NCBI GenBank assembly: GCA_019683695.1
Contig: JADGHX010000015.1
Coordinates: forward strand, 1-46,136
Length of the DNA stretch: 46,136 bases
Source of the DNA: Steroidobacteraceae bacterium
GTDB taxonomy: Bacteria; Pseudomonadota; Gammaproteobacteria; Steroidobacterales; Steroidobacteraceae
Direction: 5' to 3'
The notes under the pieces are model-generated. The model saw only the letters and a list, made by a program, of their open reading frames with translations, made no database searches and was not told the origin of the DNA. Positions 1 to 46,136 of the stretch are shown here, piece after piece. The stretch's first letter is position 1. Each line of letters begins with the position of its first letter. Both the position numbers and the translations under genes were made by a program.

Positions 1-60
1 GGTTTTTTTTAAAACCCCCCGGTCCGGGCGGGGGGGGCGGGGGCCCGCCGCCCCCCGGGC
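1..60. other. Low-complexity contig-edge sequence
   Basis: The first 60 bases are runs of T, A, C and G with almost no sequence complexity, unlike anything else in the window. Bases 1-16 fold back on themselves (GGTTTT/AAAACC), and 21-60 is an imperfect GC-only inverted repeat. No gene is supported here. The likeliest reading is an assembly edge where a foldback or GC-rich hairpin stopped extension. A genuine very strong terminator is the alternative. Confidence 0.5.
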
Positions 61-62
61 CG

Positions 63-89
63 GCGGCGGAAAGTCGCGCTTTCCGCCGC
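63..89. terminator. Perfect 11-bp hairpin, likely terminator
   Basis: GCGGCGGAAAG at 63-73 pairs perfectly with CTTTCCGCCGC at 79-89 around the loop TCGCG. It lies about 150 bases beyond the stop of the leftward DUF2909 gene. No T-run follows on either side, so its role in termination is inferred from position and stem strength only. Confidence 0.45.
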
Positions 90-238
90 TGGTAACCCGA
101 CGAGCCAGTGAATGAGAGAGACTGTCGGCGGCGCCGTTTCGCACCGGGCGCGCGCCGGCACACGATGTGATTCCTGCCGGCACCGGGCGCGTTCCGCGGC
201 ACCCGGGCCGGAGCAGATGGGCAGCAGATGCCGCTGCC

Positions 239-481
239 TTACGGATTCACCAGCGGAATGCCGTGCGGCGCGATGAGCCCGGCATACCAAGCCGCCATCA
301 GCAGCAGGAAAAGCGCGATGGATAGCCCGATGCGGTAGGTGAGGGCACGCGCCATCTTCCGCGAGTCCTCATCGGTGCGGGGGCGGGTGCCGCCGCGTGT
401 GAGGTGAAACAGCGCGGACCCCAGGCTCACCAGAATCCCGAGGAAGACGACGATCACGAGAATGCGGATCCAATTTTCCAT
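239..481 (-). CDS. DUF2909-type twin transmembrane protein
   Basis: This is an 80-residue membrane protein. It has one hydrophobic helix at about residues 5-25, a basic, polar loop (residues 28-47) and a second helix at about 50-70. That pattern and the position next to SURF1, on the opposite strand, fit the DUF2909 twin-transmembrane family found beside aa3 cytochrome oxidase genes in Gammaproteobacteria. The function is unknown; a role in oxidase assembly is guessed from neighbourhood alone. The gene is divergent from SURF1, with 246 bases between the two starts that would hold both promoters. The oxidase structural genes would be expected further left, outside the window. Confidence 0.75.
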   Translation of the reverse strand: MENWIRILVIVVFLGILVSLGSALFHLTRGGTRPRTDEDSRKMARALTYRIGLSIALFLLLMAAWYAGLIAPHGIPLVNP

Positions 482-727
482 TGCGGCTCATCCGATCGGT
501 TGTGCAGCCGGCTTCGCGAGCTTCCATCGGGCGGCGATGCCGACGCGCAGCGTGAGACCTGTGCCCGCGGGAAAGGAACGCCTGGTCCGGATGTCGTGCC
601 TGCCGACCCGGTGCGCCGGAGCGGTCGGTCGACGTCGTGCCCTTGCGCGCCGGGAACGGAGGCCTCGTATGAAACGATCGCCCGGGGCGATGTTCCCAAC
701 GGACAAAGCCTAGCAAATCCCGCTCCC

Positions 728-1483
728 ATGAGCCTTCGGCTGCGCATCGCGTTCGGCTCCCGGATATTCGCTCCGTCGTTGCTCATGACGGTGCTCACGC
801 TGCTGGCAGCCGTCGCTTTCGTGAGTCTGGGACGCTGGCAGTGGAACAAGGGTGAGCTGCGTGCCACACAGGCCGAAGCGTTCGCGCGCGGCAACGAGCG
901 AGCCGTCCCGCTCGGCACGTCATCCCTCGATCGCGCACAGCGATTTCAGAGGGTGATCGTGGAAGGGCACTTGGACAGCGCGCACCAGTTCCTGCTGGAG
1001 AACCGCACGCACAACGGGCGGCCGGGCTATGAAGTGCTCACGCCACTCGATCGCAGCGGTGGGGACACGGTGCTCGTGAACCGCGGCTGGATTCCGTTCA
1101 CGGGATATCGGGATCGCTTGCCGGATGTGTCGTTCGAGGCGCCGGCTTCCGTGCAGCTGACCGGGCGAGTGGACGAGTTGCCGATTGAAGGGCTCGCCAG
1201 CGGGCGTGCGCCGCCGGCGTTGCAGGGGCCCTGGCCGCGAGTGACCACTTTCCCGCACGCGGACGAGCTGCGCGCTGCACTCGGAAGACGGGTCGAGTCA
1301 CGTATCCTGCTGCTCGACCCGGCAGCCCCCTTCGGGTACGTGCGCGAGTGGCAGCCGCCGGGGATGCCGGCGATGAGACATTGGAGCTACGCCGTGCAAT
1401 GGTGGGCGTTCGCGCTGCTCGCCGTGGTGCTGTGGGTGATCATGGGTTTGAAGAAGACCGCACATGCCGGACATTCAGGATAA
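728..1483 (+). CDS. SURF1 family cytochrome oxidase assembly protein
   Basis: SURF1 proteins help insert heme a into subunit I of aa3-type cytochrome oxidase in the inner membrane. The 251-residue product has the family layout: an N-terminal helix (about residues 14-34) followed by the LGRWQWNK signature, a periplasmic domain with the conserved VNRGWIPF stretch in its middle, and a C-terminal helix (about 218-241) introduced by HWSYAVQW. The frame stays open upstream to 404, but the ATG at 728 gives a normal family length and places the first helix near the N-terminus. The last 20 bases overlap the next gene, which suggests translational coupling with the SCO-like gene and ctaA. Confidence 0.9.
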   Translation: MSLRLRIAFGSRIFAPSLLMTVLTLLAAVAFVSLGRWQWNKGELRATQAEAFARGNERAVPLGTSSLDRAQRFQRVIVEGHLDSAHQFLLENRTHNGRPGYEVLTPLDRSGGDTVLVNRGWIPFTGYRDRLPDVSFEAPASVQLTGRVDELPIEGLASGRAPPALQGPWPRVTTFPHADELRAALGRRVESRILLLDPAAPFGYVREWQPPGMPAMRHWSYAVQWWAFALLAVVLWVIMGLKKTAHAGHSG

Positions 1484-2066
1484 ACAGCTCGTCTCGAGAA
1501 ACCTGCGAACGATCGCCGCGCTGGCGGCGGTGTTCCTGCTGCCCCTCATCGCCTCCTTCTGGATGTACTACGGCACGGACTGGCGCCCGTCCTCCACCAC
1601 GAATCATGGCGAGCTCCTTCAGCCCATCCGCCAGCTCCCCGCGGCGGATCTGCGCGAAGCAAACGGCGACTTCGCGCCCGCGAACCTGTTCCGCGAAAAA
1701 TGGGCGATCGCTTACATCGGCGACGGGCAGTGCGACGAGACCTGCCGGCAGGCGCTGTACTTCATGCGCCAGACCCGCCTGTCGCTGAACAACGAGATGA
1801 CGCGGGTCTCGCGCGTGTTCCTCGCCACTGCCAACTGCTGCGACATGCAGTTCCTCGAACGCGAGCACGCCGGCCTCATCGCGATCGACGCGAGCGGCCC
1901 GGAAGCCGAGGAGCTGCTGAACACCTTCCCGCAGGCGGATCGCGCGCATTCGCTGTTCATCGTGGACCCGCTCGGCAATCTCGTGATGCGCTATGACATC
2001 CGCGACGAGCCGAAGGGCCTGCTCACGGATCTCAAGAAGCTCCTGAAGCTCTCGCACATCGGCTGA
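1464..2066 (+). CDS. SCO1/SenC-like membrane-anchored thiol protein
   Basis: The 200-residue protein has an N-terminal membrane anchor (about residues 15-35) and a thioredoxin-like periplasmic domain. Cys90 and Cys94 form a CxxxC pair (DGQCDETC), and His162 sits in an AHSLFIVDPLGN segment. These three residues match the copper ligands of SCO1-type CuA chaperones. An extra CC pair lies at 125-126. Genes of this kind are often annotated only as 'cytochrome oxidase-associated hypothetical' between SURF1 and ctaA. The ligands argue for a copper-delivery or thiol-reductase role in CuA assembly, which is inference. It overlaps SURF1 by 20 bases and is followed 14 bases later by ctaA. Confidence 0.75.
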   Translation: MPDIQDKQLVSRNLRTIAALAAVFLLPLIASFWMYYGTDWRPSSTTNHGELLQPIRQLPAADLREANGDFAPANLFREKWAIAYIGDGQCDETCRQALYFMRQTRLSLNNEMTRVSRVFLATANCCDMQFLEREHAGLIAIDASGPEAEELLNTFPQADRAHSLFIVDPLGNLVMRYDIRDEPKGLLTDLKKLLKLSHIG

Positions 2067-2080
2067 CGGCTCGATCTTTC

Positions 2081-3139
2081 ATGAATGCTTTCGCAAATTC
2101 CCAGACTTCAACCCTGATCCGGCGTCTTGCGCTCGCGGCGCTCGTGTTGTGCTTCATCGTGGTGGTGCTCGGCGCGTATGTCCGGCTCACCGCGGCCGGC
2201 CTCGGCTGCCCGGATTGGCCGGGCTGCTACGGCCACTTCACACCCATCGGCGCCGAGCAGAACGTGGCGGCGCAGGCGGCCTTTCCGAATACGCCATTGC
2301 ATGTCGGCAAGGCCTGGCGCGAGATGATCCACCGGTATGCCGCATCGACACTGGGCATCATCATCGTGGTGATCGCGGCATATGCCATCGCCACGCGACG
2401 TCAGCGCATCGTCAGCCTGCCGCTCGCGCTGGCACTGCTCGTCACGGTGGTCGTGCAGGGCATTCTGGGAATGCTCACGGTCACCTGGCAGCTGAAGCCG
2501 CTGATCGTCACGTTGCACCTCCTGTTCGGTCTCACCACGCTCTCGATGTTGTGGTGGCTCTGGCTGTCTCAGCGGTCGGGCAGCCGGGGTAGCGTTCGCC
2601 TGGGCAACGCTCGCACGTCAGCGGGCAGCGCGTACCCTTCAAGAACACCGGCGCCGCGGCGCCTCGCGTTCGTCGCGCTGATTGCGCTGGTCGTGCAGAT
2701 CGCCCTTGGCGGGTGGACCAGCAGCAATTACTCCGCCGTCGCCTGCCCGGATTTCCCCACCTGCCAGAACAGCTGGTGGCCCGAAATGGACTACAAGGAC
2801 GCCTTCGTCCTCTGGCGCGGGCTCGGCGTGAACTACGAAGGCGGCGTGCTCGAGCATCCGGCTCGCGTTGCGATTCATTTCACGCATCGTCTGGGCGCCG
2901 TTGTTGCGACGCTGGCTCTGATCCTTGCGGCAGTTCTCACGCTGCGATGGCAAGGCGGCACGTCTCGCATGCGCATCGCCGCGTACGCTGTGCTCGCGGC
3001 GCTGGTCTTGCAGTTGCTCATCGGTATCACGATGGTGCTGCGCGCGTTTCCCTTGCCTCTGGCCACGGCACATAACGCGGGCGCCGCGCTGCTGCTTCTT
3101 TCCACCGTTGCGCTCGTGAGAGCCCTGCGAACCACGTGA
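2081..3139 (+). CDS. ctaA: Heme A synthase (COX15/CtaA)
   Basis: CtaA oxidises the C8 methyl of heme O to give heme A. The 352-residue protein has eight predicted helices arranged as two similar halves. Each half carries a cysteine pair in its first extracytoplasmic loop (Cys43/Cys49 in CPDWPGC; Cys222/Cys228 in CPDFPTC). The expected heme-ligand histidines are present at His84, His146, His266/His269 and His331. A longer hydrophilic link of about 30 residues joins the halves near residues 163-195. The gene sits 14 bases after the SCO-like gene and probably belongs to its operon. Its usual partner ctaB lies beyond the hybrid kinase gene. Confidence 0.95.
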   Translation: MNAFANSQTSTLIRRLALAALVLCFIVVVLGAYVRLTAAGLGCPDWPGCYGHFTPIGAEQNVAAQAAFPNTPLHVGKAWREMIHRYAASTLGIIIVVIAAYAIATRRQRIVSLPLALALLVTVVVQGILGMLTVTWQLKPLIVTLHLLFGLTTLSMLWWLWLSQRSGSRGSVRLGNARTSAGSAYPSRTPAPRRLAFVALIALVVQIALGGWTSSNYSAVACPDFPTCQNSWWPEMDYKDAFVLWRGLGVNYEGGVLEHPARVAIHFTHRLGAVVATLALILAAVLTLRWQGGTSRMRIAAYAVLAALVLQLLIGITMVLRAFPLPLATAHNAGAALLLLSTVALVRALRTT

Positions 3140-3148
3140 CGTTCGCGT

Positions 3149-3178
3149 TCCACGGGTCGATGTGAATGCGCCCGTGGA
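3149..3178. terminator. Hairpin after ctaA
   Basis: TCCACGGG at 3149-3156 pairs perfectly with CCCGTGGA at 3171-3178 across a 14-base loop, starting 10 bases after the ctaA stop. It has no T-run. It may end or attenuate the SURF1-ctaA transcript before the kinase gene. Confidence 0.4.
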
Positions 3179-3356
3179 CGGTGGCGGCCATAGGCGACGG
3201 GCGCCGTTCCGCTACGCTGCATGGCCCTCCTCGGTGCCATGCGCCGGCAGCGAACGGAGCGCCCTGTCGAGCGAACAGGGTCTGCCCGCGGACTGGCTCA
3301 AGCTTCAGGACGCAACCCGGGGACTCCTGACAGGGCACGGCCTGTAAGATCACCCC

Positions 3357-5345
3357 GTGAAGAACGTACGTGCCACCATCCTGAACGTCGACGACACAGA
3401 GTCGTCGCGATCCGCGAAATCCCGCGTCCTGCGTCAGGCCGGATACACCGTGCTCGAGGCGGCGAGCGGCGCAGAGGCCCTGCGCATCGTGCAGGAGCAG
3501 CTGCCGCAGCTCGTGGTGCTGGACGTGAGCCTGCGCGACATGAGCGGCATCGAGGTCTGCCGCCGCATCAAGACCGAGCCGCTCACGCGCTCGATTCCCG
3601 TCATCCAGATCTCGGCCACATTCGTGACGCCGCAGGAAGGGGCGGCGGGCGCCGAGGGTGAAGCGGAGATCTATCTCACCGAACCCGTGGAGCCGCTCGA
3701 GCTCACCACGGCCGTGCGCGTGCTCCTCCGGCTGCACAGCACCGAGCGGGGACTCGTGCAGAGTGAGGCGCGGTGGCGCAGCTTCGTCGACTCCAACATC
3801 ATCGGCGTGCTCATCGTGCAGCGGGACCACATCGTCGAAGCGAACGATGCCTTTCTCCGCATGATCGGGTATTCCCGCGAGGAGGTGCTCCGGAACCCGC
3901 TGTCGTGGCGCTCCATCACTCCACCGGAAAGCCTCGAGCGAAGCGAGGCGGCGCGCATGGAGCTGCGCACGCGTCGCACCTGTGCACCATTCGAGAAGCA
4001 GTACATCCGCAAGGACGGCTCACGTGTCTGGGTAATGATGGCCGCGACCGCCATCGCGTCCGAGGCGGAGGATGAGTGGATGTGCTTCGTGCTGGACATC
4101 AGCGATCGGAAGGCCGCTGCCTTCGAGCGTGAAGCGGCCTTCGAGCGCGAGCACGCGGCGCGGCGGCAGGCCGAGGAGGCCACGCGTCTCAAGGACGAGT
4201 TCCTCGCGAACATCTCGCACGAGCTGCGCTCGCCCATGAACGCGATCATCGGCTGGACGCACCTGCTGCGCTCGGGCCGCCTGGACGAGAACCAGCGGCA
4301 GCGCGCGCTCGAATCCATCGACCGGGGCGCGCGCTCGCAGGCCAAGCTCATCGACGACCTTCTGGATGTCTCCCGCATCGTGAGCGGCAAGCTCAGTCTG
4401 TCGCTGCAGCCGCTGGACCTGGCGGGAGTGATCGAAGCCGCCGTGGACAGTCAGCGCCCGTCCGCAGAGGCGAAGGGCGTGCAGGTTGCGATTGGCGCCG
4501 CGCCACCGAACCTCACCGTGCTCGCAGACGCGCAGCGCCTCCAGCAGGTGTTCCTGAACCTGCTCACCAATGCGGTAAAGTTCACGCCTTCCGGGGGGCG
4601 CATCGACATCACCCTGAGCCGCCGCGGCGAGCAGGCGGAGGTCGCCGTCGCGGACACCGGCGAAGGCATCTCCGCGGAATTCCTGCCGCACGTCTTCGAC
4701 CGCTTCAGGCAGGCAAACGGGACGAGCACCCGGCGCCACATGGGGCTCGGCCTCGGGCTCGCAATCGTGCGGCACGTGGTCGAGATGCATGGCGGCAGCG
4801 TTCGCGTGACGAGCGCAGGAGAAGGCAAGGGATCGACCTTCATCGTCAGTCTTCCAATCGCCGCCCACGTCGAGGGCACGCCTCGCCGGCCGATCGCCGA
4901 CCGCATGCCGGGCACATACGCCACGGCAAGCAACGCGGGCGTGCGGGTGCTGGTGGTGGAAGACGATATCGAGACGCGCGAAATGCTCGGCACCATTCTC
5001 GAGCGAGCCGGCTTTTCCTATCGTGTCGCCACGCGCGCCAGCGAGGCGCTGAGCGTGCTCGACGAGTGGCAGCCGGACGTGATCATCTCCGATATCGGCA
5101 TGCCTGACATCGACGGCTACGAGTTCGTGCGTCAGCTGCGCGCCCGGCCGCCGGGCCAGGGCGGTGACATTCCGGCGCTGGCGCTCACCGCCTACGCGCG
5201 CGGCGCGGACCGGAATCTTGCCCTGCGCAGCGGCTATCAGGCCCACGTGGCAAAGCCCGTGGACCCGGCGGACCTCATCCGGCGGATCACGGAGCTGACG
5301 GGCACGCGCAGCACCCCGCCGGGCCCCCCGGAACCCGTAGAATAG
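3357..5345 (+). CDS. Hybrid sensor histidine kinase (REC-PAS-HisKA-HATPase-REC)
   Basis: This 662-residue soluble kinase starts at GTG 3357. The domain order is: N-terminal receiver (residues 5-125, Asp56), PAS (about 135-250), a short coiled coil (255-280), HisKA with phospho-acceptor His288 in the FLANISHELRSPMNAI box, HATPase with the N box NLLTNAVKF (401-409), DTGEGI (433-438) and GLGLGLAIV, and a C-terminal receiver (530-648, Asp579, Lys633). In the N-terminal receiver the usual lysine is Glu109 (YLTEPVEP), a change seen in some kinases of this type, so its phosphorylation chemistry may differ. There is no transmembrane segment. The signal and target are unknown. It lies between ctaA and ctaB in the same direction, which is unusual for that pair. 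Confidence 0.9.
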   Translation: MKNVRATILNVDDTESSRSAKSRVLRQAGYTVLEAASGAEALRIVQEQLPQLVVLDVSLRDMSGIEVCRRIKTEPLTRSIPVIQISATFVTPQEGAAGAEGEAEIYLTEPVEPLELTTAVRVLLRLHSTERGLVQSEARWRSFVDSNIIGVLIVQRDHIVEANDAFLRMIGYSREEVLRNPLSWRSITPPESLERSEAARMELRTRRTCAPFEKQYIRKDGSRVWVMMAATAIASEAEDEWMCFVLDISDRKAAAFEREAAFEREHAARRQAEEATRLKDEFLANISHELRSPMNAIIGWTHLLRSGRLDENQRQRALESIDRGARSQAKLIDDLLDVSRIVSGKLSLSLQPLDLAGVIEAAVDSQRPSAEAKGVQVAIGAAPPNLTVLADAQRLQQVFLNLLTNAVKFTPSGGRIDITLSRRGEQAEVAVADTGEGISAEFLPHVFDRFRQANGTSTRRHMGLGLGLAIVRHVVEMHGGSVRVTSAGEGKGSTFIVSLPIAAHVEGTPRRPIADRMPGTYATASNAGVRVLVVEDDIETREMLGTILERAGFSYRVATRASEALSVLDEWQPDVIISDIGMPDIDGYEFVRQLRARPPGQGGDIPALALTAYARGADRNLALRSGYQAHVAKPVDPADLIRRITELTGTRSTPPGPPEPVE

Positions 5346-5377
5346 ACCACTTTCATGCGCCGGCTTGACGGGCGCGC

Positions 5378-6304
5378 TTGCAGCAGACTGAACCCGCCTT
5401 GGCCACCGAGACGAACCTGACCGCGCCCGCCGCGGCCGCTACCTGGCGACACTACCTGGAGCTCACCAAGCCGAAGGTGGTGGCGCTCATCACGTTCACC
5501 GCCATCGTGGGAACCCTGCTCGCGAGCCCCGATTGGCCGCCGCTCGATGCGCTTGTCTGGGGCAACCTTGGCATTGCGCTCGCGTCGGCCTGCGCAGCCA
5601 CGATCAATCACGTGCTCGACCGGCGCATCGACGAGCAGATGGCGCGCACGCGCGGTCGCCCGCTGCCCACCGGGCATCTGAAGGAGCGACAGGCGCTCAC
5701 GTTCGCCGCTGCGCTGGGGCTTGCGTCGATGGCGATCCTCGCGTTCCTGGTGAACCTGCTCACCGCCGTGCTCACCTTCGCTTCGCTCATCGGATACGCG
5801 GTGATCTACACGGTGTGGCTGAAGCGCGCCACGTCACAGAACATCGTCATCGGCGGCGCGGCCGGGGCGGCGCCACCCGTGCTTGGCTGGGCGGCCGTGA
5901 CGAACAGCGTCGATCCGCACGCGCTGTTGTTGTTCCTGATCATTTTCGTGTGGACGCCGCCGCACTTCTGGGCTCTGGCCATCGCACGTCGGGACGACTA
6001 TGCGAAGGCTGGCATCCCGATGCTGCCGGTGACGCACGGTGTGGAATACACGCGCCTGCACGTGCTGTTGTACACGGTGCTGCTTTTCGTGGTGACGCTG
6101 CTGCCCTTCCTGACGCGCATGAGCGGGCTCATCTACCTGGCTGCGGCGCTCGTGCTGAACGCCGGGTTTCTGTATTACGCGTTCGCGCTCAAGATCACGG
6201 CTCGCGAGGAGCTGCCGATGCGCGTGTTCAAGTTCTCGGTGACGTATCTCATGTGGCTGTTCGCGGCGCTGCTCGTCGATCACTACGTGCCGATCATGGC
6301 GTGA
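5378..6304 (+). CDS. ctaB: Protoheme IX farnesyltransferase (heme O synthase)
   Basis: CtaB/CyoE transfers a farnesyl group to protoheme, making heme O, the substrate of CtaA. The 308-residue multi-helix protein has the UbiA-type diphosphate/Mg2+ motif with Asn77, Asp81 and Asp85 (NHVLDRRID), followed by ARTRGRPLP. The second conserved loop, around residues 147-160, is [15 protein letters not shown]-like. The start is uncertain: TTG at 5378 gives 308 residues, and a second in-frame TTG at 5399 would shorten it by seven. The kinase stop is 32 bases upstream, so read-through from it is likely. It converges on the LytTR regulator across a strong hairpin. Confidence 0.92.
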
Positions 6305-6369
6305 GGCGCGACGCCGGGCGCAGCCGATACGCCTCACACCTTTGCCGGGCGGGACCGCAGCGACGGCCC

Positions 6370-6396
6370 GAGAGAATCGCTTGCGGCGATTCTCTC
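6370..6396. terminator. Bidirectional hairpin between ctaB and LytTR regulator
   Basis: GAGAGAATCGC at 6370-6380 pairs perfectly with GCGATTCTCTC at 6386-6396 around the five-base loop TTGCG. It stands between two convergent genes, 66 bases past the ctaB stop and 9 bases past the regulator stop, so it can serve both. There is no T-run. Confidence 0.65.
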
Positions 6397-6404
6397 CAAC
6401 CCCG

Positions 6405-7190
6405 CTACCGCGCGTTCTTCAGGTGCGCCTGGATCTGGCGCCGATACGCGCGGCCTGACGTGAACTTCTGGCCATTGGCCAGCGTCAGCAGGTACTCGCC
6501 GTGCAAGCGGCGCTCCATCTCACGGATCTTCTGCGTGTTCACGATCACGGACCGGTGCACGCGCAGAAAGAGGCTCGGGTCGAGCGTGCTTTCGGCCTGC
6601 TGCATGGTCCATCGGATGGTGAATTTGTCCGTGCCCGCGTTGATGTTCACGTAGTTGCGATTGGCCTCGACGCTGTCGATGTCCGGCTGCGCAATGAAGA
6701 ACAGGCGCCCGTCGCGTTCCGCGACGATGCGCTTGGGTGCGGCACCGGTGGCGGAACGCTCGGTCACGGAGATCACAGTCTCGCGCACCGCACTCGAGAT
6801 GCCATCCGCAAGGCCCGTGCTCCGGTCGCCCGCGAGCCGCGCTCGCACTCGCCGGATGGCCTCGCGAAACCGCTCGCGATCGAACGGCTTCAGCAGATAA
6901 TCGACCGCCTCCACGCCGAATGCTGCGAGCGCATACTGATCGTAGGCGCTGACGAAGACGACCAGCGGCCGCGCTCCCGTCAGACGGTCCAGCACGTCGA
7001 AACCGTTCGTGCCGCGCATCTGCACGTCGAGCAGCAGCAGATTCGGGTGTGTTGCGTGCGCCTGTTCGATGGCTTCCACGCCGTGCGACGCCTCTCCGAC
7101 CACGGCGACATCGGGCTCCTGCGCGCAGAGCTCCCGCAATCGGTCACGCGCATACGGTTCATCGTCGACGATGAGTGCCCTGATGCTCAC
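6405..7190 (-). CDS. LytTR-family response regulator
   Basis: The 261-residue protein has a CheY-like receiver (residues 1-120: acidic DDE at 9-11, Asp55, Lys101) and a C-terminal LytTR DNA-binding domain (about 155-258) with the family's typical VEANRNYVNI and FLRVHRSVIVN stretches. It starts at GTG 7190, and that codon overlaps the kinase stop (GTGA), so the pair is translationally coupled. LytTR regulators of the AgrA/LytR/AlgR group control cell-surface, autolysis or alginate-like genes, but the target here cannot be read from the sequence. It ends at the shared hairpin with ctaB. Confidence 0.92.
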   Translation of the reverse strand: MSIRALIVDDEPYARDRLRELCAQEPDVAVVGEASHGVEAIEQAHATHPNLLLLDVQMRGTNGFDVLDRLTGARPLVVFVSAYDQYALAAFGVEAVDYLLKPFDRERFREAIRRVRARLAGDRSTGLADGISSAVRETVISVTERSATGAAPKRIVAERDGRLFFIAQPDIDSVEANRNYVNINAGTDKFTIRWTMQQAESTLDPSLFLRVHRSVIVNTQKIREMERRLHGEYLLTLANGQKFTSGRAYRRQIQAHLKNAR

Positions 7191-8395
7191 GCTGCGTCCT
7201 GCCCGGCCGACTCGATGTAGGGGATGCGGACGCGTGCGAGGACCGACCCATCTTCCGAGTGGATGAGCTCCAGCTCGTAGTCGTCTCCAAACAGCGTTCG
7301 CAGCCGCTCCCGCGTGTTGCTGAGACCCACGCCCATGCGAACGTCCGTACGCACGCGCGCGACGGAGTTGCGCACCAGCAGTTCCAGACCGGTGTCGATC
7401 CGATGAACGCGCACATCGATGTGCACGTGTTCCGTCTCCGCGGAGATGCTATGCACGACCGCGTTTTCTGCCAATGGCTGCAACAGGAGACTGGGCACTG
7501 CGGCGCCGAGCACGCTCGGCTGCACGTCCAGGTTGAAGCTGAGGCGATCCGGAAAGCGCAACCGCTGCACTTCGAGGTAGTTGCGAACGAAGTCGGCTTC
7601 GCGCGCCATGGTGATGAAGTCGGGCTCGCCGTCATGCAACGTCTGGCGCAGCAGGTCCGCCAGTCGCACGAGCATCTGCTCCGCCGCCTTCGGCCGGCTC
7701 GAGACGAGCGCCACGGCAGCGTTGAGCGTGTTGAACAGGAAGTGGGGATTGAGCTGCATGCGCAGCGCCTGCAGGCGGGCCTGAGTCCACGCCGCCTGAA
7801 GATTGGCGGCTCGCAGCTGGGTGTACTTGAGCTCCCGGTAGTTCCTCACCCCGAGCAGAATCGCCAGACCGAGCACATACGAGAGCAGGAAATCCGAAAA
7901 GCTCGTCGCCCAGAGATCCACGGACAGCCGGATGCCGAACACGGAGTGGAAGAGCTCACGCATCATCTCCCACTCGTGTCGCTCGGCGGCTACAAGCACC
8001 AGCAGAATGGGCCGTGCGAGCAGCGCAAAGAGCACCGCCATCGACGCATGCAGGAGGAGCGGACGCACCCACGCGTGCCGGGACCAGCCGATCTCCAGCG
8101 CCCATCGATAGAACAGGATGAGCAGCGGCAGCAGCACTGCATGCTGCAGCAGGCGCAGATGCGAGGGCGCGATGATGATGCCCGGATTGCCCGCGTTGAT
8201 GAGCATGAACACGATCACGCGCATGAACGCGAGATAGGCCCAGAAGGGCACGGTGACTGCGAGCACGAGACGCCACGTGTCCCTCGCGTTCGCTCCTGCA
8301 ATCGCGTCCGCTGCCGTTTCCCCCCGCGGCAGCGACGCGCGCCGTTCAACTGCCTTCGGACCGAGCTCGGTCCGAGCCGCGACGGATGCGTTCAT
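7187..8395 (-). CDS. LytS/YehU-type sensor histidine kinase
   Basis: The 402-residue kinase has four to five predicted helices in its first 190 residues and then a His_kinase domain with the family phosphorylation motif LNPHFLFNTLN (His218). A HATPase domain follows, with LLLQPLAENAVVHS as N box and GVGLSNTRERL as G box. The ATG at 8395 was chosen; the frame remains open to 8476, but the extra residues are basic and do not look like family sequence. It lacks an obvious extracellular sensor domain, so sensing is probably within the membrane. It is coupled to the LytTR regulator downstream. Confidence 0.9.
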   Translation of the reverse strand: MNASVAARTELGPKAVERRASLPRGETAADAIAGANARDTWRLVLAVTVPFWAYLAFMRVIVFMLINAGNPGIIIAPSHLRLLQHAVLLPLLILFYRWALEIGWSRHAWVRPLLLHASMAVLFALLARPILLVLVAAERHEWEMMRELFHSVFGIRLSVDLWATSFSDFLLSYVLGLAILLGVRNYRELKYTQLRAANLQAAWTQARLQALRMQLNPHFLFNTLNAAVALVSSRPKAAEQMLVRLADLLRQTLHDGEPDFITMAREADFVRNYLEVQRLRFPDRLSFNLDVQPSVLGAAVPSLLLQPLAENAVVHSISAETEHVHIDVRVHRIDTGLELLVRNSVARVRTDVRMGVGLSNTRERLRTLFGDDYELELIHSEDGSVLARVRIPYIESAGQDAA

Positions 8396-8884
8396 TGGAG
8401 TGAGGCCCTGTCCGGGTCTGCGCTGATCATGCGCTAGCGCCGGTGTGCCCGCAACGCAAGCCCGGCAGGCCGGCACAGGATTGAGGGCTGCAGGCGAGAG
8501 ATGCCCGGCGGCTCAAAGTCCCCAGCGAGCCGACCGTCAGCAGGAGGAACCCGACCACAGCCCCCAATCCTTTGCCGGCACGCGTGACTGTCGTTTCGCG
8601 GCCGATGTCGCACCGGAACCGGCGAGCACACCGTGGTGCGTTGACCGGAACCTGTTACTCGTTCACGTCGATAGGATGTCCGTCCCCCATCGCGAGTTGC
8701 ATGGGCATGCGGTGAAGCGCCCTGTGCTCACGATGAAGACGTCAGCTTGACCGGCCTGTCGCTGTGCGCGCGGGACGAGTCGCTATTCGCACGGGACCAG
8801 TGTACGGCCTTTGGGCGCAATGCTGTCATGCGCGACAGACCGTCGCGCATGCGCACCGTTCCGCGGCCACGTTTGTGCGACTCG
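8396..8884. other. Gene-free spacer between LytS kinase and trkH
   Basis: About 490 bases lie between the kinase start and the trkH stop, both leftward genes. Short open frames exist here (for example 8434-8631 on the minus strand), but they have arginine-rich, family-free translations and no convincing ribosome-binding site. The only structure I can support is the hairpin at 8827-8851. The kinase promoter should lie in the left part. Confidence 0.6.
8827..8851. terminator. Hairpin after trkH
   Basis: CATGCGCGAC at 8827-8836 and GTCGCGCATG at 8842-8851 form a perfect 10-bp stem with the five-base loop AGACC, 33 bases past the trkH stop. It has no T-run and is the likely end of the uvrD-trkA-trkH transcript. 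Confidence 0.6.
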
Positions 8885-10333
8885 CTATTTTCGCCAGAAG
8901 GCGGGCGTGAACAGCACCAGCACGCTGAACACTTCGAGTCGGCCCACGAGCATGGCGAACGTGCAGATCCAGGTCTGCACGTCGGTGAGGGACTGGAAGG
9001 TCGTGGTCGGGCCGACCACCCCGAGCCCGGGCCCGAGGTTGTTCACCGAACCGATAATCGCACCGAAGGAAGAATCGAAGTCGAGCCCGGTCGCGAGCAG
9101 CGCGAACGTGAGAGTCACGGCGGTCATGAAATACAGGAAGATGAAGCCGAGCACCGCATCGCCGATGTTGTCCGGCACCGGGCGCCCGCCGATCCGCACG
9201 GGCCAGAGCGCGTTGGGATGCACCAGCAGCTTCAGCTCGCGCCCGGCCTGCCGGGCGAGCAGCAGCGTGCGGAACATCTTTATGCCGCCGCCCGTGGAGC
9301 CCGTGCTGCACACGATGCACGCGAGAAACAGCATCCAGATGGGCGCGAACGCCGGCCAGCTTTCGTAGTTCTGCGAGACGAAGCCAGTCGTTGTGGCGGC
9401 GGATACGACGTTGAAGGCCACGTGGCGCAGCGTGGTGAGAAAGTCCGGGTAAACACCCTTCCATTCCAGCAGGAGCGTGATCGCCAGCACGCTGAAGCCG
9501 AGCACCACGAAGATGGCCTTCGCCTCCGCATCCTGCCGGAACGGGCGGAGCGACAGCCGCCTGAGCGCAAGAAAGTGACGCGCGAAGTTGAGCGATGCGA
9601 GCAGCATCAGCACGATCAGGACCATCTCGATGGCGGGCGAGTTGTAGTACCCGATGCTGGCGTCGTGCGTGGAGAACCCGCCAAGCGCCATCACGGAGAA
9701 TCCGTGACAGATGGCGTCGAGCCAGGTCATGCCGCACAGGCGCAGTGCGGCGATTCCGATGAGGGTGTACAGCGTGTACACCACCCACAGCATCTTCGCG
9801 GTTTCGGTGATGCGCGGCGTGAGCTTCTCGTCCTTCACCGGCCCGGGCGCCTGCGCCTTGTAGAGCTGCATGCCACCCACGCCGAGCAGCGGCAGCACCG
9901 CAATGGCGAGCACGATGATGCTGAGCCCGCCGAACCAGTGCAGGGCGTGCCGCCAGAGGTTGATGGAAGGCGGCAAGTCATCGAGGTGGGTCAGCACCGT
10001 GGAGCCCGTGGTCGTGAAGCCGGACATCGCTTCGAAGTACGCGTCCGTGAACGACAGCCCCGGGATCGTCATCAGGAACGGAATCGTCGCGGAGGCGGAC
10101 ATGAGCACCCAGCTCAGCGTCGCGAGGAGGAACCCATCCCGCGGTTTGAGCTCGCGTGCGTGCCGGCGCGTCGCGATCGAGATGGCGAGGCCGACACCGG
10201 AGCTCAGGCCCGCCGCGATCACGTAGTCGAGCATGCACCCGTCGCCCGTGACGAGTGACGTGATGAAGGGCAGCACGTACGTTGCCCCGAAAATCGCCAG
10301 CAGCGATCCCAGAACGTGTGCTACGCCCAGCAT
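8885..10333 (-). CDS. trkH: Trk potassium uptake membrane subunit TrkH
   Basis: TrkH forms the K+-conducting pore of the Trk uptake system and works with cytoplasmic TrkA. The 482-residue protein shows the four pore-loop repeats of the TrkH/KtrB fold: TTTGSTV near residue 107, ALGGFST near 217, AATTTGF near 315 and NNLGPGLG near 435. Many hydrophobic helices lie between them. Its length matches the 480-485 usual for TrkH. It begins 21 bases after trkA on the same strand, so the two subunits are made from one transcript. A perfect hairpin follows the stop. Confidence 0.95.
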   Translation of the reverse strand: MLGVAHVLGSLLAIFGATYVLPFITSLVTGDGCMLDYVIAAGLSSGVGLAISIATRRHARELKPRDGFLLATLSWVLMSASATIPFLMTIPGLSFTDAYFEAMSGFTTTGSTVLTHLDDLPPSINLWRHALHWFGGLSIIVLAIAVLPLLGVGGMQLYKAQAPGPVKDEKLTPRITETAKMLWVVYTLYTLIGIAALRLCGMTWLDAICHGFSVMALGGFSTHDASIGYYNSPAIEMVLIVLMLLASLNFARHFLALRRLSLRPFRQDAEAKAIFVVLGFSVLAITLLLEWKGVYPDFLTTLRHVAFNVVSAATTTGFVSQNYESWPAFAPIWMLFLACIVCSTGSTGGGIKMFRTLLLARQAGRELKLLVHPNALWPVRIGGRPVPDNIGDAVLGFIFLYFMTAVTLTFALLATGLDFDSSFGAIIGSVNNLGPGLGVVGPTTTFQSLTDVQTWICTFAMLVGRLEVFSVLVLFTPAFWRK

Positions 10334-10354
10334 GTTGCGCCTTCGCGCTCCCCG

Positions 10355-11728
10355 TCAGCGCGCCGCCGCACCCAGGAACAGGCGCTCCACCGCTTCGACC
10401 TGTCTGCGATCCGCCAGAAACAGGATGACGTGGTCGTCCGCTTTGATGACCACGTCGGGCTGCGCCATGATCACCTCGTCCCCGCGCACCACCGCGCCGA
10501 TCGAGGCGCCGTCCGGCAGCCTGAGCTCGCCGATCGGCTTGCCGACCACGCGCGAGTTGCGGTCGCTGCCGTGCACGACGATCTCCAGCGCCTCCGCCGC
10601 GCCCCGGCGCAGCGAGTGCACGCGCACCACGTCGCCCCGCCGCACGTGCGCGAGCAGCGAGCCGATGGTGATGGTCTGCGGCGAGATGGCCACATCGATG
10701 CTGCCGCTCTCCATCAACTCCGCGTAAGACGGCTTGTTGATGAGCGCCATCACCTTGTGGGCGCCGAGGCGTTTCGCGAGCATCGCGGAGAGAATGTTGG
10801 CCTCTTCCGAGTTGGTGAGTGCCACGAAGACATCCGCGCTGTCGATGTTCTCCTCGATGAGCAGCTCTTCGTCGGCGGCGTCCCCGTTCAGCACGATGGT
10901 GTTCTCGAGCAGCTCGGAAACCCGGCGCGCCCGGCGCGGGTCGCGCTCGATGAGCTTGACCTGATTCTCCTTCTCCAGCGCCTTCGCCACGCGGAAGCCG
11001 ATGTTGCCGCCGCCCGCGAGCACGACGCGACGCACCGGGCTGTCCTCCCGGCGCAGCTCGCTCATCACGCGGCGCAGATCGTTGCGCGCGGCGAGGAAGA
11101 AGACTTCGTCGCCTTCTTCGATCACGGTGTCGCCCTCCGGACGCACGTTGCGCCCGGCGCGATAGATGGCCACGACTTTCGCTTCGGCCTTGGGCAGATG
11201 TTCCCGCAGCTCGCGCAGGGCGCGGTTCACCAGCGGCCCGCCGCGCTTCGCGCGCACGCCGACGAGACGCAACTTGCCCGCGGCGAAGTCCAGCACCTGC
11301 AAGGCGCCCGGGTGACGGATCAGGCGCTCGATGTATTCGGTGACGAGTTGCTCCGGGCTGATGAACACGTCCACCGACAGCGCTTCCTCGGTGAACAGCT
11401 CGGGCCGGCTCGTGTACTCGGCGGAACGAATGCGCGCGATCTTCGTGGGCGTGCGGAAGAGGGTGTACGCCACCTCGCACGCCATCATGTTCACCTCGTC
11501 GCTGCTCGTCAGCGCGACGATGATGTCCGCTTCCGCGGCACCCGCGGCTTCGAGCACGGTCGGAAAGGCGGCGTTGCCCGCGATGGTGCGAATGTCGAGC
11601 CGCTCCTGCAGGTCGCGCAGCGCCTCCTCGTTCAGATCGACGACGGTGACCTCGTTCGCCTCCTCGCGCGAGAGGTGATAGGCGGCCGTGCGGCCGACCT
11701 GCCCCGCTCCGAGAATGACGATCTTCAC
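10355..11728 (-). CDS. trkA: Trk potassium transporter NAD-binding regulator TrkA
   Basis: TrkA is the peripheral subunit that gates TrkH in response to nucleotides. The 457-residue product carries two RCK units. The first Rossmann motif is GAGQVG at residues 7-12 with Asp at the end of the second strand (VVDLN). The second is GGGNIG near residue 240. Each is followed by a TrkA-C domain. The start is GTG 11728, since this places the Rossmann motif at the N-terminus as in other TrkA proteins; the frame is open further upstream, but that part is not TrkA-like. It follows uvrD by about 80 bases and precedes trkH by 21. Confidence 0.95.
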   Translation of the reverse strand: MKIVILGAGQVGRTAAYHLSREEANEVTVVDLNEEALRDLQERLDIRTIAGNAAFPTVLEAAGAAEADIIVALTSSDEVNMMACEVAYTLFRTPTKIARIRSAEYTSRPELFTEEALSVDVFISPEQLVTEYIERLIRHPGALQVLDFAAGKLRLVGVRAKRGGPLVNRALRELREHLPKAEAKVVAIYRAGRNVRPEGDTVIEEGDEVFFLAARNDLRRVMSELRREDSPVRRVVLAGGGNIGFRVAKALEKENQVKLIERDPRRARRVSELLENTIVLNGDAADEELLIEENIDSADVFVALTNSEEANILSAMLAKRLGAHKVMALINKPSYAELMESGSIDVAISPQTITIGSLLAHVRRGDVVRVHSLRRGAAEALEIVVHGSDRNSRVVGKPIGELRLPDGASIGAVVRGDEVIMAQPDVVIKADDHVILFLADRRQVEAVERLFLGAAAR

Positions 11729-11807
11729 AGCAGCGGACCGCGCGGTTGGGGCCGCAGAGAGGCGCGACCCGTGCGCGTGGAGGTGCGGAACACGTCTGCG
11801 GCGTGGC

Positions 11808-13976
11808 TCACCGCAGCGGCTCCAGGTTGGCGTACTGGACCATGAGCCACTTCGTGCCCTGATTCTCGAAGCTGACCTGCACGCGTGCGTGCGCACCGGT
11901 GCCTTCCACGTTCAGGATGACTCCCTCGCCGAACTTGCCGTGCCGGACACGCGCACCGAGCCGCACGCCGGGAACCGAGGTTTCCTCCGATGGCCGGAAG
12001 CGGCTCACCGTGACCGGACGCGACACCTGCACGCGCGGGCGAACTTCCTCGAGCAGCTCGTCGGGAATTTCCTTGATGAAGCGCGAGGGCATGCCGTAGC
12101 TGTCCACGCCGTGCAGCCTGCGCTGTTCCGCGTACGTGAGATAGAGCTGTTTCATCGCACGCGTCATGCCCACGTAACACAGGCGGCGCTCCTCTTCGAG
12201 GCCTTCGAGATCGTTCAGCGAGCGCTGATGCGGGAAGAGGCCATCCTCCATGCCCGTGAGAAACACGACCGGGAATTCGAGGCCCTTCGCGCTGTGCAGA
12301 CTCATCATCTGCACACAATCCTCCCAGGCCTCCGCCTGCCCTTCGCCGGATTCGAGCACGGCGTGCGCGAGAAACGCTTCGAGCGGCGGCAGCTCTTCCG
12401 CGCCACCCTCGGGCTCGAAGCCTCGCGCGGCGCTCACGAGCTCGTTCAGGTTCTCCACGCGCGCCTCGCCGCGGTCCGCGCCTCGTTCGCGCTTGTGATG
12501 CTCGATGAGGCCGGTGGCCTGCAGCACATGATCGACCTGCTCGTGCAGCGCCAGCGGCACGATCTCGCGCGCCAGGCGCTCGATGAGCTGCATGAAGCCA
12601 TGCACCGCGGTCGCGGCCTTGCCGCTCAGCGCGTTCGTGCCGATGCAGGCACCGGCGGCTTCCCACAGCGAGCACCCCGCACCTTTCGCGTATTCACGGA
12701 TGATGTCGAGGCTTTTCGCGCCGATGCCGCGCGCGGGCAGATTCACCACGCGCTCGAACGAGGCGTCGTCGCGGCGGCTGGAGATGAGCCGGAGGTAAGC
12801 GAGCGCGTCCTTGATCTCGGCGCGCTCGAAGAATCGCAGACCGCCGTACACGCGGTACGGGATGCGCGCGGAGATGAACGCCTCTTCAAAGACCCGTGAC
12901 TGCGCGTTCGACCGATACAGCACCGCGATCTCGCGCCGGGTGCCGCCGTGCTGTACCCAGTCCCGCACGCGGTGGACCACGAAATCCGCCTCGTCCCGCT
13001 CGTTGAAGGCGGCGTAGAGGCGAATGGGGTCACCCTTTGCGCCACTCGTCCAGAGATTCTTGCCGAGGCGCCCCGCGTTGTGCGCGATGAGGGCGTTCGC
13101 CGCGTCGAGGATCGAGCCGGTCGAGCGATAGTTCTGCTCGAGCCGGCAGAGCCGGGCGTTCGGGTAGTCCCGGCGGAACTGCTGCAGGTTCTCGACCCGC
13201 GCGCCGCGCCAGCGATAGATCGACTGGTCATCGTCGCCGACCACGAACGGAAAGCCGTCCGGGCCCGCGAGCATCTTCATCCAGCCATACTGGATGGCGT
13301 TGGTGTCCTGGAACTCATCGACCAGCACGTGCCGGAAGCGATGCTGGTAGTGGGCGAGCAGCGACGGGTTGTCGCGCCACAGCTCGTAGGCGCGCAGCAG
13401 CAGCTCCGCGAAATCGACCACGCCCGAGCGCTGGCACAGCTCTTCGTAGTCGCTGTAGAGCTTGATGAACATGCGCCGCGTGGGGTCGCCGTGATCCTTC
13501 AGCTGCTTCGGGCGCAGGCCCTCGTCCTTGTTCGAGTTGATGAAGTAGAGGATCTCGCGCGGCACCCAGCGGGTTTCATCGAGGTCCTGCGCCTTCAGCA
13601 TCTTCTTGATGAGGCGCTGCTGGTCCTCGGCATCCATGATCTGGAAGTTCTGCACGAGGTTCGCCTCGCGCCAGTGCATGCGCAGCAGCCGATGCGCAAT
13701 GCCGTGGAACGTGCCGATCCACAGGGCATTGCCGGGCACGCCCAGCAGCCGCTCGATGCGCCCGCGCATCTCCGCCGCGGCCTTGTTCGTGAACGTGACC
13801 GCAAGGATGCCGTGGGGCGAAGCGCCTTCGGCCGTGATGAGCCAGGCGATGCGATGGGTGAGCACGCGGGTCTTGCCGCTGCCGGCGCCCGCGAGCACGA
13901 GAACGGGGCCGAGCGGGGCGGTGACCGCCTCGCGCTGGGCATCGTTCAGGGGATTCAGAATCGGCGAGAGATCCAT
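11808..13976 (-). CDS. uvrD: DNA helicase II (UvrD)
   Basis: UvrD is a 3'-5' SF1 helicase used in nucleotide excision repair and mismatch repair. The 722-residue protein shows the ordered SF1 motifs: Walker A AGAGSGKT (29-36), Ia TFTNKAAAEM, II VDEFQDTN, III GDDDQSIYRWRGA, IV LEQNYRST, then motif VI around VGMTRA. A basic linker leads to a C-terminal Tudor-like domain (ARVRHGKFGEGVI). The ATG at 13976 was preferred over one four codons earlier because its reading (MDLSPILNPLND) aligns with the start of known UvrD proteins. Neither start has a good Shine-Dalgarno sequence. trkA follows on the same strand. Confidence 0.95.
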   Translation of the reverse strand: MDLSPILNPLNDAQREAVTAPLGPVLVLAGAGSGKTRVLTHRIAWLITAEGASPHGILAVTFTNKAAAEMRGRIERLLGVPGNALWIGTFHGIAHRLLRMHWREANLVQNFQIMDAEDQQRLIKKMLKAQDLDETRWVPREILYFINSNKDEGLRPKQLKDHGDPTRRMFIKLYSDYEELCQRSGVVDFAELLLRAYELWRDNPSLLAHYQHRFRHVLVDEFQDTNAIQYGWMKMLAGPDGFPFVVGDDDQSIYRWRGARVENLQQFRRDYPNARLCRLEQNYRSTGSILDAANALIAHNAGRLGKNLWTSGAKGDPIRLYAAFNERDEADFVVHRVRDWVQHGGTRREIAVLYRSNAQSRVFEEAFISARIPYRVYGGLRFFERAEIKDALAYLRLISSRRDDASFERVVNLPARGIGAKSLDIIREYAKGAGCSLWEAAGACIGTNALSGKAATAVHGFMQLIERLAREIVPLALHEQVDHVLQATGLIEHHKRERGADRGEARVENLNELVSAARGFEPEGGAEELPPLEAFLAHAVLESGEGQAEAWEDCVQMMSLHSAKGLEFPVVFLTGMEDGLFPHQRSLNDLEGLEEERRLCYVGMTRAMKQLYLTYAEQRRLHGVDSYGMPSRFIKEIPDELLEEVRPRVQVSRPVTVSRFRPSEETSVPGVRLGARVRHGKFGEGVILNVEGTGAHARVQVSFENQGTKWLMVQYANLEPLR

Positions 13977-13986
13977 GAAGGCGCGC

Positions 13987-13992
13987 ATTGTA
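13987..13992 (-). promoter_or_regulatory. Candidate -10 element for uvrD
   Basis: On the minus strand TACAAT ends just 11 bases before the preferred uvrD ATG and overlaps the alternative upstream ATG. No -35 match was found. If used, it would give a very short or leaderless transcript. Confidence 0.3.
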
Positions 13993-14201
13993 CCGGCCCG
14001 GTGCCCGGCCTGCGCCCGGATCGGGGGCGGCTGGCCTGACTGCGGCGCTTTCAGGGGCCGCCACCGCGTCGTGGGCGAGGAGCCCGCGGATGAGGGCGCG
14101 CGGGCGGCCTCTCAAGGCTCACGCCCGCGCCGGACGCCCCGGGCGCGCCCGGAAGGAGACACACCACCCGGTCAAGCTGCTCGCAGACGACGCGGTGAAT
14201 C

Positions 14202-15272
14202 TCACCCCGGCTCGGCCGGCTTCAGCACGTGCTCTTCGGCGAACCTCAGCAGCGCCACGATCAGCGCGAGCACGACCGGCCCGATGAGCGAGCCAATGAA
14301 CCCGAACGTCGAGACGCCGCCGATCACCCCGACGAAGACCGTCAACGTGGAAACCTGTGCGCGCTGGCGTGTGAGGTACGGGCGCAGCAGGTTATCGGAC
14401 GTGCCCACACCCGCGGTCCACAGCGCCATGAAGATTGCCCAGCCCCACTGCTGCGAGATGAGCAGATAGAGCACAGCGGGGATGAGCACGAATCCCGTGC
14501 CGGCAGCGGGAATGAAGGCCGCGATGGCGCCGAACACGCCGAACACCACGGGCGAGGGCAGGCCGGCAATCGCGAACCCGATGCCGACCAGCGTGCCCTG
14601 GATGACCGCCGTGAGCGCGTGCCCGAATACCACGGCGCGCGTGACATCGCTGAGGTAATCCCGGAGCTTCAGGCGCTGAGCCGGCTCCATCGGGATGAGG
14701 CGCATCATGTGGCCGAGCATCGATTCCCCATCGCGCAGCAGAAAGAACAGCAGAAACAGCATGAGGAAGAAGCCGACGAGCGTGCCGACCACGCCGAGCG
14801 CAAATGTGCCGCTGAGCGCGGCCGCGGATTTCAGCATCGCCTGCAGTCCGCTCACGAGCCAGTTGCCGATCTGCTCCGCGGTGATGGACACATCCGGCCC
14901 GAGCCAGCTCACGATGCGCCCGAGGAGCGGCAGGTTCTCGAGGCGATTCAACAGATCGGGCCAGGACGTGGTGACGTCGCGCTCGCGCAGGTAGTCGAGC
15001 AGCGCGGCAACCTGTTGCGCGAAGATGAGCGCGAACGACGCCAGCGGCGCGATGATGAGAAACGGCGTGAGCCCCGTGAGAATGGCGGCGGCACGGCCCC
15101 TTCGTCCCTTGAGCTTGCGGGTGAGCCAGCCATTGAGCGGATGAAGGAGGAACGCCAGGATGGCCGCCCAGCCGAGCGGGGCCCAGAACGGCTGCAGGAA
15201 CTGCAGCAGCACGTAGCCCAGAATCACGACGGTGGCGATGAGGAAGCATCGTCGATAAAAGCGTGAGTACAT
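14202..15272 (-). CDS. AI-2E family transporter (PerM/TqsA-like permease)
   Basis: The 356-residue membrane protein has about eight helices and the family pattern: two N-terminal helices with PFWAPLGWAAILAFLLHPL, a polar segment (about residues 85-150), a helix pair ending in LFFLLRDGE, and a C-terminal block with ALPxxAxxxFxPxxG-like and NLLRPYL motifs. Members include TqsA, linked to autoinducer-2 export, and PerM-type proteins, including some linked to Na+/H+ antiport, so the substrate is not assignable. The gene is alone on its strand, with 225 bases to uvrD. That spacer holds a perfect 14-bp palindrome (14139-14152) and no other feature. Confidence 0.88.
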   Translation of the reverse strand: MYSRFYRRCFLIATVVILGYVLLQFLQPFWAPLGWAAILAFLLHPLNGWLTRKLKGRRGRAAAILTGLTPFLIIAPLASFALIFAQQVAALLDYLRERDVTTSWPDLLNRLENLPLLGRIVSWLGPDVSITAEQIGNWLVSGLQAMLKSAAALSGTFALGVVGTLVGFFLMLFLLFFLLRDGESMLGHMMRLIPMEPAQRLKLRDYLSDVTRAVVFGHALTAVIQGTLVGIGFAIAGLPSPVVFGVFGAIAAFIPAAGTGFVLIPAVLYLLISQQWGWAIFMALWTAGVGTSDNLLRPYLTRQRAQVSTLTVFVGVIGGVSTFGFIGSLIGPVVLALIVALLRFAEEHVLKPAEPG

Positions 15273-15325
15273 GCGCCTGCTGCCCCTTGCGAGCGAGGCC
15301 CGAAGCCTATCATTCCGCAGGGCGC

Positions 15326-15351
15326 CTGAACGATGTGCGCGCGTCGTTCAG
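15326..15351. promoter_or_regulatory. Dyad symmetry between divergent permease and GST genes
   Basis: CTGAACGA at 15326-15333 and TCGTTCAG at 15344-15351 are perfect inverted arms ten bases apart. They lie in the 252-base spacer between the two divergent starts. The arm spacing (18 bases start to start) suits a dimeric regulator; a small stem-loop in a leader is the alternative. Confidence 0.35.
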
Positions 15352-15524
15352 CGTTCCTGAAGCGTAAGGGTGGGGGCAGTCCGTAGCATCCTGCGACGCG
15401 TGCGGGACGGGTCGCGCAGCGCGTTCACCTGCTCGTCCGTGGCGAAAGCACTTTATCGATGCGCACCGCGGGTCCTGAGGGCTTCGCTCCCCCGGCGCGT
15501 GACTGGGAAGCAGGAGGTTACGTA

Positions 15525-16139
15525 ATGCCCCGACTGTACGACTATCTGGATTCCGGCAACGGCTACAAGATTCGCCTGCTGTTCGCCTTGCTCGAGCAGC
15601 CGTACACGTGGAAGGAGCTGGATATCCTGGCTGGCGAGACGCGCACGCCCGCGTTCCTCGCCCTGAACCCGAATGGGCGCATTCCGACGCTCGAGCTCGA
15701 TGATGGCACCTGCCTCGCCGAATCCAACGCGATTCTCTGGTATCTGGCGGAAGGCTCGCCCTTCGTTCCGCAGGACCGGCTGGCGCGTGCCCAGGTGCTC
15801 CAGTGGATGTTCTTCGAGCAATACAGCCACGAGCCGTACGTCGCGACTCCGCGGTTCATCGTGCGTCACTTACCGAAGGATTCCCCACGGCGCGCGGAGC
15901 TGCCGGACCGCATGGCGCGCGGCATGGCCGCGCTCGCCGTGATGGAACGCCACTTGAGCACGCGCACCTTCTTCGTGGGCGAGCGCTATTCCATCGCAGA
16001 CATCGCGCTCTACGCCTACACGCACGTCGCGCCCGAAGCGGGGTTCGACCTCGCGCCCTACCCGCACATCCTGGCGTGGATGGGGCGCGTGAGCGCGCAT
16101 CCGAAGCACATTCCCATCACGTGCAGGCCGCCGGAATGA
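15525..16139 (+). CDS. Glutathione S-transferase family protein
   Basis: The 204-residue protein has a thioredoxin-fold N-terminal domain (residues 1-80). It includes the typical LNPNGRIPTLELDDGTCLAES stretch: the cis-Pro of the glutathione site, followed by a Ser that binds the gamma-glutamyl group. An all-helical C-terminal domain follows, with the N-capping FFVGERYSIADIALYAY motif. The start at ATG 15525 is set by AGGAGG at 15512-15517, seven bases upstream, the clearest ribosome-binding site in the window. The substrate is unknown. The convergent gloB gene also uses glutathione chemistry. Confidence 0.92.
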   Translation: MPRLYDYLDSGNGYKIRLLFALLEQPYTWKELDILAGETRTPAFLALNPNGRIPTLELDDGTCLAESNAILWYLAEGSPFVPQDRLARAQVLQWMFFEQYSHEPYVATPRFIVRHLPKDSPRRAELPDRMARGMAALAVMERHLSTRTFFVGERYSIADIALYAYTHVAPEAGFDLAPYPHILAWMGRVSAHPKHIPITCRPPE

Positions 16140-16200
16140 GCGCGCTGGTGGGCTGCTCATTGCGCGGTGCCTGTTCCCACTAACGCCGGCCGCACAACCC

Positions 16201-16216
16201 ACGCATGTACATGCGT
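16201..16216. other. Perfect 16-bp palindrome between GST and gloB
   Basis: ACGCATGTACATGCGT reads identically on both strands. It sits in the 175-base gap between the convergent GST and gloB genes. It could be a protein-binding operator or a short cruciform; it has no loop and so makes a poor terminator. Confidence 0.4.
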
Positions 16217-16314
16217 CAGTCGTCGCGTGAGTCGTGCTTTCGCTGGCTTTCAGTGCTGGGCGTACCGCTTCCAGGCAACCTCGCTGTGGCAGCGTCTGCG
16301 TGAGCGAGCCCGCG

Positions 16315-17103
16315 TTACCACTTGTTGCGTAGCTCGCGCAGCTTCAGGAACACGGTGCGCGCATCCGGTTGCTCGCCGATCTCGGGAAAGCGCTCGCGAA
16401 GGCGCGCGATGATCTGCGGATTCTGCAGCCGGAAAAACGAGTTGATACGCTTTTCCTCGCCGAGCGTGGTCACCGTGGCTTGCGCGGGCTGGTGGGACCG
16501 CGCCGTCTCGAGAAGCTGCTGCGCATCGCGGTTGCCGGGCTCCCGATCGAGCGTGAACTCGAGATTCCGGGCCAGATACTCGTGGCCGGGATACACCAGC
16601 GTGTTGTCGGGCAACCGCGCGAGCTGGTTCGCGAAGGTTTCGTAAAGCGCTTCGGGGTTGCCGCTGTAGCAGTTGCCGGCGCCCGCGTTGAACAGCGTGT
16701 CGCCGCAGAAGAGAGCCGGTTGTTCCGTGTGCGCCAGCAGACAGATGTGCGCCATCGTGTGGCCCGGCGTATCGAGGCACTCGAGCTCCACGGTGCGCCC
16801 GACCTTGATGACATCCCCCTTCTTCAAGCCACGATCCACGCCGCCTATGCGGCTCGCGGCGCCGGCGTGCGCAAGCACCTTTGCGCCCGTGGCGCCCACG
16901 AGCCCCGCGTTGCCGCCGATGTGGTCGTGATGCTCGTGCGTGTTCAGGATCTGCGTGATCTCCCAGCCACGCCGCCGCGCAGCCTCCAGGCACAGCTTCC
17001 ACTCAAGAGGGTCCACCGCCAGTGCTTCTCCGGTCTGCGGGCAGGCGATGAGGTAGTGAAAATTCCGCAAGGCGTTATCCGCCCAGACGCGCTCGACTAG
17101 CAT
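16315..17103 (-). CDS. gloB: Hydroxyacylglutathione hydrolase (glyoxalase II)
   Basis: GloB hydrolyses S-D-lactoylglutathione to D-lactate and glutathione, the second step of methylglyoxal detoxification. The 262-residue metallo-beta-lactamase-fold protein carries the dinuclear metal motif THEHHDH (residues 55-61), then the His of TPGHT, the Asp of GDTLF and the His of YPGHEY. Its C-terminal glyoxalase II domain includes the EEKRINSFFR substrate-binding segment. The ATG at 17103 follows a GAGAGA stretch and gives the normal family length; the frame continues upstream to 17499 without family sequence. It is convergent with the GST gene. Confidence 0.95.
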   Translation of the reverse strand: MLVERVWADNALRNFHYLIACPQTGEALAVDPLEWKLCLEAARRRGWEITQILNTHEHHDHIGGNAGLVGATGAKVLAHAGAASRIGGVDRGLKKGDVIKVGRTVELECLDTPGHTMAHICLLAHTEQPALFCGDTLFNAGAGNCYSGNPEALYETFANQLARLPDNTLVYPGHEYLARNLEFTLDREPGNRDAQQLLETARSHQPAQATVTTLGEEKRINSFFRLQNPQIIARLRERFPEIGEQPDARTVFLKLRELRNKW

Positions 17104-17320
17104 GTGATCTCTCTCACGGTTCCAGCAGTGTGTCGGATTCGGGGCAACGCCGTATGGCCGCTCGCGGCAGGCGAACGTCGCACGCAGGCCGCGGAACCGC
17201 AGGGCTTTGCCCAAAAATCCCCGTCGCGATTCTTCCTGGGAAGCAAGGCTCGCGAACGTACCGCCAAAGCGGCGGGCGCGCCATAATGAATCGCGCGTGT
17301 TCACATGGAAGGGCTCGGGT

Positions 17321-17761
17321 ATGCCGCACACGTTTCTGTTCCAGCCCGGCGTGTGGTCCGGTGCCGGCACGTTCTGGACCGAGGACGGCAAGGCACTGAG
17401 CGCGGAAATCCACACGGAAATCTCGCATCGCGCCGATTGCTGGCTGCTGGCCGGCTCGTTGCGCGTGCTATGCTCGCCGCACGTTGAATTCGTGAACAAC
17501 TATTTCGTCGAGCCGCCCGCGCCGGATGCGCTCACCACGCGCTTCACGTCCGAGAATTCCGCTATTGGCAAGCTCAAGGGCTCGTTCTCCATCGTTGGGC
17601 CGTCGATCGTCTCCCTGTACCGCTGCGAGGGCGGCCCCGGGTATTACGGCACCGAGCATCTCCTGCAGGTCGACGCGAATCATTACGAAGCCTGTGGCGT
17701 GCTGCTGCTGGACGGGCGGCGGCTCTCTTCGTGGCGCGTGGCATTGCGGCGGCACAGTTGA
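17321..17761 (+). CDS. Conserved hypothetical protein, beta-rich
   Basis: This is a 146-residue protein I do not recognise. It has no signal peptide or membrane helix and a strongly alternating, beta-rich pattern with several Trp, Tyr and Cys residues (for example FQPGVWSGAGTFW at the start and CEGGPGYYGTEHLL late), suggestive of a small beta-barrel. ATG 17321 was chosen, but GTG at 17297 in frame is possible. A -10-like CATAAT lies at 17282-17287. It is divergent from gloB and is followed 19 bases later by the DUF2845 gene, so the two are probably co-transcribed. Confidence 0.65.
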   Translation: MPHTFLFQPGVWSGAGTFWTEDGKALSAEIHTEISHRADCWLLAGSLRVLCSPHVEFVNNYFVEPPAPDALTTRFTSENSAIGKLKGSFSIVGPSIVSLYRCEGGPGYYGTEHLLQVDANHYEACGVLLLDGRRLSSWRVALRRHS

Positions 17762-17780
17762 GCGGCTCGAGGGCGTGATC

Positions 17781-18107
17781 ATGAAACTGCATTTCGTCGT
17801 GCTGACACTGGTTGCCACGCTTGTCGCCGCACCGTCGCGGGCTGAGACGCTCCGGTGTGGCAATGTGCTCATCCAGCCGGGCGACAGCGCGAGTTATGTG
17901 CTCGCGCGGTGCGGGGAGCCGAACGCGCGCGAGCAGATCACAGAGCCCGTATTCGCACGCCGTCCGAACGGAACCACCTATCAGGTGGGCACGACCACGC
18001 GCGAGATCTGGCGATACGAACGCCGGCGCGGTCAGTTCCCCGCACGGCTCACGTTCGAGGGCGGCGAGCTGAAGAAGCTGGAGTACGACCGCGGCAGCAG
18101 AAGCTGA
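17781..18107 (+). CDS. DUF2845 domain secreted protein
   Basis: This 108-residue protein has a Sec signal peptide (residues 1-21, ending APSRA). The mature part fits DUF2845: LRCGNVLIQPGDS with Cys26, then VLARCGEP with Cys44, then a WRYERRRG stretch and a C-terminal beta hairpin. The two conserved cysteines may form a disulphide in the periplasm. The function of the family is unknown. It is 19 bases after the upstream unknown gene and convergent with the NtrY-like kinase, with 22 bases between stops. Confidence 0.8.
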   Translation: MKLHFVVLTLVATLVAAPSRAETLRCGNVLIQPGDSASYVLARCGEPNAREQITEPVFARRPNGTTYQVGTTTREIWRYERRRGQFPARLTFEGGELKKLEYDRGSRS

Positions 18108-18129
18108 CGCGCCTCGTCGGCCGACGATT

Positions 18130-19446
18130 TCAGCCCGGCGGAACAGGCAGCGTCACCGTCGCGACGGCACCCTGACAATCGGTTCGGTTCTGCAGCGTCA
18201 GCGTGCCCGCATGCGCTTCCACGATCTGGCGCGACAGCGTGAGCCCGATGCCGCTGCCGCCGGGCTTGGTCGTGAAGAAGGGGACGAAGAGATTGTCCGG
18301 GTTCGCCAGTCCCGGCCCCGTATCACGAATCTCCACGGCCACCGCATCGCGCGTACGCCGCAGCTCGACTTCGACGCCCGTTGCGTCATTCGCGCACGCT
18401 TCGACGGCATTCTTGAGCAGATTGATGAACGCCTGCTCGAGCTGGCCGGCGTCACCGGAAATCACCGCCTCGCAAGGCGCGACGACGCGCGCCCCTGCGA
18501 ACGTTTCGAGCGCAACGAGCCTCTGCAGCAACGTGTTCAGTGAGACCGGATGTTTAGTCGGCGCGGGCAGCCGCGCGAGCTGGCTGTAGGTGGCGACGAA
18601 GCGCGTGAGGGAAGACGCACGATCGCCAATGAGCGTCAGGCCCTCGACGACATCGCCATGGTGCTCGGAGTGGCTCTGGCGCGAGACCATGTCCCGAAGC
18701 GTCCCCGCCAGAGACTTGATGGGTGCGAGCGAGTTGTTGATCTCGTGGCCGACCACGCGAATCAGGCGCTGCCAGGCGCGCCGCTCCTCCTCACGCAACG
18801 CGCGGCTCAGATCCGAGATCATCAGCAGCGTGTGCGGCACGCCGTTCTCGCGGAATGTGCGCTTGCGCACCTCGAAGCGCCCGGCGCGGCTCGGGAAAGA
18901 GAGGGCGACCACCGCGGGCAGCGAACGGTCCAGCAGGTCGTCCAGTCCGATGGCGCTGGCGGGCTGTCCCAGTAGGCTTTCGCTCGAACGACACATCAGC
19001 TCGCAGGCCGCGCGGTTCAGTAGCTTGAGATTGCGCGCGTCGTCGAAGGCCAGGACCGCAGTGTCCAGTTCCTCGAGCACGGTGTGCACGAGCGCCGTGG
19101 CTTCCACAGACTCGCGCCGCTGCTGCTGCAGCGTTTCGCCGAGCCTGTTGATCTCGCGAATCACCTCGCCCAGCGTGTCGCCCGGCGGGCCTCGGCGGCC
19201 GCGCAGGCTGTAGTCGCCGCAGCGCAGGGCCTCGATGAGGTTCGCTACCGAGTGCAGAGGAAAGATGAGCCGACGGCGCACGGCGAGCGCGCACGCGACC
19301 CAGAAACCCACCAGCAACGCGATCGAGATGACACGCAGTTCTGGCGTGGGCGCATGAGTCCAGGCGTACCACGCGGCAATTGCGGTGGCGGGAAGGCCGC
19401 CCACCAGCGCAAGGAGCGCGAGGCGATTCTGGAACGGGATGTTCAC
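18130..19446 (-). CDS. NtrY-like membrane sensor histidine kinase
   Basis: The 438-residue kinase has two close N-terminal helices (about residues 8-28 and 38-56), a HAMP-like segment (60-110), a PAS-like domain (115-210), HisKA with His234 in VVGHEINNSLAPIKS, and a HATPase domain with NLLKNAVEAC, DTGPGLANPDNLFVPFFTTK and GSGIGLTLSRQIV. This combination is that of NtrY/NtrB-type partners of sigma-54 activators. There is almost no periplasmic loop. The start is GTG 19446, which places the first helix at the N-terminus and lies 13 bases after the regulator gene. It is the last gene of the ABC-permease-regulator-kinase operon. Confidence 0.9.
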   Translation of the reverse strand: MNIPFQNRLALLALVGGLPATAIAAWYAWTHAPTPELRVISIALLVGFWVACALAVRRRLIFPLHSVANLIEALRCGDYSLRGRRGPPGDTLGEVIREINRLGETLQQQRRESVEATALVHTVLEELDTAVLAFDDARNLKLLNRAACELMCRSSESLLGQPASAIGLDDLLDRSLPAVVALSFPSRAGRFEVRKRTFRENGVPHTLLMISDLSRALREEERRAWQRLIRVVGHEINNSLAPIKSLAGTLRDMVSRQSHSEHHGDVVEGLTLIGDRASSLTRFVATYSQLARLPAPTKHPVSLNTLLQRLVALETFAGARVVAPCEAVISGDAGQLEQAFINLLKNAVEACANDATGVEVELRRTRDAVAVEIRDTGPGLANPDNLFVPFFTTKPGGSGIGLTLSRQIVEAHAGTLTLQNRTDCQGAVATVTLPVPPG

Positions 19447-19459
19447 AGGCGGCGGAACT

Positions 19460-20854
19460 CTACAGTCCGTCGCTGCGGATGCCCAGCTTCTCCAGTCGGC
19501 GGTACATGGCGCTGCGGCTGAGTCCGAGGCGTTCCGCGGCCGCATTGACGTTGCCCTCCGCCCGGCGCAGGGCCGACCGGATCAGCAGGCGCTCGGCATC
19601 CTCCAGGCTCATGGCTTCGATACCGGGGGCAGCGGGCACCTGCATGTCGAGCCGGAGGTCCGCGGCGGTGACGGTGGCCCCGCGCGCCATCAGCACCGCG
19701 CGCTCGATGACGTTGCCGAGCTCCCGGACATTGCCCGGCCAGGAGTAGCTCTTGAGCAGCTGCACGGCGCCATCGTCGAACCCTTCGATGCGTCTGCCGT
19801 ATTTGGCGGCGAGAGCGGCGAGCCGACGGTAGGCAATGGGGACGATGTCCTCCTGCCGCTCGCGCAGCGGCGGCAGGCGCAACTCGATGGTGTTCAGGCG
19901 AAACAGCAGGTCCTGCCGGAAGCGGCCCTGCGCGACGAGCTCGGCCAGATTCGCGTTCGTGGCGGCGACGATGCGCACGTCCGCCCGTTGCGTGCGCGAG
20001 GAGCCGATGCGTTCGAACTCACCGCTCTCGATGATGCGCAGGAGCTTCGCCTGCTGGCTCACGGGCACGTTGCCGATCTCGTCCATGAACAGCGTGCCGC
20101 CGTCCGCCAGCTCGAACCGGCCGACGCGGTCGGTCTTCGCATCGGTGAAGGCGCCGCGTACGTGGCCCATCATCTCGCTTTCGAAGACGGTCTCGGGAAT
20201 GCTGCCCATGTTCACCGAGATGAACGGCTTCGCCGCGCGATGCGAGAGCTTGTGGATCAGCCGCGCCATGAGCCCTTTGCCCGTGCCGTTCTCACCCGTG
20301 ATGAGGACCGAGGCATCCGAAGGCGCAATGCGCTCAACGGTGTCCAGCACGGCATGCATCGCGGCGGATTCCGCGATGAAGTCCTCGTCCCCCGAGGCGC
20401 GCAGCAGCTGGTTCTCGGCTTCGAGGCGCCGGGCGCGGCGCACCTCGCGGCTGTAGCTCACCTGGTTGCGCACGAGTGTGAGCACGCGGTGGTTGTCCCA
20501 GGGCTTCTCCAGGAAATCGCGCGCGCCGCGGCGCATGGCTTCCACGGCAACATCGATGCTGCCCCACGCCGTCATCACGATGACGGGGAGCGATGCGTCG
20601 ATGGCCTGGATCTGCGGCAGGAGGTCCAGCCCTTCACGGCCGGAGGTCGTATCCCGGGCGTAATTCAGGTCGATGATCGCGACATCGAAGGATTCCGAGC
20701 GCACCGCTTCGATCAGGCCCGCGGGCGAGCTCACGGTGGTGACCTGCATGCCCTCGTTCTTCAGCAGCAGGCGCAGCGCGGTGAGCACATCCTGCTGATC
20801 GTCCGCAACGATCACGCGTGGGGCGTCGGTGGAACGGTGGTCGGTCATGTTCAT
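19460..20854 (-). CDS. NtrC-family sigma-54-dependent response regulator
   Basis: This 464-residue enhancer-binding protein has a receiver (Asp62, Lys117), an AAA+ domain with Walker A GENGTGKG (187-194), Walker B GGTLFMDEI (252-260) and arginine-finger region near 312-331, and a Fis-type helix-turn-helix at about 435-460. The sigma-54 contact loop reads GAFTDA (234-239) instead of the canonical GAFTGA, yet the rest of the ATPase looks intact. The receiver has a longer loop after Asp62 (DLNYARDTTSGREG), seen in a subset of this family. Its ATG overlaps the permease stop (ATGA). The likely targets are the sigma-54-like promoters in the 24059-24679 spacer. Confidence 0.93.
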   Translation of the reverse strand: MNMTDHRSTDAPRVIVADDQQDVLTALRLLLKNEGMQVTTVSSPAGLIEAVRSESFDVAIIDLNYARDTTSGREGLDLLPQIQAIDASLPVIVMTAWGSIDVAVEAMRRGARDFLEKPWDNHRVLTLVRNQVSYSREVRRARRLEAENQLLRASGDEDFIAESAAMHAVLDTVERIAPSDASVLITGENGTGKGLMARLIHKLSHRAAKPFISVNMGSIPETVFESEMMGHVRGAFTDAKTDRVGRFELADGGTLFMDEIGNVPVSQQAKLLRIIESGEFERIGSSRTQRADVRIVAATNANLAELVAQGRFRQDLLFRLNTIELRLPPLRERQEDIVPIAYRRLAALAAKYGRRIEGFDDGAVQLLKSYSWPGNVRELGNVIERAVLMARGATVTAADLRLDMQVPAAPGIEAMSLEDAERLLIRSALRRAEGNVNAAAERLGLSRSAMYRRLEKLGIRSDGL

Positions 20855-23286
20855 TCCTGCCGCAAGACCGACGCGGGCTGCACGCGCAGTGCGCGGCGCG
20901 CGGGAATCCAGCTCGCCAGCAAGGAGGCGACGATCAGCAGCGCGAACACGATGCTATAGATCACCGGATCATCCGGCGACATGCCGAGCAGACCGCCGCC
21001 GAGCGCGCGCGCCATGATCGGCGCGAACAGCGCGCCCAGCCCGAGCCCGACGACAAGCTGAAACGCCGCGCTGCGCATGACCGTGGCGAGGATCTGCCGG
21101 TCCTGCGCGCCGAGCGCGCGGCGCACGCCGATCTCCCGGTTGCGCTGGCTTGTTGCGCAGGCGAGCACACCATAGATGCCCACCGCCGCGAGAATGATCG
21201 CGATGACGGCGAATCCCAGGAACACATTCGCCAGCAGGCGCAGTGCCGCCCGCTTCTGCATCTGGAATTCCTCGAGCGTCATGATCCAGTACGGCGCGAG
21301 GTCCGGATCCAGGTCCTGCACCACGTCCTGAATGAGCGCACCGTACTCGTGCGGGTCACCCTCCGTGCGGATCGCAACGGTCATGAAGCGCCAGGGCTGC
21401 TGGGCGAGCGGGCGGTACAGCGTCGGCGGAAACTTGCCCTCGTCCCAGTGCATGCTGTGATTGATGTTCGGGACGACGCCGATGATCGTGATCGGCTGCT
21501 GGTTCCCCACATCGGGTGTCAGCAGACGCTTGCCGACCGGATTTCCCTCGGGAATGTATTTGCGCACGAACGCTTCGTTCACCAGCGCGACGCCCTCGCT
21601 ATCCGCGCGATCGCCGCTGTTGAAATCCCGACCGGCGAGGATCGGGCGGTCGAGCGCGGCAAACGTGCCTGGCGTCACCGTGACGGTCTGTGCCACCGGG
21701 TACTCGGATCGACTTGCGTACGACTGACCTTCCAGGGCGTATCGCCAGTCGTCCGTGTCCGTGCCCGGCACGGCCGTGGTCGCGAATGCCGCGAGAACGC
21801 CCGGCCGTGAGCGCAGCTCCCCGACCATGCGCTCGAAGAAGGCGGATTGCGCTTCGATGGGGTATTTCGCGAGCGGCAGCCCGACGCGCGCGCTCATGAA
21901 CGGCTTCACGTCGACGCCGTAGTCGGGTTGCAGGGACATGAACGACGCCCGTGTCATCAGCCCCGCGCCGGTGAGCAGCGAGGCGGCGAGTGCGAGCTCG
22001 ACGATGACCATTGCGGTGGTGAACTTGTTGAGCCGCATGCCCGTGCCGGTGCGGCCACCGTCACGCAGGATGCGCATCACATCCGGCCGCGAGGCGCGCA
22101 GGGCCGGCAAGATGCCCGAGAGCAGCGCAGCGAGCGCCGCAGCACCGGCGGCGAACAGCGCAACGCGGAAGTCGATCGAGAACGTCCACCAGGACGGCAG
22201 GTCCAGCTCGACGAGCGAGGCCGTCGCGCGATGCATGAGATGCAGCGCCACGGCCGCAAGCACGAGCGCTCCGGCAACGCCAACCAGACTGATGATCACG
22301 CTCTCCGCGAGCATCTGCACGACGAGCCGTGCCCGCGGTGCGCCCAGCGCGACGCGCATGCCCGCCTCGTACATTCGTGAGTTCGCGCGGACGAAGATGA
22401 GGCTCGACACATTGGCACACGCGATGAGCAGCACGAGCCACACGGCCGCGAACATCGCGTAGACGATCGTCGTCCCGTCGCCAATGCCGGCCGCCGCGAC
22501 TGGTACCACGTTCGTGGTCGTGCCCGCGTTGGTCCGCGGATAGAGCTTGGCCAGTCGCGCGGCGATGCTCGCCAGGTCATCCGCGGCTTGCTCCCCCGTG
22601 ACGCCCGGGGCCAGCCGGCCGACCCCGATGACACCCACCGAGGATTCGTACGTCTGATCGCCCCGTTGGGCCTTGCTCACGTCGCTGGCCATGGGTATCC
22701 ACAGCACTTCGCGGGCCGGATAGGAAAACCCGGGCGGCATCACGCCGATGATCTTCGTGGGCCGTGCGTTCAGCCGGATGACGCGACCGATCACGTGTCG
22801 ATCGCCGCGGAAGCGCGTCTTCCACAGGTCGTAGCCGAGCAGCGCCACGGGCTCGGCGTTCGGCAGGTCGTCATCGCGCGTGAAGTCCCGGCCGAGGATG
22901 GGCTTCACGCCGAGCACGCGCATGAAGTTCCACGACACCATCCCGCCGGTGTAGCGCTCGGGGAAATCATGGCCGGAGAGGATCACGGTGCCACTGAAGT
23001 ACGCCGCAAGATCCTGAAACGTGTGCTGCTGCTGCTTGAGCTCCAGATAATCGGGATACGAGACGGTGTTGAAGTGCTGATTCCGGGAGGGCTCTGCGCT
23101 CAACACGGTGTACAGCCGGTGGGCATCGGGGAAGGGCGGCGGCTTCAGCAGCAGCGTGTTGATCACGCCGTACATGAAGATGGTGGCGCCGAGGCCGAGC
23201 GCGAGCACTGCGGAAGCCAGCGCAAGGAACGCGGGCGAGCTGCGCAAGCTGCGCCACGCCTGCAGGAAATCGTCGATCAGGAACAT
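20851..23286 (-). CDS. ADOP/MacB-type ABC transporter permease
   Basis: The 811-residue protein is a duplicated MacB/FtsX permease. An N-terminal helix (about 18-42, after SLRSSPAFLALA) is followed by a large periplasmic MacB core domain. An FtsX block of three helices comes near 270-400, and a second helix, periplasmic domain and C-terminal three-helix FtsX block (about 690-811) complete the protein. This is the layout of the 'acidobacterial duplicated orphan permease' group. Here it is not orphan, because its ATPase lies 19 bases upstream. A type VII mechanotransmission role (efflux or periplasmic work without a transmembrane substrate path) fits the family; the cargo is unknown. The start at ATG 23286 excludes a basic upstream extension. 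Confidence 0.9.
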   Translation of the reverse strand: MFLIDDFLQAWRSLRSSPAFLALASAVLALGLGATIFMYGVINTLLLKPPPFPDAHRLYTVLSAEPSRNQHFNTVSYPDYLELKQQQHTFQDLAAYFSGTVILSGHDFPERYTGGMVSWNFMRVLGVKPILGRDFTRDDDLPNAEPVALLGYDLWKTRFRGDRHVIGRVIRLNARPTKIIGVMPPGFSYPAREVLWIPMASDVSKAQRGDQTYESSVGVIGVGRLAPGVTGEQAADDLASIAARLAKLYPRTNAGTTTNVVPVAAAGIGDGTTIVYAMFAAVWLVLLIACANVSSLIFVRANSRMYEAGMRVALGAPRARLVVQMLAESVIISLVGVAGALVLAAVALHLMHRATASLVELDLPSWWTFSIDFRVALFAAGAAALAALLSGILPALRASRPDVMRILRDGGRTGTGMRLNKFTTAMVIVELALAASLLTGAGLMTRASFMSLQPDYGVDVKPFMSARVGLPLAKYPIEAQSAFFERMVGELRSRPGVLAAFATTAVPGTDTDDWRYALEGQSYASRSEYPVAQTVTVTPGTFAALDRPILAGRDFNSGDRADSEGVALVNEAFVRKYIPEGNPVGKRLLTPDVGNQQPITIIGVVPNINHSMHWDEGKFPPTLYRPLAQQPWRFMTVAIRTEGDPHEYGALIQDVVQDLDPDLAPYWIMTLEEFQMQKRAALRLLANVFLGFAVIAIILAAVGIYGVLACATSQRNREIGVRRALGAQDRQILATVMRSAAFQLVVGLGLGALFAPIMARALGGGLLGMSPDDPVIYSIVFALLIVASLLASWIPARRALRVQPASVLRQE

Positions 23287-23305
23287 GAGCGAACGCCCCT
23301 TGCGG

Positions 23306-24058
23306 TCACATCGCCGGTGCCAGCTCGGGCGCAAGCACCGGACGCGCGTGATCCTCGAAAAGGATACGGCCATCGAAGATCTGCACGCGTCGTTCAGCGA
23401 AATCCGCATAGCGCGCGTCGTGCGTCACCATGCAGATGGTGGCGCCTTCCGCGTGCAGTTTGCGCAGCAGCTCCATCACCGCCTCGCCGTTGCGTGAGTC
23501 CAGGTTCCCCGTGGGCTCGTCTGCGAGAAGGATCGAGGGATTCCCGGCCAGCGCGCGCGCCACGGCTACGCGTTGCTGCTGCCCTCCCGAAAGCTGCGAA
23601 GGGTAGTGAGTCAGGCGATGTGCCATTCCCACGCGCTCGAGCGCTTCGATCACGGCCTTGCGGCGCGCCTCGCGCGAGAGGCCCGGGCGGTAGGTGAGCG
23701 GCAGCTCGACGTTCTGATAGACGTTCAGATCGCCGATGAGATTGAAGGACTGGAAGATGAAGCCGATCTCGCGATTGCGGATCGTGGCGCGCTCGTCGGG
23801 GCGGATCTCGGCGACCGACCTGCCATTCAGGAAGTACTCGCCGCTCGTCGGCGTATCGAGCAGCCCGAGGATCGCGAGCAGCGTGGACTTGCCGCAGCCG
23901 GACGGCCCGGAGATCGACACGAACTCGCCGCGCTCGATGTCGCAATGAACACCCGAGAGCGCGTGGGTCTCGATCTCGTCCGTGTGGAAGACCTTCGTGA
24001 TGGCGCGCATGCGGATGAGCGGCATGCGTTCCGCGTTCCGGTTGAATGAGTCGATCAT
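23306..24058 (-). CDS. MacB/LolD-type ABC transporter ATPase
   Basis: The 250-residue ATPase has Walker A GPSGCGKST (51-59), Q loop in FIFQSFNLIGDLN, signature LSGGQQQR (156-163), Walker B ILLADEP (176-182) and the H loop in MVTHDARYA. The IFQSFNL and LSGGQQQRVAVARAL stretches are typical of the MacB/LolD subfamily that energises FtsX-type permeases. ATG 24058 was chosen because GGGAG stands six bases upstream; the open frame extends to 24349 but lacks family character. It is the first gene of the operon with the permease, regulator and kinase, about 145 bases after a sigma-54-like promoter. Confidence 0.93.
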   Translation of the reverse strand: MIDSFNRNAERMPLIRMRAITKVFHTDEIETHALSGVHCDIERGEFVSISGPSGCGKSTLLAILGLLDTPTSGEYFLNGRSVAEIRPDERATIRNREIGFIFQSFNLIGDLNVYQNVELPLTYRPGLSREARRKAVIEALERVGMAHRLTHYPSQLSGGQQQRVAVARALAGNPSILLADEPTGNLDSRNGEAVMELLRKLHAEGATICMVTHDARYADFAERRVQIFDGRILFEDHARPVLAPELAPAM

Positions 24059-24213
24059 CGTGAGCTCCCAGGAGACCGTCGCGCCGGCACTCGAGGACAC
24101 CGATCCGGTGGTCCGGGTCGCAGTCTGGAATCGATCCGCATTCGGGCGGCAAACCTGAGGTCTCCCGGCGGGGACGCGCTGCACCGGACGCGAGCAGCCC
24201 CTGCAGATGAGAA

Positions 24214-24229
24214 GGCAAGGCTCATGCCA
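24214..24229 (-). promoter_or_regulatory. Sigma-54 promoter for ABC/two-component operon
   Basis: On the minus strand TGGCATGAGCCTTGCC matches the -24/-12 consensus TGGCACG-N4-TTGC closely, with GG and GC exactly ten bases apart. Transcription would begin near 24203, about 145 bases before the ABC ATPase start. The operon encodes an NtrC-family activator, which fits. Not tested. Confidence 0.6.
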
Positions 24230-24412
24230 ATGAGCCATCGCCCGCGACCGATGATGTAACTGCATGAGTGCCGCCGCAATTGCGGGCGGCTCAGTCGCGG
24301 CAAGTGCCGGATTTTCGCGGGCGGCGATCGCGTTTTCGGGACGGCGCACCGGCCCCGGATCCCATTATCGGGATCGAGGGGGCAACGCCCGTGTCGTCCC
24401 GCATGCGGGATC

Positions 24413-24473
24413 GGTGTCCGCCGGACGTCCGGCGGACGTCCCGGCCGCGGGACTGGACGGCGCGGCGGACACC
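24413..24473. promoter_or_regulatory. Candidate enhancer (UAS) cluster of GTCCGCCG half-sites
   Basis: Three copies of one half-site occur: GGTGTCCGCCG (24413-24423), CGGCGGAC (24430-24437) and CGGCGGACACC (24463-24473). The first two form a perfect 22-bp palindrome (24416-24437). The first and third have perfect 11-bp inverted arms. The second and third are 33 bases apart, about three helical turns. The cluster lies about 170-230 bases upstream of both predicted sigma-54 start points, a normal distance for an NtrC-type enhancer. Confidence 0.5.
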
Positions 24474-24574
24474 TCTGCCGTACGCGGCAGGCGCGCGCCG
24501 GAGCAAAAACTTTTGGCGTGCGATCAGAGATTTAACTGACGTTGCAGGCGCGCCCGCGAGCCTTCCGGCGCGAT

Positions 24575-24590
24575 TGGCATACGCGGTGCT
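24575..24590 (+). promoter_or_regulatory. Weaker sigma-54-like promoter for the 27-residue gene
   Basis: TGGCATACGCGGTGCT keeps GG and GC ten bases apart but differs from the consensus at several positions. Transcription would begin near 24602, about 80 bases before the mini-gene ATG. Confidence 0.35.
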
Positions 24591-24679
24591 TTACACCGAT
24601 CGCAGCACACGGACATCGAAGCCGACACGGATCGAGGCCCGGACTGCCCGATCCCTCAACCCCCAACCGGAGAAGTGCC

Positions 24680-24763
24680 ATGCGTAACGTCCTCTTCACG
24701 ATCACCCTCGCGGCCGTGGGTCTGTTGCAGCTTGCCCTCGTCGCGGAGTTCCTGGGCTTCTGA
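24680..24763 (+). CDS. 27-residue single-helix membrane mini-protein
   Basis: The ATG at 24680 is preceded by GGAG (24669-24672, seven bases upstream) and opens a 27-codon frame ending at TGA 24761-24763. The product begins MRNVLF and is almost entirely hydrophobic (leucine, alanine and valine rich), with one positive residue near the N-terminus and one Glu near the C-terminus. It is long enough for a single membrane helix. A perfect hairpin begins nine bases after the stop, and a sigma-54-like promoter lies about 80 bases upstream, so it looks like its own short transcription unit. I do not recognise it; partnership with the divergent ADOP transporter or its kinase is inference. Confidence 0.6.
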   Translation: MRNVLFTITLAAVGLLQLALVAEFLGF

Positions 24764-24771
24764 GGCGTCGG

Positions 24772-24792
24772 TGCACGACCGCGAGTCGTGCA
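24772..24792 (+). terminator. Hairpin after the 27-residue gene
   Basis: TGCACGAC (24772-24779) and GTCGTGCA (24785-24792) pair perfectly around the five-base loop CGCGA. No T-run follows. A second short inverted repeat, CCGCAC/GTGCGG, lies just beyond it. Confidence 0.6.
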
Positions 24793-24908
24793 TCGGCGAC
24801 AGCCCGCACAGTGCGGACCGCCACATTTTGGAAAGCGTCATCGTGCGTACGGCCACGTTTCCGGTACATTTGCGACCGCCGAAGTCCCCCGGCGAGTTAC
24901 CGCACCCG

Positions 24909-25370
24909 ATGTCTGCAGCGACGCATCGAGAAGTCTGCGTTGCGCCCGATCGATTCGAGGTCGTGGCCGACGATGCCGTTCTGGTTGCCGAGCTTCGCTC
25001 GGCAACGGCGGTGTGCCTCTACGACGCCGTGGAAGAGGCCGGCGCACTCCTGCATCTGCGCTTCATCGTGCGTCCGTCGAAGCCGGCGGATGTCACCGAC
25101 ACCACGCTTGCAACGGAGCTGCTGCTCCTCGACCGCTGCATCGCGTCGCTGCGCGAGGCGGCGCCCGCTGCGAAGAACCTGCAGGCCAAGATCGCTGCGC
25201 ACCTTCCTGAGAACCCGGATGCGCAACGCGCCTGCGAAAACGTACTCACGCTTGTGAAGCACGTCCTCGACGACTCGGGCATGAAGGTCGTCATGTCCGA
25301 CATCGCGGGCGGCCTCACGCCTCGGCAATTGCGCTTCCGCCCCAGCATGGGGTCGTTGCAGATCCGCTAG
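24909..25370 (+). CDS. CheD-like protein lacking the catalytic cysteine
   Basis: The 153-residue product resembles chemoreceptor glutamine deamidase CheD. The stretch LRSATAVCLYDAVEEAGALLHL (residues 29-50) lines up with the CheD core (GSCVAVC...GAMAH in Thermotoga), and the C-terminal IAGGLTPRQLRFRPSMGSL resembles the CheD GGxxxRxVxF end. The catalytic Cys position is Ala32, while the catalytic His is kept as His49 at the same 17-residue interval. Deamidase activity is therefore unlikely, and a binding or regulatory role is more plausible. No chemotaxis genes are nearby. The ATG at 24909 has only a weak ribosome site. A bulged hairpin follows the stop. Confidence 0.6.
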   Translation: MSAATHREVCVAPDRFEVVADDAVLVAELRSATAVCLYDAVEEAGALLHLRFIVRPSKPADVTDTTLATELLLLDRCIASLREAAPAAKNLQAKIAAHLPENPDAQRACENVLTLVKHVLDDSGMKVVMSDIAGGLTPRQLRFRPSMGSLQIR

Positions 25371-25376
25371 ACCACG

Positions 25377-25403
25377 CAGGGCCGCCGCGCCGCGGGCGGC
25401 CTG
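25377..25403 (+). terminator. Hairpin after the CheD-like gene
   Basis: CAG-G-GCCGCC (25377-25386) pairs with GGCGGC-CTG (25395-25403), with one bulged base and an eight-base loop, seven bases past the stop. No T-run. Confidence 0.45.
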
Positions 25404-25518
25404 TCACACGCGATTCGCTCCTCTTCGGACTTGCCCCTCTTCGGGAGGGCGCGAGGCGACCCGTCCCCGAGCTCGAACCCCGCCGTCGCGGGCGCGATAC
25501 TTGCTCCCTCCGGGCGCA

Positions 25519-27003
25519 GTGAAACGTCTCGTCTGTGTTTCCAATCGGATTTCGCTGCCAGGTAACGGCGCCTCCTCCGGCGGGCTTGCCGTGGGACTCC
25601 TCGCCGCCATGGGCCATACCGGGGGCGTGTGGTTCGGCTGGAGTGGCGAAACGAGCGCAGAGCCGGCGGATGCGCCCCAGGTGATCACCCGGGGAAACAT
25701 CCAGTTCGCAACGATCGATCTGACGCCCCAGCAGTTCGAGGAGTACTACAACGGGTACTGCAACGGCACGTTGTGGCCGCTGCTCCACTACAACCCCGAG
25801 CTGTTCCGGCACGAGCAGCGCGATTACGACGCCTATCTGGCCGTGAATCAATTGTTCGCGCGCCAGCTCATGCCGCTTCTCCAGGCCGGCGATGCCGTGT
25901 GGGTGCACGACTATCACCTGATTCCGCTCGCCCGCTACCTGCGGGAGCACGGCTTCGAGGGGCCCATAGGCTTTTTCCTGCACACGCCCTTTCCGCATAT
26001 CCAGGTGCTCCGGCTGCTGCCGGATCATGCAGAGCTGATCAGCGATCTGTGCGTGTACGACGTGCTGGGCTTTCAGACGGAAGACGACGTGCGCTCCTTC
26101 CGCTCCTGCTTCGAGGCGGGCATCGTGGGCACGTTCCGCGGCAGCGCCGGAGTCGCCGAGGCGCTCGACTGCCGGGCGCACGTTGCGGCGTATCCGATCG
26201 GAGTGGACGTGAAGGCCGTCGCGCGGGAAGCCGCCGAAGCGGTGAACGAGGACACCGTGGCGCGCCTCACGGCAAGCCTTCTCGGCCGCAAGCTCATCAT
26301 CGGCGTGGATCGCCTCGATTACAGCAAGGGGCTCATGGAGCGCTTTGCGGCCTTCGAGCACTTCCTGGAGACCTATCCGGAGAACCAGGGCAAGGTCACG
26401 TTTCTGCAGATCGCACCGCTCAGCCGCTCCGACGTGCTCGCGTATTCGGAGATTCGTCAGGCGCTGGAGCAGAGCGCGGGCCGCATCAACGGGCGCCTCG
26501 CGGAGGCGGACTGGACGCCCATTCGCTATCTCAACCGCAACTTCTCCCACGCCACGACCATGGGATTCCTGCGCGCCGCGCAGGTGGCGCTGGTCACGCC
26601 GGTGCGCGACGGCATGAACCTCGTCGCCAAGGAGTTCGTGGCGGCGCAGGATCCTCGCGATCCTGGCGTGCTGATCATCTCGCCCATGGCGGGTGCCGCG
26701 CGTGAACTGACGGGCGCGCTGCAGGTGAATCCGTACGACAAGCGTGGAATGGCGCGTGCGCTCGAGAAGGCGCTGCACATGCCGCTCGAAGAGCGTCGGC
26801 AGCGCCATCGTCAGATGCTGGATGCCGTGCGGCGGAACGACATCCACCACTGGTACGGCGAGTTCTGCCACGACCTCGACGAAGTGGAGCTCAGGGCGCG
26901 CCGCCCGGAGCTCGTCGGTGCGCCCGACGAACGGACCCTCGAATCGCAGGGCTGGTGGCGGCGGGCGGTGAGCCGGCTGTTCAGTTCGCGCGCGTCGTTC
27001 TGA
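25519..27003 (+). CDS. otsA: Trehalose-6-phosphate synthase
   Basis: OtsA joins UDP-glucose and glucose-6-phosphate to form trehalose-6-phosphate, a step in making the osmoprotectant trehalose. The 494-residue GT20 protein has the N-terminal RLVCVSNRI and SSGGLAVGL segments, HDYHL (130-134), HTPFP (155-159), the donor-site VDRLDYSKG (263-271) and a C-terminal [11 protein letters not shown] stretch. GTG 25519 was chosen because it places VSNR at the N-terminus as in Escherichia coli OtsA; a TTG six codons earlier is possible. No otsB phosphatase lies nearby. Its 3' end overlaps the convergent lipoprotein gene by 23 bases. Confidence 0.95.
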
Positions 27004-28672
27004 GCGAGAGGTCCTTGCTGTAGACGACGTTCATCACGTTGTCGTACCAGCCCACCACTTCCGGTTTGACGAGCCGCTTGTTCACGTAGAAATACACGGG
27101 CATGAGCGCGTGATCACGTAACAGCACGCGCTCGGCCTGCTGAAGCAGATCACGGCGCCTGGCCTCGTCGACCTCCGCGGTGGCGCGCGCCAGCAGTGCG
27201 TCGTACTCCGCGCTCTTGTAACGAGGCAGGTTGATGCCGAAATCGCTCTTCAGGTACTGCAGGAACGTGTACGCGTCGTTGTAGTCACCGATCCAGCTCG
27301 AGCGGAATACATCGACGTTCCCGCGATCGATGTCCTGCAGCAGCGCCTTGAATTCCACAGCTCTCACCTGCACCTGCGCGCCGAGGGCTTCCTTCCACAT
27401 GGAGCTGATGGCAACGGCGAGGCGTTCGTGCACTTCGCCCGCGTTGTAGCGCAGCTCGAAGCGCAAAGGGTTCGACTTGGAGTAGCCCGCTTCCGCATAG
27501 AGTCTGCGTGCCTCTGCAACGCGCTCCGCCATGGGCTTGCCGGCGTAGTCGAACGTCTGCGACGTGTAGTTGTGCACGCCCGGCGGCACCCAGCCGTACG
27601 CGGGCAGCTCACCAACGCGAAGAATGGCTTGCGCGAGCCGCTCCCGATCGACCACGAGCGAGAGGGCGCGACGCAGCTTCACGTTGTCCTTGAACGGTGG
27701 GCGCGTGAGATTGAAGCCGTAGTAGTACGTGCTGAGTTGCGTGTGGACGTGGAATTCCTGCGGCACGTTCGCCTTGATCCAGTCCGCCTGGCCGCGCGGC
27801 ACGACGGCCGTGATGTGCAGGTCTCCCGCGCGGTAGCGGGTGAGCTCGGCGTTCTCATCCGCAATGTGCAGGTATTTCACCGCATCGAGCCGCGTGGCCG
27901 CGTCGTTCCAGTAATAGCGGTTGCGCTCGAGGAGCACGTGCAGGTTCGGCACCCATTCCTTCAGGACGAAGGCGCCGTTCGAGACCATGATCCCGGGCCT
28001 CGCCACATTGTTCGGGTGCGCGGCCAGCGTGGGCCGGTGCACGGGGCAGGTGCTCGGATGCGAGAGCAACCCCGGCAGATACGCCGTGGGCGCAATGAGT
28101 CGTATCACGAGCGTTCGGTCGTCCGGCGCCTCGACACCGAGCGATTCGGGCAGTCGTCTGCCCGCGATGATGTCGGTGGCATTCTCGATGGTGTCGATGA
28201 TTTGCGCGTATTGGGAGGCGGTTGCCGGGTCCACCAGCCTGCGGAATGCCGCGACGAAATCCGCCGCAACCACCGGATCGCCATTCGACCAGCGCGCGTC
28301 CGGGCGCAACGTGAAGGTGTATTGCTTGCCGTCCGCGCTCACCTTCCACTCGGTCGCCGCACCGGGTGCGGGGCTTGCGTCCTTCGCGAGCGTGGTGAGG
28401 CCTTCGCAGAGGTCCCGCAATATGGTGTGCGCTTCGACAGAACGAGCCTTCTGCGGGTCGAGCGAATCGGGCTCGGGACCGTTGCCGCGCAGGAGCACCG
28501 CACCTTCATCGGGCGCAGCGGCCGAATTGCTGGAGGAGGCTCCGGTGTTTCCCGAGCAGGCCACCAGCGCAAAGGAGGCCATCAGCGCAGCGAGAGCGAT
28601 CTGGCCTGGGCGCCAGAGCTCGCGGAGGCGCCCTGGCAAACCGGACTCAGCGAACCTTGCGGCGGCTCGCAT
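26981..28672 (-). CDS. Oligopeptide-type ABC substrate-binding lipoprotein
   Basis: The 563-residue protein belongs to the SBP_bac_5 (OppA/DppA) family. It has a basic N-region, a hydrophobic stretch and the lipobox LVAC with lipidation Cys39, then a low-complexity serine/alanine linker. The binding domain begins at LLRGNGPEPDSLDPQ and includes the family motifs DARWSNGDPVVAADFV and TYYYGFNLTRPPFKD. No permease or ATPase genes are near, so it is either an orphan receptor or serves a distant system. The ATG at 28672 overlaps the end of pyrF by 26 bases; a GTG four codons earlier is the alternative. Its stop overlaps otsA on the other strand. Confidence 0.88.
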   Translation of the reverse strand: MRAAARFAESGLPGRLRELWRPGQIALAALMASFALVACSGNTGASSSNSAAAPDEGAVLLRGNGPEPDSLDPQKARSVEAHTILRDLCEGLTTLAKDASPAPGAATEWKVSADGKQYTFTLRPDARWSNGDPVVAADFVAAFRRLVDPATASQYAQIIDTIENATDIIAGRRLPESLGVEAPDDRTLVIRLIAPTAYLPGLLSHPSTCPVHRPTLAAHPNNVARPGIMVSNGAFVLKEWVPNLHVLLERNRYYWNDAATRLDAVKYLHIADENAELTRYRAGDLHITAVVPRGQADWIKANVPQEFHVHTQLSTYYYGFNLTRPPFKDNVKLRRALSLVVDRERLAQAILRVGELPAYGWVPPGVHNYTSQTFDYAGKPMAERVAEARRLYAEAGYSKSNPLRFELRYNAGEVHERLAVAISSMWKEALGAQVQVRAVEFKALLQDIDRGNVDVFRSSWIGDYNDAYTFLQYLKSDFGINLPRYKSAEYDALLARATAEVDEARRRDLLQQAERVLLRDHALMPVYFYVNKRLVKPEVVGWYDNVMNVVYSKDLSLRTTRAN

Positions 28673-29474
28673 TGATCTGATCACGCAATGCCGACGTGGC
28701 CGCGCGAGCGGCAGAGGCGAAATCCGGGCCCGATGACGCGTAGAGAATCGCCCGCGACGAGCTGATGACGAGCCCACGGCCATCGCGTGTCTGTCCGTTC
28801 TTCACGGCCTGTGCAACGTCCCCGCCCTGCGCACCCACACCCGGCACGAGGAAGGGCACATCGCCTGCAATCTCGCGGATTTCCGCAAGCTCCTGCGGAT
28901 ACGTGGCACCCACCACGAGCATGCAGTTCCCGCGTGTATTCCAGCGGCGCGCCACCAGCTCGGCGATGGCGTGGTACACGCGGCGCGAGCCCACCTGCAG
29001 ATCCTGCACATCGCGTGCGCCGGGATTGGAGGTGCGGCACAGGATGATGACGCCCTTGTTCTCGTACTTGAGAAAAGGCTCGAGCGCATCGCCGCCCAGA
29101 TACGGGTTGACGGTCACGGCGTCCGCGCCATAGCGCTCGAAGGCTTCGATCGCATATCGCTCGGCCGTGCTGCCGATGTCCCCGCGCTTTGCGTCCAGGA
29201 TCACCGGAATCGCCGGATACGTGCGATGGATGTACTCGATGGTGCGCTCGAGCTGATCTTCCGCCTCGTAGGCGGCGTAGTGCGCGAACTGTGGCTTGTA
29301 CGCGCACACGAGATCGGCCGTGGCGTCGATGATTGCCTTGTTGAACTGGAAGATGGGGGAGGCTTCGCCCGCAAGCCCTTCGGGCAGCCGCTCGATCTCC
29401 GGATCGAGCCCCACGCAGACGAGCGAGTTGTTGCGATCCCAGGCTTGCGTGAGTTGATGGATGAATGACGTCAT
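28647..29474 (-). CDS. pyrF: Orotidine 5'-phosphate decarboxylase, long type
   Basis: PyrF makes UMP by decarboxylating OMP, the last step of pyrimidine synthesis. The 275-residue protein is of the longer 'type 2' form: the catalytic Asp-Lys array is [10 protein letters not shown] (94-103, Lys96), preceded by [11 protein letters not shown]. The conserved phosphate-binding end is near [15 protein letters not shown]. The ATG overlaps the mnmG stop (ATGA), which indicates translational coupling. The binding-protein gene follows with a 26-base overlap, so mnmG, pyrF and the lipoprotein form one tightly packed leftward operon. Confidence 0.95.
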
Positions 29475-31408
29475 GCGACCCGGCTGCGCGCCGCGAGGCT
29501 CCGCTTCTTGAGGTGAACGAGCAGGATGGAGATGGCCGCCGGCGTCACACCCGGCACGCGCGCGGCCTGCCCCACGGTGGCGGGGCGGATTTCAGAGAGG
29601 CGCTGGCGCACTTCGGTGGACAGGCCGGCGACCGCCGCGTAATCGAGATCCGGAGGCAACGCGGTCTCCTCGTTGCGCCGGTGGCGATCGATTTCGTCCT
29701 GCTGGCGCTCGATGTAGCCCGCGTACTTGGCGCGCACCTCCACCTGCGCACGCACCTGGGGCGGCAAGCGATCGTCGATCGCGCCCTCTGCGCTGCGCGG
29801 TTCCGCCGGCCACCACTGCGGGGCGCCGGCCACTTCGAGCAGTGCCTCGTAAGTCACTTCGGGCCGGCGCAGCAGATCGAACGCGCTCTGATCCCGGCCG
29901 AGGGGTGCCTTGAGCACGCGCTGCGCCCATTCGGGCGAGACCGCATCCGGATGGATGCGCGTGCGCGTGAGGCGCTGCACTTCGCGCTCGGAAAGCTCCT
30001 GTTTGCGCTCGAACAGCGCCCAGCGCTCATCGTCCACGAGCCCCAGCGCGCGGCCTGTGGGGGTGAGCCGCAGGTCCGCGTTGTCTTCGCGCAGGAGCAG
30101 GCGATGCTCGGCGCGGCTGGTGAACATGCGATAGGGCTCGCGCGTGCCGCGCGTGACCAGATCGTCGATCAGCACGCCGACGTAGGCTTCGCTGCGCTTC
30201 GGGACAAAGGGCTCGCGGCCCTTCACCGTGAGCGCGGCGTTGATGCCCGCGATGAGACCCTGCGCGGCGGCTTCTTCATATCCCGTGGTCCCGTTGATCT
30301 GCCCGGCGAAGTACAGGCCCGAGATGAACTTCGTCTCGAGCGAGGGCTTGAGATCGCGCGGATCGAAATAGTCGTATTCGATGGCGTAGCCCGGGCGCGT
30401 CAGGTGCGCATTCTCGAATCCGCGGATGGTGCGCACGAACTCGAGCTGCACATCGAACGGCAGGCTCGTGGAAATGCCGTTCGGGTAGATCTCGTGGGTC
30501 TCGAGCCCTTCGGGCTCGACGAAGATCTGATGCGAGGGCTTGTCCGCGAAGCGCACCACCTTGTCTTCCACGGACGGGCAGTACCGCGGGCCGACGCCCT
30601 CGATCCGGCCGGTGAACATCGGCGAACGGTCCGTGGCACTCCGAATGATCTCGTGGGTGCGCTCGTTCGTCTGCGTGATGAAACAATCGACCTGCTGCGG
30701 GTGCTCTTCGGGCCGCCCGAGGAACGAAAACACCGGCAGGGGCGAGTCGCTGGGCTGCCGCTGCATCACCGAGAAGTCGACAGTGCGGCCGTCGATGCGG
30801 GGCGGCGTACCGGTCTTCAGGCGACCGACCCGGAAGGGCAGCTCCCGCAAGCGCGCGGCCAGCCGGTTCGAGGGAGGATCCCCCGCGCGACCGCCCTGGT
30901 AGTTGTCCAGGCCGACGTGAATGCGGCCGCCGAGGAACGTGCCGACCGTGAGCACGACCGTGGGCGCTTCGAAGACGATGCCCGTCACCGTCACGACACC
31001 GCGTACCCGATCCGCCTCGATCACGAGGTCCGCCACTTCCTGCTGGAAGAGCGAGAGGTTCGGCTGGTTTTCCAGCATTGAGCGCACGGCGCGCTTGTAG
31101 AGCTGGCGGTCCGCCTGCGCGCGGGTGGCGCGCACGGCGGGACCCTTGCTCGCGTTCAGCGTGCGGAACTGGATGCCGGCGCGATCCGTGGCGCGGGCCA
31201 TGGCCCCGCCGAGCGCGTCGATCTCGCGGACGAGATGTCCCTTGCCGATGCCGCCCACCGCCGGGTTGCAGCTCATCTGGCCCAGAGTCTCGATGCTCTG
31301 GGTGAGCAGCAGCGTCTGCGCGCCCATGCGCGCTGCAGCGAGCGCGGCTTCAGTGCCCGCGTGGCCGCCGCCGATGACGATGACATCGAATGGACGCGAG
31401 AAGCGCAT
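29471..31408 (-). CDS. mnmG: tRNA uridine-5-carboxymethylaminomethyl modification enzyme MnmG
   Basis: MnmG (GidA) is the FAD-dependent partner of MnmE and installs the cmnm5 group on wobble U34 of several tRNAs. The 645-residue protein begins with the FAD-binding GGGHAG (13-18). It carries the [22 protein letters not shown] signature, the [11 protein letters not shown] stretch, and the [19 protein letters not shown] segment before the C-terminal helical domain that binds MnmE. The ATG at 31408 gives a normal length; the frame stays open upstream to 32128 without homology. A -10-like TACAAT is about 37 bases upstream. In many relatives mnmG is followed by rsmG and parAB; here it is followed by pyrF. 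Confidence 0.96.
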
Positions 31409-31444
31409 CACTGCGTGGGAACGTTGGGAGGGGACACGGCCGGT

Positions 31445-31474
31445 ATTGTAGGGGTGGCGGCAGGCGCCGAACAA
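31445..31474 (-). promoter_or_regulatory. Candidate sigma-70 promoter for mnmG-pyrF operon
   Basis: On the minus strand, -35-like TTGTTC (31474-31469) and -10-like TACAAT (31450-31445) are 18 bases apart, giving a leader of about 30 bases before the mnmG ATG. Confidence 0.45.
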
Positions 31475-31612
31475 ACCGCGAGCGCACGGCGGTGCCGCCG
31501 CTGCGTTACCGGCGACAGCATTCACGCGTCGAGCGGGCGATCCCGCGCGAGTGCACCGGCGACCCGCCCGAATGAGAACCGGCGAGACGCGTCGCACATC
31601 CACGCACCCGGT

Positions 31613-31621
31613 TGCTTTAAT
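31613..31621 (+). promoter_or_regulatory. Extended -10 element before the hydrolase gene
   Basis: TGC followed by TTTAAT resembles an extended -10. It ends 12 bases before the TTG start, which would leave a leader of only a few bases. No -35 match was seen. Confidence 0.3.
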
Positions 31622-31633
31622 CTCCGAGCCCGC

Positions 31634-33139
31634 TTGAACACACGCACATTCAACATTCCCTGGCTGCGGACCGTGCTGGTCGCAACCGGGCTGGCCTGCA
31701 GTGCCCCTGTGGCTGGCAACTCCGCGCCTCCCGTGGAGGGCCGCCTCGTTCTCTCGGCCTGCACGCTGGAAGATCCCGCGCGTGTGAGCGTCGTCAGCGC
31801 GGAGTGCGGCACTCTGAAAGTGCCCGAAAATCCCGCCGAGCCGGAAGGGCGGCGGATCGCCTTGCATGTCGCACGCGTGCCGGCCATCAGTCGTCGCAAG
31901 GCCGCGGATCCCTTGTTCATCCTCGCCGGCGGGCCCGGCATGGCGGCCTCGACGATGTACGCCAGCGTGGCACCCGCGTTTGCGCGCATCCGCAGGGATC
32001 GCGACATCGTGCTGCTCGATCAGCGCGGCACGGGTCGCTCCAACGCTCTGAACTGTCCCTTTGATGATGAGGCGCTTCTGAGCTCCAGCCCTGCGGAGCT
32101 TGCCTCTGAAACACGCGAGTGCCTGCAAGCGCTGAGTGCGCGTGCAGATGTCGCGTTCTACACCACGAGTGTCGCCGTGCAGGACCTGGATGTGGTGCGA
32201 GCGGCGCTCGGATACGAGCAGATCAATCTGTACGGTGGCTCATATGGCACGCGGGTGGCCGAGCACTACATGCGCCGCTTTCCACACCGTGTTCGTGCGG
32301 CGATTCTGGATGGCGTGATTGTTCCGGGGCAGGCGCTCGGCCCGGCCATCGCGCTCGATGCGGAGCGAGCGCTGGACCGCGTGCTCACCCGCTGCGCGCA
32401 GGACAAGGACTGCAGCGAGCGCTTTGGCGATCCGCGGCTCACCTATCAGGCGCTTCGCGACCGGCTGGCCCGCAACAGTGTGCCGGTGGAATTCGCAGAC
32501 CCGGCAACCGGCGAGCCGATGCGGCTCGGATTCGGAGCGGCTCATCTGGCCACGGTGCTTCGGCTCTCCACGTACACATCCGAGCAGGCCTCACTGCTGC
32601 CGCTCGTGCTGCATCTTGCGCAGCGTCTCGGAAACTTCCAGCCGCTCGCCGGGCAATTCGTGCAGACGCTGCGCACCTACGGCGACGTGCTCGCGTACGG
32701 CATGCACAACTCGGTCGTGTGCACCGAGGACGTTCCGTTCTACGACCCCGAGGCGATTGACCGCAAGAAGCTGGCAAGCACGTTCATGGGCACCGCGCAG
32801 GTGGATGCGTTGCAAAGTCTCTGCGAAGACTGGCCGCGCGGACCGCTGGATCCGGATTTGCGTGCACCATTGAAGTCCGACGTGCCGGTGCTTCTGCTCT
32901 CCGGCGGAAACGATCCGGTGACGCCCGCTGCGAATGCAGAAGCATTGCGCAAGGGGTTGAGGAACAGCGTGCATGTCGTCCTGCAGGATCTGGGTCACGG
33001 GCAGATCGCGGCACCGTGTGTCGATCGCGTGATGGCGGACTTCCTGGAGCGCGGATCCGTCGCAGGGCTGGACGTGTCCTGCACGCGGCGCGTTCGGCCA
33101 GCGCCATTCTTCCTTTCACTTGCCGGGCCGGCACCGTGA
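31634..33139 (+). CDS. Secreted alpha/beta hydrolase (TAP/proline-iminopeptidase-like)
   Basis: The 501-residue hydrolase has a Sec-type N-terminal signal (about residues 1-28). It carries the oxyanion strand [23 protein letters not shown], the nucleophile elbow GGSYGTR (Ser203), an inserted lid region, the acid in GGNDPVTP (Asp427) and the His of GHGQ (His455). The fold and C-terminal part match secreted tripeptidyl-aminopeptidase/proline iminopeptidase relatives, so a periplasmic peptidase is likely, though esterase activity is possible. TTG 31634 was taken as the start because the signal begins there and no ATG is close. The ABC exporter genes follow after 10 bases, suggesting one operon. 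Confidence 0.85.
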
Positions 33140-33149
33140 GCGCGCACGC

Positions 33150-33881
33150 ATGATCGAAGCCCACGCGCTCTCGAAGAGCTTCGGCCCCGTGAAGGCGGTA
33201 CGCAGCGTCACGCTGCGCGCGGCAGACGGGCGCATCACCGGACTGCTTGGGCCGAACGGCGCCGGCAAGTCGACGACGCTGCGCATCCTCTACACCGTGC
33301 TCCGGCCGGACGCGGGCGACGCGCTCATCGATGGCACGAGCGTCGTGCACGCGCCACTTGAAGCGCGGCGGCAGATCGGCGTGCTGCCGCATGCCGCCGG
33401 CATCTACCAGCACCTCTCCGCGCGCGAGAACGTCCTCTATTTCGGCGCATTGCATGGGCTGTCGCGTGCGGAGCGCGAAGCCCGCGCGGACGAGCTCATC
33501 GAGCTGCTGGAAATGCGGGATTTCGCGGACCGGCCGGCAAGGAAGCTGTCCCAGGGGCAGCGCATGAAAACCGCGCTGGCCCGTGCGCTCGTCCATCGCC
33601 CGAAGAACGTGCTGCTCGATGAGCCCACCAACGGTCTCGACGTGATGGCGGTGCGGAGCCTGCGCGCTCTGCTCGTGCGCCTGCGAGATGCCGGTCATTG
33701 CGTGCTCTTTTCGAGCCACGTGATGCAGGAAGTGGCCGCGTTGTGTGACGAGATCGTTGTGATCGCGCGCGGCAACGTTGTGGCCGCGGGAACGCCAGAG
33801 GAGATTCGTGCCCGGACCGGGCAAGACAATCTCGAGGAAGCCTTCGTGCAGCTGATCGGCACAGGCGAGGGGCTGGGCTGA
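33150..33881 (+). CDS. ABC-2 exporter ATPase (NatA-like)
   Basis: The 243-residue ATPase has Walker A GPNGAGKS (34-41), signature LSQGQRMK, Walker B VLLDEPTNGLD and the switch His in FSSHVMQEV. The sequence resembles NatA/CcmA-type exporters. ATG 33150 gives MIEAHALSKSFG at the N-terminus; an upstream ATG at 33120 lies inside the hydrolase end. Its TGA overlaps the next ATG (ATGA-type coupling at 33879-33883). With the permease it would form a homodimeric exporter, classically Na+ or drug efflux. The substrate is not readable from sequence. Confidence 0.92.
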   Translation: MIEAHALSKSFGPVKAVRSVTLRAADGRITGLLGPNGAGKSTTLRILYTVLRPDAGDALIDGTSVVHAPLEARRQIGVLPHAAGIYQHLSARENVLYFGALHGLSRAEREARADELIELLEMRDFADRPARKLSQGQRMKTALARALVHRPKNVLLDEPTNGLDVMAVRSLRALLVRLRDAGHCVLFSSHVMQEVAALCDEIVVIARGNVVAAGTPEEIRARTGQDNLEEAFVQLIGTGEGLG

Positions 33882-35059
33882 TGGGCGCGATTCTCACTGT
33901 ATTCAGCAAGGAGTTCCGGGAAAATCTGCGTGATCGCCGCACGCTGTTCACGGCGCTGATCTTCGGGCCGCTGTTCACGCCTCTGCTCTTCGCCGTGGTG
34001 CTCAACCTGATGATCCAGCGTGGCGGGGCGCAGAGCGATGAGCCTCTCGTGCTCGCGGTGGCGCACGCCGAGCGTGCGCCGAATCTGGTCCGTCACCTTC
34101 GGACGTATGGGGTGACGATCTCCGACGTGCGCTACGACGACGCGGCTGCCCGAGCGGCGGTGCAGAATCAGCGGCACAAGCTCGTGCTCCTGATTCCCGA
34201 GAGTTTCCCCGAGCAGTTCGAGGCGGGCCGCCCGGCCTCCCTGATGCTGTACTCGGATGCCTCCGAGAATTTCGCGGAGCGTGATGTCCGGCGGGTGAAA
34301 GCGATTCTGGCGCAGTACAGCTCGACGCTCGTGCGATTGCGCATGGTGGCGCGAGGCCTGGATCCGATGGTGCTCGCGCCCCTCGCCGTACATGATGTGG
34401 ATGTGTCGACGCCGGCGAGCCGTTCGGTCGTGGCACTCGGCGCGATGAGCTACATCATTCTGCTCACGATGCTGATGGGCGGCCTGTATCTCGCGATCGA
34501 TGCCACGGCGGGAGAGCGCGAGCGCGGCTCGCTGGAGCCGCTGCTCACCGCGCCGGTGCGCCGCGAGCACCTGATCTACGGAAAGATCCTCGCAACGTGC
34601 GCGTTCATGACGCTCTCGCTGGTGCTGAGCGTTTCCGTGCTTTCCGTGCTGCTGCGGTTCATCGGGCTCGAAGCGCTCGGGATGAGCGTGAACTTCGGTC
34701 CTCTGATCGCGGTGAAGGTGATCCTCTTCTGCCTGCCGATGGTGCCGCTCGGCGCCTCGCTCATGACCATTGTGGCCGCGTTCACGCGCAGCTACCGCGA
34801 GGCGCAGACGTATCTCGGGCTTGTGCTGCTCGTGCCGACCTTGCCGCTGATGTTTGCGGGCGCGCTGGGGCTGCGACCCACGCTGCCGCTGATGGCCGCC
34901 CCCTCGCTGAGCCAGCACTTCCTCATCACGAGCCTGCTGCGGGATGAGGCGCTGCCTCTTTCGTACGTGGCGCTATCCGTGGGCGCTACGCTTGGGCTCG
35001 GGCTCGTGCTCGCGGCATTCGCGGGGCGCCTCTATCATCGCGAGGCGCTTCTGGGCTGA
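33881..35059 (+). CDS. ABC-2 exporter permease (NatB-like)
   Basis: The 392-residue permease has one N-terminal helix (about 22-44), a periplasmic domain of about 135 residues, then five helices between residues 182 and 385. Between the first two of these lies the family segment GERERGSLEPLLTAPVRREHLIYGK. This is the ABC2_membrane_3/NatB pattern. It is coupled to the ATPase by a one-base overlap. The last 25 bases run antisense over the 3' end of the HExxH gene, leaving no room for a terminator between the two convergent genes. Confidence 0.9.
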   Translation: MGAILTVFSKEFRENLRDRRTLFTALIFGPLFTPLLFAVVLNLMIQRGGAQSDEPLVLAVAHAERAPNLVRHLRTYGVTISDVRYDDAAARAAVQNQRHKLVLLIPESFPEQFEAGRPASLMLYSDASENFAERDVRRVKAILAQYSSTLVRLRMVARGLDPMVLAPLAVHDVDVSTPASRSVVALGAMSYIILLTMLMGGLYLAIDATAGERERGSLEPLLTAPVRREHLIYGKILATCAFMTLSLVLSVSVLSVLLRFIGLEALGMSVNFGPLIAVKVILFCLPMVPLGASLMTIVAAFTRSYREAQTYLGLVLLVPTLPLMFAGALGLRPTLPLMAAPSLSQHFLITSLLRDEALPLSYVALSVGATLGLGLVLAAFAGRLYHREALLG

Positions 35060-35439
35060 CCGGCCGCCGGAAAGCGCGTGAGCAGCGCGCGAAAGCGGTA
35101 AAGGTTATCCGCTGCAAATTCGCGCGCTTCCACTTCGAAGCGATTGTCCCAGTAACCGCGCCGGAGCCACTCAACGACGTACCGCGCGATCGTGAGCAGG
35201 CCGGGCTCCCACTGCTTGAGCACGTGACAGTACTCGTGGAGCATCAGCCCGGGATTCTCGAAGAACTCCGCGGCGCTGCCACGGAGATAGATGCGTCGGC
35301 GCCGGGTGGTTGCCACGCATCGGAAATGTGCTCGCGCGAACCAGGAGTGCTCGATCACTCGCACGCGCTCCACCGCGTCCCCGAAGAAGGCTTCGAGCGC
35401 GGCTCTCACGTGCGGCGGAGGTGGAACGTGCCTGCCCAT
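35035..35439 (-). CDS. Small HExxH zincin-like protein
   Basis: This 134-residue protein has HEYCH at residues 68-72, matching the HExxH zinc motif within LMLHEYCHVLKQW. A glutamate-rich helix about 30 residues later (NRFEVEAREFA, Glu102/Glu104/Glu107) could give the third ligand, as in many minimal metallopeptidases. The N-terminal half is basic (ATTRRRRIYLRG). There is no signal peptide or membrane helix. It looks like the isolated metal-binding core of a gluzincin-type or immunity/DUF4157-like protein; activity is unproven. It is divergent from the DUF488 gene by 35 bases and overlaps the permease gene tail to tail. Confidence 0.6.
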   Translation of the reverse strand: MGRHVPPPPHVRAALEAFFGDAVERVRVIEHSWFARAHFRCVATTRRRRIYLRGSAAEFFENPGLMLHEYCHVLKQWEPGLLTIARYVVEWLRRGYWDNRFEVEAREFAADNLYRFRALLTRFPAAGQPRSASR

Positions 35440-35474
35440 GGCGGGATAGTACTCAGAAGGACGAGCCTGGCGTG

Positions 35475-36104
35475 ATGAGCACCGAAGTCGTTTTCAGCAT
35501 AGGCCATTCGACGCACCCGATAGAGCGATTCGTCGCCCTGCTGGTTCAGCATGGCATCGAGGTGCTGGCTGACGTGCGATCCACGCCCTTCAGCCGCTTC
35601 AATCCGCAGTTCAATCGATCCAGCCTCACGAGCGCTCTGGCGGAGGCGGGCATCCGCTATGAGTTCCTGGGAGAAGAGCTGGGGGCGCGCAGCAACGATC
35701 CTGCCTGCTACGAGCAGGGCCGCGTGAGCTACGCGCGGCTGGCGCAGACGGCGCTGTTTCGCAAGGGCATCGAGCGGCTGCGGACGCTGGCGCGGGAGTA
35801 TCGGGTGGCGATCATGTGCGCCGAGCGGGAGCCGCTCGATTGCCATCGCACGATTCTGGTCGCGCGCGAGCTGGAGCGCTCAGGCGTGGCGGTGACGCAC
35901 ATTCTCGCTGACGGCACGCTGGAACCGAACCGGCAGACGATCAGCCGATTGGTCCGCCGACTCGGGCTGGCGGAAGGCGACCTCTTCGGAGAGTCCGCTG
36001 AGACAATCGGGGCGGCCTACGATGCGCAAGCCGCGAAGATCGCTTACGTGCTGAAGCCTGGCGTTACGCCGGGTCGGCCGAAACGAAGCGGCGGGTCGCC
36101 GTGA
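35475..36104 (+). CDS. DUF488 family protein
   Basis: The 209-residue protein starts with the family motif FSIGHSTHPIERFV, continues with LADVRSTPFSRFNPQFN and has the conserved cysteine block MCAEREPLDCHR (Cys115 and Cys123, 113-124 region). These are hallmarks of DUF488. Its biochemical role is unknown. The C-terminus carries an extra tail of about 60 residues past the core, ending in a basic GRPKRSGG stretch. It shares a 35-base divergent spacer with the HExxH gene. Confidence 0.85.
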   Translation: MSTEVVFSIGHSTHPIERFVALLVQHGIEVLADVRSTPFSRFNPQFNRSSLTSALAEAGIRYEFLGEELGARSNDPACYEQGRVSYARLAQTALFRKGIERLRTLAREYRVAIMCAEREPLDCHRTILVARELERSGVAVTHILADGTLEPNRQTISRLVRRLGLAEGDLFGESAETIGAAYDAQAAKIAYVLKPGVTPGRPKRSGGSP

Positions 36105-36245
36105 GCGGTTCGAAACACCTGCGCAATGATCGCGGAAATCGACACGCTTTCTGTCGTGGCGAGCCGGCGGTCAAGCAGTCCGACCGCGAGTGGCGAGGGC
36201 TTTGACGTGGAGTTCCGGGTGCAGGCGGAGCAGATCGCGAAGATC

Positions 36246-37700
36246 TCAGGCACTCATTCGGAGTGAGCCATCGGTTCGCGACTCTGCGGCACGCACTCGC
36301 GCACGGCGGCGCTCGAATGTCTGGAGGAGCTGACGGGCTACGGCGTTTGCCTGATCCCGCAATTCCGGAATTGCGCTGATCTCCCAGCGTGTGCCACGTG
36401 TAAGTGCGCCGAGCGCGAAGAGCGTTGCATGCGCGGAGCCGTTTGCACCGATGACTCGCGATTCTGCGTCCACCGCGAGCCCCATGCCGAGCGCGTCGAG
36501 CCGCGCCACGCCATCGAGAACGAGGCCCTGCAGCAGCGGATTGGACGAGTTCGCCGGATTCAGCTCCGGGCCCGTGCAGTTCACCACTCGCGCGACATGA
36601 AAGACCCGCGACGCTCCGCGGCTCTCGCTGACCACACGCAGCGACTGCGAATCCGCCGGCTCGATGGCGACGATGCGTCCGCGCACAATCGTGAGACGCC
36701 GGGCAGTGATCGCTCGCTGCAAGCGTGAGTGAACGAGCGGCGGGAGCCGGTGCCTGTGCACATCCCAGATCACGCGGAGGTGGCGCAGGAAGCGCCGGCG
36801 CTCGGTCACGCTCAATCCGCGCCACAACGAGGGCGTGATGCCGCGGAGATCGGTGAACACGCGCCGCCACTTCTCGCCACCGGGATCGTTCGCGGTCACT
36901 TCGCGCACGTGTCGCACGAGCGCGCGCACTGATGACGGCAATGCATTGAGCAGGCCTTCACGCGCGGGCGCGAGCGGGCCATGCGAACGCGGGAGCAGGC
37001 CGTGCCGGGAAATCGCGGTGATCGGCCCCTTGTGGCCGCGGTGGAGGAGCTCGAGCGCGATGTCCACGGCCGTGAGGCTCGTTCCAACGAGCAGAACCGG
37101 AGCGTCCGCGGGTATGGCCGCCTTCTGCTCGGCATCCCAGGGATCTTCGATCACCAGCGACTGCGCGGCCGGTTGCAGGTCACGCGCGAGAGGGCGTGGG
37201 CGCTCATTGCCCGTTGCCAGAATGACTGCGTCCGCCGGAAGCGCGTCACCATGGGCGGGGATGATTTCCCACGAATCTCCCGTTCGTTTCACGGCATCCA
37301 CAGGATCCCGCAGCCAATGCACGTTGAGATGCGACGCGGCGCAGGCCTCACGAAGACGGGCCTGAAGGTACTCACCGAAGTACGCGCGCGGAGCGAAGTC
37401 GTCTCGCGTCCAGTTGAGGATGCGTCGCGGGCGTTCTGCGCGTAGCCAGCGAACAAAGTCGTCCGGGTCATCTGTCACGGACATGTTGCACGCTCGCGTG
37501 TTGAGCAGATGTACCGGAGAAGACGTCGAATACGCGACGCCCACGCCGAGCACGGGGCGCGGCTCGAGAATGGTGACCTCCACCACGCGACGCGCCTGCT
37601 GCCGCAATGCCTGCAGCGCGAGCACGGCGCCGGCACCTCCTCCGCAGATCGCAATGCGTATCGGCGCGGCATCGCGCGCGATCGACTCATGTGGTTCCAT
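36246..37700 (-). CDS. FAD/NAD(P)-binding oxidoreductase, YdhS-like
   Basis: The 484-residue flavoprotein opens with a Rossmann motif GGGAGA (20-25) and LEPRPVLGVGVAYST. A second dinucleotide motif lies near LLVGTSLTAVDIALEL, and an ATG-type FAD motif is in ILATGNERP and VNCTGPELNP. This is the NAD_binding_9/COG4529 family that includes YdhS and HpnW-like proteins, whose substrates are mostly unknown. No ferredoxin or reductase partner lies next to it. The stop is 142 bases from the convergent DUF488 stop. The upstream spacer of about 466 bases separates it from mnmE, which runs in the same direction. Confidence 0.88.
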   Translation of the reverse strand: MEPHESIARDAAPIRIAICGGGAGAVLALQALRQQARRVVEVTILEPRPVLGVGVAYSTSSPVHLLNTRACNMSVTDDPDDFVRWLRAERPRRILNWTRDDFAPRAYFGEYLQARLREACAASHLNVHWLRDPVDAVKRTGDSWEIIPAHGDALPADAVILATGNERPRPLARDLQPAAQSLVIEDPWDAEQKAAIPADAPVLLVGTSLTAVDIALELLHRGHKGPITAISRHGLLPRSHGPLAPAREGLLNALPSSVRALVRHVREVTANDPGGEKWRRVFTDLRGITPSLWRGLSVTERRRFLRHLRVIWDVHRHRLPPLVHSRLQRAITARRLTIVRGRIVAIEPADSQSLRVVSESRGASRVFHVARVVNCTGPELNPANSSNPLLQGLVLDGVARLDALGMGLAVDAESRVIGANGSAHATLFALGALTRGTRWEISAIPELRDQANAVARQLLQTFERRRARVRAAESRTDGSLRMSA

Positions 37701-38052
37701 GGCTTTCGGGTCCGTTCAGTCTTCGACCCGACGCAGCCTAAGGACTGCAGGTCACAAAGTCGGTAACGACTGGATTTCAAGTGCGTCACCGCTGGGGTCG
37801 TGCGTGAGTGGTCCAGCCGTTGCTCAGGTTTGTCGGGCTGGCCGCGGCGTCGCCGTAAGCGCTTGCACGTGGTTAAACAGCAGGAGGCGGAAGCGCAAGT
37901 TCATAGCGGACCGATCGCCCACTGGGCCAGCCAGGCTGCTGCCAGATCCAGTTTGTCGGGGTACTCGTGCTCACGCTCACTCGACTTCGGGGGCCGCGCC
38001 GTCGAATCGCCCCGTTGGCTGAGGGTGATCCGCGACTCCAATGGGCCCGTCT

Positions 38053-38091
38053 TGAGGCGATTATGCGCCCCAATCGCCTCATCAGATGAGG
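38053..38091. repeat. Two mutually exclusive hairpins
   Basis: TGAGGCGATT (38053-38062) pairs with AATCGCCTCA (38072-38081). CCTCATC (38077-38083) pairs with GATGAGG (38085-38091). They share bases 38077-38081, so only one can form at a time, a geometry seen in switch-like leaders. Confidence 0.4.
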
Positions 38092-38127
38092 TGATCCGGT
38101 CACGGTTGCACCTCCTCTGATTCAGAA

Positions 38128-38145
38128 GGACCTCGGAGGAGGTCC
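38128..38145 (-). terminator. Hairpin after mnmE
   Basis: GGACCTC (38128-38134) and GAGGTCC (38139-38145) form a perfect 7-bp stem with a four-base loop, 21 bases past the mnmE stop. No T-run. A wider pairing, ACCTCCTC (38110-38117) with GAGGAGGT (38136-38143), competes with it. Confidence 0.5.
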
Positions 38146-38166
38146 CGGAAGACCCCGAGTGCGGCT

Positions 38167-39519
38167 CTACTTCCCGATGCAGAAGCTCGAAAAGATGCGG
38201 CCGAGCAGGTCCTCCGACGTGAACTCGCCCGTGATCTCGCCGAGTGCGTGCTGAGCGATGCGCAGCTCCTCGGCGACGAGCTCGCCGGCGCGGCGCTCGG
38301 TGAGATGGCGGGCGGCTTCCTCGACGCTGGCGCGGGCGCGTGCCAGTGCGTCCAGATGACGCTGCCGGGCGGAGATCGTACCGACGTCGGAAGTGCGATA
38401 GCCCATGCAGGACTTCAGGTGCGCGCGTAGCGCATCCAACCCCTCACCGGTGAGTGCGGATATCGCCACGCCCGGCGGACCGCTGATCGTGTCTGCAACG
38501 GGAAGGCCGGTGGCGAGATCGCACTTGTTGAACACAAGGGTGACGGGCACATCGTGCGGCAGATGCTTGCGTTCCTCGATGTACGCGCGGCCGTCCGGAT
38601 CCTCCGCGGCATCGATCACGAACAGCACACGATCCGCGCGTGCGAATTCCGCCTGGGCACGCCGAATGCCTTCCTTCTCGATGTCGTCCGGACTTTCCCG
38701 CAAGCCTGCGGTATCGAGCACATGCAGCGGCATACCATCAATGTCGATGCGTTCCCGCAGAATGTCCCGCGTGGTGCCGGGAATGGCGGTGACGATCGCG
38801 GCGTCATACCCCGCGAGACGATTCAGCAGACTGGACTTGCCGGCATTCGGTCGCCCGGCGATGACGACCGTCATGCCCTCGCGGAGCAACCGGCCTTGCC
38901 GCGCACTCTGCTCCACGTGCTCGAACTGATCGCGAACCTTCTGCAGACGCTCCTCGAGCTCGCCGTCCGCGAGGAAATCGATCTCCTCCTCCGGAAAATC
39001 GATCGCGGCCTCGACATACGTGCGCAGATCGATGACCGCTTCGTTCAGGGCTTGCACCATCGCCGAGAACTCGCCCTGAAGTGAGCGCATGGCGGCGCGC
39101 GCGGCTTCACGCGAACCGGCATCGATCAGGTCCGCAATCGATTCCGCCTGCGCCAGATCGAGCTTGTCGTTCAGGAACGCGCGCTGCGTGAACTCACCGG
39201 GCAGCGCACGGCGGGCACCGAGCTGCAACACGCGCGCGATCATCGCTTCAACGACTACAGGCCCGCCGTGCCCGTGCAACTCGAGCACGTGCTCGCCGGT
39301 GTACGAATGCGGAGCGGGGAAGAACAACGCCAGGCCTGCGTCGATCGGGTGCTGCTGCTCGTCCAGAAAACGAGCGAAGGTAGCCCGACGCGCGATCGGC
39401 ACATCGCCCAGCAGAGCCGCGGCGATCTCCGGCACCTTGGGACCGGAGACCCGCACGATGCCCACACCCCCGCGACCCGGAGGTGTGGCAGCAGCCACTA
39501 TCGTGTCGGTGTGCGCCAT
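38167..39519 (-). CDS. mnmE: tRNA modification GTPase MnmE
   Basis: MnmE works with MnmG to modify the wobble uridine of tRNAs. The 450-residue protein has the N-terminal formyl-THF-binding domain ([21 protein letters not shown]), a helical domain, and the inserted G domain with G1 GRPNAGKS (222-229), G2/G3 around TTRD and DTAGL, and G4 NKCD. The C-terminal CIGK carries Cys447. The ATG at 39519 places the family start at the N-terminus. It follows yidC by 40 bases. Its partner mnmG lies about 7 kb to the left, in another operon. Confidence 0.96.
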
Positions 39520-39559
39520 CACGTTCGTGGAACGCTCCGCGCTACCCGCCACGCAAGGT

Positions 39560-41296
39560 TCATTCGCGTGGCGTCGCTTTCTTCCTCGCGTTCTCGATGC
39601 GGCGATTGATGTTCCACTGCTGAGCAATGGACAGCAGCGTGTTCGTCACCCAGTACAGCACCAGGCCCGCCGGGAAGAACGCGAACATGGTCGACATGGC
39701 GAGCGGCATGAACATGAACACCTTTGCCTGCACCGGATCCGGCGGCTTGGGGTTCAGCCTGTACTGCAGGAACATCGCCCCCGCCATGATCGCCGGCAGC
39801 ACGAAGAACGGGTCACGCGAGGACAGGTCGTTGATCCACCCGATGAACGGAGCCTGCCGCATTTCCACGCTTTCGAGCAGCACCCAGTAGAACGCGATGA
39901 AGACCGGGATCTGCACGAGCGTCGGCAAGCAGCCGGATACGGGGTTCACCTTCTCGCGTTTGTAGAGCTCCATCATCGCGCGGCCGAGCTTCTCGCGATC
40001 GTCCTTGTAGGTCTCCTGCAGGTTCTTCACGCGCGGTGCGAGCACTCTCATCTTCGCCATCGAGCGCCCGCTGGCTTCCGAGAGCGGATAGAACAGCAGC
40101 TTCAACAGGAACGTCACGAAGACGATCGCCCAGCCCCAGTTGCCGAAGACGCTGTGCGATTTGTCCAGCAGCCAGAAGAGTGGCCCGGCGAGCGGCGTCA
40201 ACCTTCCGTAGTCCGCGACGCGCTCGAGCTCGGGGCCCGCATCGGCGAGCTGCGCTTGCAGTTTCGGCCCGACAAAGAGCGTCTGGCTCAGCTTTTCCGT
40301 CTGGGCCGGCGCAACCGTGCGGAGCGGGCCGGCTGCCGCGATACGGAACTCCTGCCCCTCGGCGGCGAGCGTGAAGCGGTACGGCACATCCGCCGCCGGC
40401 ACCACCGCGCCGACGAAATGATGCTGAAGCGCGGCGATCCAGCCGTTCGTCACCTGAATGTCGAGGTGCTGATCGTCCGAATCGTGAATGTTCAGCTTGT
40501 GATACTTGCTGCCATCGAAGATGGCGGGGCCATGAAATGCGTAGTTCTCCACATTCGTGGTGAACCAGGAACGCTTGGTCACCGGGTCGCGGCGCAGGAT
40601 CTGCGCGTACGTGGCCGCCTGCCACGGAGCACCCGAGCGATTCTCAATGGTGTATTCGAGGTCGATGCGGTAACTGCCCGCAGTGAAGACATACGTCTTC
40701 GTTACGGTGACACCCGAGCCGTCCGTCCATGTGAGCGGAACACGCAGCTCCTTCGCGCCATCCAGCCGATATTCGGTTTGAGGGCTCGTGAAGAGGGCGA
40801 GATGCGTAGGCCGCTCCCCATTGGCCGGCCCGGTGAGGCCGCTCTGAAGGAGATACAGGGAGGCGGGCGCGGTGTTCATGAGCCGCACCAGCTCCTTCTC
40901 ACCTTTCTTCCTGGGATATTGCAGAAGGTCCGCGCGCTCGAACGTGCCGCCCTGCAGGCTGATGTCGAGATCCAGCACGTCTGTGCGCACGTGCACCCGA
41001 CCGGCATGGGTTGTTCCGGCGGTGGCCGCGGCAACGGGACCGGAGACGGAAGACTGAGTAGCGGCACTTGCCGACGCCGCCCCTTCACCACTGCCGGGCA
41101 CCTCGGTGGTGGAGGCTTGCGGAACCGCGTTGCCCAACCCACCTGGCGCTTCGCCGGTCGATGGCTCGCCGCTCGAGGCGGCGGTGGTCTGCGCGGGAGC
41201 AGGGCGTGGCGCGTAGTCGCGCATCCACGCCTCATAGTTGAGCCAGAGAATGAGCGCCAGGGCGATCCAGAGAAAGACGCGTGGGTTGCCGGTCAT
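39560..41296 (-). CDS. yidC: Membrane protein insertase YidC
   Basis: YidC inserts and folds inner-membrane proteins, alone or with SecYEG. The 578-residue protein has the proteobacterial layout: first helix (about residues 5-22, [12 protein letters not shown]), a proline/alanine/serine-rich linker (30-95), a large periplasmic beta domain (95-345), then the five-helix insertase core beginning [20 protein letters not shown]. The core has the cytoplasmic hairpin around [14 protein letters not shown] and a positively charged C-terminus. It lies 13 bases downstream of yidD. A terminator-like hairpin just upstream may modulate its expression. Confidence 0.97.
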
Positions 41297-41309
41297 GGCC
41301 GAGGTCTGT

Positions 41310-41756
41310 TCATTTGAAAAAATGGCCCGGAGCCATTCTCTCGGATAAAGCGTGTGCTTGCGGCGGGCGAAGGAATGACCTTGCCCGGCTGTGTGGGTGC
41401 GTTGGGTGCGAACACAAGGGCGAGGTTGCCGCCGGCTCCACGGACCTTGCGCGTCGCAATGGGTTCGCGATCAGCGTTTCGTACAGCGCTCGCACGGCCG
41501 CCGCGGCGCCGCGCTTTTCGCGCGCGCAGTCAGCGTGCGTGGCGCAGGGCGGCGGATCGAATCCACCCGGATGAAACGGATGGCACTTGCTCAGACGCCG
41601 CAGCGTGAGCCAGCCGCCGCGCAGGACACCATGGACGTGAATCGCTTCGAGTGCGTAGTTGGAGCAGGACGGATAGAACCGACACGCGCCCCCGAGCAGC
41701 CACGGGCCCAGCGTCACCTGGTACAGGCGGATCAGGAGCTCGGCGAGGAACCGCAT
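41310..41756 (-). CDS. yidD: YidD membrane protein insertion factor with long C-terminal tail
   Basis: The first 75 of 148 residues are typical YidD: an amphipathic N-terminal helix ([15 protein letters not shown]), [15 protein letters not shown] and [13 protein letters not shown]. YidD helps YidC-dependent insertion at the inner membrane. Normal YidD ends soon after this point; here about 70 further residues follow, rich in Arg, Pro, His and Ala and without recognisable fold. The ATG at 41756 overlaps the end of rnpA by 25 bases. The tail's coding sequence contains a hairpin with a T-run on the transcribed strand (see the terminator entry), so the tail may be recent read-through into a former spacer. 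Confidence 0.9.
41317..41337 (-). terminator. Intrinsic-terminator-like hairpin between yidD and yidC
   Basis: Read leftward, AATGGC (41337-41332), loop TCCGG, GCCATT (41326-41321) forms a six-bp stem followed directly by a run of six T (41322-41317). It is the only hairpin plus T-run I found in the window. It lies within the last codons of yidD and 21 bases before the yidC ATG, so it could attenuate yidC-mnmE transcription unless yidD translation covers it. Confidence 0.5.
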
Positions 41757-42145
41757 TGCTCTATCACCTTGCGCCACAGTTCATAAAGGCTCACCCGCAG
41801 CTCATGGTTCGTGGCATCCCGCGCACGCGGGCGCGCACTCACGACGATGTCCACCGCAGGGAGCTCATGCTGATGCAGCCTGAAGGATTCGCGGATGACG
41901 CGCCGGATGCGATTGCGCGCCACGTGACCGCCTGCGGTCTTCGCGGCCACAGCAAGCCCCAGACGTGGGCAGCCCTGATCGTTCAAGCGAGCAGTCACAC
42001 CGAAGAACCCGTTCCCCATGCGCCGGCCGCGCGCGTATACCGCTTCGAAGTCCGGCTTCCGCCGCAAGCGCCGTTGCGCGGGGAGGGTGAGTCGGGAATG
42101 CGCGCGGCCGTGAGTCAAAGGCCCTCGAGCTTTCCGCCCGCGCAA
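41732..42145 (-). CDS. rnpA: Ribonuclease P protein component
   Basis: RnpA is the small protein of RNase P, which trims tRNA 5' leaders. The 137-residue basic protein has the RNR motif ([15 protein letters not shown], 76-90), preceded by [15 protein letters not shown], and the N-terminal [16 protein letters not shown]. The start at ATG 42145 is 20 bases after rpmH and adds about 20 residues before the usual family start, so a shorter form from an internal codon cannot be excluded. The stop lies inside the yidD start region (25-base overlap). The order rpmH-rnpA-yidD-yidC-mnmE is standard near bacterial origins. Confidence 0.94.
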
Positions 42146-42165
42146 CCCGCGCGGGGACTCTCCAA

Positions 42166-42300
42166 TCAGGGAATGAGCTTCTTGCGGCCCTTGGAACGAC
42201 GCCGGCTCAGCACCTTGCGGCCGTTCTTGGTGGCCATGCGTGCGCGAAAGCCGTGCGTGCGCTTACGGCGCAGCTTGCTCGGTTGATACGTACGCTGCAT
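42166..42300 (-). CDS. rpmH: Ribosomal protein bL34
   Basis: The 44-residue protein begins [19 protein letters not shown] and ends KGRKKLIP, a standard bL34 sequence rich in Lys and Arg. It is a component of the large ribosomal subunit. The ATG at 42300 is certain from homology; the longer open frame to 42549 is not coding. A strong candidate promoter lies 55-85 bases upstream. It is the first gene of the leftward rpmH-rnpA-yidD-yidC-mnmE cluster and is divergent from dnaA. Confidence 0.97.
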
Positions 42301-42355
42301 GGTCTTCAGGCTCCACGAAAAAGCGGCCAAGGCGGCCGGCCGGAAAAGGTCGGCA

Positions 42356-42384
42356 AGGCTAAGCCGCGCCCCTGAACGTGTCAA
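42356..42384 (-). promoter_or_regulatory. Sigma-70 promoter for rpmH operon
   Basis: On the minus strand a perfect -35 TTGACA (42384-42379) is followed after exactly 17 bases by TAGCCT (42361-42356), a weaker -10. Transcription would begin near 42349, giving a leader of about 50 bases. Confidence 0.6.
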
Positions 42385-42416
42385 CACGGAAACCTTACGG
42401 CCCGCCGTCCAATCGG

Positions 42417-42422
42417 TATAGA
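42417..42422 (+). promoter_or_regulatory. Candidate -10 element for dnaA
   Basis: TATAGA lies 50 bases before the dnaA TTG start, in the short rpmH-dnaA spacer. The -35 region is poor (TTACGG at 42395-42400). A DnaA-box-like TTATCCCCT follows at 42435-42443, so autoregulation by DnaA is conceivable. Confidence 0.35.
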
Positions 42423-42472
42423 CTCCGCACCCCCTTATCCCCTGCCGCTCAAGAGACATTCGCGGGAGACCC

Positions 42473-43822
42473 TTGCTCGTGGAAGCGTCGCTCTGGACTC
42501 GTTGCGTGCGTGTGCTGGAAGCGGAGCTGCCAGAACAGCAGTTCAACACCTGGGTCCGGCCCCTTCAGGTGGTCGAGCGCGATGGTGCGCTGAAACTGCT
42601 TGCGCCGAACCGATTCGTCGTGGACTGGGTGAATACGAACCTGCTCGCGCGCATCGGCGAGCTGCTGAGGGACGGTGGCACGGCGGATGTGCCGATCGTC
42701 ACGGTGGAAGTCGGCTCGCGCAATGGCAGCAGCTCGGCGCCGTCGCTTCCCAGGCCGGAGCTGCCTGCCTCGAAGCCGCGTCGCTCCGACGGGCTCGTCG
42801 TGGGTGCGCGCATCAATCCGGACTTCACGTTCGCCACGTTCGTCGAGGGCAAGAGCAATCAGCTCGCGAAGGCCGCGGCACTGCAGGTGGCGGAAAATCC
42901 GGGGCACGCGTACAACCCGCTGTTCCTCTACGGCGGCGTCGGCCTCGGCAAGACGCATCTGATGCATGCCATCGCGCACCTCATCAAGGAGCACGACGCG
43001 GATGCGCGAGTGGCTTATGTGCACTCCGAGCGCTTCGTCGGCGACATGGTGCGTGCGCTCCGGCACGACAAGATCAACGACTTCAAGACGGCGTATCGCT
43101 CGCTCGATGCGCTCCTGATCGACGACATCCAGTTCTTCGCGAACAAGACGGGCTCGCAGGAAGAGTTCTTCCACACCTTCAACGAGCTGCTCGAAGGGCA
43201 GCACCAGATCATCCTCACGTGCGACCGCTACCCGAAGGAGGTGGAGGGGCTCGAGGAGCGTCTGAAGTCGCGCTTCGGCTGGGGACTCACGGTGGCCATC
43301 GAGCCGCCGGAGCTCGAAACGTGCGTAGCGATCCTCATCACGAAAGCGCAGGCCGCCGGTGTCACGTTGCCCGAGGAAGTCGCGTTCTTCATCGCAAAGC
43401 GCATCCGCTCGAACGTACGTGAGCTCGAAGGTGCGCTTCGCCGCGTGATCGCGAACTCCCGGTTCACCGGCCAGGAAATCACGCTGGAGTTCACGCGTGA
43501 GGCGCTGAAGGACCTGCTTTCCCTTCAGGCGAAGCTCGTCACGATCGAGAACATCCAGAAGACCGTTGCGGACTACTACAAGGTGCGCATGTCGGATCTG
43601 CTGTCGAAACGGCGCAACCGCTCGGTCGCGCGTCCCCGGCAGGTCGCCATGGCTCTGGCAAAGGAGCTCACGAACCACAGCCTGCCGGAAATCGGCGACG
43701 CCTTTGGCGGGCGGGACCACACCACCGTGCTGCACGCCTGCAAGCGCATCAAGGAGCTGCGGGCCGAGGAGCAGCGGATGAGCGAGGACTACACAAACCT
43801 GTTGAGAACCTTGACAGGATGA
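42473..43822 (+). CDS. dnaA: Chromosomal replication initiator DnaA
   Basis: DnaA binds origin boxes and melts the duplex to load the replicative helicase. The 449-residue protein has domain I ([25 protein letters not shown]), a short variable domain II (about 82-108), the AAA+ domain III with Walker A GGVGLGKT (154-161) and Walker [10 protein letters not shown], and domain IV with the DnaA signature [15 protein letters not shown]. The start is TTG 42473 or GTG 42479; GGGAG at 42464-42468 is four bases before the TTG and ten before the GTG, so it does not settle the choice. dnaN follows after 216 bases. Confidence 0.97.
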
Positions 43823-44038
43823 TGTGGGTTACCGTGTGCGTTTCCTGTGGACAAAACTGGGGATAAAGTTATGCACAGGGCGTGCACAGGTCATCACGAG
43901 GTCGTCCCGGAGTTTTCCGCACCTGTGAGGCCGTTCAACGTATTGATCCGCTTCAGTTACCCGGACAAATCCCGTAATCCACAGGCCTTAGTGCAATAAC
44001 AATCAGGATTTCCTGAATCCTAAGAGAAAGAGTTATTC
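43823..44038. other. Probable oriC region with DnaA-box-like sites
   Basis: The dnaA-dnaN spacer is visibly richer in A+T than its flanks and holds several DnaA-box-like 9-mers: TTGTCCACA (minus strand, 43846-43854), TTATCCCCA (minus, 43858-43866), TTATGCACA (plus, 43869-43877, full match to TTATNCACA) and TAATCCACA (plus, 43975-43983). The right part (43985-44038) is A/T-rich and could unwind. Three of the four boxes lie within 32 bases. In related bacteria origins lie beside dnaA on either side, so the rpmH-dnaA spacer is the competing candidate, but it shows only one poor box. Confidence 0.6.
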
Positions 44039-45136
44039 ATGAAGCTGACCGCGACGCGCGAAGACATTCTTTCGCCCCTGCAGAGTGTGATTGGTGTGGT
44101 CGAGCGCCGGCAGACCATGCCCGTGCTCGCCAACGTGCTGCTCTCCGCGCGGGATGAGCGGCTCAGCATCACCGGCACGGATCTCGAAGTGGAGCTCATG
44201 GCGACGAGCACCGTGAGCGTCCAGAGCGGTGGGGATATCACGGTGCCCGGCCGCAAGCTGCTGGACATCTTCAAGGCCCTGCCGGAGAAGACCAGCGTCA
44301 CGCTCAGCACGGAGGGCGATCGCGTGTCGCTTCGTGCGGGCCGCAGCCGATTCACGCTGTCGAGCCTCTCTGCCACCGAGTTCCCGCTTGTGGACGAGAT
44401 CAACGCCCAGCAGACGCTCACCGTCGCGCAGGGCGAGTTCCGGCGCCTGATCGACAAGACGCACTTTTCGATGGCGCAGCAGGACGTGCGGTACTACCTC
44501 AACGGCATGCTGCTCGAGACGGAAGGCAAGTCCCTGCGCGCGGTTGCCACGGATGGGCATCGTCTCGCCTTGTGCGAAACGGAGCTCGCGGAGCGGGCGA
44601 AGAGCCCTCAGCAGGTGATCGTTCCCCGGAAGGGTGTGCTGGAGCTGCAGCGCATTCTCGGCACGGAAGGGAATCTCGAGCTGGCGGTGGGCACGAATCA
44701 TGTGCGGGCCCAGGTGGGCAATGTCCGCTTCACTTCGAAGCTCATTGACGGCCGTTTCCCCGAATATGGCCGCGTGATCCCGACAAATCCCAGCAAAGTG
44801 CTCGAAGCGGACCGGGATGCGCTGCGACATGCGCTGCAACGCACGGCAATTCTCTCGAACGAGAAGTACCGCGGCATCCGGCTGATGCTGCGGCCGGATC
44901 TGCTGACCCTGCAGGCGCACAATCCGGAGCAAGAGGAAGCCGAGGATCAGATCGAGGTCAGCTACAAAGGGGACGAGCTCGAAGTCGGCTTCAATGTGAA
45001 CTACTTGTTGGAAGCATTGGCTGCGATCGACAGCGAAAAGGTCGAGATCGGGCTCACCGACGCCAACAGCAGCTGCCTGATCCGCACGCCCGGGGCCACG
45101 GCGGCCCGGTACGTCGTGATGCCGATGCGGCTATGA
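44039..45136 (+). CDS. dnaN: DNA polymerase III beta sliding clamp
   Basis: DnaN is the ring-shaped clamp that holds polymerase III on DNA. The 365-residue protein has the usual three repeated clamp domains: the N-terminal MKLTATREDILSPLQSVIGVVERRQTMPVLANVLL, a middle domain beginning FRRLIDKTHFSMAQQDVRYYLNGMLLE, and a C-terminal end YVVMPMRL, which includes the hydrophobic pocket residues of the clamp-binding site. The ATG at 44039 is preceded by a purine stretch (AAGAGAAAGAG). It is followed by a hairpin and then recF. Confidence 0.97.
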   Translation: MKLTATREDILSPLQSVIGVVERRQTMPVLANVLLSARDERLSITGTDLEVELMATSTVSVQSGGDITVPGRKLLDIFKALPEKTSVTLSTEGDRVSLRAGRSRFTLSSLSATEFPLVDEINAQQTLTVAQGEFRRLIDKTHFSMAQQDVRYYLNGMLLETEGKSLRAVATDGHRLALCETELAERAKSPQQVIVPRKGVLELQRILGTEGNLELAVGTNHVRAQVGNVRFTSKLIDGRFPEYGRVIPTNPSKVLEADRDALRHALQRTAILSNEKYRGIRLMLRPDLLTLQAHNPEQEEAEDQIEVSYKGDELEVGFNVNYLLEALAAIDSEKVEIGLTDANSSCLIRTPGATAARYVVMPMRL

Positions 45137-45148
45137 CCCGCAGGCCCG

Positions 45149-45177
45149 GTAGGTGCCCCGTATGTTGACGGGCCTAC
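45149..45177 (+). terminator. Hairpin between dnaN and recF
   Basis: GTAGG-TGC-CCCGT (45149-45161) pairs with ACGGG-CCTAC (45168-45177), with TGC bulged and a six-base loop. It lies 12 bases past the dnaN stop and ends 16 bases before the recF ATG. With no T-run, attenuation of recF is as likely as full termination. Confidence 0.4.
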
Positions 45178-45193
45178 GCACCCCGGGTGAGTC

Positions 45194-46136
45194 ATGAGTC
45201 TGGCCGAGCTCGCCGTGGAGGACGTTCGGTGCCTCCGGCGGGCGGAGCTGCAGCTGCACCCGGGACAAAACCTGATCTGGGGCGCGAATGCCTCGGGGAA
45301 GACTTCGCTGCTTGAAGCCGTATTCCTCCTGGGCCGGGGCCGCTCGTTCCGAACCCGCAGCTCGGAGCGCCTGATTCGGCACGGCGAGCCGCGTCTGCGG
45401 GTGGTGGGAAAGCTCGCTGGACCACCGCCCGAGACCCTGGGCGTCGAAGTCTCCCGACAGGACGGAACCGTCGCGAAGGTGCGCGGCGCCTACGTGCAGT
45501 CGCTCGCGGAGCTTTCGCGTGTCTTTGCGGTTCAGGTCATCGAGCCCGGTGCGCACAAGCTCATCGAAGAGGGTGCGCAGCGCCGGCGGCGCTGGATGGA
45601 CTGGGCGGTGTTCCACGTGGAACCGGCGTTCATCGATGTGTGGACCCGATACGCTCGCGCCCTGAAGCAACGTAACTCCGCGCTCCGCACGGCACCGGAC
45701 CAAGCCCGCATCTGGGATGCCGAGCTCGCCCGCCAAGGCGAACACATGGCGCAGCTTCGGCAGGAGTTCATCCAGCGTCTGCAACCCCACTGGAGCGAAG
45801 CGATTCGCGAGCTCACCGGACTGCAGGTGGAGCTGCACTACGCGCGCGGCTGGCCCGCAGAGCTGAGCCTCATGGACGCGCTGGCGTCGAGCCGGGAGCG
45901 GGACACCGCCCGGGCGATCACGCACGTCGGCCCCCATCGCGCCGATATCATCGTGCGCCTCGACCGCGGCCTGGCCCGCGAAACCCTGTCTCGCGGCCAG
46001 CAAAAGCTCGTCGCCACAGCCATGACGCTGTCCCAACTCAGCCTGATCCGGGACCTCACCGGCACCGTCCCCACCCTGCTCCTGGACGACCCCGCCGCCG
46101 AGCTCGACCGTGACCGCCTATCCCGCTTCGTCGCCC
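45194..46136 (+). CDS. recF: DNA replication/repair protein RecF, 3' end cut off
   Basis: RecF binds ssDNA/dsDNA junctions with RecO and RecR and loads RecA at gaps. About 314 codons are present before the window ends. The N-terminus reads MSLAELAVEDVRCLRRAEL, with Walker A GANASGKT (30-37). The middle has the family FAVQVIEPGAHKLIEEG and RRRRWMDWAVFHVEP stretches, and the final part has LSRGQQKLVATAMTLSQL (ABC signature) and LLLDDPAAELD (Walker B and D loop). Only some tens of C-terminal residues are missing. gyrB would be expected next. It lies 57 bases after dnaN. Confidence 0.95.
   Translation, partial: MSLAELAVEDVRCLRRAELQLHPGQNLIWGANASGKTSLLEAVFLLGRGRSFRTRSSERLIRHGEPRLRVVGKLAGPPPETLGVEVSRQDGTVAKVRGAYVQSLAELSRVFAVQVIEPGAHKLIEEGAQRRRRWMDWAVFHVEPAFIDVWTRYARALKQRNSALRTAPDQARIWDAELARQGEHMAQLRQEFIQRLQPHWSEAIRELTGLQVELHYARGWPAELSLMDALASSRERDTARAITHVGPHRADIIVRLDRGLARETLSRGQQKLVATAMTLSQLSLIRDLTGTVPTLLLDDPAAELDRDRLSRFVA

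Follow-up and report, generated by a model that had tools for sequence, protein, structure and literature searches.

A probable control region of a self-regulating sigma-54 two-component system for a MacB/ADOP-type ABC exporter

Autoregulated enhancer systems of the NtrC family with divergent sigma-54 promoters are known from arrangements of the ZraSR/zraP and PspF/pspA type. Kinases of the intramembrane-sensing kind, for example BceS and GraS, have two membrane helices and between them just a very short loop. They belong to transporter-coupled modules, BceAB-BceRS and VraFG-GraRS among them (for VraG/GraS, see PMC7951975). A 2025 survey of sigma-54 regulons found sigma-54 promoters enriched at genes for FtsX-like permeases and COG1136 ATPases (PMC12316311). 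The locus described here ties sigma-54 to the same transporter class, and both an activator and an operator, neither of which is named in the portion of that survey considered here, are supplied below.

We analysed a stretch of 46,136 nucleotides (the window) and conclude that a 400-bp spacer within it is probably the control region of an autoregulated sigma-54 two-component module that drives a MacB/ADOP-type ABC exporter. Similar to ZraSR/zraP and PspF/pspA, the locus combines an enhancer-binding regulator with outward-facing sigma-54 promoters around shared operators, and the regulator's own genes are among the predicted targets. It differs from them in its target, a MacB/ADOP-class ABC exporter, and in its operator, rTCCCrNNNNyGGGAy. 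The architecture is of a known kind, while the operator family, the paired regulator clades and the adaptor-less version with two promoters are new to us; a literature search among open-licence papers found no described sigma-54 activator or operator for a MacB/ADOP exporter.

Sigma-54 sites were scored with a weight matrix that approximates the published consensus (Barrios et al. 1999). An earlier note on this DNA had proposed divergent GG-N10-GC promoters in the spacer, and its two sites indeed proved to be the highest-scoring pair anywhere in the 46-kb window, the third-best site reaching 12.0 bits. The leftward site, P-left (TTGGCATGAGCCTTGCC; 24214-24230, minus strand), scored 18.3 bits with a predicted start at about 24203 and is placed before an operon for an ATPase, a permease, a response regulator and a histidine kinase. 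The rightward site, P-right (TTGGCATACGCGGTGCT; 24574-24590, plus strand), scored 16.1 bits with a predicted start at about 24602. Both have the GG-N10-GC spacing with TTGGCAY- and TTGCW-like -24/-12 elements, above background: in 4 Mb of sequence simulated with a first-order Markov model of the window's dinucleotide make-up, 24 sites reached at least 16 bits and none at least 18 bits. Judged by their sequence, both qualify as sigma-54 promoters. When conservation of the -24/-12 elements was checked at orthologous loci, the exporter operons were found to be preceded by a sigma-54 promoter of 13-21 bits, the counterpart of P-left; P-right had no counterpart at the equivalent place in relatives.

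Domain matches confirmed that the leftward operon encodes an NtrC-family activator, its kinase and an ADOP transporter. Its genes, all on the minus strand, are an ABC ATPase of the LolD/MacB class (23306-24058; PF00005, with DarD, MacB and LolD as best NCBIfam matches, below their cut-offs), an ADOP-type duplicated permease carrying MacB_PCD and FtsX domains twice (20851-23286; TIGR03434, PF12704, PF02687; Met 42 of the reading frame taken as the start), an NtrC-family response regulator (19460-20854) and a histidine kinase (18130-19446; PF02518). The permease is assigned to ADOP by a TIGR03434 score of 762.8 bits against a cut-off of 622.3. The regulator joins a receiver (PF00072), a Sigma54_activat AAA+ domain (PF00158) and a Fis-type HTH (PF02954), as do group I bacterial enhancer-binding proteins, and its translation reads GAFTDA, a variant of the GAFTGA loop. 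It stayed below the cut-off of every named NCBIfam equivalog shown (NtrC, AtoC, ZraR, PrsR and others; best 382.5 vs 558.6 bits) and falls into a clade of its own, apart from those characterised proteins. Hydropathy revealed that the window kinase, like most of the relatives' kinases examined, has two membrane helices separated by a very short loop; almost none of the window kinase is therefore periplasmic, as in the intramembrane-sensing kinases of Bce-type modules. The operon also resembles those modules in encoding an ATPase and an FtsX-type permease together with a response regulator and such a kinase. However, the window system is Gram-negative, its regulator is of the NtrC/sigma-54 type and not of the OmpR type like BceR, and its permease is of the ADOP/MacB type with periplasmic core domains.

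For comparison, the regulator was searched in the contigs of its own genome and in samples of the family, order and class, and the DNA surrounding each match was then compared. As the genus was represented by this genome only, the comparison reaches beyond the genus. Regulator loci were sparse at the cut-offs used (11 of 200 family, 10 of 396 order and 6 of 369 class-sample genomes, own genome included), and the relatives are unevenly related and not all independent lineages. The usual operon consists of a sigma-54 promoter followed by genes for an HlyD-type adaptor, an ATPase and one or two permeases, with the regulator and kinase genes downstream or divergent. The MacB-like ATPase and permease, and the adaptor as first gene in nearly all relatives, recall MacAB-type tripartite exporters. 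The window operon differs from both in having no adaptor (MFP, HlyD-type) gene, and thus departs from the adaptor-first order of its own clade (the T clade, see below). Only two adaptor homologues were found in the genome, both in other operons (contigs C85 and C191); because the assembly is a draft of 312 contigs with 97.65% completeness, the lack of an adaptor partner is not certain. The window locus is unusual in this missing adaptor gene and in an additional promoter directed towards an orphan 27-residue membrane peptide.

A conserved operator was first spotted by eye in aligned upstream regions and then recovered by a de novo count of all 4-bp dyads with gaps of 0-16. The count covered 250 bp ahead of each of 21 sigma-54 promoters, which belong to orthologous transporter/regulator loci, the window being excluded. 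One dyad, TCCC-N6-GGGA, dominated: it was present upstream of 18 of the 21 promoters, while across 100 shuffles no dyad went beyond 5. In its full form, rTCCCrNNNNyGGGAy (GTCCC-N6-GGGAC), it occurs in the spacer as copy 1 (ATCGCGTTTTCGGGAC, 24327-24342), with one mismatch and 32 bp from copy 2, and as the perfect copies 2 (ATCCCATTATCGGGAT, 24359-24374), 3 (GTCCCGCATGCGGGAT, 24396-24411) and 4 (GTCCCGGCCGCGGGAC, 24438-24453). Paired operators in relatives were spaced by 30-32 bp at 10 of 11 loci, compared to 42 bp between copies 3 and 4. An exact-pattern scan of the 5.18-Mb genome returned eight perfect copies, three of them within the 400-bp spacer, and a single match per strand for the reversed control pattern. 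A wider regulon of this operator in the own genome was rejected: the remaining five perfect copies lie inside predicted reading frames and without a convincing sigma-54 site, the only match nearby, at the copy on contig C265, being weak (11 bits). A changed gene order does not part the operators from the regulator: at L032 an operator pair and promoter stand ahead of a separate exporter operon, and at L104 the operator is found at the exporter operon and also at another promoter, which lies upstream of the regulator gene. At four T-clade loci (L107, L034, L026 and L021), no operator was detected at up to one mismatch. At the level of sequence, the comparison demonstrates a tie of the operator to the regulator clade and to the exporter, and the window shares with the T clade, a class defined in this analysis, operator copies upstream of the operon's sigma-54 promoter. 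The operon's own regulator thus most likely binds three to four of the GTCCC-N6-GGGAC copies. The earlier note had placed an autoregulated enhancer cluster between the promoters; the general idea is backed by the comparison, with the conserved dyad TCCC-N6-GGGA in place of the enhancer it had named.

A complete paralogous module was observed elsewhere in the genome (G000:C191, locus L087, 1671-9247), with a sigma-54 promoter and genes for an adaptor, an ATPase, a permease, an SRQ-type regulator and a kinase. Its regulator is 45% identical to the window regulator, and 50 of the 392 order genomes searched encode a regulator of this type. In the regulator tree the two clades separate (support 100/100 for the P clade and 80/84 for the T clade), and the window regulator lies inside the T clade. 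The recognition helix reads SRS in 28 of 30 T-clade regulators and SRQ in all 13 P-clade regulators. Operator type follows this single position of the helix, which is Ser for the T clade and Gln for the P clade; the T-clade regulators that deviate, those of L026 and L034, come from loci without a detected operator.

The enhancer envisaged earlier was built from three GTCCGCCG half-sites, which are present in the spacer, as are, exactly where they had been placed, a perfect 22-bp palindrome (GTCCGCCGGACGTCCGGCGGAC, 24416-24437) and an inverted repeat with exact 11-bp arms (GGTGTCCGCCG at 24413-24423 and its inverted copy CGGCGGACACC at 24463-24473; 24413-24473 overall). The cluster is significant and suitably placed for binding by the operon's own NtrC-type regulator: the palindrome, located between operator copies 3 and 4, is the sole perfect one of 22 bp in the window, and the three occurrences of GTCCGCCG, two of which are forced by the palindrome itself, compare with 0.11 expected and were reached in none of 2000 shuffles. 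In addition, the palindrome consists of two 11-bp GTCCG units (24416 and 24427) in 11-bp register with the GTCCC of operator copy 4 (24438). However, GTCCGCCG, GTCCGSCGGAC and GTCCG-N0-6-CGGAC were all missing from the 21 orthologous promoter regions (window excluded), 18 of which carry the other dyad. The expected conservation of the half-sites therefore failed, GTCCGCCG was ruled out as a conserved operator, and its use as the enhancer of this regulator is very unlikely. An alternative explanation is that the cluster provides a second input, formed by half-sites for the C191 regulator, which would then cross-regulate the spacer. Promoter regions of the C191-type system contain TGTCCG/CGGACA half-sites, which the GTCCGCCG cluster resembles; they form a TCCG-N4-CGGA dyad in 10 of 21 regions and clusters or other spacings in others, C191 included, and none of the 21 upstream regions has the TCCC operator at up to one mismatch. 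The 9-mer GGTGTCCGC is common to the C191 and window spacers, and the difference between SRQ and SRS recognition helices also fits two distinct inputs. On the other hand, GTCCG arises often at 66% GC, and the paralogue operator TGTCCG-N4-CGGACA was rejected for the window, where its best match had four mismatches. Because the N4-spaced dyad is missing, cross-input is only a lead, conceivable although we do not favour it.

On the rightward side, the 27-residue membrane peptide described earlier was found as a 27-codon ORF (MRNVLFTITLAAVGLLQLALVAEFLGF; 24680-24763, plus strand) encoding a hydrophobic peptide, with a GGAG 7 nt before the ATG and, directly 3' of it, a hairpin with a 14-bp stem and no U-run (24766-24798, plus strand). 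A CheD-like gene and then otsA follow. That P-right is a chance match and the leftward promoter works alone would agree with its lack of conservation in relatives and with a -12 element that reads GTGC instead of TTGC, but this is unlikely given that only about 0.002 sites of at least 16 bits are expected per 400 bp (Markov model of the window), against the 16.1 bits of P-right, and that the spacer contains two more perfect operator copies towards P-right. Somewhat easier to entertain, yet still doubtful, is that P-right serves a short RNA, or the CheD-like and OtsA genes further right, and not the 27-codon ORF. Sigma-54-driven small RNAs such as GlmY, Qrr and CrcZ provide a precedent, a hairpin follows the ORF, and a search for homologues of the peptide gave, in 217 family genomes, matches at chance level only, almost all of which fell within long ORFs, and none in plasmids. 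With neither P-right nor the peptide matched in relatives, the rightward half of the module is peculiar to this genome. Against a short RNA, the fold of the predicted transcript is not better than those of shuffled sequences (z 0.85), on which ground a structured sRNA downstream of P-right was rejected, and the window contains no Rfam family or tRNA match; the well-placed GGAG favours the ORF. The downstream genes are disfavoured by the relatives: the CheD-like gene is kept in many family genomes, directly beside otsA in several, and had no sigma-54 site within 500 bp upstream in any of 11 relatives examined, so that the two genes were rejected as ancestral targets. As the CheD-like gene is conserved without such a site, the exporter module looks like a newcomer at this locus.

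In the CheD-like gene (24909-25370), the motif that we take to carry the catalytic Cys of CheD reads SAT, and the protein may be inactive as a deamidase.

Returning to the autoregulated exporter module as the preferred reading, we propose that the kinase phosphorylates the NtrC-type regulator of the leftward operon, and that the phosphorylated regulator would bind the rTCCCrNNNNyGGGAy operators starting at 24327, 24359, 24396 and 24438. From there it would activate RNA polymerase-sigma-54 at P-left by DNA looping, leading to expression of the ATPase, ADOP permease, regulator and kinase, and the same looping probably also activates P-right and thereby the 27-residue membrane peptide. Activation would raise the transporter, regulator and kinase together, plus the peptide, and would constitute positive feedback because the regulator and kinase are encoded in the operon. 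The transporter probably relays the signal to the kinase, as in Bce modules. Such a relay is the simplest inference for a kinase that has two membrane helices but next to nothing in the periplasm and that shares its operon with an FtsX-class transporter. A bolder combination of these elements, which we regard as quite improbable as a whole, would be a Gram-negative equivalent of Bce modules that runs on sigma-54. In it, the ADOP/MacB transporter would do the sensing on behalf of a kinase that lacks a sensory domain, the NtrC-type regulator would fire both promoters through the four-copy array, the orphan peptide, made upon induction only, would replace the adaptor or damp the kinase, and the second exporter system, distinguished by Ser/Gln, might provide a further input by way of the GTCCGCCG cluster.

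An activator and an operator are now given for each of two sister systems, in which SRS-type regulators go with TCCC-N6-GGGA and SRQ-type regulators with TGTCCG/CGGACA elements. This makes the regulon searchable in any genome. The single Ser/Gln residue offers a concrete test of specificity, and the kinase layout makes it testable whether the Bce-style transporter-coupled sensing of Gram-positive bacteria exists with Gram-negative sigma-54 regulators.

The genome encodes two sigma-54 proteins (G000:C276:17374 and G000:C255:65902). At another of its loci (L089, 1393-1463 on G000:C143), two strong sigma-54-like sites of 20.5 and 17.5 bits were observed to face one another from opposite strands at a distance of 37 bp.
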